A DNA stretch of 41,703 nucleotides from a virus, in IMG/VR virus record IMGVR_UViG_3300043353_000009, positions 1 to 41,703 of that record. One strand, 5' to 3'. A program made the translations under genes and the position numbers. Under the pieces are notes generated by a model. It was not told where the DNA came from, searched no databases, and saw only the letters and a program-made list of their open reading frames with translations. Shown here piece after piece: positions 1 through 41,703 of the stretch (position 1 is the first letter of the stretch; every line of letters starts with the position of its first letter).

Positions 1-127
1 CCCTCGGAGCGCACCAGCGCCATCTCGGAGGCGTAGAAGCTGCCGGGGATGGCCGCGTTGAAGCTGCACTCGTATTCCTGCTCGTAAGACGCACGCCCGA
101 CGTCTGCGCCGTACAGCGCCTGATACT
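1..127. repeat. Left copy of 127-bp terminal overlap
   Basis: Bases 1-127 are identical to 41577-41703, the two ends of the window. The repeat lies inside the terminase large subunit gene and the reading frame stays open across the join. 127 is a common maximal k-mer length in short-read assemblers, so this is best read as an assembly overlap marking a circular or circularly permuted molecule of 41,576 bp. A true packaging terminal repeat of this length is possible but less likely. Confidence 0.93.
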
Positions 128-755
128 CCAGCAGCGCGTCCGCCTGCTGCTCCTCGCTCAACGCGCCCGTCTTGCTGACTGGCAGCAGCTCGGCGAACCA
201 GCCGTCGCGCGTCACCGCGTAGTTGTACATTTCAAACGCATGATTACGCATGCGCGGCGTGGTGATGAAGACGGCCCAGCCATCATTTTCTTCAAGCATC
301 GGCCGCATGTAGGCCCACGCGCTCGGGTTACTCAGCGCGTACTCAGAGAACACGACACCGGCCGCGCTGGAGCCGACCGTGCGAGAGTATTGATCGCTGC
401 CGATGCACTGAAACGTCGAGCCGTTGATCAGGCGAATGAACATCTCGTGGTCGTTCGTGCTCTCGCGCAGCTCGTGCGGAAACGCTTCATCAATGCGTCG
501 CGCGCCAGTGTGTGGATTGACCGCGGTCCAGATCGCCTTGCGCGCCTGCGCGTACTCGGGCAGGCAATGCCAGTAGTTGCCGACCTTCCTGAACGCTGAG
601 ACCGCGGTGTGATGCAGCGCGATCTCATCCTTGCCGGCGCGTCGATGCCAGACCGCGATCGCTCGCTTGCCGCCATTGTGCAAATAATTCCACAGCGGCA
701 TCTGGTGATCGCGAGGCGACCAGCCGAGCCGTGGAATGTTCACACGCATGTTCAT
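1..755 (-). CDS. Terminase large subunit, N-terminal part (gene crosses the contig junction)
   Basis: This is the ATPase half of the DNA-packaging motor. Joined to 40967-41576, the gene encodes 454 residues. I translated it from ATG at 755, which overlaps the upstream stop as ATGA. Visible motifs are a Walker A-like WHRRAGKD at residues 36-43 (K42), a Walker B-like VVFSEYA around 134-140 (E138), and a coupling-type TTP near 165-167. These fit phage TerL ATPases, which pump DNA into the prohead through the portal. A small-terminase candidate lies directly upstream and the nuclease half follows through the junction. No frameshift is seen. The window start cuts the gene only because the circle was opened here. 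Confidence 0.93.
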   Translation of the reverse strand, partial: MNMRVNIPRLGWSPRDHQMPLWNYLHNGGKRAIAVWHRRAGKDEIALHHTAVSAFRKVGNYWHCLPEYAQARKAIWTAVNPHTGARRIDEAFPHELRESTNDHEMFIRLINGSTFQCIGSDQYSRTVGSSAAGVVFSEYALSNPSAWAYMRPMLEENDGWAVFITTPRMRNHAFEMYNYAVTRDGWFAELLPVSKTGALSEEQQADALLEYQALYGADVGRASYEQEYECSFNAAIPGSFYASEMALVRSE

Positions 756-997
756 CGCTTTTTCTTCTTTAATTCAGCGGCCAGATCGCGCAGCACGATC
801 TCGACCTTGCCCTCGATCTTGCTTTCGGTCGGCTGATTAGGTTTGCCCCAGCCGCGATCGAACAGCATAGCGATGGCGCGCATTTGGATCTCAGGCTCAA
901 CGCCTTCGTCTGCAGTGGCGAAGCCAGCCAGCTTCTGCACGTTCGCTTCTGTGAACGAGCGACACAGGGATTTTAATCCTGCCTCCGTCATTGGCAT
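752..997 (-). CDS. Putative terminase small subunit
   Basis: A basic protein of about 81 residues ending in four lysines and an arginine. It contains a motif of the form R-x-x-A-x-x-L-x-DRGWGKP-x-Q, which I recognise from short phage proteins next to large terminases in alphaproteobacterial phages. Its stop overlaps the TerL start as ATGA, so the two are translationally coupled. A small subunit would recognise the packaging site and load TerL. The start is uncertain: ATG at 997 sits one base after the stop of the upstream gene, a GTG at 1018 would give 88 residues, and ATG at 991 would give 79; none has a clear Shine-Dalgarno. The function rests mainly on position and the short motif. Confidence 0.6.
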   Translation of the reverse strand: MPMTEAGLKSLCRSFTEANVQKLAGFATADEGVEPEIQMRAIAMLFDRGWGKPNQPTESKIEGKVEIVLRDLAAELKKKKR

Positions 998-998
998 T

Positions 999-1217
999 TT
1001 ACTTTTTGCTGTGGTCACTTAACACAGGGGACACCCCCCGCTCCTCTAATTGGGTTACTCGTTGTTTCAGCTCATCAATTTGATGTTGGAAGCTGATGCG
1101 AACGGCATCGATTTCATCTTCAACAACGGCCAGCGTGGTGTGGATATCTCGATCGACGGCGGCAGCCGCGGCCTTCATCTCGGCGTCCATGATGCTGATG
1201 ATCTTCATGTTGGCCAT
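999..1217 (-). CDS. Small coiled-coil protein at the head of the late operon
   Basis: A 72-residue protein from ATG 1217. Alternating charged and hydrophobic residues through the middle and the stretch around QIDELKQRVTQLEERG suggest a coiled coil. It is the first gene after the terminator at 1233-1272 and runs into the small-terminase candidate without a gap. A longer frame continues upstream to 1547, but it would cross both the terminator and the HTH gene and reads as low-complexity basic sequence there, so I reject that extension. The Shine-Dalgarno is weak. Function is unknown; a packaging accessory or oligomerisation role is only a guess from position. Confidence 0.6.
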   Translation of the reverse strand: MANMKIISIMDAEMKAAAAAVDRDIHTTLAVVEDEIDAVRISFQHQIDELKQRVTQLEERGVSPVLSDHSKK

Positions 1218-1232
1218 GGCGAGGACACGCGT

Positions 1233-1272
1233 AAAAAGGGCGCACGGCGCCGGGAACCCGGACAATGCGCCC
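1233..1272 (-). terminator. Intrinsic terminator downstream of the HTH regulator gene
   Basis: On the minus strand GGGCGCA (1272-1266) pairs with TGCGCCC (1244-1238). An inner CCGGG-TT-CCCGG hairpin lies at 1261-1250, and a run of five T (1237-1233) follows. It lies 35 bp after the stop of the HTH gene and just before the first late-operon gene, so it would separate regulator transcription from the late operon unless read through. Confidence 0.8.
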
Positions 1273-1306
1273 CCTCTAGGGCTGGCGTCAAGTCTGCGAG
1301 ACCGTA

Positions 1307-1564
1307 CTAGGCCTTGCGTACGAGGCGGTCGGAGACCCAGACAGGCACCTCGGGCTTGACCTTGAACGCCTTCAGGGCGCGCAGCAACAGCACATGCGCC
1401 TCCGGGATCGGCGTCTCGGCCCTCTTGTAGCGGTGGCTGGTGCGCTCGCCGACGCCCAGATACCGGGCCGCCTGCGCGATGTTCATGTCCAGCTCCTGCA
1501 GGATCTGGATGTATTCCTTCGCCGTCATCTGGCGATCGGTCTGCCAATTGTACTTTGGTGCCAC
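1307..1564 (-). CDS. HTH transcriptional regulator (Cro/CI-like)
   Basis: An 85-residue protein starting at GTG 1564, preceded by a strong AGGAGA Shine-Dalgarno. Its centre reads as a helix-turn-helix: NIAQAARYLGVGERTSHRYK (about residues 28-47), followed by an IPEAHVLLLRAL helix typical of small Rhizobiales and phage HTH proteins. It is transcribed away from the early plus-strand genes, with divergent promoters and TGTCA-type repeats in the 150 bp between them, so it is probably the regulator of this switch and of itself. A terminator follows its stop. No dimerisation or RecA-cleavage domain is present, so it is more Cro-like than a full CI repressor. Confidence 0.82.
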   Translation of the reverse strand: MAPKYNWQTDRQMTAKEYIQILQELDMNIAQAARYLGVGERTSHRYKRAETPIPEAHVLLLRALKAFKVKPEVPVWVSDRLVRKA

Positions 1565-1592
1565 TGTTTTCTCCTGCGTTTATAAGCCCGCC

Positions 1593-1621
1593 AGTAAACG
1601 CCCCCTGTGCAAGGGTGTCAA
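1593..1621 (-). promoter_or_regulatory. Sigma70-like promoter for the HTH gene
   Basis: On the minus strand TTGACA (1621-1616) is followed after 17 bp by TTTACT (1598-1593). The -35 is perfect and the -10 matches 4 of 6. The -35 itself contains a TGACA half-site like those at 1651-1672, which suggests autoregulation. Confidence 0.6.
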
Positions 1622-1650
1622 GGCGGCAAGTATTTTTGAAAATGTTGGGT

Positions 1651-1672
1651 TGTCATGTTGACAGGGTTGTCA
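1651..1672. promoter_or_regulatory. Operator-like cluster of TGTCA/TGACA half-sites
   Basis: Three 5-bp half-sites lie in 22 bp: TGTCA (1651-1655), TGACA (1659-1663) and TGTCA (1668-1672). They form two overlapping inverted repeats with 3-bp and 4-bp centres. They overlap the -35 of the rightward promoter and lie 30 bp from that of the leftward promoter. The adjacent HTH protein is the obvious candidate ligand (inference). Confidence 0.6.
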
Positions 1673-1686
1673 GGGGCTGATCTAAG
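1658..1686 (+). promoter_or_regulatory. Early rightward promoter
   Basis: TTGACA (1658-1663), 17-bp spacer, TCTAAG (1681-1686). The first 15 bases, GTTGACAGGGTTGTC, recur exactly at 14001-14015 in front of another small plus-strand gene. Confidence 0.65.
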
Positions 1687-1712
1687 GGGTGCATCAACAA
1701 CGGAGCAAGCAC

Positions 1713-2066
1713 ATGACCAAGATCGTTTCCACCTTCTCCACCGGCCACACCGACACCTACAAGGGCAAGCGCGACGTCAAGGCAGGCTGGATGATCACTG
1801 GCCCGCAGGGTGACCTCTACACCGGCCACAGCCAGAACCGCATCACCGCCCGCAAGACGGCCGAAGGCCGGGCACCCTACCTGAAGGGCGCGCCCAGCTT
1901 CGTGGATCGCCCCGCCCGCCGCGCCGCCACCGTGGCCTACTTCCAGTATTTCGCCCAGCAGGCCCGCAAGCACGGCTTCACCAGCCACAAGGCTTGGTAC
2001 GACGACTACGCCGCCAAGATGGCCGCCTTCCGCGCCCAGTGCCGCGTCGAGATCGTGGACCTCTGA
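1713..2066 (+). CDS. Early hypothetical protein
   Basis: A 117-residue soluble, basic protein. An upstream GTG at 1689 would extend it by eight residues, but ATG 1713 has GGAG at 1702-1705 at good spacing and leaves room for a leader after the promoter at 1658-1686, so I chose 1713. The N-terminus looks beta-rich (STFSTGHTDTYKGKRDVKAG) and the C-terminal half looks helical with several aromatic residues (YFQYFAQQARKHGF). I do not recognise a family. As the first gene from the early promoter next to an HTH regulator, it may be a host-takeover or regulatory protein, but that is inference from position. Confidence 0.8.
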   Translation: MTKIVSTFSTGHTDTYKGKRDVKAGWMITGPQGDLYTGHSQNRITARKTAEGRAPYLKGAPSFVDRPARRAATVAYFQYFAQQARKHGFTSHKAWYDDYAAKMAAFRAQCRVEIVDL

Positions 2067-2134
2067 CCCACCCAGACCGCCGGAACGCACCGGCGGGCTC
2101 CCCTGCTTATCCCTGACCCCATCTGGAGCCAACC

Positions 2135-2329
2135 ATGACCTACCCCCGCACGATCTACTTCCCCGCCGACGGCAGCCGCGTCACCGTCAACCTGATGCCC
2201 GGACCCGGTGCCCGGTTCTCGGCCGTCCTGCAGGACGACGGCGGCGAGGGCCCCATGATCTGGGGCTTGGGCGACACCGAGCTGGCGGCGATCGCCGACC
2301 TCGCCAGAACCCGCGCCGAGGTCGAATAG
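2135..2329 (+). CDS. Small early hypothetical protein
   Basis: A 64-residue acidic protein. ATG 2135 is preceded by TGGAG at a suitable distance. It lies 68 bp after the 117-residue gene on the same strand and immediately before a strong terminator, so the two form a short early transcript. No domain is recognised; there are no membrane segments and no cysteines. Confidence 0.72.
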   Translation: MTYPRTIYFPADGSRVTVNLMPGPGARFSAVLQDDGGEGPMIWGLGDTELAAIADLARTRAEVE

Positions 2330-2352
2330 GCCTAACCCCTACCCTTACACCG

Positions 2353-2384
2353 AGCCCCCGGCGAGCGATCGCCGGGGGCTTTTT
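2353..2384 (+). terminator. Strong intrinsic terminator ending the early rightward transcript
   Basis: A perfect 12-bp stem: AGCCCCCGGCGA (2353-2364), loop GCGA, TCGCCGGGGGCT (2369-2380), followed by a T run to 2384. The T run touches the stop codon of the convergent small gene at 2384-2545. Confidence 0.92.
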
Positions 2385-2545
2385 CATGCCGCCCGGCCAA
2401 GCCCCGCCGCCAACAAGCGGCGCTCCATCTCTGCCTCGGTCATCATGCCCTTGCGATCGACAGGATACCTGACGCCGCTGGTGTCAATGCCGTACCCACG
2501 CGCAGCGTTCTCGGCCATCATCTTCTCAATCTCGGTTTTCGTCAT
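2384..2545 (-). CDS. Small hypothetical protein (53 aa)
   Basis: A 53-residue frame starting ATG at 2545 with a near-ideal AGGAGA Shine-Dalgarno six bases upstream, ending TGA at 2384. The sequence begins MTKTEIEKMMAENAARGYGI and is rich in Glu, Arg and Met, with two probable helices. It is the last gene of the minus-strand replication block, separated from the primase-helicase gene by a 200-bp AT-rich region. No family recognised. The Shine-Dalgarno and the fit between the convergent terminator and the upstream AT-rich region make it likely real. Confidence 0.68.
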   Translation of the reverse strand: MTKTEIEKMMAENAARGYGIDTSGVRYPVDRKGMMTEAEMERRLLAAGLGRAA

Positions 2546-2574
2546 TTCCGTCTCCTGTAATCGAGGGGCTAGGC

Positions 2575-2670
2575 CCGGTTATGCCTGTTATGGGAACCTA
2601 AATTTGCCATAACCAAATTTCTTCTTTAGTTTCATCACGGTAATGGCAGTTATATCAGTTATATCAATCC
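2575..2670. repeat. AT-rich repeat region, possible replication origin or control region
   Basis: This non-coding stretch between the 53-aa gene and the primase-helicase gene (2546-2745) is much richer in A and T than its surroundings. It holds tandem 9-mers GTTATGCCT and GTTATGGGA (2578-2595), an inverted copy GCCATAACC (2606-2614), tandem GTTATATCA twice (2649-2666), and an AAATTTG/CAAATTT inverted repeat (2600-2620). Iteron-like repeats plus AT-rich DNA beside a primase gene suggest an origin. A promoter region for the 53-aa gene is an alternative. Confidence 0.45.
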
Positions 2671-2745
2671 TCCGTGTATAGAGATTTATTAGAAACAGAT
2701 GTTCACGTTACGTACAATTACTACAGAAAGGTTGAAATCCACCCC

Positions 2746-4998
2746 TTACCCCCAACCGGCCATAACCGAGGTACGTACATACCCATTGAAGACTTTTCCA
2801 CCGATTTTGAAAACCTTGTTTGTCCAGCCCAATTTCCGCATTATCGACGCCAGCGTTTTGGCGTGGCCCATGTGTTGCTGCCCCGCAGACACCCCGATGT
2901 ACTTGTACAGGTCCACCGTGGCCACCCGCCGCTCGTCACCGACGACGTGCGCGATGGCCGCCCCCCGGTTGAAATACGCGCTATCAAAAACGCTATCGTC
3001 CCTGTCCGACAACTCCTCCAGCAACGCCTCCCACGGGTGGATGATGCGCCGCTCCTCTTGGATGACCCCCGCGTCGGCCCACATCGCCTCCGGGAGCGTT
3101 AGGGCCTCCCCTTTGGACTGGTAGTGCGCCGCCTCGCCCCAAAGCTGCAGGCGGGCTGCCCTGAGCTTCTGCAGGTCTATCATTGACCGCACCGTGATCG
3201 GCCAGAACCGCCGGTTTCCAGTGTCCGAGGGCATGTACTTGTAGGCGTTCGTCGTCCCCACCTCGATCGAGTGCCGGGGCTGCTTGACAAGATAGTGCCC
3301 GTAGGCGGGCCGGGCGCGATCGACCTGCCGCGAGGCGAAGGCCTTGATCGTCTCGATCTCGCCCTTTGTGATCCCGGCCAGCTCGGCGTTCTCGTGTATC
3401 CAGACCCCGGCCAGATGCTCCTGCACCTCGCGCGAGGCCTTGCCGAGTATGCTCTCGTCGGAAAAGTTTCCCTCCCCGGCCAGCACCGCCCACGCCGAGG
3501 ACTTGTTCAGCCCCTCCGGGCTTTCCATGATGAGGATGGTATCAAACTTGACGCCCGGCTGCCGCGCCCTCGCCACCGCCGCAATCATGGTCTTTCTGAC
3601 GCAGATCCGATTGAACTCGGTATCATCGGTGTTGAAGTGATCAACCGCCATGCGGTCGAGCCGGGCGACCCTGTCCCACGACGCCTCGGCCTCGGCCAGC
3701 ATCTCAACCACCGGGTTGAACTGGTTTTCGTGGCACATGGCATTGACCGCGTCCCGCACGTTACGCTCGCCAAAGTCCAGCCCCCATGTTGTCGAGATCA
3801 GGGTTCTAAGGGCCCCGAGCCCGGCGTCGGTAACCAGCCCCGCGAACGGCCAGTTGGCATTGCTCGGAGCGATCGCCGAGCTACGCCCGATGTACAGCTC
3901 ATTGTGAAACACGTCCTCGGAGCATTCGACCCCTAGTGCCTCGATCGCGAGCCGGGTGTTGTGAAAGGAAGGCTTCGGGTTCCAGTTGACGTACCGCTCC
4001 CGCCACTGCGGCTCGACCAGCCGCGGCGCGTCGGCCGCGATCGCCGCCAGCACGTCAGGCCCCAGCTTGGCGCCGGCGGGGATGTCAGGGTCGGGGATGC
4101 CCCACTTCTCCCGCGCGCTGGCGACCATCGCCAGCATCTCCTCATCGTCACGGCCGCCGTCGCAGTAGGGGCCGACCCACCCGGCGATCGCGTCATTGCC
4201 GAGCCCGCGCCCGACCAGCGCGCCAGTCACGGCCAGCATGTTGGGGTGCCAATTACCCGAGCCGTCGCTGTTCCGATACTGCGTCCGGTCGAGCAGCCGG
4301 TTGATCTCCTCGTCCGAGTAGGACGGGCTGGCATTTGTTTGCAGTAAATTCCGATTTGTTGGCAGTGTTTCGCGCTTGACAGCCTCCGGCCGCCCTACGG
4401 CCGCCGACAACAGATCCAGCCGCAGGTCGATGAAGTCGCCGTCCAGCGCCTCGACCCGGTGGTCTGGATTGCTGTTGACGCTGCCGTAGTAGTACGACTG
4501 CGACAGGGTGAACGACACCGGGTCGATACCCTCACCGAGCAGGCCATGCAGCGCCGCCACCAGTTCGTACCGGCGCTCCGGCGGCAGCGACTTCGACGTC
4601 GGGCACAGCACTCGCCACTTCTCCGCGACGCCCTTCTGGTAGCTCGGGGAGGTGTAGACTATCGCCCGCACGCCCGCCGCCCACAGCCGCTCGACCGCCT
4701 CGTCGAAAGTGATACGGCAGGTGTCGTAGTCGACCTCGACCCCCGTGATCGACAGCACGTTGCCGTCGTGGCGCAACGCGCCCGCCTCGGTACGCGCGTC
4801 GCCAAACACCGCCAGCTTGAGCCACGGCAGGCGCTTCTTGCCGGGCTTGGTCATCTGCAGGATCTTGTCGCCCAGCTCCGGCAGCGTCAGGCTTTCGCTG
4901 GTCTTGGTCTTGGCAGTGTGGCTCGGGAAGAACGTGACCGGGATCTTGTGGTCGTCAAAGGATTGCGGGAACTGATTGGATGCATTAGACGTAGTCAT
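2746..4998 (-). CDS. Bifunctional primase-helicase (VapE-like superfamily 3 ATPase C-terminal)
   Basis: A 750-residue replication protein. The N-terminal third has primase-like features: GVEVDYD at 86-92 (D90, D92 as metal ligands), KWRVLCPTSKSLPPERR around 127-143, and a tyrosine-rich QSYYYGS at 168-173. The C-terminal half resembles virulence-associated E (VapE) ATPases: Walker A region ESPEGLNKSS ending near residue 501 (K499), a VWIHENAEL Walker B-like strand, and a TTNAYKYMPSDTGNRRFWPI segment carrying the sensor and arginine finger. Asn replaces the usual Gly before the Walker A lysine. It would synthesise primers and unwind DNA for the family A polymerase across the divergent junction. 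ATG 4998 has GGAGGA upstream. Confidence 0.87.
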   Translation of the reverse strand: MTTSNASNQFPQSFDDHKIPVTFFPSHTAKTKTSESLTLPELGDKILQMTKPGKKRLPWLKLAVFGDARTEAGALRHDGNVLSITGVEVDYDTCRITFDEAVERLWAAGVRAIVYTSPSYQKGVAEKWRVLCPTSKSLPPERRYELVAALHGLLGEGIDPVSFTLSQSYYYGSVNSNPDHRVEALDGDFIDLRLDLLSAAVGRPEAVKRETLPTNRNLLQTNASPSYSDEEINRLLDRTQYRNSDGSGNWHPNMLAVTGALVGRGLGNDAIAGWVGPYCDGGRDDEEMLAMVASAREKWGIPDPDIPAGAKLGPDVLAAIAADAPRLVEPQWRERYVNWNPKPSFHNTRLAIEALGVECSEDVFHNELYIGRSSAIAPSNANWPFAGLVTDAGLGALRTLISTTWGLDFGERNVRDAVNAMCHENQFNPVVEMLAEAEASWDRVARLDRMAVDHFNTDDTEFNRICVRKTMIAAVARARQPGVKFDTILIMESPEGLNKSSAWAVLAGEGNFSDESILGKASREVQEHLAGVWIHENAELAGITKGEIETIKAFASRQVDRARPAYGHYLVKQPRHSIEVGTTNAYKYMPSDTGNRRFWPITVRSMIDLQKLRAARLQLWGEAAHYQSKGEALTLPEAMWADAGVIQEERRIIHPWEALLEELSDRDDSVFDSAYFNRGAAIAHVVGDERRVATVDLYKYIGVSAGQQHMGHAKTLASIMRKLGWTNKVFKIGGKVFNGYVRTSVMAGWG

Positions 4999-5036
4999 GC
5001 GGGTTTATCCTCCGGGATGGATTGATGGACCTAGAG

Positions 5037-5069
5037 AAGCCACGATGCGCCCCCCGCGTCGTGGCTTTT
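5037..5069. terminator. Hairpin between nuclease and primase-helicase genes
   Basis: A 13-bp stem with one G-T pair (5037-5049 with 5055-5067), a five-C loop, then TTTTC and another TTTT on the plus strand. The poly-T lies on the plus side, so it would stop rightward antisense transcription. In the minus-strand transcript it would form a hairpin between two co-directional genes without a good U tract, and may act as an attenuator or RNA-stability element. Confidence 0.6.
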
Positions 5070-5075
5070 CGCTTT

Positions 5076-5366
5076 TCAGTGGTCTGAAAGCAGTCGGGCA
5101 ATATCTTCCGAATTGCTGACTATCGCAACCACCGCCCCTAGCATCTCAAACTGCCGGATGCGCTGCATCTGGTGCGGCGACAGCCGGCCGCCCTTCGGCC
5201 GCTTGCACTCACAGAAGATCACCCTGCCCCCCGGCAGCACCACGACGCGATCGAAGAACCCGCGACGGCCGATCACCGTGGTTTTCTCGGCGATGCCGCC
5301 GATTGCGCGGACCCGGCGCACCAGCTCCTCCTCGACGACGTTTTCCCTGACACCCTTGACAGTCAT
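5076..5366 (-). CDS. VRR-NUC domain nuclease
   Basis: A 96-residue PD-(D/E)xK nuclease of the VRR-NUC family. Residues visible are GFFDR (D39), FCECK (E53 and K55), and Q66 in the helix after the core, with the final G-x-x-V-x-IV strand. VRR-NUC proteins are often stand-alone enzymes in phage replication modules alongside DUF2800, polymerase A and SNF2 genes, as here, and act on branched or Holliday-type DNA. I chose ATG 5366 because AGGGG stands just upstream and the domain starts there; a longer frame to 5567 would overlap the divergent gene. Confidence 0.88.
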   Translation of the reverse strand: MTVKGVRENVVEEELVRRVRAIGGIAEKTTVIGRRGFFDRVVVLPGGRVIFCECKRPKGGRLSPHQMQRIRQFEMLGAVVAIVSNSEDIARLLSDH

Positions 5367-5418
5367 GAATTCCCCTGCGCATGCTGCGTCCATTGAACAA
5401 GTAGCATGAAAGAAGAAC

Positions 5419-6675
5419 ATGACGCGCCACTCATCGATCGTCGGCGGCTCGACCGCCGGTCGCCTGCTCGAATGCCCGGGGTCATACCAAGCCCAGCTCG
5501 CACTGCCGCCATCGGCCGACGTCTCCAGCGAATACGCGCTCGAAGGCACCGCCATGCATGGCGTCATGGACGTCCTGATGCGCGCGCGTCAGACGATCCC
5601 CGACCTCGACGTGAGGGGCCACGCCCAGCACATGCTCGGTTACACCTTCAACGACCGCAAGCTGACGCAGGACCACTTGGACACCATGATATTCCCGGCG
5701 ATCGAGCAGCTGGAGGCGCTGGAGGCGATCTACGGCGGCGATTTTCGCGTCGTCGGCATCGAGCAGCACGTCCAGTTTCCCGGCCTGCCGGGCGCGTTCG
5801 GCACCTGCGACCTGATCGTGGCGTCACCGACCCACATCCTGCACATCGACTGGAAATTTGGCAGCGGTGTCGCCGTCGAGGCGGTCTACTTTGAGGGCGA
5901 CAGCCTCTCCGAGCGGCTGAACCCGCAGATGATGTTCTACACCACCGCCGCGATGCACTCCTGCAAGAAGATCTACAAAGGCAAGAAGGAGCTGGTGATC
6001 GCGATCATCCAGCCGCGCTCAACCAAGCCCCTGACCCACACCGTCATCAGCAAGGTCGATGTGAAGTACTTCACAGAAGACCTCCACCACGCGGTCGTGA
6101 CCGCCCTCGATCGCGACCCGCCGCGCGCCCGTGGCGAGCACTGTCGCTTCGCGCCCTGCAAGGTGAGCTGCCCGCTCTGGACCGGCCCGATGCTGGATCT
6201 GGCGGCGATGGGCGTCGTCCAGCCCCGTACCGAAGTGGTCGTCAACGAGCCCTCGGCCTACAGCGACTACATCGCCAAGGCCAAGGAGCTCGCTGACCTC
6301 GCCGCGATCTTCAAGAAGGAAGTCGACGAGCAGCTGCACGCCTATCTGGAGGACGGCGGCTACGTCCCCGGCTGGAAGCTGAAGGCGAAGGCCAAGCTGC
6401 GGCAGTGGGTCGATGCCTCCACCGTGGTGCCCGCGCTGAAGCAACTCGGCTTTGACGAGGAAGACATCTGGGACAGTAAGCTGACGACGTTTCAGAGGGC
6501 CGACGCTGTCGCCAAACGCCTCGGCGTCAAGATCCCCGACGAGCTGCGTGTCGCGCCCGCGACCAACGAGACCACCGTCACCCGATCCGACGACCCGGCG
6601 CCGCCGGTCAACCGGGCGCTGGCGATCGACCAGTTCCGCGCCGCACTAGCGCACCTGAAATCCCAACAGGGATAA
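5419..6675 (+). CDS. DUF2800 / Cas4-like PD-(D/E)xK nuclease
   Basis: A 418-residue protein with the RecB/Cas4-type nuclease layout: EGTAMHG at 42-48 (H47), E115, GTCDLIV at 128-134 (D131), HIDWKFG at 142-148 (D144, K146), and the downstream LNPQMMFY helix (Q170). A cysteine cluster (HCRFAPCKVSCPLW) may be a remnant of the Cas4/AddB iron-sulphur cluster. DUF2800 proteins sit in phage replication cassettes and are thought to process DNA ends during recombination or replication. It is the first gene of the rightward replication operon; ATG 5419 is preceded by AGAAG. Only 52 bp separate it from the divergent VRR-NUC gene, so their promoters must be very compact. Confidence 0.9.
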   Translation: MTRHSSIVGGSTAGRLLECPGSYQAQLALPPSADVSSEYALEGTAMHGVMDVLMRARQTIPDLDVRGHAQHMLGYTFNDRKLTQDHLDTMIFPAIEQLEALEAIYGGDFRVVGIEQHVQFPGLPGAFGTCDLIVASPTHILHIDWKFGSGVAVEAVYFEGDSLSERLNPQMMFYTTAAMHSCKKIYKGKKELVIAIIQPRSTKPLTHTVISKVDVKYFTEDLHHAVVTALDRDPPRARGEHCRFAPCKVSCPLWTGPMLDLAAMGVVQPRTEVVVNEPSAYSDYIAKAKELADLAAIFKKEVDEQLHAYLEDGGYVPGWKLKAKAKLRQWVDASTVVPALKQLGFDEEDIWDSKLTTFQRADAVAKRLGVKIPDELRVAPATNETTVTRSDDPAPPVNRALAIDQFRAALAHLKSQQG

Positions 6676-6714
6676 ACCCGTGGCCTCGGCCACATCATGA
6701 GAGAGAAGATGAAG

Positions 6715-7422
6715 ATGTCAGATATCGTCAAGAAGACCGAGCACCTGCCCGCCGATTTCGGCGCCAGCCTGATGAAGGGCATCGAGCAGACCCGCTCGAC
6801 GCTCTCGACCGGCGGCGGCGGCAAGCCGTTCATGCGGCTCTCCCGCGCCGGGGAGTACATCTACGGCCCGCAGAACGTCGAAGTGCAGCCGGGCTCGCAC
6901 TGGGCCGTCAACCTCGCCGGCCTCGAGCACGGCTGGGTCTGCTGGGGCGACGGCGAGCTGCTGGGGCAGGTCATGTGCAGCGTCCAGCTGCCGCTGCCGA
7001 CGCGGCCGATGCCGATCGAGGGCTACTCCTTTGAGGGGCAGTGGGGAATGACGCTCGCCTGCGTCAAGGGCGACGACAAGGGGCTGGAGGCGATCTACAA
7101 AAACAACAGCCTCGGGTTCCGCAAGGCGTTCGACCAGCTGCTGTCGGACATCCGCTCCCGCTACGTCATCGACCAGCAGTTCTACTGGCCGGTGCTCGAG
7201 CTGGAGACCAGCAACTACCCCCACAAGAAGTACGGCAAGATCTTCGAGCCGATCTTCAAGATCGTGGGCTGGGCCGACGCCGAGGGGCAGCTGCAGACCG
7301 CCAAGCCGCGGGCGATCGCCCCGATCAAGCCGGAACCGGCCCCGGAAGCTGCAGCGGAGCCCGCTGGTGAGCCCGCGCCCGCGCCCCGCGTTGGACAGCG
7401 CCGCCGCCCGGCAGCGCGCTGA
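6715..7422 (+). CDS. Replication-operon protein of unknown fold, possible ssDNA-binding protein
   Basis: A 235-residue protein between the DUF2800 nuclease and the DNA polymerase, where many related modules carry a ssDNA-binding protein (DUF2815 or similar). I do not recognise DUF2815 or an OB-fold motif directly. Residues 1-200 look globular with many aromatic residues. The C-terminal 40 residues are Pro/Ala/Glu-rich and end in a basic RRRPAAR tail, unlike the acidic tip of bacterial SSB. Of the three in-frame ATGs (6697, 6709, 6715), 6715 has GAGAG at the best spacing. A role in coating or handling single strands is inferred from position only. Confidence 0.8.
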   Translation: MSDIVKKTEHLPADFGASLMKGIEQTRSTLSTGGGGKPFMRLSRAGEYIYGPQNVEVQPGSHWAVNLAGLEHGWVCWGDGELLGQVMCSVQLPLPTRPMPIEGYSFEGQWGMTLACVKGDDKGLEAIYKNNSLGFRKAFDQLLSDIRSRYVIDQQFYWPVLELETSNYPHKKYGKIFEPIFKIVGWADAEGQLQTAKPRAIAPIKPEPAPEAAAEPAGEPAPAPRVGQRRRPAAR

Positions 7423-7430
7423 CGGCCTCT

Positions 7431-7456
7431 ACAGGCGGCCCCACGGGGCCGCCTGT
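7431..7456. terminator. Perfect inverted repeat upstream of DNA polymerase
   Basis: ACAGGCGGCCCC (7431-7442), AC, GGGGCCGCCTGT (7445-7456): a perfect 12-bp inverted repeat with almost no loop, then only TTTCA. It could be a weak terminator or attenuator between the 235-aa gene and the polymerase, or a protein-binding dyad. Confidence 0.5.
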
Positions 7457-7482
7457 TTCACTTATTTCACTTATTTCATTTA
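7456..7482 (+). repeat. Three tandem 9-bp repeats
   Basis: TTTCACTTA, TTTCACTTA, TTTCATTTA lie head to tail directly after the inverted repeat and just before the polymerase ribosome binding site. In the mRNA this is an unstructured, U-rich leader; in DNA it could be a small iteron set. Confidence 0.7.
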
Positions 7483-7493
7483 GGGCCACAATC

Positions 7494-9680
7494 ATGACCG
7501 ACCTCGACCGGGCCGCCGGGCCGACCTTCGCGATCGAGAACATCGGGTTTATCGATTTCGAGACCAAGAGCGCCACCGACATCAAGGCGGGCACCTACCG
7601 CTACGCCACCGAGGCCGACGCCATCATCTGCAGCTACGCGATCGGCGACGGTCCCGTTCGTGCGGTCACCGTGGCAGAGTTTGACGGCCCGCTGGACTGG
7701 CACATGATGCCTGAAGATATGCAGGAATTTCACGATCGTGTGGCCACCGGGACCGCAGTCTGGGCGGCGTGGAACGCGGGTTTCGACAAGGCGGTCTGGA
7801 ACTTCGCCACCGAGGGCTTCCCGCTGATGAAGCCCGAACACATCATCGACGTCATGGCGCAGGCGGTCGCATCCGGCCTGCCGCCGGATCTGGCGCAGGC
7901 CTCGGCCACGGTCGGCCACGACCTCAAGATCGGCGAGGGCAAGGATCTGATCAAGCTGTTCTGCACCCCCGGCGGCCTGAAGGGCGTTCAGGGCACCCCG
8001 ACGAGCCACCCCGACGAGTGGATTGCCTTCCTCGGCTACGCCATGGGCGACATCGCCGCCATGCGGAGCGTCTTCAAGGCCACCAGACAGCTCTCTCTGG
8101 CGGAATGGAAAGAATACTGGAGCATGGAAGCCGTCAACGAGCGCGGCGTCGGCATCGATCTGGCGTTCGCGACATCAGCGGCCAAGCTGGCTGAGGAGGA
8201 CAAAGTCCGATCGCGCGCCGAGCTGACCGACCTGACCCACGGCGCGGTGACCTCGGTGGATCAGGTCGCCAAACTGGTGGCGTGGCTGATGCAGCACCTG
8301 CCGACCGAGGGGCAGGCCATCCTGACCAAGCGCGAGGAGGAGGTCGACGAGGAGGGCGTCGTCACCAAGCCCGCCAAGTACCAGCTGACCCGCAAGCGGA
8401 TCGAGCGCCTGCTGGCCTACATGACCGATTTTCACGATATACTGGCGCTGCCTGAATGGTCAGAGATGATCCGCGTGCTGCAGATCCGCCAGTACGGGGG
8501 GTCCAAAACCCCGGCCAAGTTTGCCCGCATGTTGCAGCAGCAGGTCGACGGCGTCCTCTACGGCCAGTACGTCTTCAATGGCGCACCGCAGACCGGCCGC
8601 GCCTCGTCGAAGGGCGTCCAGATCCACAATCTGGCGCGCGACACCATCAAGGGTGAGGCCGACGCGATCGAGCATATTTACAGCGGCTGCAGCTACGACT
8701 ATCTGGCCGCGTTCGGCGACAGCACCCCAGTCGCCCGCAAGCTGTCGCTGCTGATCCGGCCGACCTTCATAGCCTCGCCCGGCAAGGTTTTTGTCTGGTC
8801 GGACTGGAGCCAGATCGAGGCCCGCGTGTTGCCTTGGCTGTGCGACCACATGAGCGGCGCCAAGGCGCGCGTGCAGATCTTCCGCGACGTCGACGCTGAT
8901 CCGTCGGTGCCCGACATCTACACTCGCACCGCGGCCACGCTGTCGGGTCTGGCGATCGCGGATGTAACGAAGCCAATCCGGCAGCGTGGCAAAGTCGCCG
9001 AGCTCGCCCTCGGCTTCTGCGGCGGCGTCGGCGCCCTGCAGGCGATGGCGGCCGGCTACGGCCTCCACTTCAGCGACACCGAGGCCAAGGTCATCGTCGA
9101 CCGCTGGCGCGAGGCTAACCCGTGGGCGCAGGACTACTCCCGCCAGATCTGGGAAGGCATGCGGCTGGCGATGTCGCCGGAATACACCTCCGACCCCGAC
9201 CGGGCCGTCAAGGTCGGCCGGGTCTGGCTGAAGTACGACCCGTGCTATTTCGGCGGCTCCCTGCTGGCGCGTCTGCCGTCTGGCAGAGTGCTGACCTACC
9301 GCACGATGCGCTGGGAGGACGTCGACGTGCTGGGCGAGGACGACAAGCCGACCGGCGTCAAGTCGCGCGAGATGACCTTCGCGCGCGGCTATGGCCGGGT
9401 GAAGCTGTGGCCGGGCATGTTCGTGGAGAACTTCACCCAAGCCACTGCGGCTGACTTCCTGCGCGGGACGCTGGTGCGGCTGCAGGGCATGAGCTCGGTG
9501 CGCCTCCACACCCACGACGAGATCCTGCTGGAGACGACGGTCGAGGCGGCAGAGTATGATGCCTGCACCCTGCGCTGGTTCATGCAGCAGGGCTTCGACT
9601 GGTCGGAGGGCCTGCCGCTGATGTCTGAAGAGACTATTGGCTACAGCTACACCAAGTCCGAGGAGGGACACGGGCTATGA
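7494..9680 (+). CDS. Family A DNA polymerase with 3'-5' exonuclease domain
   Basis: A 728-residue replicative polymerase of the PolA family in the phage form. The exonuclease domain shows IDFETK at 20-25 (D21, E23) and WNAGFD at 93-98 (N94, D98). The polymerase domain shows motif A SDWSQIEAR (D437), motif B IRQRGKVAELALGF (R496, K500), and motif C HTHDE (H674, D675, E676). All catalytic acids are present, so it should be an active proofreading polymerase. There is no 5'-3' exonuclease domain. Its stop overlaps the next start as ATGA. ATG 7494 lies after TTTAGGG. Confidence 0.96.
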   Translation: MTDLDRAAGPTFAIENIGFIDFETKSATDIKAGTYRYATEADAIICSYAIGDGPVRAVTVAEFDGPLDWHMMPEDMQEFHDRVATGTAVWAAWNAGFDKAVWNFATEGFPLMKPEHIIDVMAQAVASGLPPDLAQASATVGHDLKIGEGKDLIKLFCTPGGLKGVQGTPTSHPDEWIAFLGYAMGDIAAMRSVFKATRQLSLAEWKEYWSMEAVNERGVGIDLAFATSAAKLAEEDKVRSRAELTDLTHGAVTSVDQVAKLVAWLMQHLPTEGQAILTKREEEVDEEGVVTKPAKYQLTRKRIERLLAYMTDFHDILALPEWSEMIRVLQIRQYGGSKTPAKFARMLQQQVDGVLYGQYVFNGAPQTGRASSKGVQIHNLARDTIKGEADAIEHIYSGCSYDYLAAFGDSTPVARKLSLLIRPTFIASPGKVFVWSDWSQIEARVLPWLCDHMSGAKARVQIFRDVDADPSVPDIYTRTAATLSGLAIADVTKPIRQRGKVAELALGFCGGVGALQAMAAGYGLHFSDTEAKVIVDRWREANPWAQDYSRQIWEGMRLAMSPEYTSDPDRAVKVGRVWLKYDPCYFGGSLLARLPSGRVLTYRTMRWEDVDVLGEDDKPTGVKSREMTFARGYGRVKLWPGMFVENFTQATAADFLRGTLVRLQGMSSVRLHTHDEILLETTVEAAEYDACTLRWFMQQGFDWSEGLPLMSEETIGYSYTKSEEGHGL

Positions 9681-9880
9681 AAATCTCCCCGATCGCGGTA
9701 GTGCCGACCCTGTCCTACGATGAGTGCATCGAACTGTGTGAGAAGCTGGGGCTGGTCGAGACCATGCAGCACGGCGACAAGCATTACATCCGCTACACCG
9801 AGGACGGCGTCAACGCGCTGGCGGGCCTGATCGGCCTGCAGTCCAACATCGACGCAGACGAAGTATTGAGCCCGTCATGA
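9677..9880 (+). CDS. Small protein coupled to DNA polymerase and helicase
   Basis: A 67-residue, mildly acidic protein. ATG 9677 overlaps the polymerase stop and its own stop overlaps the helicase start, both as ATGA, so it is translationally coupled on both sides. The predicted shape is helix-turn-strand (LSYDECIELCEKLGL, then KHYIRYTEDG), reminiscent of a small winged-helix-like fold, but I cannot assign a family. Fixed position between polymerase and helicase suggests a cofactor for one of them (inference). Confidence 0.82.
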   Translation: MKISPIAVVPTLSYDECIELCEKLGLVETMQHGDKHYIRYTEDGVNALAGLIGLQSNIDADEVLSPS

Positions 9881-11265
9881 GACATAAGAACGAGCTGCGC
9901 CCCTATCAGGACCGCATCGCCACGGCGCTGTACGAGAACGACGAGGCTATGGTCGTCCTGCGGCCCGGCGGCGGCAAGACAGTTACCGCCCTGACCGCCA
10001 TCACCGAGCTGCTGGAGGACAGGGTGATCCGCCACGCGCTGGTGATCGCTCCCAAACGCGTCGCGAGGGTTGTCTGGCCCGACGAGATCGACAGCTGGGC
10101 ACACACCACGGGCCTGCGCTACGCCATCCTCGACGGCCCGCCCGGCGAACGAGATATACAGTTGCGCCGCCTGCCGGTGAGCATTCGCCAGATCACGATC
10201 GTCGGCATCGACCTCATCCCGTGGCTGGTCAAGGAGCTGGCCAAGTACCCCGGCGACAGCCCGCTGTTCGACCTGCTCGTGATCGACGAGGCCTCCCGCC
10301 TACGCAACCCCGGCGGCGTCCGCGCCAAGGATCTCGCCAAGCACGCCCACCGCTGGAAGATGGTCTGGGGCCTCTCCGGCACGCTGCGGCCGTCGTCGGC
10401 GCAGGATCTGTTCATGCCGTCCCGCGTGGTGACGCGGGGTAAGTTGTGGGGCAAGTCGTTCTACCGCTGGCGGCAGGAGCATTTCCGGCAGACCGATTTT
10501 CAGGGCTACGACTGGACCCCGCTCCCCGGCGCGGAGGACAAACTCAACGCCGAGATCGCGCCTCTTGTCGCCACCGTGAAGGACGGCGAGCTGGTGCAGC
10601 CGGAGCCGACGATCGTTATCGATCGCGTCCAGCTGCCGGCCGGCGCCCGTCACCAGTACAACGCCATGAACCGCAAGCTGGTCGCCGACGCCGGCGGGTT
10701 GTCGATCGTCGCCGCCTCGACTGGGGTGGCCACCGGCAAGCTGGCGCAGATCGCCAATGGCTTCCTGTACGACAGCGGCAAGCGACCGATCCCCTGCCAC
10801 TCCGCGAAGCGAGAGTGGCTGGAGGATGTGATTGAGAACGCCACCGGCCCGACGCTGCTGATCTATGACTTCAACTCGGATCTGAGACTGCTGCGCGACG
10901 CCCTCGGCGACGATCTACCCTACATCGGAGCTGGCAAGGCCGACGATGCGGCGGCGCTGGATATCGAACGCTGGAACAAGGGCGAGTATCCGTTCATGGC
11001 CCTGCACCCGGCCTCCGGGGGGCACGGCCTCAACCTGCAGCACGGCGGCGCCGACATGGCGTGGATTGCGCCGACGTGGTCGCCTGAGTACTGGGAGCAG
11101 ACCATCGCGAGGCTCAACAGATCCGGCCAGAAGCGTCAGGTGATCGTCCGCGTCTGCGTCGCCGACCAGACCGTCGACGACCTGAAGCTGGACCGGGTTC
11201 ACCACAAAATGACGGCGCAGGAGGCTTTCGAGGCCTACCTGCGCCGCTGGCAAAAGACTGCCTGA
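9877..11265 (+). CDS. SNF2-family DEAD/DEAH-type helicase
   Basis: A 462-residue superfamily 2 helicase. Motif I is GGGKT at 31-35, motif II DEAS at 137-140, and motif III is in GLSGTLRPSS. The C-terminal RecA-like domain carries HPASGGHGLNLQHGGADM and the motif VI box IARLNRSGQ (R412, R415). This layout matches the compact phage SNF2/DEXD proteins that accompany DUF2800, VRR-NUC and PolA genes. It would remodel or unwind DNA, probably at forks or branched intermediates, using ATP. ATGA overlap with the preceding gene; it is the last gene of the plus-strand replication operon. Confidence 0.93.
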   Translation: MRHKNELRPYQDRIATALYENDEAMVVLRPGGGKTVTALTAITELLEDRVIRHALVIAPKRVARVVWPDEIDSWAHTTGLRYAILDGPPGERDIQLRRLPVSIRQITIVGIDLIPWLVKELAKYPGDSPLFDLLVIDEASRLRNPGGVRAKDLAKHAHRWKMVWGLSGTLRPSSAQDLFMPSRVVTRGKLWGKSFYRWRQEHFRQTDFQGYDWTPLPGAEDKLNAEIAPLVATVKDGELVQPEPTIVIDRVQLPAGARHQYNAMNRKLVADAGGLSIVAASTGVATGKLAQIANGFLYDSGKRPIPCHSAKREWLEDVIENATGPTLLIYDFNSDLRLLRDALGDDLPYIGAGKADDAAALDIERWNKGEYPFMALHPASGGHGLNLQHGGADMAWIAPTWSPEYWEQTIARLNRSGQKRQVIVRVCVADQTVDDLKLDRVHHKMTAQEAFEAYLRRWQKTA

Positions 11266-11268
11266 AGT

Positions 11269-11300
11269 AAAAAGTCGGGGAGGCATTTTCGCCCTCCCCG
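11269..11300 (-). terminator. Terminator for the leftward accessory operon
   Basis: On the minus strand CGGGGAGG (11300-11293) pairs with CCTCCCCG (11283-11276), followed by ACTTTTT (T run 11273-11269). A second hairpin (TCGGGG near 11305 with TCCCCGA near 11326) lies next to it. Together they fill the 64 bp between the convergent helicase gene and the small membrane gene. Confidence 0.78.
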
Positions 11301-11329
11301 CAGGTGTCGGGGGGAATAACGATCCCCGA

Positions 11330-11425
11330 TCAGTTGTCGCTCATTTGGTCGAGCAGGTAGGCCAAGATGTAGCCGAGGCCGGCGGCGGCAGCGAGGCTCG
11401 CGATGAACATCATCCACATCGTCAT
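11330..11425 (-). CDS. Tiny membrane peptide (31 aa)
   Basis: A 31-residue frame from ATG 11425: a short start, then one hydrophobic helix (MMFIASLAAAAGLGYILAYL) and a polar DQMSDN end. It begins 15 bp after the PEP-CTERM gene and ends just before the operon terminator. The Shine-Dalgarno is poor, and in-frame ATGs at 11416 and 11413 are alternatives. It looks like a single-pass inner-membrane peptide; whether it works with the neighbouring secreted protein is unknown. Confidence 0.4.
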   Translation of the reverse strand: MTMWMMFIASLAAAAGLGYILAYLLDQMSDN

Positions 11426-11439
11426 CGCGAGCCCATTGG

Positions 11440-12126
11440 CTAAGCGAGGCGAACGCCACCCAGCTTCTGACGGGCGCCCAGCAGGCCGAGGCCTAAGAAC
11501 CCGACGATCATCATGAACCACGTGCTGGCCTCAGGCACGGCGGCCTGCAGGTTGAGCTGGCCGGTCTGAAGGCCAACGGCGTCGTGCAGCGCGAACGGGA
11601 ACGGCTGTTCGTACAGGACAAACATCCCGGTCAGGTTGAACGAGTCGCCTTGGCCGACCAGATCAAGTGTGAGGGTGCCCGTGGTGGTGGCACCCTGCGC
11701 GAGGCCGTCACCGGCACCGAACAGGCAGTTCAAACCGGCGTTGCCGCAGAACGACGAGGTGTTGATCCCGCCGTCTACGATGCCGCCGACTTGGGCTTGG
11801 TTGAAGACCGAGCCCGTCATGGACGCGTTCTGGATCAGCGGGGAGGTGTTGAAGCCGAAACCCCACGTCTGATAGGCCGGGAGCGTCGACGTGTTGGTTA
11901 CGGAGTAACCGAACGTCCACGTATTTTGCTGCGTGTTGTGGCCTGTCAAGGTGAGGGTCACGTTGGTTCCGAGCCCGGCAGCGACCGGGTCGGTAACGTC
12001 GTCAATACGGCCGTCAAATGACACCGTTCCACTCTGGCCGATTTGGTTGGCGTTGATGGTCGTGGCACCTGCGGGAGTAACGGCTAAGGCAAGTAAGGCG
12101 GTTGCAGCCAATAAAAGTCGCTTCAT
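11440..12126 (-). CDS. PEP-CTERM-like secreted protein (exosortase target)
   Basis: A 228-residue exported protein. It has a Sec signal peptide (MKRLLLAATALLALAV, cleavage near AGA-TT at about 22), a beta-rich Thr/Asn/Gly body with two cysteines (SSFCGNAGLNCLFG), and a C-terminal tripartite signal: VPEASTW at 197-203, a hydrophobic helix, then a short basic end ARQKLGGVRLA. This is the layout of PEP-CTERM proteins, which exosortase cuts after export to place the protein in the envelope or extracellular matrix; alphaproteobacterial versions typically read VPEPSTW. The canonical second Pro is Ala here. AGGAGA precedes ATG 12126. Phage genes flank it on both sides. A phage-borne copy is unexpected; it may alter the host surface or exopolysaccharide. 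Confidence 0.85.
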   Translation of the reverse strand: MKRLLLAATALLALAVTPAGATTINANQIGQSGTVSFDGRIDDVTDPVAAGLGTNVTLTLTGHNTQQNTWTFGYSVTNTSTLPAYQTWGFGFNTSPLIQNASMTGSVFNQAQVGGIVDGGINTSSFCGNAGLNCLFGAGDGLAQGATTTGTLTLDLVGQGDSFNLTGMFVLYEQPFPFALHDAVGLQTGQLNLQAAVPEASTWFMMIVGFLGLGLLGARQKLGGVRLA

Positions 12127-12173
12127 AGATAATTCTCCTGATCAGAGGATGGTGCGGAATGCACCGCTCAAGG

Positions 12174-12485
12174 TCATGTGCTGGCCTTGGGCGGTGAACT
12201 CTGGTCGAGGGCGGCGCGGGCGACCCGCCCACCATCATAACGTTCGTAATTTGCATAGAACCGCAGCGCCATCTCCAGCGCCGCGATGCGGTTATCCTTG
12301 CGTATCCACATCTCTCCAGCTTCTTTCAGCGCCGCCTCCAGCGCCTTGATACGCTTGGCGGCTTCCTGTGCCGTCTTCTCGACGTTGTAGCGTTCGTGTT
12401 CTACTTCGAACTCCAGCGCCTCGATGCGGGCGGCGGCTGCTTCGCGTGTGAGTAGGTGTGGCCGCGTTGTCTTGGCTATGCTCAT
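12174..12485 (-). CDS. Coiled-coil hypothetical protein
   Basis: A 103-residue, highly charged helical protein. Residues about 13-75 are mostly Ala, Glu, Lys, Arg and Leu with heptad-like spacing (REAAAARIEALEFEVEHERY and KRIKALEAALKEAGEMW). The ATG at 12485 overlaps the upstream stop as ATGA. Its C-terminal half (RIAALEMALRFYANYERYDG) resembles part of the upstream 71-residue protein (RIGVLELALRAAARRF), so the two may be distant duplicates. Function unknown. Confidence 0.78.
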   Translation of the reverse strand: MSIAKTTRPHLLTREAAAARIEALEFEVEHERYNVEKTAQEAAKRIKALEAALKEAGEMWIRKDNRIAALEMALRFYANYERYDGGRVARAALDQSSPPKAST

Positions 12486-12697
12486 TTATCCCCCTCCGGT
12501 TGCAGGGCGGCAACGCATTCGTTGTGGGCGACTGCCGGGTCAACGCCGTTGATCCAGCCGACGCTGGCCATGAAACTGAACCGGCGGGCGGCGGCCCGCA
12601 GCGCCAGTTCAAGCACGCCGATGCGGGCGTCAGCCCGCACCAACGCGCCCTCAAGCCGCAGAATACGCTCAAGGGCCTCGGCCAGCGTGTAGTTCAT
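12482..12697 (-). CDS. Small helical hypothetical protein
   Basis: A 71-residue protein with a leucine-rich N-terminal helix (LAEALERILRLEGALVRADA) and a second helix ARIGVLELALRAAARRFSF. It overlaps the GcrA-like gene by 4 bp upstream and the 103-residue gene by 4 bp downstream, so it is embedded in a tightly coupled operon. No motif identifies its role; oligomerisation through the helices is likely. Confidence 0.75.
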   Translation of the reverse strand: MNYTLAEALERILRLEGALVRADARIGVLELALRAAARRFSFMASVGWINGVDPAVAHNECVAALQPEGDK

Positions 12698-13134
12698 GGA
12701 TACCTCTGCCGGTTGTAGCCGATCGCGCGGTGCTTGGTGCAGTACACCTCCTCGAACGGGGTCGTCTCCCCGCAGTAGCGGTACGGCGGCCGATCGGACA
12801 CCGTGCCCAGAGGCCAGCGGCAGGTGTCGTTCTCCAGCTGGTAGATCGACAGCCCCGGCTCGGCAGCGACCGGCTCCGGGGGAGGAGGGATCGGTGCCGC
12901 CACCGGAACCGGCCGCGGGGCCGGCTTGGATGGCGTCGGTGGGGGTTTGCGGGGGCCGGCAGTGCTTCTCATCGGCAGCTCCATCCGGCGCGCCTTGCCG
13001 ATCAGGGCGTTGCAGGAGATCTCCAGCTTGAAGATAGCAGACATCTCGGTCGCCATCTCCTCGAAAGATCCGCCTTTACGGTGGAGAGCGCGGAGGGTGG
13101 CCATCATGGCAGGGGTCCAGACGTGCTTGATCAT
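12694..13134 (-). CDS. gcrA: GcrA-family cell-cycle regulator
   Basis: A 146-residue protein with the two ends of GcrA. The N-terminus has WTPAMMATLRALHRKGGSFE (6-25) and NALIGKARRMELP (42-54), the helix-turn-helix-like GcrA box normally reading T-RNAVIGK-HRLGL. A Pro-rich linker (about 60-95) follows. The C-terminus has CRWPLG (C105), YRYCG (C121) and YCTKHR (C132, H135). In Caulobacter GcrA binds sigma70 and activates promoters carrying CcrM-methylated GANTC sites. A phage copy could redirect host sigma70 holoenzyme. ATG 13134 overlaps the upstream stop as ATGA with AAGGTG before it; an upstream extension of the frame to 13257 is rejected. Confidence 0.9.
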   Translation of the reverse strand: MIKHVWTPAMMATLRALHRKGGSFEEMATEMSAIFKLEISCNALIGKARRMELPMRSTAGPRKPPPTPSKPAPRPVPVAAPIPPPPEPVAAEPGLSIYQLENDTCRWPLGTVSDRPPYRYCGETTPFEEVYCTKHRAIGYNRQRYP

Positions 13135-13334
13135 TTCACCTTCCCCGTCATCAGCCACCAGTGCGGGCCGTAGACCGCTCGCTCGTAGCACGCCTCGCAC
13201 TTGTAGGCCTCGGCGTCGGGCTCGCAGCCAAACTGCTCGTGGCCGCAGTTGGCGCACAGCCCGGCCATGTCCTCGTCGAGCTGTTGGATCTGCTCCAGCG
13301 TGATCTTGCGCTGACTACGCTGCAGGGTTTTCAT
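13131..13334 (-). CDS. Zinc-ribbon protein
   Basis: A 67-residue protein with a basic N-terminal helix (LQRSQRKITLEQIQQLDE) and a zinc ribbon formed by C27-x2-C30 and C46-x2-C49, with an extra cysteine at C37. It ends in a YGPHWWLMTGKVK tail. Stand-alone ribbons of this size usually bind DNA, RNA polymerase or another protein. Translationally coupled to the GcrA-like gene, so a joint role in transcription is plausible but not shown. Confidence 0.82.
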   Translation of the reverse strand: MKTLQRSQRKITLEQIQQLDEDMAGLCANCGHEQFGCEPDAEAYKCEACYERAVYGPHWWLMTGKVK

Positions 13335-13599
13335 GGGAGCCTCCGTTGATGTATTCCTTGTGCGCCGCCAGCACGCTCTCGCCGTACGCCTTGGTGCGCG
13401 CAGTGGCGTCGTCGAGCAGCTTGGCGTGTTCGTCGACGTGCTTCTGGATCTCCTCGACCAAACCCTTGACGCGCTCGAGCAGTTCCGTCGCCTCCTTGAC
13501 GTTGTCCTCCGCGCCCCGGATCAGGGACGCGCCCAGTTCCTTGGCGATGCTGACGAACGTGTACTGGTTCACGCCGTTGAGTGGTTGCTTGTCTGTCAT
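13315..13599 (-). CDS. Coiled-coil hypothetical protein, first gene of accessory operon
   Basis: A 94-residue acidic helical protein, with a long coiled-coil-like middle (ATELLERVKGLVEEIQKHVD and onward). ATG 13599 follows a GGAAGG Shine-Dalgarno. Its 3' end overlaps the zinc-ribbon gene by 20 bp in another frame. It is the first gene of the leftward operon 13599-11330, opposite the small rightward genes, so the 106 bp upstream must hold promoters for both directions. No family recognised. Confidence 0.78.
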   Translation of the reverse strand: MTDKQPLNGVNQYTFVSIAKELGASLIRGAEDNVKEATELLERVKGLVEEIQKHVDEHAKLLDDATARTKAYGESVLAAHKEYINGGSHENPAA

Positions 13600-13649
13600 G
13601 ATGCCTTCCCGGTTATAAACAATTTGGTAACGCTATAGCAGCATCGCCC

Positions 13650-13679
13650 TTGTGGCAAGCCTGTCGTCGGGTCTATAAG
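13650..13679 (+). promoter_or_regulatory. Probable promoter for the small rightward genes
   Basis: TTGTGG (13650-13655), 18-bp spacer, TATAAG (13674-13679). It is followed by the leader CATCAACAACtGGAGCA, which closely matches CATCAACAACgGAGCA in front of the early gene at 1713. Confidence 0.5.
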
Positions 13680-13705
13680 CGGGTCATCAACAACTGGAGC
13701 ATCAC

Positions 13706-13900
13706 ATGGTACCCAATGCCTACATCTCCCTGCACGACGTCAGCGCCGTCGCGGCCCACGCCGACACCTACTTCAGCACGCCGCTGATGCTGTCGATCGA
13801 TGGCGCGCACGGCAAGCTGCGCCTCGCGGTTTTCTTCAAGGGCGCCAGCGCCGACTACGTCAACCGCCTCGCCGAGGCCATCAACGGAGTGAAACCATGA
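13706..13900 (+). CDS. Small hypothetical protein
   Basis: A 64-residue protein from ATG 13706, with GGAG at 13696-13699. The predicted layout is an alpha/beta mix (YISLHDVSAVAAHADTYF, then LRLAVFFKG and a final helix YVNRLAEAINGV). No family recognised. Its leader is nearly identical to that of the early gene at 1713, so the two may be expressed together. Its stop overlaps the next small membrane gene as ATGA. Confidence 0.75.
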   Translation: MVPNAYISLHDVSAVAAHADTYFSTPLMLSIDGAHGKLRLAVFFKGASADYVNRLAEAINGVKP

Positions 13901-13995
13901 CCGACATTGATCTCATTGCCATCGTCGCCTCCGTCATCATGGTCGCCGGGGCGGTCCTGATCTACGCCGCGATATCTTCGTCGATGTCCCAATAA
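13897..13995 (+). CDS. Small membrane protein (32 aa)
   Basis: A 32-residue protein: MTDIDLIAIVASVIMVAGAV, more hydrophobic residues (LIYAAI) and a short SSSMSQ tail. ATG 13897 overlaps the previous stop by ATGA, supporting translation. One transmembrane helix with an acidic N-terminus, probably inserted in the inner membrane. Function unknown; membrane-toxin-like or signalling roles cannot be told apart from sequence. Confidence 0.62.
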   Translation: MTDIDLIAIVASVIMVAGAVLIYAAISSSMSQ

Positions 13996-14001
13996 ATATA
14001 G

Positions 14002-14031
14002 TTGACAGGGTTGTCTGGGTGGCAGTATGGT
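14002..14031 (+). promoter_or_regulatory. Second copy of the early-type promoter
   Basis: TTGACA (14002-14007), 18-bp spacer, TATGGT (14026-14031). The 15 bases GTTGACAGGGTTGTC (14001-14015) match those of the early promoter at 1657-1671, including the GACA-GGGT-TGTC dyad, which predicts shared control by the HTH protein. Confidence 0.65.
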
Positions 14032-14056
14032 AGAGCCTCAACTGACGGAGACGGAA

Positions 14057-14215
14057 ATGATCAAGCTGCTCAACGAGTACCGCGCCACCCCGACCCTGAA
14101 GAACGCCCGCAAGGTTGTTGCCTACGGCCGCAAACACCCCTTCGTGCTCTGCTTCATGAACGCCGCCGACATCTCGACGCTGGCCGACGCCGAAAACCAC
14201 TCAAAGGAGACCTGA
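14057..14215 (+). CDS. Small basic hypothetical protein
   Basis: A 52-residue helical, basic protein (MIKLLNEYRATPTLKNARKV and onward). The frame is open from an ATG at 14027, but that codon overlaps the promoter -10 at 14026-14031, whereas ATG 14057 has GGAG at 14047-14050 at good spacing, so I chose 14057. The next gene starts directly after its stop with AAGGAG inside this gene, so they form an operon. No family recognised. Confidence 0.68.
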   Translation: MIKLLNEYRATPTLKNARKVVAYGRKHPFVLCFMNAADISTLADAENHSKET

Positions 14216-14533
14216 ATGAAGATCTGGATAACGATCGCCCTCGTGGCGCTGGCGGCTCCTGCCCTCGCGCAGGAGCCGACGCAGGCCGAGAAGACCGCCG
14301 CCCTGAAGCGGGCCTATGAGCTGAATGGCAACTCTATGGTGGGCTGGGGCTCGATCGACCTCACCAGCGAGCCGGTAGTGATCCGCACCATTCCAATCGA
14401 CGGCGCGCCCAAGGTGACCCCGGCGGCGCCGCCGCCGGCCAAGGTCGCGGCGGTGGAGCCGGAGCGGCCGGACATCTGCCGCCGCCACGGCAAGCGCAAG
14501 GTGGTCAGAGGGCGCTCGTGGCGCTGCCGCTAG
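14216..14533 (+). CDS. Secreted small protein with cysteine-containing basic C-terminus
   Basis: A 105-residue protein with a clear Sec signal peptide (MKIWITIALVALAAPALA, cleavage before QEPT). A helical segment, a Pro/Ala-rich linker (VTPAAPPPAKVAA), and a basic tail with two cysteines (DICRRHGKRKVVRGRSWRCR) follow. Short periplasmic proteins with this C-terminal C-x-H-G-x-x-K...WRCR pattern are common in Rhizobiales genomes. Its 3' end overlaps the convergent holin-like gene by 29 bp. An envelope role at infection or lysis is possible; a host-derived accessory gene is likely. Confidence 0.8.
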   Translation: MKIWITIALVALAAPALAQEPTQAEKTAALKRAYELNGNSMVGWGSIDLTSEPVVIRTIPIDGAPKVTPAAPPPAKVAAVEPERPDICRRHGKRKVVRGRSWRCR

Positions 14534-14759
14534 CCGCGGCGACACTGCCCATTTTCACATTGCCCAGCCGGAGCCCGCCGCCCCCCACCACCATCTGGAC
14601 GAGGAACAGGAGGGCGACCAAGGCCACGATCACCCATACCAGCTGGAGAACCCTCGGCGGGATCGGCACCCCGATCACGCCGAGGACGTAGATCACGATG
14701 TAGATGACGATGGCGATGATGCAGAGGTAGATCAGAAAGGTGATCACAGAGGTCAGCAT
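14505..14759 (-). CDS. Membrane protein, holin candidate
   Basis: An 84-residue protein with two transmembrane helices (about 3-30 and 38-60), separated by a short GVPIPPRVLQ turn, and a glycine/serine tail. The layout resembles Thivi_2564-type small membrane proteins and class II holins. It is the last gene of the late operon, a common holin position. A holin would permeabilise the inner membrane to release a murein hydrolase. No separate endolysin gene is seen nearby, so the lysis role is tentative. Confidence 0.65.
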   Translation of the reverse strand: MLTSVITFLIYLCIIAIVIYIVIYVLGVIGVPIPPRVLQLVWVIVALVALLFLVQMVVGGGGLRLGNVKMGSVAAASGSATSAL

Positions 14760-14769
14760 GGCTGTCTCC

Positions 14770-15015
14770 CTACTTTTTCAATTCGCGGGTCATGATCTCA
14801 ACCACTCGATCGATACGCTGCTTGTTGGTCTCCGTCTCGCCCTCCAGAGCAGTCAACCGGTTTTCGATCCGCTCCAGATGCGGAGACCCGCGGGTCTCCA
14901 GTGTCGACAGCCGCGCCTCCATGTTGAGGATGTAGGCCCCGGCGATCAGCGCCTGCACGATCAGGGCGATTGCCAGCGCCTGATTTTGTTCAACCCAGTT
15001 CCTGATGCCAGCCAT
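14770..15015 (-). CDS. Membrane-anchored coiled-coil protein (possible spanin or lysis accessory)
   Basis: An 81-residue protein with one N-terminal transmembrane segment (ALAIALIVQALIAGAYIL, about 14-31) and a charged coiled coil to the end (SPHLERIENRLTALEGETET onward). This is the topology of i-spanins, which anchor in the inner membrane and span the periplasm as a coiled coil. No o-spanin lipobox partner is visible. It lies 2 bp after the glycine-rich gene and 10 bp before the holin candidate. Confidence 0.7.
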   Translation of the reverse strand: MAGIRNWVEQNQALAIALIVQALIAGAYILNMEARLSTLETRGSPHLERIENRLTALEGETETNKQRIDRVVEIMTRELKK

Positions 15016-15017
15016 GG

Positions 15018-15836
15018 CTACACATCAAACGTGAAGGTGTAGGTGCCCACGCTCGGGAAGGTGTGTATCCACGTCGTTCCGCTGTTGGAGACGCTGCCGC
15101 CGGTCGCGCGCTGCCGGGTGGCGGTGTACCAGATGAACGTCAGGCCGCCCGCCCCGTTGCCTCCGGGCTGACCACCCCCGCCGCCGCCGCCGCCACCGCC
15201 CTGCGTCGCTCCGGCGGCTCCGGGGCCGCCAAAGCCACCGTTACCGCCAGACCCGCTGCCACCACTGCCGTTGAAGGAGAAGTTAATGAGGCCGCCGGCA
15301 CCGCCGCCGCCGCCGTAGGTGCCGCCATTGATGGCCGCCACGCCCGCGCCGCCGTTGCCTGAATTGCCGACGTCGCCCTGACCCGGCCCACCGCAACCGC
15401 CACCGCCACCGGCGAACCCCCCGGCGCTGCCGCCGCCATTGTAGCCCTGCCCGCCGGTGCCGCTGCCGCCCGCATACGCGGTACCCGGTGTGCCAGCACC
15501 GCCGCCGCACCCGCCATTGCCGGGGGCGGAGAACGTGCTGCCGCCGCCACCGCCGCCGACAACGCCGACGACGCTGTAGATGTACGAATTGCCTCCGTTG
15601 CCGCCAGTTCCGGCGCCGCCGCTCCCGGTGCCGCCCCCGCCACCGCCGCCGTTCTCGACGGTGTAGGACTGCGAGTTGGCGGTCACGGAGCCCTGTGCAA
15701 AACCGCCGCCACCGCCGCCGCCACCGACGGCGCCGCCGCCACCGCCGCCGCCCGCGTAGATCTGGTAACTGAACGTCACCGGGCGCGGGTCAATACCAGC
15801 CACCATCAGCATCGCTGCGAAAGATCCGCCGGCCAT
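15018..15836 (-). CDS. Glycine-rich adhesin-like protein
   Basis: A 272-residue protein. Residues about 28-240 are dominated by repeated GGGGG runs alternating with short Asn, Ser, Ala and Thr segments, and the end is VGTYTFTFDV. This resembles glycine-rich phage tail adhesins such as T-even gp38, in which poly-glycine II helices build a receptor-binding tip. It starts 2 bp after the tail-fibre gene, so it may cap the fibre and set host range. Variation in the Gly-rich loops could change receptor choice. Low-complexity DNA makes the exact length sensitive to assembly error. Confidence 0.82.
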   Translation of the reverse strand: MAGGSFAAMLMVAGIDPRPVTFSYQIYAGGGGGGGAVGGGGGGGGFAQGSVTANSQSYTVENGGGGGGGTGSGGAGTGGNGGNSYIYSVVGVVGGGGGGSTFSAPGNGGCGGGAGTPGTAYAGGSGTGGQGYNGGGSAGGFAGGGGGCGGPGQGDVGNSGNGGAGVAAINGGTYGGGGGAGGLINFSFNGSGGSGSGGNGGFGGPGAAGATQGGGGGGGGGGQPGGNGAGGLTFIWYTATRQRATGGSVSNSGTTWIHTFPSVGTYTFTFDV

Positions 15837-15837
15837 G

Positions 15838-17250
15838 TCAGGTTAGTCCGCTGCCTGAGATAACCCAGTGCCCGCCGGCAATCTTCAACGCTGTAGCAAC
15901 GCCGCGGTCCGCGATGGTCCTATTGCCTGTCGTAGCCCCGGTCGGCGCCCGCCAGAACATCGTCTCGCTGTTGTTGATCGCGAAGGAGCCACCGTTGGCG
16001 TAGAACGTGATGCATGTGCCGACCGCGTGCGCCGCCCCGTTGATTGTCGTGCCCCCGCCGTCGAGGATGATGCACATCTGGTTCTGGGCGACATTGGTGG
16101 TGCCGGGGTTACCCGATGGCGGGATGCCGGCGTAGATCGCGCCGTCCTTGGTGGATAATATCCGGTGCTTTACGCCAGTCCCGAAGGACCAGCCGCCCAT
16201 GTAGAGATCAGCCCCGATGAACCCGAGGTTGCCAGCGAACGAACCGGCGTTGTGCATGGTGATCATGGCCTGACCCGTGGACTGGATCATGAATGGCCCG
16301 CCGCTGGCACCGTCGATGGCTCCTCCGGTTTGATAAAAGATATCCGTTCCGTTCGTGGTAAGGTTGTTCGTCGTTATGGAATTGCCGGAAATGCTGCCGG
16401 TGCCGGTGATGGTGCCTGTGACAGTGAGTGTGCCGGAGACGGTCTCGTTGCCGGCGACGGACTGGTTTCCGGTGTTGGTTATGCCGCCAGTGGAGATGGT
16501 GGGGGCGACTACACCGCCGCCGCCGAAGTTAAAATTGGTGCCGTCGTAATTCAGGTATTTGCTGGACAGGTTTCCAAACTGGATGGTAGCGCCTGCGCCA
16601 CCGCCGCCGACGATCGCGTTGCCACCGACAACTAGCGTACTGCCGATAGCCGCGGCACCGCCAACGCCGATGGCGCCACCAACATTCAATGCGCCGCTGA
16701 TACCGGCGCCGCCGGTGACGACCAGCGCGCCCGTCGTCGGCGTTGTCGATGGCGTGGCGTTGGTGATGGTGACGGGGCCGGTGATCGGCGTGCCGCCCGC
16801 GGCCGGGATCATGCCGTCATTGACGACCCACGCCTGCCACGTCCCGGCGACCTTCTGGCGAACGTATTTCTTGCCAAGCGTGATGGCGTCGATGTACTCG
16901 CGCGCCTCCAGCGTGACGTTGTTGTTGTCGACGTTGATGTGGCAGATGCCGGAAAACTTGTAGGTCGAATTGGGCGCGCTGGTGGCGCCGACCGCCGAGT
17001 AGAACGACCCCGGCACGATCGGGTCGGCGTCGTAGTTGGTGACGACCTGCACCGAGATCTCGCCGCCGAGGGCTATCATCGCGTCGCGGGCGTTGGTCTC
17101 GCCGGTGCCACCGGCGATGATCGGCCGCGGGTAGTTCAGGTCGGCCGCGACGTCGTTGGTGAAGTGGTTGTAGACAGCACTCTCGATCGTGGTGCTTGGA
17201 GCCACGTTCGGCTCCGGCTGCGAGTAAACTTGTGAACCATCGCGCGGCAT
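15838..17250 (-). CDS. Tail fibre protein
   Basis: A 470-residue protein. The N-terminus (MPRDGSQVYSQPEPNVAPST) resembles virion-attachment ends of phage tail fibres, and ADLNYPRPIIAGGTGE precedes a small domain (about 75-150) that looks like a receptor-binding or oligomerisation unit. From about 155 to 310 there are repeats of V-x-G-x-x-(A/T)-(I/V)-(G/S)-G that predict a triple beta-helix. The C-terminal domain is rich in Gly, Thr and Asn. The start codon overlaps the upstream stop (TAATG). It probably forms the trimeric fibre, with the Gly-rich protein as a distal partner. Confidence 0.82.
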   Translation of the reverse strand: MPRDGSQVYSQPEPNVAPSTTIESAVYNHFTNDVAADLNYPRPIIAGGTGETNARDAMIALGGEISVQVVTNYDADPIVPGSFYSAVGATSAPNSTYKFSGICHINVDNNNVTLEAREYIDAITLGKKYVRQKVAGTWQAWVVNDGMIPAAGGTPITGPVTITNATPSTTPTTGALVVTGGAGISGALNVGGAIGVGGAAAIGSTLVVGGNAIVGGGGAGATIQFGNLSSKYLNYDGTNFNFGGGGVVAPTISTGGITNTGNQSVAGNETVSGTLTVTGTITGTGSISGNSITTNNLTTNGTDIFYQTGGAIDGASGGPFMIQSTGQAMITMHNAGSFAGNLGFIGADLYMGGWSFGTGVKHRILSTKDGAIYAGIPPSGNPGTTNVAQNQMCIILDGGGTTINGAAHAVGTCITFYANGGSFAINNSETMFWRAPTGATTGNRTIADRGVATALKIAGGHWVISGSGLT

Positions 17251-19076
17251 TACTGCTTCTCCTTGTCGTCGCGCTCGCCGGTTAGAGACAGTAGCGAGCG
17301 AGCAATGGCGTCACGAATGCTGCCCTCGTTGCCGGTCATCAACACGTTCCTCGCGCCGCGCGAGATCGGCCCCGGCAGGCCCGGCCCGATCTCGGTCGGG
17401 GCCACTGCCAGCCGGGCCTGATACTCCGGCGACCGCTGCCGCAGCACCGAGGCAAAAGCCTGTGTATCCGCCAGCGCCTTCCTGTTGGCGTAGGTGCGGA
17501 TGCCGCGCCCGGTCAGGCCCAGTGCGAGGCCGCCGGCGGCACCCATCCACGGGTCTCCGCCGTAGTAGTAGGACGCCAGCGCGCCGCCTCCGGCGCCGCC
17601 GCCGCCCATCGCCGCCATGCGGCCGAGGCCACCGCCGCCGCCCAGCATGTTGCCGAGCTCGCGGAGCTGGTTGGCCTTGGCAGTGCCGGCGATCAGGCGA
17701 TCGGCCCCGGCCTCCTCGGCGGCGTTAAATCCGCCGAAGGCGTCCTTGGCTTTGGCCTGACGGAGATTTTGTCGGATGATATTTTCAAAGTTGAGGCCGG
17801 AATGCTGGCCGGCGGCCTGCTCGAGGGACTTGTCGACGGCCTCGGTGACGGCTTGGCTGCGGTAGCCGGCGGCAAAATTTCCCCGGCCCCGCTGGTTGAG
17901 CATGGCGGCCGTCGCCGCATCACGCGGGTTAACGCCGCTTGCAAGCATCGCAGGATCCGGCCGAGTGGCGATACGGTCGATGAGTTTGGAAGCGATGGCC
18001 CCCGCGCGCTCGTCCGTTGGTGTTCCGCGAGCGCCCTCGTCGTAAATCTCTCGCCGCAGGCTGGCGATGTCGCGGGGGGTGGCGACGGCCTGCCACTGGT
18101 TGGGAGCGCCGCCGGGGCCGGCGGCGACCTGATTGGGCGGGTTGGGATTGAGGGCGCGGGCGCGAGCGACGTCGGCGGCGGCTTCCTCTGCGCGGTCGCG
18201 AAGGGCCGCAACGGTAAACGGGGTGTCTCTGCCATATTTCCCTCTGGTGGCGTTTCCGACGTCGGCCAGCCGCTGCCCGACCTGCTCGAGATCGAACGAC
18301 ACCGGGAGCCTATCACGCGCCTTGTAGTCGCGCGCGCCGAGCCTGTTCAGTTCGGCCTCGGTCGGCACCGCCGCCGTCGAGCGCCGGGCGACGTTGGCGA
18401 AGGCGCCGAAGGGTGCGCCCAGCGCCGCGGCTGCCGCGCCCCCGGTCAGGGCGTCGTGCGGGGTATCCTCGACCGTGCGCGCGGACCCGGCGCCCTGCAC
18501 GGCGCCCAGCGTGCCCGCCTCGGCGCCGTAGCCGGCCATGCGGGCGATCGCGGGCAACACGCCGGTGCCGCCGCCGCCGAGTGCCGCCGCGGCCTGCCGG
18601 CCGAAGATGTTTCCGGGAAGGGTCGCCAGACCGCCGACGACGTTCAGGGCGTCGCCGGTGTAGCCGGTGTTTTCGCGCGCGGCATCGCTCGACAGCCGCT
18701 CGCGCGCCCGGCCGTATTTGTAGCCCTCGCGCGGGTCGATCGTGCCGTGCTTGATCATCTCCAGCGGCGTTGTCGCGCCGGCCATGATCTCGTCGCCCCA
18801 TCCCAGCAGCGGCCCTGACGCCAGCCGGCTGGTGTAGCCCTCCGGCAGCGGCACGCCGGCCTTCAGCAGCCGGTCGCGCTCGGCGATCGCTGCCTGCTCG
18901 TACTTATCCGGCGGTGTCGGTGCCCCCGGCGCAATCAGCCCCGACAGGCCCGCCAGCGGCGGCGCGCCGCGCTCGAATAAGGCAGCCGACGGCGACGGCT
19001 CCTCGTCATACTTGATGACGGGCGCTGCCGGTGCGGTAGGCGTAGCCGGCTGTTCGTCGTCGTAGACAATACCCAT
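17250..19076 (-). CDS. Large virion protein, probable ejection protein
   Basis: A 608-residue protein rich in Ala, Gly and Pro. Its N-terminal 60 residues are disordered and proline-rich. Residues about 100-250 have Gly/Ala-rich helical stretches (AALGGGGTGVLPAIARMAGY and neighbours), the middle is charged and helical, and the region near 480-530 is again Gly/Ala hydrophobic (GGGGGLGRMAAMGGGGAGGG). Such amphipathic or membrane-seeking segments with a position after the lytic-transglycosylase protein fit podovirus internal proteins that leave the head and form a channel across the envelope. I do not recognise a named family. ATG 19076 overlaps the previous stop by one base. Confidence 0.78.
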   Translation of the reverse strand: MGIVYDDEQPATPTAPAAPVIKYDEEPSPSAALFERGAPPLAGLSGLIAPGAPTPPDKYEQAAIAERDRLLKAGVPLPEGYTSRLASGPLLGWGDEIMAGATTPLEMIKHGTIDPREGYKYGRARERLSSDAARENTGYTGDALNVVGGLATLPGNIFGRQAAAALGGGGTGVLPAIARMAGYGAEAGTLGAVQGAGSARTVEDTPHDALTGGAAAAALGAPFGAFANVARRSTAAVPTEAELNRLGARDYKARDRLPVSFDLEQVGQRLADVGNATRGKYGRDTPFTVAALRDRAEEAAADVARARALNPNPPNQVAAGPGGAPNQWQAVATPRDIASLRREIYDEGARGTPTDERAGAIASKLIDRIATRPDPAMLASGVNPRDAATAAMLNQRGRGNFAAGYRSQAVTEAVDKSLEQAAGQHSGLNFENIIRQNLRQAKAKDAFGGFNAAEEAGADRLIAGTAKANQLRELGNMLGGGGGLGRMAAMGGGGAGGGALASYYYGGDPWMGAAGGLALGLTGRGIRTYANRKALADTQAFASVLRQRSPEYQARLAVAPTEIGPGLPGPISRGARNVLMTGNEGSIRDAIARSLLSLTGERDDKEKQ

Positions 19077-21277
19077 CACTGCACCGTGGCATTTCTGCCG
19101 TTGACGCGGATTTTAGTGCCGGGCTTCAGCCCCGCAGCCGCCACCTCGGCCTCGCTCCTGAACTCGCGCGGCGCCTCGGCCTGCGTCGGCATGTCGACAC
19201 CGTAGACCGCCTTGGCCTTGGGGTCGTCACCAAACATGGCGCCGGTCAGCGTCTGGTGGTCCTTGATCACCTCGCGCGACCGCTTGTCGATGATCTCCAT
19301 CAGCCGCGGGATCGTCTTGGCGTCGAGCGTGATGTTGCCGGCCGCGGCCTGCTTGGCGAACGCCAGCTCGCCCTCGGAGAGCTGCGACGTGCCCGACGTC
19401 TGGTGCAGGATCGCCGCCACGACGGGCTGCATCGCGCTCTTGAACGTCTCGGTGTTGGCGATCAGGTTGCCCTTGTCGGTCAGGTTCAGGGCCGTGAACA
19501 GCTTCGCGACGTTCAGCTTCTGGTCGGCGCCGTAGCCGGTGATGGCCCCCTCCTTGAAAGCCTTCATCGCCGCCGCCGACGCCACGAGGGCGTCCTGTCC
19601 AGACTTGGCGATCTTGTGGCTCTCGTTGACCTTCTTGAACACTTCCTCCGGCGGCAGGTTGGCGAACTGGGCGCGCAGCCTGTTCTCGTCGCGGGCCTTG
19701 GTGACGGCCTCAGTTTCCTTGGCGACCTCAACCACGCGACCGGCCGCGGTAGCCTTCTGGTCTTCCATCTGCTTGATGGCCTCGTGGCGCTGGGTCACCT
19801 TGTCCTTGTAGATCGCCTGCTCCTGCGCCAGCTTGGCCTGCTCGTTGGCGAGGGTGGGCGCCAGCGCCTCCTTGACGCTGTCCCGCTGCGACGCCGGCGT
19901 GCTGTCGATCTTCTGCTGAATGCGCTGCATCAGCGGCGTCATGGTCGGCGGCGGCACCGGCTCCGGCGGGATGTCGCGGACGTAGCCGGGCGGCGGCGTA
20001 GCCTGCGGTGCCGATGTAATCGGCTGCTGGGGCGGGGCGGCCGTGATCGGCTGCTGCGGCGGCGGCGGGGCCGCGGTGGGCGGCGCAGGCGGCGTGGGGC
20101 CGTTAAAGGCGAGGCGCTGGTCAGGGCCGCCCTGCTGCTGGCCGGCCACCAGTTGCTGCGTGATGGCGTTGCGCTGGGTGCCCGTGGCCTGATCGGGCAT
20201 GCCGTAGTAGCTCTTGATCTTGGCGACGGCCTGATCAGGCGACGCGCCCGGCGGGATGTTGTTAACCGCCAGATTGCCGGCGGGGGCATTGCCGGTGCCG
20301 GCGATCATGCGCGAGCCAGTGACGCCGCCCTGCTGGTGCAGCACGGCCATCTCGGCCGGCGAGGGCGGCCGGCCGTTGATTTTCTGGAACGCCGCCGCGT
20401 TGTCGTTGGTGAGCCGGTCGGCGGCCTGCACCGAGGCATCCAGATCCCGGCGTTGGTCGCCTTGGGGGCCGAGCAGTCCATACTGCCGGCCGGTGCCGCG
20501 GGTGAACTGGAACGGTCCATCAGCGCCGGTGGGCGATACGTCTGCGGGGCCTCTCGGCGCCTCGCCGCCGACCAGCGAGCCCAGATAGGCCTGCCGATCG
20601 GGGTCGGCGACGTTCCGGGTAATGGCGTCCTGAATGTAGCCCGGCGTCGGCCGCTTGAAGCCCGCCTGCGCGTCGATCATGTTGTAGCCGCCATCCGCGG
20701 GTGACGCGCCGGGCGGGATCTGCTGGTCGGGCGGCGGCACCCGCTGGTTCGTCATCTGCCGCGGGTCGAGCATGCCAGCGATCTGGTCGCGCGACGACGT
20801 CAGGCCGGGCGCGCCCTGCATCCGCTGCGGCGAGAACATCGTCGACGGCGGCTGCTGGCCGGCTGGCGTGTTCGTCATGTCGGGCGGCGGCGCCAGCGCG
20901 CCGGGCGGGGGCGGGGGCAATGCCGCCGGCGGCTGTATCGGCGCCGCGCGGTTGATGGCCGCCGGGCCGGGCTCGTTCTCGACGCTGTCGGGCGGCGCGT
21001 AGCCTGTCGGTGCCGCCGGGGGCGCGCCAGTCACGTCGGAACGCGCGGCAGCACCAGCAGCCTCCGCTGCGGCTGCCTCGCGCTCAATGGCGCGCGTCGC
21101 CCACGCGTCGCCGAGGCTGTCGCCGATCGAGGCCAGTCCCTCCCCGAGGGTTTTCGGGTAGGCCTGCTTCTTCATCAGCAGCGCCAGCGCAACGCGCTGC
21201 CGCAGCGACTGCGGCACCTGAGAGCGGTCAGTCCCCGCCACGATGCCAGACATGAAGTTTCCAAACGGATCTGCCAT
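19076..21277 (-). CDS. Internal virion protein with lytic transglycosylase-like domain
   Basis: A 733-residue protein, ATG 21277 (TGATG with the upstream stop; a GTG one codon earlier is possible). It is proline-rich between about 85 and 215. A segment at about 225-330 has SLVGGEAP (E near 239), PTGADGPFQFTRGTGRQYGL and AVLHQQGG, the pattern of SLT-type murein transglycosylases (catalytic Glu, then G-A-x-G-x-FQF). A second Pro/Gln-rich linker follows, then a helical C-terminal half of about 330 residues. Fits an ejection protein that cuts peptidoglycan during DNA entry. With no separate endolysin visible, it could also contribute to lysis. Confidence 0.82.
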   Translation of the reverse strand: MADPFGNFMSGIVAGTDRSQVPQSLRQRVALALLMKKQAYPKTLGEGLASIGDSLGDAWATRAIEREAAAAEAAGAAARSDVTGAPPAAPTGYAPPDSVENEPGPAAINRAAPIQPPAALPPPPPGALAPPPDMTNTPAGQQPPSTMFSPQRMQGAPGLTSSRDQIAGMLDPRQMTNQRVPPPDQQIPPGASPADGGYNMIDAQAGFKRPTPGYIQDAITRNVADPDRQAYLGSLVGGEAPRGPADVSPTGADGPFQFTRGTGRQYGLLGPQGDQRRDLDASVQAADRLTNDNAAAFQKINGRPPSPAEMAVLHQQGGVTGSRMIAGTGNAPAGNLAVNNIPPGASPDQAVAKIKSYYGMPDQATGTQRNAITQQLVAGQQQGGPDQRLAFNGPTPPAPPTAAPPPPQQPITAAPPQQPITSAPQATPPPGYVRDIPPEPVPPPTMTPLMQRIQQKIDSTPASQRDSVKEALAPTLANEQAKLAQEQAIYKDKVTQRHEAIKQMEDQKATAAGRVVEVAKETEAVTKARDENRLRAQFANLPPEEVFKKVNESHKIAKSGQDALVASAAAMKAFKEGAITGYGADQKLNVAKLFTALNLTDKGNLIANTETFKSAMQPVVAAILHQTSGTSQLSEGELAFAKQAAAGNITLDAKTIPRLMEIIDKRSREVIKDHQTLTGAMFGDDPKAKAVYGVDMPTQAEAPREFRSEAEVAAAGLKPGTKIRVNGRNATVQ

Positions 21278-22770
21278 CACGCGGCCCTCAGTATGCTGCC
21301 CATGACCTTAGCCGGGTAGATGTGCTTGACGCCGCCGCGCGTCGTGACGGCGCTCTTGTCGACCTTCTCGACGTCCTGCGCCATCGGCCCGACGTGGCGC
21401 TCCGGGTCGCCCTTGTAGGACCACTCGGAGATCGGCAGCTTCTTGCGCTCGCCGTCCTCGCTCGCGGCGAACACCGAGCCCATCGGGATGATGTTTTCCT
21501 TGACGCGCTCGTCGGACGTGATCGCCGCCGCGCCCAGCTTGCCGCCGAGGCCGAGCAGGCCGCCCATCGTCGACTGCCAATTGGCGTTGGCCGACTGGTA
21601 GTTCTGCGATTGCTGCGCGAAATTCTGGTTGACGATGCCGGCGTAGTCGGTCGTCGGGATTTGCGACGTCGGCGAGTTCAGCCAATTTGGCTGCTGCACC
21701 TGCGACCCCGACATCAGCGCCGAGATCTCGTTCAGGGGCTGGTTGCGCTGCTGGTACTGCTCCTGCATGTACTGGTTACGCTGCGAGTTGGCGGCGTTAA
21801 AACCGGACTGCTGCTGCGCCAACTGTTGACCGGCGCCGGCGTTGTAGAAGCCCGCCGCCGAGGCGTTCTGCGCGTTCTGCTGGCCCTGCGCCGCGTTGGC
21901 AAACGAGCCCGCGCCCAGCATCTGGTTGTAGTTCTGCTGCTGGGCGTCGTTGGCGAACTGGCCGCGGCCCTGCTGCTGCGTGTAGTCCTGCTGCTGCGCG
22001 GAGTTCTGGAATTGCGCCTGCGCCTGCGCCTCCTGCGTCATCCGCTGCTGCTCTTGGCCGGCCTGATTGATGGCGGCGAAGCGCGCGTCGTTGGCCTGCT
22101 GGTTGTAAGGCTGGAAGGCGTTGTTGTAGGCGGCGCTGCCGTAGCGGATGCCCTGATCGGCGAGCTGCTGCGCGATCTTGTCCTGCTGCATGTTGAGCTG
22201 CGGGTTGATGCGCGCCATCAGGCTGTCTTCGACGCGCTGCCGGTCGGCGCTGAAGTTGTCCGTCGGGCCGTAAGAGCGCGTGATGTCGCCGGCGTCGCCG
22301 AAGGTCGACTGCTGCTGGCCGTAGTCGCCGAGGCTGCTCTGGATCGGGCCACCGCTCGCGTAGGATGTCTGCGCCTGCGGCGCGTTCAGGATGTTCTGGG
22401 CGTTGCCGCCGATCGGCGCGTTGCTGTTCGGGTCGAACGGCTGCGACAGCAGGCCCATAACCTTGGACGACTGCTGGTTGCCCATCGTCGCGAGGTTCAG
22501 CTTGGTGGCGTCGTTCTGGGTCTTGAGTGCCTGCCCGCTCGGCGACAGCGTCTGCGTCGATGTCCAGCGGGGGATGTTGTAGGTGCTGCCTGTCGACGGG
22601 TCAGTCCACGAGTAACTGCCGGTCGGGTCGTAGCTCAACGAGCCGTCCGGCGTGTTCTGGTTGACGTTGTTCAAAAACGAGTTGGCGACCGCCGTCGAGA
22701 CGTTCGTGCCGGTCTGCGCCGCCGCGGTGGCCTGCGGGTTTGGCGGTGTCGGTGCGTCGGGCTTGCTCAC
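21277..22770 (-). CDS. Gln/Asn-rich virion protein with C-terminal S74 chaperone domain
   Basis: A 497-residue protein from a GTG with a GGAGG Shine-Dalgarno. The N-terminal 130 residues look beta-structured with YDPTGSYSWTDPSTGSTYN. Residues 150-400 are extremely rich in Gln, Asn and Ala (for example ANDAQQQNYNQMLGAGSF) and read as long helices or a prion-like low-complexity segment. The last 79 residues start at TSDERVKENI with Ser419, the autocleavage serine of Peptidase_S74 intramolecular chaperones, and continue to HVGPMAQDVEKV. S74 domains help trimeric fibres fold and are then removed. Here they end a Gln-rich protein, which is unusual. Confidence 0.82.
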   Translation of the reverse strand: MSKPDAPTPPNPQATAAAQTGTNVSTAVANSFLNNVNQNTPDGSLSYDPTGSYSWTDPSTGSTYNIPRWTSTQTLSPSGQALKTQNDATKLNLATMGNQQSSKVMGLLSQPFDPNSNAPIGGNAQNILNAPQAQTSYASGGPIQSSLGDYGQQQSTFGDAGDITRSYGPTDNFSADRQRVEDSLMARINPQLNMQQDKIAQQLADQGIRYGSAAYNNAFQPYNQQANDARFAAINQAGQEQQRMTQEAQAQAQFQNSAQQQDYTQQQGRGQFANDAQQQNYNQMLGAGSFANAAQGQQNAQNASAAGFYNAGAGQQLAQQQSGFNAANSQRNQYMQEQYQQRNQPLNEISALMSGSQVQQPNWLNSPTSQIPTTDYAGIVNQNFAQQSQNYQSANANWQSTMGGLLGLGGKLGAAAITSDERVKENIIPMGSVFAASEDGERKKLPISEWSYKGDPERHVGPMAQDVEKVDKSAVTTRGGVKHIYPAKVMGSILRAA

Positions 22771-22779
22771 GGTGGCCTC

Positions 22780-23112
22780 CTATACCCTCGGCATGCCCTG
22801 CGGCGGCATCTGTTGCGGCGTCTGGGGCCGCTGTTGCATTACGCCGGGCTGTTGTTGCATTACGCCGGGCTGTTGTTGCATCCCGCCCATCATCGGCGGC
22901 TGCGCGCCGATCGGCGCTCCCTGCGGCGGCGGCGCGCCCTGCTGCGGCGGCATCGGCGGGGCCTGCGGAGGCGGCAGGCCCTGCTGCGGCGGCGGGGCCA
23001 TGCCCGGTTGCTGCTGCGGCATCTGCGGCGGCGGGTTGGCGATGTTCATCAGGGCCTGCGTGATCTGGTCACGCTGCCCGTTCTGGGCGGGGTCGAGGAA
23101 AGGGGCGGGCAT
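22780..23112 (-). CDS. Pro/Gln/Met-rich low-complexity protein
   Basis: A 110-residue protein. A helical N-terminus (FLDPAQNGQRDQITQALMNI) precedes about 80 residues of PPQ, MPQQQ, PGVMQQQ and GGMQ repeats, including two copies of QQQPGVM. Its ATG overlaps the GNAT stop by one base and the next gene follows 9 bp later. It is probably an intrinsically disordered virion or assembly protein. No enzyme motif. Confidence 0.72.
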   Translation of the reverse strand: MPAPFLDPAQNGQRDQITQALMNIANPPPQMPQQQPGMAPPPQQGLPPPQAPPMPPQQGAPPPQGAPIGAQPPMMGGMQQQPGVMQQQPGVMQQRPQTPQQMPPQGMPRV

Positions 23113-23585
23113 CAGGCTGCTTCCTTCTTCGCCGCGGCGTGGCGGCGGCGGTTGGAATTAATCTTGCAGTTTTCCCAGTCACCGACGGTGAACGTGGCAA
23201 CAACACCGTCGCGGCCGGGCCCGCCGAGGTGCTTGATCCTGTAGAACGTAAAGCCGAGTTTGGCTGTCAGCGCCAGAGCGGCCTCATTGTCGGCCATCAT
23301 GGTCTGAATTACCATGTGGCAGTTGCACTGGTAGAAGGCGTAGTCGTAGACAATCTGCAGCGTGCGGCGCGACAGCCAGTTGGTGCCGGGCAGGGCCGCG
23401 CCGGAGACCTCGATGGTGCCGACCTCGGGGCACCAATTGCGAAACACCACACCACCAAGCAGGCCGGTCTCGTCGGCGACGCCGATCGCCGTGCATTTGC
23501 CGAAGCCACGGGCGCGGCACTCGGGGATGAACTGCGCGACGAAGTCGGCAATCACCTTGTCGTGCCCGTAGATGTATTCGAGCAT
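23112..23585 (-). CDS. GNAT-like acetyltransferase in the structural operon
   Basis: A 157-residue protein with a GNAT-like outline: beta-strand GKCTAIGVADETGLLGGVVF, then EVSGAALPGTNW, a helix with RRTLQIVYDYAF, and MADNEAALALTAKLGFTFYR, the N-x-A-x-x-L-x-x-K-x-GF-x-x pattern near the end of the fold. Single-domain GNATs occur in rhizobial-type phage virion operons, but the acceptor is unknown. It could modify a capsid or tail protein or a host target. A basic tail (NSNRRRHAAAKKEAA) follows the domain. Start ATG 23585. Confidence 0.78.
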   Translation of the reverse strand: MLEYIYGHDKVIADFVAQFIPECRARGFGKCTAIGVADETGLLGGVVFRNWCPEVGTIEVSGAALPGTNWLSRRTLQIVYDYAFYQCNCHMVIQTMMADNEAALALTAKLGFTFYRIKHLGGPGRDGVVATFTVGDWENCKINSNRRRHAAAKKEAA

Positions 23586-23588
23586 GGG

Positions 23589-24938
23589 CTACCCGCCGGT
23601 GTTGGTCATATTTTGCATGCTGTCTGACCCGGCAGGTCTGAACGCGGGGTCATACCACGAGCTGCCGGGATCTACCGCCTGCGCCCTGATCCAGTCCTCA
23701 AACGAACCAGCGGGGTTGCGGTAGCTCATGTCATTCTGCGACAGGGTGTTCATGCCGGGGATCTGCTGCGGCGCCCAGTCGCCCTGACCGCCGGGGCCTT
23801 GAACGAAGCCGGGCTTGTAGGTGTAGGGCGGCGCCTGCCCACTCAGTGGGTCGTATCCGTTCGGCGCGTAGCCGGAGATCTGGCTCGGCGTCCCCGGTTG
23901 GTAGTAGCCACCGGCAGCGAAGCGGTTGGCGAAGGAATTGGGGTCGAACCCCATGCCAAACCTCTGCGCGAAGGACGCGTCGTACCACGAGCTGCCGGGG
24001 TCCAGCGCCTGCTGCTGAAACCAGTTCAGGCCGCTGACGTCACCGTATTGCACCGGGGCCACCGGCTGCTGCGAGAAATACTCCGCGGGCGGGGCGGGTG
24101 TCTTTGCGTACGAGCTCGACTGCGCCGGATATCCCGCGAACGGATCGGCCTGTCCGACCTGACCAGACGCAGGGTAGCCGTAGGTGTTGAAGCCGGGAGA
24201 CCCGATACCTTCACGACCGCCACCACCACCACCATGCGACGCCGCGAACACGGGGTCATACCACGAACTGCCGGGGTCCATCGCCTGCTGCTGTATCCAC
24301 GACATCTGTGACGACGCCGGTGCACCAAGATTTTGCTGGGCGGCAGGGGCGTAACTACCGGCGCTATAGGGGTCGTAACCGCCGCTATTGTATTGCGACA
24401 TCGGGTTGTACGGGTCTTTTGCGGCAGCCGGGGCGGTGATGTTGTTAAAATACTGGCCCCAATCCTGCGCCCCGGCCGGCACCGCCGGCGGTGCCGATGC
24501 GGGGGCCTGCGGGAAGTCTACTCCGCCGCCATGCTCCCGCGCGAACACGGGGTCGTACCAAGAGCTGCCGGGGTCCATCGCCTGCTGCTGTATCCACGAC
24601 ATCTGCGATGTCGGGGCGCCATACGTCGGTGGCCCGGATATGTCAGGGAGATCAGGGCCTTTCTCCACGCTGCCGCTGGGGTAGCCGCCGCCGTAGGTGC
24701 CGGGGGGCGCGGGATCGCCGAAGCTAGGGTAGCCGCCGACGTGGCCGTAGTCGGTGGCGGGGTTAGTTCTGGCCCACGCAGCATTGTTTTGGTCGATGAC
24801 ACTCTGTCCGTAATTACTGACGGCGCTCTGGTTGCCCCAGTAGGCGTTGTTGTTGTTGTTCATCGCGTTGACGGCAGCCGGAGTGTACCCCGCATTCGGA
24901 TTGAAGGGCTGGCCCAAATTATCACCTAGAAATGACAT
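23589..24938 (-). CDS. Virion protein with four DPGSSWYD repeats
   Basis: A 449-residue, Gly/Pro/Gln/Tyr-rich protein. Four copies of W-(I/F)-x-x-Q-A-x-DPGSSWYD-x-x-F lie at about 113-133, 212-232, 305-325 and 415-434, roughly 95-110 residues apart, separated by low-complexity linkers. The first two are nearly identical (MSWIQQQAMDPGSSWYDPVF). I do not recognise the motif as a named family. Position between the tail propeller and the GNAT gene indicates a virion component; the repeats may bind four copies of a partner or a symmetrical surface. Confidence 0.8.
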   Translation of the reverse strand: MSFLGDNLGQPFNPNAGYTPAAVNAMNNNNNAYWGNQSAVSNYGQSVIDQNNAAWARTNPATDYGHVGGYPSFGDPAPPGTYGGGYPSGSVEKGPDLPDISGPPTYGAPTSQMSWIQQQAMDPGSSWYDPVFAREHGGGVDFPQAPASAPPAVPAGAQDWGQYFNNITAPAAAKDPYNPMSQYNSGGYDPYSAGSYAPAAQQNLGAPASSQMSWIQQQAMDPGSSWYDPVFAASHGGGGGGREGIGSPGFNTYGYPASGQVGQADPFAGYPAQSSSYAKTPAPPAEYFSQQPVAPVQYGDVSGLNWFQQQALDPGSSWYDASFAQRFGMGFDPNSFANRFAAGGYYQPGTPSQISGYAPNGYDPLSGQAPPYTYKPGFVQGPGGQGDWAPQQIPGMNTLSQNDMSYRNPAGSFEDWIRAQAVDPGSSWYDPAFRPAGSDSMQNMTNTGG

Positions 24939-24947
24939 GGCCTTCTC

Positions 24948-26771
24948 CTACACGTTGATGCCGGCGCGCTCATATGTCGCCGTGATACTGATGAGGTCGA
25001 CGACCGGCTTGGTCTGTTGCGCCACTGTGATCTGCACCACCGGCGCGTGCGTGAAGCCGGTAATGCCGATCGATATCCAGCCGGTGTTGCGGGCGCTGAC
25101 CAGCGGCGTCACGCCGGTGTCCCAGCGCGCCGTGTCCCACGTCCCCTCGTCCCAGAGGTCGACCACGCCGGGGTCGATACCCGCTGGCGGCGGCAGTGGC
25201 AGCGTAATGACGTAGTCGGTCGTCGCCGATATCTGCGGAATAAACGGCTCGCTGGCGCGCGCCGAGAAGATGGCGCGCGACTGCCGCCAAGTGATGGTCT
25301 GCGACGGCGAGGAAAACATCTCCCACCCGCCGACCAGCGACGCCACATACGGCACGCCGTCGTCGTAGCCGGTGCGGTCGGCCTGCATGATGCGGCCGTC
25401 CTGCGTGCCGAAGTACATCTGCTCGTCCAGTTTGACGAAGCACATGGCGTCCCAGCCGGTAAACCGCGCCCACGCCGTCGTGGCCTGATTGACGACCAGA
25501 CAGCGCCGCTTGCCGGGCGCGCCGCCGGGGGTCGTCACGAACATGCCGCCGTATTCGTCCCACTTGCACATTGTCCACGGATGCGAACGCTTCGCCAGCA
25601 CCTCGTCGCGCCACATCGTCTTGATGGTGCGGGTGATGGCGGCGAGCTCGAGCTCGGCGCGGCCCTTGGTGATGGCCCCAGACGTCGGCATGATGCCGTC
25701 GACGGTCGCAATCAGCAGTTCGCCGCCGACGGCGATGTGGGCATTCATCCCCATCGGAGGCGACATCTCGTAGCGACCTTCCTGTCGCCAGTTCGCGGCA
25801 TCGGCGGGGTTGCTGCCGGTGAAAATCAGCAGCTCGCCGAGGTCAGTCATGAACACCAGCTTGTCGTCGATGCCGTCGCCGGCGTCGACCGACCACGTCG
25901 CGCAGAATAGCAGCTTGCCGCCCTTGGTCGCCGAGCCCGACATCGGGATCAGCTCGAGCTGGCCCTGAAAGGCGTCGATGCCGAGGTACCAAGCATTCAT
26001 GCTGTCCTGTTCGATGAAGAACAGGCGGTTACGATACTTGCAGACGTAGGTGAGGTGCTGCCCGGTCGCGACCGGCGTGCCGGGGTGCGCGGTGGTGTCG
26101 GCGTGGATCTGCCCCGCGCTCATCGTCGTCCACGCCACGCCGTCATAGTGCAGAGGAAAATCTCCGGCATCGTTGACTGCGATCAAGTGCGAGCCGCTGG
26201 CGTTGTCCATCTGCGCCGCAGCGTAGTTGCCGGATGACTGGCCGCTCTTGACCAGTAGCGGCAGGCTGGCAGTGACGTTGTAGACGTTGTTGATGTTGGC
26301 GGCGAACATCTGGTGATCGGCGCCGCTGGCGTAGTTGAACGTCGATATCACCGGCAGCCGCGACGGATCATCCAGCGGCGGTATCGGCACCAGCTCCCAC
26401 TTGCCGGGGTTGGCGACACGGTACGCCTCGAACGTCCCCGTCGACGGGCTGGTGTGGGCGACGAGGCACTTCCACGTCGAGCCGACCTCGGGGTCGTGGG
26501 CGGTGTTGTTAACCGCGTAGGCGTGACTGTGTGTCCACGTCGCCGCCGTCGGCGCGTACAGGTCGCACCACTCCTCGCAACCGCCGCGCAGCGACACGCC
26601 GCGCATGGTTGGCTTCCAGTTGTCGCATACCAGCGCGCCGCCGGGCTGCATGAACGCCTCACTCTCGTTCAGGATAAGGCCGCGCGTCGGGGCCGGGATC
26701 GTGATCGTCTCTAGGTTCTGCGCCATCTGCTGCGGAACGGAGACCCTGCGAAATGCCTGATACTGGCTCAT
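24948..26771 (-). CDS. Tail/propeller protein, possible tail-tube or stabilisation protein
   Basis: A 607-residue beta-rich protein. ATG 26771 overlaps the adaptor stop as ATGA, so I chose it over a GTG five codons earlier. The N-terminus reads TITIPAPTRGLILNESEAFM, then PGGALVCDNWKPTMRGVSLR. This is typical of podovirus tail proteins that follow the adaptor and fold as a beta-propeller (T7 gp12-like or P22 gp10-like). Repeating strands such as KLVFMTDLGELLIFTG and MYFGTQDGRIMQADRTG support a propeller. It should form the tail tube tip below the head-tail adaptor. Exact family assignment needs structure prediction. Confidence 0.78.
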   Translation of the reverse strand: MSQYQAFRRVSVPQQMAQNLETITIPAPTRGLILNESEAFMQPGGALVCDNWKPTMRGVSLRGGCEEWCDLYAPTAATWTHSHAYAVNNTAHDPEVGSTWKCLVAHTSPSTGTFEAYRVANPGKWELVPIPPLDDPSRLPVISTFNYASGADHQMFAANINNVYNVTASLPLLVKSGQSSGNYAAAQMDNASGSHLIAVNDAGDFPLHYDGVAWTTMSAGQIHADTTAHPGTPVATGQHLTYVCKYRNRLFFIEQDSMNAWYLGIDAFQGQLELIPMSGSATKGGKLLFCATWSVDAGDGIDDKLVFMTDLGELLIFTGSNPADAANWRQEGRYEMSPPMGMNAHIAVGGELLIATVDGIMPTSGAITKGRAELELAAITRTIKTMWRDEVLAKRSHPWTMCKWDEYGGMFVTTPGGAPGKRRCLVVNQATTAWARFTGWDAMCFVKLDEQMYFGTQDGRIMQADRTGYDDGVPYVASLVGGWEMFSSPSQTITWRQSRAIFSARASEPFIPQISATTDYVITLPLPPPAGIDPGVVDLWDEGTWDTARWDTGVTPLVSARNTGWISIGITGFTHAPVVQITVAQQTKPVVDLISITATYERAGINV

Positions 26772-27475
26772 GATGGCACCGGCCACGGGTAGGCGATCTT
26801 GGTCGTGGCCGAGATCGACCGCCGGCCGATGATGATCGGAGACGGGCTATCGTGGCCGGCAACCATCGCCATCGCGTCGCCAAACGATCCCATGTCCTCC
26901 GCGTAGGGCGAGCCCTTCTGCGCCTTCCACTGCGCGATCATGCCCAGCTTGAACATACGCTCGTCGAGCGTGAAGGCGTCGAGGTCGCTCTGGAATACGT
27001 CGCCCCGGCCGCCCGCAGTCAGGTCGATGCAGTTCTTGTCGAGGTAGGAGAAATAAACCGACTGGCCGGCGCTCAGTGTCGGGAAGATGTGCATCTTGCC
27101 GCCATACATCGTCCACTCACCATAGGGATGCTCGGTGGCGTTTCGGGCGCGGCGATTGAGCCAGTCGTCGGTGTCGGCGATAAAATTCATCGGGGAAATT
27201 GCCGACGTCGATCGCCAGACGTTCGACGTCAGCAGCATGCGCTTGTAGTTGGCAGGCAAATCAAATGCAGTGGTGGCGCCGTCGCCGGTGAAGGTCGTCG
27301 TCGTGCGTAGCTTGGTCCAGTCACGCACATCGTAGGCGATACGCTGCGCCATCTCATTGGCCAGCGCCACCATCTCCTGCATGGTGCGGTTGCCGGTGAT
27401 GCCGGAGAAAACGGACGTCGGGAGCTGAACACCGACCACCGCGCATACATCCCTCACCACCGACAACAGTGTCAT
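26768..27475 (-). CDS. Head-tail adaptor (podovirus gp4/gp11-like)
   Basis: A 235-residue protein. The N-terminal helix pair (LLSVVRDVCAVVGVQLPTSV, then MQEMVALANEMAQRIAYDVR) and the following TFTGDGATTAFDLPANYKRM match the usual start of adaptor proteins that join portal to tail in short-tailed phages. The body is mixed beta and ends with a long tail. It lies one base after the preceding 235-residue gene and overlaps the tail-propeller start. Confidence 0.8.
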   Translation of the reverse strand: MTLLSVVRDVCAVVGVQLPTSVFSGITGNRTMQEMVALANEMAQRIAYDVRDWTKLRTTTTFTGDGATTAFDLPANYKRMLLTSNVWRSTSAISPMNFIADTDDWLNRRARNATEHPYGEWTMYGGKMHIFPTLSAGQSVYFSYLDKNCIDLTAGGRGDVFQSDLDAFTLDERMFKLGMIAQWKAQKGSPYAEDMGSFGDAMAMVAGHDSPSPIIIGRRSISATTKIAYPWPVPS

Positions 27476-27476
27476 G

Positions 27477-28184
27477 CTACGCGGCCTTGTCTGGGCGGCA
27501 CTCGTTCGCCATTCGGACCAGCGTCTTGCGGTTCAGAGAACCGTGCGGCGCCTGCCCGGTGTTGGTCGTGATAAACTCGCGCAGCTCGTCCAGCTGCATG
27601 CCTTCAAACTCACTCTCGGCATTCGCCTCGCGGGCCTTCTTGCCGGCGAGGTCTTCCTCCAGAATGGCGTTGCGGGCGCGCAGCTGCTCCAGCTCGTTCT
27701 GCAGCTGCAGGTTCGGCGCGGCGCTCTTGGCCTCGGCCATGTACTCCATCGCGGCGTTCTTCAGCTCGCGGCCGCCGGCGCCGAGGTTCTTCAGCTCCGC
27801 GCCGTCGATCGCGGCCAGCGCCTCGACCGTGTAGATGTTCTGCGCGCGCATCTCGGCGCGCTTGCCCTCGGTCATGAACGGAACGTATTCCAGCGGCGTG
27901 CCGCTCTTGGTCTGCGCGGACTTGGACCTGAATTGCTGGTACTGGTGCCGGAAGCGTTCGGCGTAGGTCACCTTGGTCTGCTCGCCGGTCTGGGGGTCGA
28001 TCTCCCAGTGCGAGAACGACGTCGCCGGAAACACCTTGACGTCTTTCGAGCCGGGGGAGCGGATCTCGACCACGTCGACGTCGTCGAAGATCGGCCGGCC
28101 TTCTGTCCGGGATTTACCTTCATTCAGTATTGCGTGGTTCTTGAACAGTGCGACGAGGACTTCGTCGGGGTCTCTGCGTGCCAT
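27477..28184 (-). CDS. Conserved phage protein, head-tail region
   Basis: A 235-residue protein. Residues 25-110 contain a motif seen in several phage genomes: PIFDDVDVVEIRSPGSKDVK and ERFRHQYQQFRS. The second half is a charged coiled coil ending in a small helical domain (FEGMQLDELREFITTNTG and LNRKTLVRMANEC). It lies between the major capsid gene (with a terminator) and the adaptor. I know no proven function. It could be a capsid-associated factor. Confidence 0.75.
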   Translation of the reverse strand: MARRDPDEVLVALFKNHAILNEGKSRTEGRPIFDDVDVVEIRSPGSKDVKVFPATSFSHWEIDPQTGEQTKVTYAERFRHQYQQFRSKSAQTKSGTPLEYVPFMTEGKRAEMRAQNIYTVEALAAIDGAELKNLGAGGRELKNAAMEYMAEAKSAAPNLQLQNELEQLRARNAILEEDLAGKKAREANAESEFEGMQLDELREFITTNTGQAPHGSLNRKTLVRMANECRPDKAA

Positions 28185-28210
28185 CTATCGTCTCCGTTGT
28201 TGATGCCTTC

Positions 28211-28273
28211 AAATAAAATGCCGGGCCGCCTTCATGGAAGGAAGGCATCCACCTACACGTTGGCGACCCGGCA
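28211..28273 (-). terminator. Terminator after the major capsid protein gene
   Basis: On the minus strand TGCCGGG (28273-28267) pairs with CCCGGCA (28225-28219), with a nested hairpin (GCCTTC...GAAGGC) in between, followed by TTTTATTT (28218-28211). It sits in the only sizeable intergenic gap of the late operon and would raise capsid mRNA over downstream genes. Confidence 0.82.
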
Positions 28274-28308
28274 CCCTTAATCGACGTGGCTTGGAGGGCT
28301 GACGTCGA

Positions 28309-29340
28309 TCAGGTCGCTGGATTGCTGTCGTACATACGCCAATTGAACATCGGGTTGGTCTGGGTCAATTCACCCATCCAGCCGATGAACTGCGCGATGG
28401 CGTCCTTGTCGATCGGCATCTGGCCGTCACCGTCGAACAGCTTGTCGAAGTTTCTGTTCGGGTGGTAGCGCAGCCGCAGACTGTCGGTGTTCAAGCCGAA
28501 GGTCGTGTTGGCCGGCATGTTGCTGCCGATGCCGCCGTCGAGCACGATCTCCGCACGCTTGCCGCCACCAATGTACTCGAGGGTGGAGAAGCCGAGTTTG
28601 CCGAGGCCGCTCTCGTTGGTCTGCCGCTGGTTCACGATCGTGGCGGCGTCGTAGGCCGCGTAGTGCTCCGGCGACATGAGCAGCAAGTCAGCGTAGTCAC
28701 GGCCGCGCGATTGCTTGGTCATGACGTAGTTGAGCATCGGCCGGATGGTGGTCGAGGTCGCCTGCGTGCCGAGGGCGGGCGCCATCGTCTGGATGTCGTA
28801 GGTCTTGGTCTGCCAGAGCGTGTTGAGGTTGCGGTCGATGCCGCCGTAGGTGCCGGCGTTGGTGGTGATCGGCACGGCGGTTGCGAGGCCGGTCAGCTGC
28901 TTGCCGCCGTTGGCGGTGCCGTCGCCGTACATGGCGGCGTCCATGGTATCCTCAAGTGCACGCTCGGCTGCGGAGATGTAGCTGTCGTAGACATCCATCA
29001 GCTGCGCTTCACCCTCGTTGTTGAGGATTTCCTGCATCGAGAGGATGACGGGTACGACAACCTGCTTCGGCGTGAACACCGCGTCGTTGAACAGGTCGAT
29101 CGCCGGGTTGAGCAGCTGATCGTAGCCGGAGTACCACTGCGCGGACTGCTTGCCGATCTGCAGCGTCTGGCGAATGGTCGGACCCGAATAGGTCTGCCAC
29201 AGGCCCTTACGCTTCAGCACTGCGAGCAGTGCGTTGTTGTTGGAGACGAGATCTTCGTAGCCTGACGATCGGTCTTCGAGCGCCATGGAAAGGATCTGCT
29301 GGTAGGCAGCATTGGTAGTTACGTTGGGCATTGTTGCCAC
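28309..29340 (-). CDS. Major capsid protein
   Basis: A 343-residue protein directly after the scaffold gene and before a terminator, the typical position of an abundant capsid protein. Its N-terminus (NAAYQQILSMALEDRSSGYE, then SNNNALLAVLKRKGLWQTYS), SGPTIRQTLQI, and the FNDAVFTPKQVVVPVILSMQ region match podovirus- and siphovirus-type capsid proteins with an HK97 fold: an N-arm, an extended loop and A and P domains. No protease gene is seen, which is usual where a scaffold rather than a delta-domain guides assembly. ATG 29340. Confidence 0.88.
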   Translation of the reverse strand: MATMPNVTTNAAYQQILSMALEDRSSGYEDLVSNNNALLAVLKRKGLWQTYSGPTIRQTLQIGKQSAQWYSGYDQLLNPAIDLFNDAVFTPKQVVVPVILSMQEILNNEGEAQLMDVYDSYISAAERALEDTMDAAMYGDGTANGGKQLTGLATAVPITTNAGTYGGIDRNLNTLWQTKTYDIQTMAPALGTQATSTTIRPMLNYVMTKQSRGRDYADLLLMSPEHYAAYDAATIVNQRQTNESGLGKLGFSTLEYIGGGKRAEIVLDGGIGSNMPANTTFGLNTDSLRLRYHPNRNFDKLFDGDGQMPIDKDAIAQFIGWMGELTQTNPMFNWRMYDSNPAT

Positions 29341-29358
29341 TCCACATGGGGTTCAGAA

Positions 29359-30609
29359 CTAGCCACCGTTGACGCGACGGATCGCGTTCTGGATGGCCTC
29401 TCGACGTTCCGTCGGTTTCTGAGGCTTTCGCGGCGCTGGGTTTGAGCCAGTCACGTCGGGCGAGCCTGAGATCGAGCGGTCTATGGGTCGGGTCTGAGCC
29501 GATGTGGCGCGGGTCTGAGCCGCCGTGTTGCCGGGCCGGAGTAATTCGGCTCGGCGGTATGCCGTCTCCATATCGAAACCGAGTTTCAATTCGTTCTCGA
29601 TAAGGTCGCCTAGCTCGTCAAATCGCGGGTGCGTGTCGGCGAATTGATCGACCGCCGACCGCATGTGCGTGAACTGTTTTTCAGTATGCATCTGGTGCAA
29701 GGCCTGTTTCAAGCCCGAAATCTCCCGGTGCAGGGCCCCCATCTGGTGCTGGGTGGCCTGCTGGACATTGCCCATCTGCAGCTGCTTCAGTTGCTCGGGG
29801 GACTGACTGAGGACGTGGTAGGCGATGTCGCGCAGGTTGATGCGGTTGCCGGTCGCGGGGTCGGTGAGGCCAAGATTGTGGACAATGTTATCCAGACCGG
29901 CGATCGGATCGGACCGCAGTTTCATTTCGATGCTGACATAGCTGTTGAGCGCCTTGTCGAGCGTGGTGCCCTGCTTGCGCGCCATCTGGTCGTACTGGGC
30001 GATCGGCATGTAGGCCTCGGCGACGCCCTTGTAGTGGCGGTGGATGCCCTCGGCCTCTTGGTGCAGGCGGTGGTAGTCGCCCCGCACGCTCTCGGGCGCC
30101 GTGTCCCAGTCCTGCCGGGCCCGCTCCGAGATCCGGGGCGGCGGGTCGCGGTAAGGCGCGCCCTCCGGCAGCTTGCGGGCGGGGGGCGCAGAAGTAGCGG
30201 AGTTTTGCGCCCCCGCCTGCGGGGCCGCCTGCTGGCGCGGCGCGAAGGTGCCCCGCTCGGTGCGCGGAGCGCCCGACGGCTGGTCGCCGGGGCGCTTGCC
30301 TTCCTTGGGCGTCTCCTCGGGGGGCTGGTTGTGCCCGGCCTTGGCCTCTGCAGCCTTCGGCGCGTCCCGCTCGGCTGGTTTTGCGGGCTTGGCGGGGGGT
30401 TTGTTGGCCCGGTCGAAGGCCGCCTGTATGGCCTCCCTGCGGCTCTGGGGACGGCCCTTGCCGCCCTCCAGCTCGCCGGCGGGCGCCTGCGGAGCCTGCG
30501 AGCCTATCGGGTTGGGGTTGTTGACCGGGTTCTGGTTGATCTGCACCTCGTGGGAGGACGCAGGCGCGGGAGCGGACGCCGCGGGGGGCGGCGCTGTGGT
30601 GTCGGACAT
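29359..30609 (-). CDS. Capsid scaffolding protein
   Basis: A 416-residue protein immediately before the major capsid gene. The N-terminal half is disordered and rich in Pro, Ala, Lys and Glu (KPPAKPAKPAERDAPKAAEA and similar). A helical region follows (about 210-370, including HQMGALHREISGLKQALHQM), and the end is basic. Acidic or basic disordered N-termini plus a helical C-terminal domain are usual for scaffolds, which line the prohead and leave before DNA packaging. Repeated RREAIQAAF and RREAIQNAI segments occur near both ends (about 57-66 and 402-411). Confidence 0.82.
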   Translation of the reverse strand: MSDTTAPPPAASAPAPASSHEVQINQNPVNNPNPIGSQAPQAPAGELEGGKGRPQSRREAIQAAFDRANKPPAKPAKPAERDAPKAAEAKAGHNQPPEETPKEGKRPGDQPSGAPRTERGTFAPRQQAAPQAGAQNSATSAPPARKLPEGAPYRDPPPRISERARQDWDTAPESVRGDYHRLHQEAEGIHRHYKGVAEAYMPIAQYDQMARKQGTTLDKALNSYVSIEMKLRSDPIAGLDNIVHNLGLTDPATGNRINLRDIAYHVLSQSPEQLKQLQMGNVQQATQHQMGALHREISGLKQALHQMHTEKQFTHMRSAVDQFADTHPRFDELGDLIENELKLGFDMETAYRRAELLRPGNTAAQTRATSAQTRPIDRSISGSPDVTGSNPAPRKPQKPTERREAIQNAIRRVNGG

Positions 30610-30624
30610 GATGCACTTCCTTCG

Positions 30625-30951
30625 TTATCGGTGCGGACTGTGTGACCGCACTCCTGCCTTAAACTTTTGAATTGCCACGCGAATTGTCTGCCGACGTTTT
30701 TCTTTTGTAACATTTTCCGTCGACGCCCGTCTCTTGGGGGCGAGTTTTTCGTTGCCGACCTCGGTCAGGCCGTGGGCCCTGCCGACGGCCCGGTACTGGC
30801 GTTTCGAGGTATAGAACTTGCCGTCGACCTGCTCCAGTGGCTCCATGGTGTCGGAGATCACCATCGGCATCGGCAGGTCGGACCTCGGCGCGGAGAGACG
30901 ATCCTTTTGCACCCGCCAACGACCCGGCGCGTATTCCTCCAGTTCGACCAT
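30625..30951 (-). CDS. Conserved small phage protein
   Basis: A 108-residue basic protein. It carries a segment seen in many phage genomes before the scaffold: KFYTSKRQYRAVGRAHGLTE and VGNEKLAPKRR. The C-terminus is strongly basic. Function is not known to me; a nucleic-acid or scaffold-associated role would fit the charge. It starts two bases after the previous stop. Confidence 0.75.
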   Translation of the reverse strand: MVELEEYAPGRWRVQKDRLSAPRSDLPMPMVISDTMEPLEQVDGKFYTSKRQYRAVGRAHGLTEVGNEKLAPKRRASTENVTKEKRRQTIRVAIQKFKAGVRSHSPHR

Positions 30952-30953
30952 GA

Positions 30954-31379
30954 CTACACCAGTTGCAGGACGCCCGCCGACCCATCGAAGTCTGTCGTAA
31001 ACGTCTCGCCATTGGCGAGCGTGACGCTGGCGCCGTTATCCCACCAGCCAATCAGCTCCTTGTTGGTGGCGGTGTCGTTGTAGAGAACGACATAGCGAAA
31101 CGGCCCCACCGCCCCGGTGGCAGAGATTGTCACATCGCCGAGGATCAGCTTGTAAGAGCCGAGGGTCTGCACGCTCGAGGTGATCGACGGCGCCGTTCCG
31201 CCGGCGGTGTAGCCGTTGCCCGCGGTGATCTCGGTAAGATCCGACTTTTTGGTGTTGGTAGCCACCGGCGCCGGCGAGTTTACCAGCATGATCTTGAGGC
31301 TGTCCGCGCCGAGGTTGTGTACCTTCTCGGCGACCGCCTCGACGAACGAATAGAACTTGTTGAATGGTGCGACTGACAT
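30954..31379 (-). CDS. Virion protein, probable decoration or tail component
   Basis: A 141-residue beta-rich protein starting MSVAPFNKFYSFVEAVAEKV and followed by HNLGADSLKIMLVNSPAP. This pattern recurs in a group of phage proteins annotated as structural or head-decoration. The middle has a jelly-roll-like series of short strands (YKLILGDVTISATGAVGPFR). No cysteine, no enzyme motif. Gene order next to the scaffold and capsid genes supports a head role. Confidence 0.72.
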   Translation of the reverse strand: MSVAPFNKFYSFVEAVAEKVHNLGADSLKIMLVNSPAPVATNTKKSDLTEITAGNGYTAGGTAPSITSSVQTLGSYKLILGDVTISATGAVGPFRYVVLYNDTATNKELIGWWDNGASVTLANGETFTTDFDGSAGVLQLV

Positions 31380-31397
31380 GACGTGGTCCCCTTGTGT

Positions 31398-33638
31398 TTA
31401 ATTAAAGCGCATCCAGCCTGAGCCCTGATTTCCGATATACCAGCGGCCCTCAGTATTAGCGTCGCCGCAGATGCTGTTGTGGTAGTCGTAATTGCCGAGC
31501 GGGTAGCCGTCGCTGATCTGCGTCCACGTCACCGTGTTGGCCGCCCACTGCGCCTGCGTCGCTGTAGTGACGTAGATGCCAAACACGCCGCTCAGAAAAC
31601 CGATGAAGCCGACACTGGGGTAATCACTCCCCGCAGCAATCTTGCCAAAGCCAAACGTAAACGGCTCGCCGACGCCCGTCATCTGTATGCTGGTCGCGCC
31701 GCCATTGGTGGAATAGTTCAGCTTCGATGATGCGTTCGGGCTTGGCTGCCCCGGCGACCCGACGCCGCCGTCGACGTACAGCAAGTGCCCGGTTTTTCCC
31801 GGCACGCAGTCCATCCGCATATTGTAGCTGTCGTAGCCAATGCCGGGGCCGTTGTTGGTCCACGTGATCATGTCGGTCGATCGGTAGATTGCAGACAGGC
31901 CGACAGTCCCGCCCGGCTTGGAGGAGTCGGCGTAGTACAGATAGAAATACGTCCCGTCGAAGCAGCACGTCTTCCGGTGGATGAACGCGGTGAACGTCGA
32001 CCAGCCTCCCTGAACGGTGCCGGGGACGCTGATATCCGCCCAACTGAGGCCGCCATTGGCTGTGTAGGCGGGCATGCCGCCGAGGCCGGGCACATACAGG
32101 ACGTAATTATAACTTTTCATGGCGATGCAGCCGCCAATGGTGCCGTTCGCCACGACGTTGGGCGGCTGCGTCGAAAACTTAGTCCACGTCACGCCGCCGT
32201 TAGAACTATAGCCGCTGTAAAACACGCCGTAGTAGTTGACGTTCGCCACCATGTTTTGCGGCGCGTCCGGTTGATACGCAATATCCCAACAGTGGGCCAC
32301 GCCATCAGTTTGACTTATGCCGTGTGTGGAGGGGTAGCTCCCGTCGCCCGTCCCCACGAATATCGGCCGATCCCAACCGTAAAACACAGGGTAGGAGCCC
32401 GGCACTGACACGATGCCGTTGGCGACGAGCTGTTCGATGCCCTTGTTCTGCGATGTCCAGTTGAAGGCGACGTAACTGGACGGGGGAACAGTTTTCCAGA
32501 CGCCAATACCCTGATAAAAATACAGCACGCCGCCCGGCCCGAACATCATGTTGCCGTTCGACATGTAGCCTTCGTGCGTCCACGCCAGCCACGGGATGTC
32601 TGCCGCCACCCGACGGCCAGACCCCGGCGGATAGCCCGGCTGCGGGCCCCCCGGTGCGAGCAAGTCCTCGTTGAAATACGGCCCGGTCCACGTCGCGCCG
32701 CCATCAAACGACTGATTGAGGACGCCGCCGTCATCTCCGAGCACAATGTGGTTGGTGTTCGCGGGGTCAACCGCAACCGAATGCGGAGCAAACCCCGCCG
32801 TCAATGTTGTAGACTTTGTCCACGCCGAGGCACTGATGCAGGTCCAGTATGTAGCATCGCCATTGTCGACAATGTGCGCCTTGCCGCCGGCGTCGACGAA
32901 CATGTGGTAGTAGGTCGTCGGGCCGCCGGTCATCTTCGCCCACGTCGAGCCGGCGTTAGTCGATCGATAGGTGCCGTTGCCAGAGCTGTGGACGTAGATG
33001 ATCTGCGCGTTGCCGCCGACGACGGACGTCGGGTCGAAACAAATCGCGTAGCCGGGGTAGAGGCCGCCCGCGGTCGAGGGCAGGGGAATAGAGCTGGTGC
33101 TGACGGCAGTCCAACTGGTGCCGCCGTTCGTCGTCACCCACAGCCCATCATTTCCCGTACCGAAGAAAACCTTGTTGCGGTCGCCGGGATCGATTGCAAG
33201 ATGCGGCCCGCGTGTCTTGCTGGAGCCATCGTTAGGACCGACACCCACGCGCGAGCCATTGCCGGGGTCACCCGTGCCCACCTGCACGAACCCCGTCTTG
33301 GTCCACGTCGTGCCGCCATTGACTGTCTTGAACACCAGTCCGCGCTGCGACATGTACATGACGCTCGTGAGTACTGACGCGATCGCGATTGCAAACACGC
33401 CCTCGCCGTTTTCCCACGTCGCCTCACCCGCAGGCATCGACGCCGTCGTCAGCAGCTGATCCCACTGCGACGTGGCGGCGTTCCACTTGTATGCGCCATA
33501 GGTATCGTTGCGGCAGACATGCGTGCCGTCGGCGGCAATGTCGCCGTTGGTGATCCAGCCGCCGGCGCCGATCGGCACCGCGCTCCAGCCAGTCAAAACC
33601 GGCGCAGACGGTATTCGTGAATACCTAAGAAAACCCAT
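31398..33638 (-). CDS. GH74-like tandem beta-propeller virion protein
   Basis: A 746-residue protein. At least six Asp-box-like motifs are seen (KTVNGGTTWTKTG near 104-116, TTNGGTSWTAV near 169-179, RSTNAGSTWAKM near 225-236, QSFDGGATWTG near 309-319, SSNGGVTWTKF near 478-488, TANGGLSW further on). GH74 endo-xyloglucanases are about this length and are two seven-bladed propellers. The base position, D45 in RNDTYGAYKW, matches the GH74 T-D-x-G-A-Y-x-W motif, and D423 in YGWDRPIF follows a GIEQLVANGIVSVP stretch like the one before the acid Asp. It could bind or cut a plant- or bacteria-derived glucan or exopolysaccharide. Activity is untested; an inactive binding propeller is the alternative. 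Confidence 0.82.
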   Translation of the reverse strand: MGFLRYSRIPSAPVLTGWSAVPIGAGGWITNGDIAADGTHVCRNDTYGAYKWNAATSQWDQLLTTASMPAGEATWENGEGVFAIAIASVLTSVMYMSQRGLVFKTVNGGTTWTKTGFVQVGTGDPGNGSRVGVGPNDGSSKTRGPHLAIDPGDRNKVFFGTGNDGLWVTTNGGTSWTAVSTSSIPLPSTAGGLYPGYAICFDPTSVVGGNAQIIYVHSSGNGTYRSTNAGSTWAKMTGGPTTYYHMFVDAGGKAHIVDNGDATYWTCISASAWTKSTTLTAGFAPHSVAVDPANTNHIVLGDDGGVLNQSFDGGATWTGPYFNEDLLAPGGPQPGYPPGSGRRVAADIPWLAWTHEGYMSNGNMMFGPGGVLYFYQGIGVWKTVPPSSYVAFNWTSQNKGIEQLVANGIVSVPGSYPVFYGWDRPIFVGTGDGSYPSTHGISQTDGVAHCWDIAYQPDAPQNMVANVNYYGVFYSGYSSNGGVTWTKFSTQPPNVVANGTIGGCIAMKSYNYVLYVPGLGGMPAYTANGGLSWADISVPGTVQGGWSTFTAFIHRKTCCFDGTYFYLYYADSSKPGGTVGLSAIYRSTDMITWTNNGPGIGYDSYNMRMDCVPGKTGHLLYVDGGVGSPGQPSPNASSKLNYSTNGGATSIQMTGVGEPFTFGFGKIAAGSDYPSVGFIGFLSGVFGIYVTTATQAQWAANTVTWTQISDGYPLGNYDYHNSICGDANTEGRWYIGNQGSGWMRFN

Positions 33639-34724
33639 CTACGGCCCCCATGTTGCCCCGGCCACCGAGCCCGCCGTGTAACCGAAGCCAGCCCCCGACC
33701 CCGAAACGTCCGGGTTGCTCGTGCCGACCGTCGTCGAAAAGGCGCCAATAGTGTTGTTGCCGTTTCCAACCAGATAAGCGGCAGAGAGTGCCGGCACGTC
33801 AGCAAATCCCCCTCCGGCAAAAATGCCGGGACGACAATCGTTCGTTCCACGCGGGCAGGAAAAGAACAGCACGCCGCAGCCATTCGTCGGGATCGTGATC
33901 GTTCCATCCATGTGTTGCGGGTCAGGACCATACCCCGGCGCTGCGATGTAGTTGCTGGATGTAGGCGCGGGGGTCGCGGTAATGAGGGTAGCCACTGAAA
34001 TCGCGATGATGCCAAAAGCACCAAGATTATCCGCGTGGATACGGATGTCACACGTCGTACCCGTCGGGACCACCGCGTAACACAACACTGAGTTGCCATT
34101 TTTTCTGATCTGCGTCGCGGTGATCGGTGAACCCGATCGGTTGACGGTGACCGTGTAGCCGCCCGGCCCGCGCCCGACGTCGTCGTAGATAAAGAACGTG
34201 ACAACGCGATTGGCGTCAGCGGTGCCGATTGGAACGCCAGTCCAGTCGTAATTGACGTCGGCAAAACCAAAGTCGACGGCGCTCGCGTAGCGCGCCACGG
34301 GCGTCACTCCGCTGCTGACTGTCGATTTGGTGAGTATTGCGTTGACGCCCGTCAGCGCGAACGCACCCGTGCCGGCAGACATCTGGTAGCCGGTAATGGT
34401 TACAGGCGTCATGTCCTCGCCGGTGAGCGCAAAAACACCGGCATCAACGGAGAATATGATGGGCGGCCTGATGACGGGGGGCACAAGGTTTGCGCTCTGC
34501 CCGTTCAGTTGGAATAGACCACGCAGCGACACCATCGAATAATTCGGGGGCTTGTCGCTGCCGCCGAGTGCACTGCCCGCCGTGGCAGTAACCGACATGC
34601 CGCCGCTGGTGACAAGCGTCACCGGGATGCCGTAACCGTTAGTGGCCACTGTGACCGGCAGGCCGTTGGCGGCCTGCGTTACCGGGAGGCCGCCAGACGC
34701 AACGATGACGACGGGGAGGCCCAT
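33639..34724 (-). CDS. Virion protein with N-terminal GLPVT repeats
   Basis: A 361-residue protein. The first 50 residues hold four degenerate repeats of the form G-(L/I/M)-PVT-x-x-x-x-G (GLPVVIVASGGLPVTQAANG and following). The rest is beta-rich with Gly, Thr and Asn and ends in an SGAGFGYTAGSVAGATWGP tail. The repeated N-terminus occurs in virion proteins of some rhizobial-type phages, possibly as an attachment strand. It directly abuts the propeller gene and may help mount it on the particle. No known catalytic motif. Confidence 0.75.
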   Translation of the reverse strand: MGLPVVIVASGGLPVTQAANGLPVTVATNGYGIPVTLVTSGGMSVTATAGSALGGSDKPPNYSMVSLRGLFQLNGQSANLVPPVIRPPIIFSVDAGVFALTGEDMTPVTITGYQMSAGTGAFALTGVNAILTKSTVSSGVTPVARYASAVDFGFADVNYDWTGVPIGTADANRVVTFFIYDDVGRGPGGYTVTVNRSGSPITATQIRKNGNSVLCYAVVPTGTTCDIRIHADNLGAFGIIAISVATLITATPAPTSSNYIAAPGYGPDPQHMDGTITIPTNGCGVLFFSCPRGTNDCRPGIFAGGGFADVPALSAAYLVGNGNNTIGAFSTTVGTSNPDVSGSGAGFGYTAGSVAGATWGP

Positions 34725-35093
34725 TTAGCTGCCCCTTCCCGCCGCCGTAGCCATTTCGACGACGAGCCCAAATTCTCTGGGATCGCCCTGCGGCACCAGA
34801 CTGTCTCGCGTGCCCGATATCAGCCGGAGCGCCTTGCAGCACCGCATCCGGTTCGGGTTGATCGCGATGAGCATCCCCGGCGGCACGCTGAACTTGAGCA
34901 AGTCTGTGCTCATGCCGTCGTACATCGTGTAAAAATCCGCACCGTTCGGGGATCCTTCAATCGTGACGATGGCTGGTGTCCACGCCGGCGGCATGATGAG
35001 GCCGACCACCGCGGACACCGCCGATATATCGATCACGTTCGATACTCCGGTGACGCCGCCAAACCAGACGGGAAGTATCGTCGGTGAGCCCAT
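34725..35093 (-). CDS. Small virion protein
   Basis: A 122-residue beta-rich protein from ATG 35093, which has AAGGAAAT before it. A longer frame to 35219 reads as a basic low-complexity run in the neighbouring gene and is rejected. Segments such as GGVTGVSNVIDISAVSAVVG and VTIEGSPNGADFYTMYDG look like a small sandwich. No family recognised. Gene position between accessory virion genes suggests a particle component. Confidence 0.72.
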   Translation of the reverse strand: MGSPTILPVWFGGVTGVSNVIDISAVSAVVGLIMPPAWTPAIVTIEGSPNGADFYTMYDGMSTDLLKFSVPPGMLIAINPNRMRCCKALRLISGTRDSLVPQGDPREFGLVVEMATAAGRGS

Positions 35094-35094
35094 T

Positions 35095-36066
35095 TTATTT
35101 CCTTCCCTTCTTGCCCTTGCTCTTGCCCTTGCCCTTGCCGGGGGGCTTCGGCTTGGTGCGCTTGCTGCCTTGCCGGGCCTCCGGCGTGGCCGCCACGAAC
35201 TCAAACTCGACCTCCTCACTCTTCAGCCCGCCATCGGCGTTCTTGATCCGCACCGGCACCACGCCTTCCTCCCACTCGGAGGGTTTGACGGTGGCGGTCA
35301 GCTCGGTGTCGCTGACGAACGTCGTCTCCAGATCGTTGTCGGGGCCAAACTGGATCACGCTCTGCTGGGTGAAGCCGGAGCCGTGAACGCCCATGGTGAC
35401 GTCTGCACTGCCGACCTCGGCCTCGTCAGGGTCCAGCGCCTCGATCTCCGGGGCTTCGTCTTCTTCACCGCCACCTTCGCCTTCGCCGTCGCCACCGTCG
35501 GGGGTGGTATCCGAGCCGGGGGGCTCATTGATGCTGCGCGGGGTGTTGAGCGGGTGCTCGGGGTCGACGCCGACATAGGGCCACACCGGCGGCATGCCCT
35601 CCTCCTGCGTCGACGGGTCTCTCGTCGACGGGTTGGCCGGCGTCCCCGGTTCATTGACTGAGTGCACCGGCACTTCCTTGGCGGGGACGCCGCCCTGCTC
35701 CATGCCGAGGCTGTTCGGGTCGACGATGCCGCCCTCGCCGGGAGGAGCGGAGGGGATGTTGGGGTTGACGTTGTCGCGGGTCCGCTGGCCCGGCCGATCG
35801 CTGGGGCTATCGGGGCGACCGCGCAGGCCGGTGCGCTCGTCGACCGGGTCGTTGTGGTGCTCGGTGTCCGCGAACATCGGGCCCTTTGGCCGCTCCACTT
35901 GCCCGGGGTCGAGCGGCGGCTGCCCGGGGACGCCGGGCTGCGTCTGGGACTGCGTCTGCCGGTCCTTGACGGCGCCGCCAGTGGCGTGGCCGGCACCCTC
36001 GTGCCGCTCCTGCTTGGCTTCCTTGCCGCCGGTATTGCCGAGATCCTTGGTGGCTTCCTTGGTCAT
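35095..36066 (-). CDS. Charged disordered protein with Ig-like (IPT/TIG) domain
   Basis: A 323-residue protein. I chose ATG 36066 because GGAG lies at the right distance; ATG 36078 is also possible. The N-terminal two-thirds are disordered, rich in Gly, Pro, Asp and Glu. An IPT/TIG-like domain begins near IEALDPDEAEVGSADVTMGV and includes GSGFTQQSVIQFGPDNDLET and TFVSDTELTATV. The end is a strongly basic KPKPPGKGKGKSKGKKGRK tail. Such tails may bind DNA, RNA or acidic surfaces. A head-fibre or decoration role is plausible. Confidence 0.75.
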   Translation of the reverse strand: MTKEATKDLGNTGGKEAKQERHEGAGHATGGAVKDRQTQSQTQPGVPGQPPLDPGQVERPKGPMFADTEHHNDPVDERTGLRGRPDSPSDRPGQRTRDNVNPNIPSAPPGEGGIVDPNSLGMEQGGVPAKEVPVHSVNEPGTPANPSTRDPSTQEEGMPPVWPYVGVDPEHPLNTPRSINEPPGSDTTPDGGDGEGEGGGEEDEAPEIEALDPDEAEVGSADVTMGVHGSGFTQQSVIQFGPDNDLETTFVSDTELTATVKPSEWEEGVVPVRIKNADGGLKSEEVEFEFVAATPEARQGSKRTKPKPPGKGKGKSKGKKGRK

Positions 36067-36126
36067 CATGCTCTCCATGGTGCGCGCGGCGGGATGCCGC
36101 GCGCTGGGTAACGCACCAGAGGCCTA

Positions 36127-36864
36127 TTACGTCCAAGTGATCGTGCGAGTGGCCGGGACGGCGACGCCGCCCAGCTTGACGTCGACCGGCCACGTGCCGG
36201 CCTCGCGCTTCTTGTTGATGGTGGCGGTGATCGAGGTGGCGCTGACGAAGGTCGTGGTCTGCTCGACATTGTTGACCCAGATCCGGCACCCCGGCGTGAA
36301 ATTGGTGCCGGTGCAGGTCAGGAGCGTGGTGCCAGCGCCAGATACCGCCGAGCCGACGGTCAGCGAGGCAAACGCCGGGTTGGTCGCCGGCGACAGGCTG
36401 GAGGCGTGCTGCGCGTTCGGATTGATGGTGTAGTTGCCGAGCACCGACACCGTCTGCAGCGGCGGTGCCGAGCTGATGCCGACATTGCCGCCGCCGTTGT
36501 TGGTGGCACCGGTCGTGTAGGTGGTGGTTACCACCACTTCGGTGCCTGCACCTTCGTGCGGGACGCTGGTCGAGGCCGGGACGACGCCACCGGCAGCGCC
36601 GGGGTAGCTGTTCTCGGTGCCGCCGGCGGTGGAGCCCGAGCCCGACGCCAGTGCGGCGGTGTTGGCGGCGAGTGCCACCAGCGACCCGGCCGTGCCGTCG
36701 TCGAAGTAGGGCGGCGGCGCGGTGTCAAACTTGGTGTTGTCGTACCAATCAGCCATGGTGGCCTTGGTGTAATTCGGCGGGTTCGGCGGCGTGGCACCAG
36801 TGAAGCTCATATTGGTCGGCGGCGTCGGGCTGGGCGGCGTGACGGTGAGTGCTGATTGAGCCAT
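36127..36864 (-). CDS. Virion protein with C-terminal Ig-like (IPT/TIG) domain
   Basis: A 245-residue protein from ATG 36864 with GAGGAGAGGAT before it; a frame start at 36927 is rejected. The N-terminal 100 residues are Pro/Thr/Ala-rich. The C-terminal 80 residues show an IPT/TIG-type fold (LLTCTGTNFTPGCRIWVNNV, then TTTFVSATSITATI and a final VPATRTITW). The next gene also ends in an IPT/TIG-like domain, suggesting a related pair. Probably a capsid-surface protein that could help adhesion. Confidence 0.78.
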   Translation of the reverse strand: MAQSALTVTPPSPTPPTNMSFTGATPPNPPNYTKATMADWYDNTKFDTAPPPYFDDGTAGSLVALAANTAALASGSGSTAGGTENSYPGAAGGVVPASTSVPHEGAGTEVVVTTTYTTGATNNGGGNVGISSAPPLQTVSVLGNYTINPNAQHASSLSPATNPAFASLTVGSAVSGAGTTLLTCTGTNFTPGCRIWVNNVEQTTTFVSATSITATINKKREAGTWPVDVKLGGVAVPATRTITWT

Positions 36865-36865
36865 G

Positions 36866-38188
36866 TTACATCCTCTCCTCGGGTTGATAGTTGTCTTGCG
36901 CGGCGAGTGCTCCCATTGCGGCCGCAAAGGCGGCCGACCCTAGCTTAAACCCGCGATCCACCAGATGCTTCGACACGTCATCGACCCACTTCTGGTCGGC
37001 TTTCTGAAATTTCGGCAGACCCTTGGGCATGCGGCTCATCAGATAGTCCTCGGTCGGCCGGAACTGCTTCAGCCCCGCATCGACCCGCGCCTGCGCCACC
37101 GCGTCGGCGTGCTTGCTCAGTGCGCCCATAACGTCAGGGAACATGACTTCCTTCGGCACCGACGCCGGCAGCCCGCCGACGTAGTCGCCGACGACGCCGG
37201 TGTCGTATGTCCCGTGGCCTGACGGCCCCAGCTTGCCCTCCGGGCTCATGCGCGCGATCGACAGCCCCGACGCGCCGGTGGGCTCGTTGAGCAGACGCGG
37301 ATCGGTGACGGCGACGCGCGCCTCGGCGACGCTGGGGAAGCCGTGCTTCTGCATCGGCGCAGTGTCCATTGTCTTGGCAAACACATTGCGCACCGCGCCC
37401 GGTGCGTCGCGCAGGTACTGCGCGACGTCGGGGTCGTGGATGCCGGGAAAACCGGGCGACACCTTTCGCATCGTCTCGTTGAACAGCGCCTCACCCTCCG
37501 GCGTGATCTTGGTGTGCTTGGCCATCTCGGTCAGCGTGTCCGACACCATGTGCGAGAAGTCGGCCGATCGCTCACCCATCGCCGTGTAGACGCCGTGTAC
37601 AGGCAATCCGCTCTCGGCACCTTCGCGTGCGACACGCGCGATGCCGGGCGCAATGGACTTGCCCGCGGCCCACGCCATGCCGGGATTGTTGGCCATGTAG
37701 CCGTGGCCGCCTTCCAGCGACACCGGGTTCTCAAACGGGAAGCCGTTGACCCGCTCCAGCGAGGCGGCCGTGGCCGTCCTGTCGCCGAGCAGCGGCATCA
37801 GCAGGCTGTTCTGGAAACGCGCAGGCGCCGCGACCACTTCCGGCGCCGGGTTGACCGGGCGCAGTATTGAGGACATCTCGTCGATCGGCTTCGGCAGCTT
37901 GATGGTCGACACGCCATGCCACAGTTTGGGGTCGTAGCCGGCCGTGAGCGCAGTCTCACCGGCCTTGGCACCCGTGCCGCCGACACCGCCGCCCATCATC
38001 GTCAGCGCCGCCTCGACCGGTACGGCCGGGTCATAGTTGCCGGTGTCGACCGCGAACTGCGAGTTCTCGATCGCGCGACGCGGCAGCGTCGCGAGGCTGC
38101 CCAACATGCCGGCTACCGCCGGATTGGCAAACTGCTCCGCGGCGAACGGGTCGTAGTCGTCGGTGCGCGCCAGATCCCCCATCGCCAT
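36866..38188 (-). CDS. Conserved virion-region protein of unknown function
   Basis: A 440-residue protein between portal and decoration-type genes. Features: Ala/Gly helical segments at the start, YDPKLWHGVSTIKLPKPIDE near 96-115, EGGHGYMANNPGMAWAAGKS further on, and a repeated charged helical middle. The W-H-G-V-S element resembles the beginning of a fold seen in large phage polyproteins, possibly of a toxin or ADP-ribosyltransferase type, but I cannot see a clear catalytic triad, so I call it unknown. ATG 38188 overlaps the portal stop by one base. It is a good candidate for structure prediction. Confidence 0.72.
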   Translation of the reverse strand: MAMGDLARTDDYDPFAAEQFANPAVAGMLGSLATLPRRAIENSQFAVDTGNYDPAVPVEAALTMMGGGVGGTGAKAGETALTAGYDPKLWHGVSTIKLPKPIDEMSSILRPVNPAPEVVAAPARFQNSLLMPLLGDRTATAASLERVNGFPFENPVSLEGGHGYMANNPGMAWAAGKSIAPGIARVAREGAESGLPVHGVYTAMGERSADFSHMVSDTLTEMAKHTKITPEGEALFNETMRKVSPGFPGIHDPDVAQYLRDAPGAVRNVFAKTMDTAPMQKHGFPSVAEARVAVTDPRLLNEPTGASGLSIARMSPEGKLGPSGHGTYDTGVVGDYVGGLPASVPKEVMFPDVMGALSKHADAVAQARVDAGLKQFRPTEDYLMSRMPKGLPKFQKADQKWVDDVSKHLVDRGFKLGSAAFAAAMGALAAQDNYQPEERM

Positions 38189-40476
38189 CAGATCGGCCCC
38201 CCGATGCCATTTGCCTTCTGTTGCGCGGCCATCTGCGCCGCGGCGGTCTTGTTGCTGTGGTCCTGCTGCTTCAGGGACATCGCCATCTGCGCCTTCTCGC
38301 GGTCGAGGTCCATTTTCTGCTGGTTCTCCAGCATCTGCGACTGGTGCGCCTCGCGGTTCTCCATCAGCTTCTGGTTCTGGACCTGCAGCTTGACGTCGCC
38401 GTCCTGCTGCTTGGACTGCAGCTGCGCCTGCGCGATATCGCGATCGTTCTGCAGCTCCATCTTTTTGTGTTCGTCTTTCTGCAGCAGCTCCGAGGCCTTC
38501 AGTTTGGCGTCCATTGCGTTCTTGTCGGCGATGGTCTTCTGCTTCATCTGCTCGATCTGAACCGCGACCTTGTTCGACGCCGTGGTCGGGTCGTCGCCCT
38601 GCGGCTGGTCAGACTTCAGCTTCATCTGCTCGATCAGCTCGTCGATCGCGCCATCCAGCGAGCGGCCGGCGCGGAACGGCGCCGTGGCAAATTTCAGGAT
38701 CTCACCGCAGAACGGCGCGGTCTTGGGGTCGCCTTGGATCATGGTCGACAGCTGCGGCAGCAGTTGGCCGAGCACGCCGACGAACTCGGTGCGGCGCTGC
38801 TTCTCGGCGTTCTCATCCGCCATGATGGTGCTGTCGGTTTCGATGTCGAGCACGAAAGACTTGGCGCGGTTGTCGCCCAAGAACTTCAGCACCTGCTCTA
38901 TCGTCGGCTCCTCCTGCATCTTCTGCAGCTTCTGCATGCCCGCGGCCATCTGCTGCTGCATCTGCTGGACCTGCGCCGGGTCTTGCTGCGCCTGCGGGCT
39001 CTGCATCATCTGCTGGCCCTGCTGCAGCATCTGCTGGATCTGCTGCATCTTCTGCTGCTGCATCTTCTGCGTCGGCAGCTGGGTCTGGCTCATCTCGATC
39101 ATGGTGACGCCGTCGAACTTCTCGGTGATGATATCGGAGGTTATTTCCACCAAGTCACGCGCAAGTCGCGCCATCTCCTGCTGCTTGTCGCGTATTCGCG
39201 TCGAGCCGTACTGCGTCTTCAGCTGCTGCGCGCCGAGCGTTTCGTTCGGATCTGTCGCTCCGCGCATGATGTCGGAGAGGCCCATGATCTGGTAGATGTC
39301 GTCGATCACCTGCTTGCGCAGCGAGACCAGCGCGGTGATCGTGGTCGCGATCATGTCGATCGGGAGCCAGATGATGACGTCCTTGGTGCCGCCAAACGCC
39401 GCCCAGTTGCTGATCGGGACCAGCATGCGGCCGGCGGTCTTGGTTTGCACGGCGGCTTGAATGGCGTCGGCCAGTTCAGCTCCACCAGCAGGATAAAATC
39501 CTTTCGCCTCGATCGCGTCACTGAGCGCGTGTATGCGCCCCGTCAGCAGGTTGACCTCCTCGAGCTGGTCGCGGTACTGCAGCACGTCGGGCACCGGGAT
39601 CAGGGAGCCACGCTGCACTGTGCCGTAGACCGGCGGCGGGCAGGGGAAGAAATTCTGCAGGTCCAGATGCGGGTCGTCCTCGTCGAGGATGTCCTCGCAG
39701 CCGTGGGCGACCCACAGCACGCGGCGCGAGCCCTTGTGCCAGATCTCCCAGAACTTGGCGCGTTCGCGATTGTCGGCGCCGCCGATGTTCTTGGCCTCCT
39801 TGTCGACGCGGTACTCGGCCTCCTGATAGGCGTCGCCTGAGTGCTTGCGAAAGCGTTTACGCGCCTCAGAGCGCGTCAGGTAGCTGGCCGCGGCTACCCA
39901 CGTCACCTCGCGCCAGTTGCGCGATACACTGTGCAGGAAGTCGCGTCGTCCCTTGAAGTCGATGCATACCTTTTCGTGGGCATAGGCGCTCTCGCCCTTG
40001 GCGTTCTCGTAGCGGGACCAATCTCCGCTCTCGTAGCGGCACCAAGCCACGCCTCTGCTGTTCATGGACAGGTCGTCGCGAACCAGCAGCATCAGGTCGT
40101 TGATGCGCGTCAGGTCGAACGCCACGACGCAGCAACGCTCCATCACCTCGGACGCGGCCTGATAGACGGGTCTCCTGTCCTTGAACTTGGGCACGACGAC
40201 GGGGATCGGCGGCTTGGCGTAGATGCTCGGCTTCAAGACCTCGCAGTTGGCCCAGAACATCTGAAATTCTTTGTCGCGGACCATGCCAGACAGCCGCTCG
40301 AGGCTGGCGTATTGGCGGTCGATCTTGTCGCAGTGGATGTTCCAGCTCTCGAAGGCGTCCTCGCTTTCGAGCAACAGGTTTAGCCACGCCTTGGCAGACT
40401 TCGGCTCGACTGAAGGATTGTATTCCTCGTCGTCGGTGCGGAGGTCGTCCTCGACTGGCTTGTCACTCTCAGCCAT
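38188..40476 (-). CDS. Portal protein
   Basis: A 762-residue portal. The N-terminal half (for example WLNLLLESEDAFESWNIHCD, FWANCEVLKPSIYAKPPIPV and VVAFDLTRINDLMLLVRDDL) matches podovirus portals of the P22-like class. Residues about 490-560 are an extraordinary Gln/Met-rich helix (QQQKMQQIQQMLQQGQQMMQ and following), and a long charged coiled coil ends the protein. P22-type portals have such a C-terminal barrel inside the head that senses packing. The portal is the DNA entry and exit channel and docks TerL and the adaptor. It overlaps the upstream gene by 8 bp. Confidence 0.9.
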   Translation of the reverse strand: MAESDKPVEDDLRTDDEEYNPSVEPKSAKAWLNLLLESEDAFESWNIHCDKIDRQYASLERLSGMVRDKEFQMFWANCEVLKPSIYAKPPIPVVVPKFKDRRPVYQAASEVMERCCVVAFDLTRINDLMLLVRDDLSMNSRGVAWCRYESGDWSRYENAKGESAYAHEKVCIDFKGRRDFLHSVSRNWREVTWVAAASYLTRSEARKRFRKHSGDAYQEAEYRVDKEAKNIGGADNRERAKFWEIWHKGSRRVLWVAHGCEDILDEDDPHLDLQNFFPCPPPVYGTVQRGSLIPVPDVLQYRDQLEEVNLLTGRIHALSDAIEAKGFYPAGGAELADAIQAAVQTKTAGRMLVPISNWAAFGGTKDVIIWLPIDMIATTITALVSLRKQVIDDIYQIMGLSDIMRGATDPNETLGAQQLKTQYGSTRIRDKQQEMARLARDLVEITSDIITEKFDGVTMIEMSQTQLPTQKMQQQKMQQIQQMLQQGQQMMQSPQAQQDPAQVQQMQQQMAAGMQKLQKMQEEPTIEQVLKFLGDNRAKSFVLDIETDSTIMADENAEKQRRTEFVGVLGQLLPQLSTMIQGDPKTAPFCGEILKFATAPFRAGRSLDGAIDELIEQMKLKSDQPQGDDPTTASNKVAVQIEQMKQKTIADKNAMDAKLKASELLQKDEHKKMELQNDRDIAQAQLQSKQQDGDVKLQVQNQKLMENREAHQSQMLENQQKMDLDREKAQMAMSLKQQDHSNKTAAAQMAAQQKANGIGGPI

Positions 40477-40723
40477 CTACCACCTTCACGTTAGCCTGCG
40501 CGTTGTAGGCGTTCGCCTGCTGCTGATTTTGATTGTACTGAGCGCGGGCCATCTTTTCCAGCGGGTTCAGTGCGTCCTTGATGGTCAGGCACGCTTCATT
40601 CACGCGCCCGCCGTTGACGCCGTACAGCATCGCGATGTCCTGCTGATCGATCATCCGCACGTAGTGCATGAACGCCGCGGTGATCTTCTCCTCGAATGTC
40701 AGTGCTGTCTTACGTTCAGCCAT
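40469..40723 (-). CDS. Small HTH-like protein near the packaging genes
   Basis: An 84-residue protein. The segment MIDQQDIAMLYGVNGGRVNE has the spacing of a helix-turn-helix, and the C-terminus is Gln/Asn-rich (QYNQNQQQANAYNAQANVKV). A DNA-binding function is possible and it could be an additional small-terminase candidate, but the gene next to TerL's start is the better one. Overlaps the portal start by 8 bp and the 84-residue neighbour by 8 bp. Confidence 0.7.
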   Translation of the reverse strand: MAERKTALTFEEKITAAFMHYVRMIDQQDIAMLYGVNGGRVNEACLTIKDALNPLEKMARAQYNQNQQQANAYNAQANVKVVDG

Positions 40724-40970
40724 TGCGCTTTGCCTCCAAGCGATCGAGCCGCCAGTTCCAGTATCTCATGACGTGATCGTTCTGCTGCATGTCCGACGCC
40801 GGCGGCAGCGGCGCCAGATCCCACTTCGGACCCGGAGCCTGCACGGGCGCTGTCGGCGGCGTCACCGTCAGCTCAAAGCCGTCGTACCATATCGGCTCGA
40901 ACAGGGGATCTCGATCGGCCGGACCGCGACTGAACTCCAGCGTGCGCTTGTGCGTGCGGTTCAGCTTCAT
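40716..40970 (-). CDS. Small hypothetical protein after terminase
   Basis: An 84-residue protein. ATG 40970 overlaps the TerL stop as ATGA. The N-terminus is basic (KLNRTHKRTLEFSRG), followed by a Pro-rich stretch and a C-terminal helix rich in Trp, Arg and Asp (MRYWNWRLDRLEAKRNG). No family recognised. It is translationally coupled to TerL and the HTH-like gene, so a packaging accessory is possible. Confidence 0.72.
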   Translation of the reverse strand: MKLNRTHKRTLEFSRGPADRDPLFEPIWYDGFELTVTPPTAPVQAPGPKWDLAPLPPASDMQQNDHVMRYWNWRLDRLEAKRNG

Positions 40971-41703
40971 AGCCGGATGCCTCGGCGTTGTTCGCTCGGC
41001 GGCGGGATCACCCAGCCCGTCTGCTTCGGCAGCTTGACGACGCGCGGCGGCGCCGGCTTGTAGCTCATCGCCAGATATCGAAAAGCGTCAGCTGGGTGGC
41101 TGGTCCAGTCGTGCAGCGCGGTTGGCTTGAAGCATTTCTTCTCGTCGTCCCACTCGCGCCGGTACTGCTCAAGGGCCGCGAGGCCGGTTTCACACCGTGG
41201 GTGGAATATACAAAGCGGCAGCATTCGCCTGACAGCATTGATGCCGTCCTCGACAGTAGACAGTGGTACCAGCAAGGGTGCCAGTCCGAGGCCGGCCATG
41301 GTCTCGACGCGGGTTCGTCCACTGCCCCACTCCTTCACCTTGGCGTCGTGCGGCACGTAGTCGTTGCCGCGCATCCAGCCGCGCTCCGCGTAGATCTTGA
41401 ACAGCTCGTCGCGGTACCACTCGACGCCGACGCCGTTGCCGACGATGTGGTCGAGGATGACGATCTGCCCGCCCTGTGCCTGATACGCCCAGATGCTCGT
41501 GCTGTCCGTGACGCCCAGATCCCAAGCGCAATGCACCGGCCGATCGGCTATCGCCTCGACCTCGGCGATGACGCGTCCCTCGGAGCGCACCAGCGCCATC
41601 TCGGAGGCGTAGAAGCTGCCGGGGATGGCCGCGTTGAAGCTGCACTCGTATTCCTGCTCGTAAGACGCACGCCCGACGTCTGCGCCGTACAGCGCCTGAT
41701 ACT
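40967..41703 (-). CDS. Terminase large subunit, C-terminal nuclease part (continues at position 755-1)
   Basis: Nuclease half of the 454-residue TerL. The first acidic motif is WDLGVTDST with D271 and D276, the middle strand is GQIVILD with D294, and the last motif is SHPADAFRYL with D415, together the RNase H-like metal site of terminase nucleases. It cuts the concatemer before and after packaging. The first 127 bases shown here (41577-41703) duplicate 1-127. The frame continues through the junction into the ATPase half without interruption, so the whole gene is intact on the circle. Confidence 0.93.
   Translation of the reverse strand, partial: YQALYGADVGRASYEQEYECSFNAAIPGSFYASEMALVRSEGRVIAEVEAIADRPVHCAWDLGVTDSTSIWAYQAQGGQIVILDHIVGNGVGVEWYRDELFKIYAERGWMRGNDYVPHDAKVKEWGSGRTRVETMAGLGLAPLLVPLSTVEDGINAVRRMLPLCIFHPRCETGLAALEQYRREWDDEKKCFKPTALHDWTSHPADAFRYLAMSYKPAPPRVVKLPKQTGWVIPPPSEQRRGIRL
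41577..41703. repeat. Right copy of 127-bp terminal overlap
   Basis: Identical to 1-127. See the left copy for interpretation. Removing one copy gives a circle of 41,576 bp. Confidence 0.93.

Follow-up and report, generated by a model that had tools for sequence, protein, structure and literature searches.

Why should a phage genome encode a protein with the hallmarks of exosortase sorting, described as a bacterial system of exopolysaccharide-associated proteins (PMC1569441)? We addressed this question for IMG/VR record IMGVR_UViG_3300043353_000009, analyzed over 41,703 nucleotides (positions 1 to 41,703; hereafter the window). A first-pass annotation had described an open reading frame at 11440-12126 with a Sec-type signal and a VPEASTW-helix-basic tail. 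This reading frame exists, on the minus strand, and encodes a protein of 228 residues (P0001; 11440..12126 (-)). As read off the sequence, residues 1-21 form a Sec-type signal peptide (MKRLLLAATALLALAVTPAGA; 12064..12126 (-)). The mature ectodomain (residues 22-196; 11539..12063 (-)) is beta-rich, Thr/Asn-rich and Lys/Arg-poor, as judged from its composition and a structure model. Sequence and model also define a C-terminal sorting tail (residues 197-228; 11443..11538 (-)) consisting of VPEASTW, a hydrophobic helix and a basic end; the C-terminus reads VPEASTWFMMIVGFLGLGLLGARQKLGGVRLA. In the structure model the helix spans residues 202-222 and is followed by ARQKLGGVRLA, in which R, K and R make up a weak basic cluster. 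Judged from the sequence and from the model, which is of low confidence (pLDDT 59), P0001 appears to have an N-terminal signal and no other membrane helix. The good Shine-Dalgarno sequence claimed for the gene is likewise present, as AGGAGA at 12134-12139 (-), 7 nt before the ATG.

In the NCBIfam scan, P0001 matched NF033947, 'cistern family PEP-CTERM protein', with 96.8 bits (cut-off 60, E 1.3e-27). The match spans residues 22-216 of P0001 and positions 2-192 of the 195 in the model. The cistern model scores ~12-20 bits on phage proteins that merely have a PEP-type tail in common, indicating that the ectodomain supplies most of the P0001 score. These scores rule out chance as the origin of the match. 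Recognition by PEP-CTERM models was nevertheless divided: P0001 passed the full-length family model but did not reach the cut-offs of the stand-alone tail models (PF07589, 15.9 against 20.7; NF035944, 18.1 against 35), and TIGR02595 did not report it as a match in the same scan. The P0001 motif is Pro-Glu-Ala, as opposed to the near-invariant Pro-Glu-Pro of the PEP-CTERM sorting domain. This change had been thought to make processing uncertain. The substitution is real, but the concern is weakened by the recurrence of VPEASTW and VPE[LMT] among independent proteins of phages, with several of these scoring above cut-off on curated PEP-CTERM models. PEA also occurs in L013 and L024, both above the TIGR02595 cut-off. 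The ectodomain contains 14.3% Thr and 8.0% Asn, compared to 6.8% and 4.2% in the other proteins of the phage, and one Lys/Arg among 175 residues. A bias of this kind has been described for PEP-CTERM proteins (PMC1569441).

Relatives of this ectodomain were sought in 49 phage records, most of them reached via a related portal. Two records, L408 and L409, both with a related portal, encode cistern proteins of full length (136.9 and 132.2 bits, cut-off 60). Over the BLAST-aligned part, P0001 is 29% identical to the L408 protein (E 1e-11) and 32% identical to that of L409 (E 8e-11). The tail of L408 is VPLPA-type and that of L409 is GAGLPG. Scanning with a three-member cistern alignment added two records: L413, which duplicates L408, and L416, whose tail is GAGLPG. 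The homolog search in viral databases that had been proposed for P0001 thus located cistern relatives in other phages, strengthening the PEP-CTERM reading. No relatives of P0001 were found among INPHARED phages or among plasmids, and none of L409 among phages or of L408 among plasmids. Exact peptide patterns of P0001 gave no match in genome contigs, a method that shows close relatives only. P0001 was without a PHROGs family and without a match in a PDB sequence search. Foldseek returned adhesin-like beta sandwiches, which we set aside as evidence because the underlying P0001 model is weak. Together, the NF033947 match and these relatives give good support to the first-pass description of P0001 as a phage-borne PEP-CTERM protein and probable exosortase substrate.

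Further phages were fetched by the relationship of their helicase to that of the window. One of them, L013, encodes a 217-residue protein with VPEASTWAMM that passes both PF07589 (26.2 against 20.7) and TIGR02595 (18.7 against 16). Its ectodomain is unrelated to that of P0001, and it founds a second family of secreted proteins, with at least 113 other IMG/VR loci, 80 of which were kept. The same query, at the same sensitivity, found no relative among 84,980 bacterial and archaeal genomes; one member of the family had no relative in 50,697 named phages, and no convincing family was found in PHROGs. The portal family of the window is present in 11 of 50 second-family records, the remainder being other phage groups or incomplete. 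The second family was modeled with confidence as a beta-sandwich (pLDDT 87). Carbohydrate-binding modules were its best matches among solved structures (E 1.6e-4, TM 0.3-0.4), a model-based likeness that may weakly hint at glycan binding. A third family comprises L007, L115, L410 and L411 (48-51% identical) and had no relatives found among phages. L410 passes the PEP-CTERM sorting domain model (TIGR02595 / PF07589), like L013.

All three of these unrelated ectodomain families, that of the window included, occur in phages with PEP-CTERM, VPLPA-CTERM and VPGPxxGAGLPG tails. In the third family the PEP tail (41.5 against 35) and the VPLPA tail (26.5 against 25.35) are above cut-off. Among 54 representatives of the second family, VPGPxxGAGLPG is the commonest tail (30), followed by PEP (16) and PLPA (8). 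On the ectodomain tree of this family, parsimony requires at least 12 tail changes, or at least 3 if only starred branches are trusted. Where a phage encodes two or three tail proteins, these share one tail type (15 of 15 phages). Shuffling of the labels gave 5.1 concordant phages on average (P about 1e-5), with the 15 phages not being fully independent. The ectodomains of tail proteins from the same phage show no detectable relationship (best E 0.004 over 31 residues), and whole-gene duplication therefore fails to explain the concordance. Our reading is that, within each phage, the tails match the sorting enzyme of its host. As a weaker alternative, part of the agreement may stem from neighboring genes having exchanged their 3' ends.

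In none of the scanned proteins did the GAGLPG tail reach the cut-off of an NCBIfam model, and its sequence makes it a candidate for an unmodeled C-terminal sorting signal. A VPGPxxGAGLPG-helix-RRRR tail was seen on several unrelated secreted proteins (L005, L007, L008, L016, L026-L031, L059, L061, L067, L409 and others). In L002 (214-906) and L082 (9947-10639) the C-terminus reads ...VPGPVAG-VPEP(G/A)TW..., with a GAGLPG-type remnant that immediately precedes a PEP-type tail and gives the impression of two tails spliced together. Among viral contigs, PEP-type tails are frequent: a degenerate DNA pattern for PE[P/A]xTWxMM matched at least 120 stretches, a count that is an upper view since some of these contigs are isolate genomes or possibly include host flanks. 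Phages with a portal provide more secure ground. All 84 of the 84 matches examined were in frame, with a stop 25-48 codons on. Note that nine records with PEP-CTERM genes (L202, L227, L145, L168, L177, L193, L205, L215 and L240) have IMG ids (27..-29..) resembling those of isolate genomes; such records could reveal hosts. Searches with short tail peptides by tblastn gave no match and were weakened by low-complexity filtering.

The gene is preceded by a structured mRNA leader (12126..12199 (-)), recognized by identity, fold and compensatory pairs, which includes the Shine-Dalgarno sequence and can form a long hairpin (CACCGC..GCGGTG) or an alternative one (GGTGC..GCACC). The window leader is 82-98% identical to the leaders of L144/L247, L148, L139, L180, L041 and L054, whose ectodomains differ. 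In the stretches compared, L144, L148, L139 and L180 have little or no further DNA in common with the window. The fold of the leader has a z-score of -2.4. The long hairpin shows 12 compensatory cells compared to 5.5 in shuffles, with 0 of 500 shuffles as high. Five pairs of the alternative hairpin are present in 20 of 20 sequences, two of them with compensatory changes. A covariance model scored 82.3 bits on the window leader, itself a member of the training set, and placed the leader upstream of nine more PEP-tail genes outside that set, L061 being a partial exception. No match over threshold was found in Rfam. Since like leaders stand before PEP-tail genes with different ectodomains, leader, signal and tail appear to be a single mobile frame that receives ectodomains; that the leader has a regulatory role is our guess. 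The mutually exclusive two-hairpin arrangement was seen at 12126-12199 (-) and in L041, L054, L144, L148, L139, L236, L180, L246, L174 and L254. The Shine-Dalgarno sequence of the leader is located within or next to short palindromes, which vary from phage to phage (CTGATCAG, CTAGCTAG and CTGCAG).

We also considered the genome in which the gene resides. The window contig has an exact 127-bp terminal repeat and carries genes for portal, major head, tail, amidase, DNA polymerase, helicase and primase/helicase. The PEP gene is the last of a long minus-strand block and faces the helicase of the plus-strand block. It had been placed in one operon after a GcrA-like gene. A GcrA-type cell-cycle regulator was confirmed at 12694-13134 (-) (PF07750, 62.9 bits, cut-off 26.9), but two small reading frames (12482-12697 and 12174-12485) separate it from the PEP gene. 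The 31-residue peptide reported downstream was found as a hydrophobic open reading frame at 11330..11425 (-). Segment folding identified an intrinsic-terminator-like hairpin followed by TTTTT at about 11272..11301 (-), which closes the minus-strand unit and is absent from the list of a consensus terminator scan. An acyl-CoA N-acyltransferase (PHROG 4470, listed as moron/auxiliary) is encoded at 23112-23585 (-). Neither the window nor those of its helicase relatives that were tested yielded an integrase, suggesting that this phage, which is probably podovirus-like, is also probably lytic. Portal relatives of the window occur in Rhizobium and Bradyrhizobium phages, and 9 of 50 second-family phage records contain a GcrA above cut-off. 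The GcrA gene and these portals, as sequence features, suggest an alphaproteobacterial host.

The position of the tail gene supports its being accessory, moron-type cargo. Counting manually from a table of 34 distinct helicase-related phages whose sequence extends 4.8 kb or more beyond the helicase, we found a tail gene 1-4.4 kb past the helicase in 20 and none in 14. In the nearest relative of the window, L004 (helicase 72% identical), its place is taken by a protein of the third family whose tail is GAGLPG (L115 2042-2836).

How might such a protein function? Across 50 phage records no exosortase was encoded, and any processing of the tail would thus require an enzyme supplied by the host. 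We infer that P0001 is sorted by a host enzyme, and we consider it fairly probable that the gene provides an accessory substrate of such an enzyme. As accessory cargo of a probably lytic, podovirus-like alphaproteobacterial phage, P0001 would be exported by Sec, and its C-terminal helix would retain it in the inner membrane. Given that the phage has no such enzyme, the host's own exosortase is proposed to cut the protein and pass it to the cell surface or the extracellular matrix. Such phages may join various ectodomains to one tail from a small set, the tail matching the sorting enzyme of the host. Once displayed, the protein would most likely bind or cover host surface glycans, and this cover could alter access to phage receptors, resulting in superinfection exclusion or a change of the matrix. 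Whether as superinfection exclusion or as glycan masking, a surface function of this kind is a guess, and exclusion in particular is a tentative suggestion that we hold at somewhat less than even. We are similarly reserved about the broadest form of the proposal, in which phages of Alphaproteobacteria and other hosts would possess a combinatorial kit of ectodomains and host-enzyme-fitting tails that closes the cell to rivals, GAGLPG being an undescribed signal for an undescribed or unrecognized enzyme.

The below-cut-off scores of P0001 on the stand-alone tail models and its weak basic cluster would also fit a C-terminal helix that is a mere inner-membrane anchor, of a periplasmic protein that always escapes exosortase cleavage and blocks, for example, DNA entry by a second phage. 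We consider this unlikely, as tails of the same class elsewhere in phages pass PEP-CTERM and VPLPA-CTERM models, and a plain anchor has no need of unit-wise tail swapping or of agreement within a phage. Somewhat less doubtful, though still improbable, is that the displayed protein alters the host exopolysaccharide or biofilm matrix, affecting spread or survival of infected cells, and does not exclude other phages. Bacterial PEP-CTERM proteins are linked to EPS and flocs (PMC1569441; PMC9850573), and the weak likeness of the second-family fold to CBMs points in the same direction; however, the window phage shows no integrase, which would leave little time for a matrix effect.

A role in lysis or envelope disruption, as a spanin-like or auxiliary protein, is very unlikely. 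The gene adjoins an amidase-like gene in some relatives (L013, L008), but the latter sits on the opposite strand, 14 of the 34 relatives are without the gene, one phage can hold two to three unrelated ectodomains, and the family is one of surface proteins. A chimeric assembly, or host DNA caught in a viral contig, has hardly any probability left. The ectodomain family was modeled for bacterial annotation and the GC content is slightly lower (0.62 against 0.646), yet the contig is closed by its terminal repeat, phage genes flank the locus on both sides and the composition is ordinary. Like genes recur in the same region near the helicase of many relatives, and two other phages encode cistern proteins. 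The chimera, which the first-pass annotation had named as a possible refutation, was thus contradicted and dropped. Overall, the evidence supports the view that the P0001 gene and its relatives are an accessory surface-protein cassette relying on host sorting.

If phages do supply substrates without the enzyme, this would be a new viral means of changing the infected cell. Given tail agreement within phages and tail swapping between them, tail type could predict the sorting enzyme of the host or the host range, a prediction that could serve many viral contigs without an assigned host. The naturally swapped tails would also be useful for asking which residues each exosortase recognizes. In the literature we found no paper on phage PEP-CTERM proteins, most subscription journals lying outside the coverage.

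Compared with known systems, P0001 resembles the NF033947 cistern family over its full length, from signal to tail, and above the curated cut-off. It differs in being phage-encoded and in having PEA for PEP, and its phage cousins bear VPLPA-type or GAGLPG tails. With the PEP-CTERM/EpsH (exosortase) system (TIGR02595, PF07589, PF09721) it shares the signal, the C-terminus of motif, helix and basic end, and the Thr/Asn-rich ectodomain. In contrast to that system, P0001 is a viral substrate without its enzyme, with a structured leader directly upstream; a sigma-54-type site has been described upstream of bacterial PEP-CTERM genes (Haft et al. 2006; PMC1569441). Related phage tails are above cut-off on the VPLPA-CTERM (TIGR03370) and PEPxxWA-CTERM (NF035944) models (L411, L410, L032), whereas the VPGPxxGAGLPG tail stands apart from these variants. 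Phages are known to carry accessory genes that alter the cell surface, such as lambda-type Lom and Bor and the receptor-blocking phage lipoproteins, all of which are outer-membrane proteins or lipoproteins. As in these cases, a phage gene product would go to the host envelope, but the route of P0001 would be the exosortase pathway. The putative surface proteins with swapped tails thus point to an unreported route by which phages redecorate infected cells.
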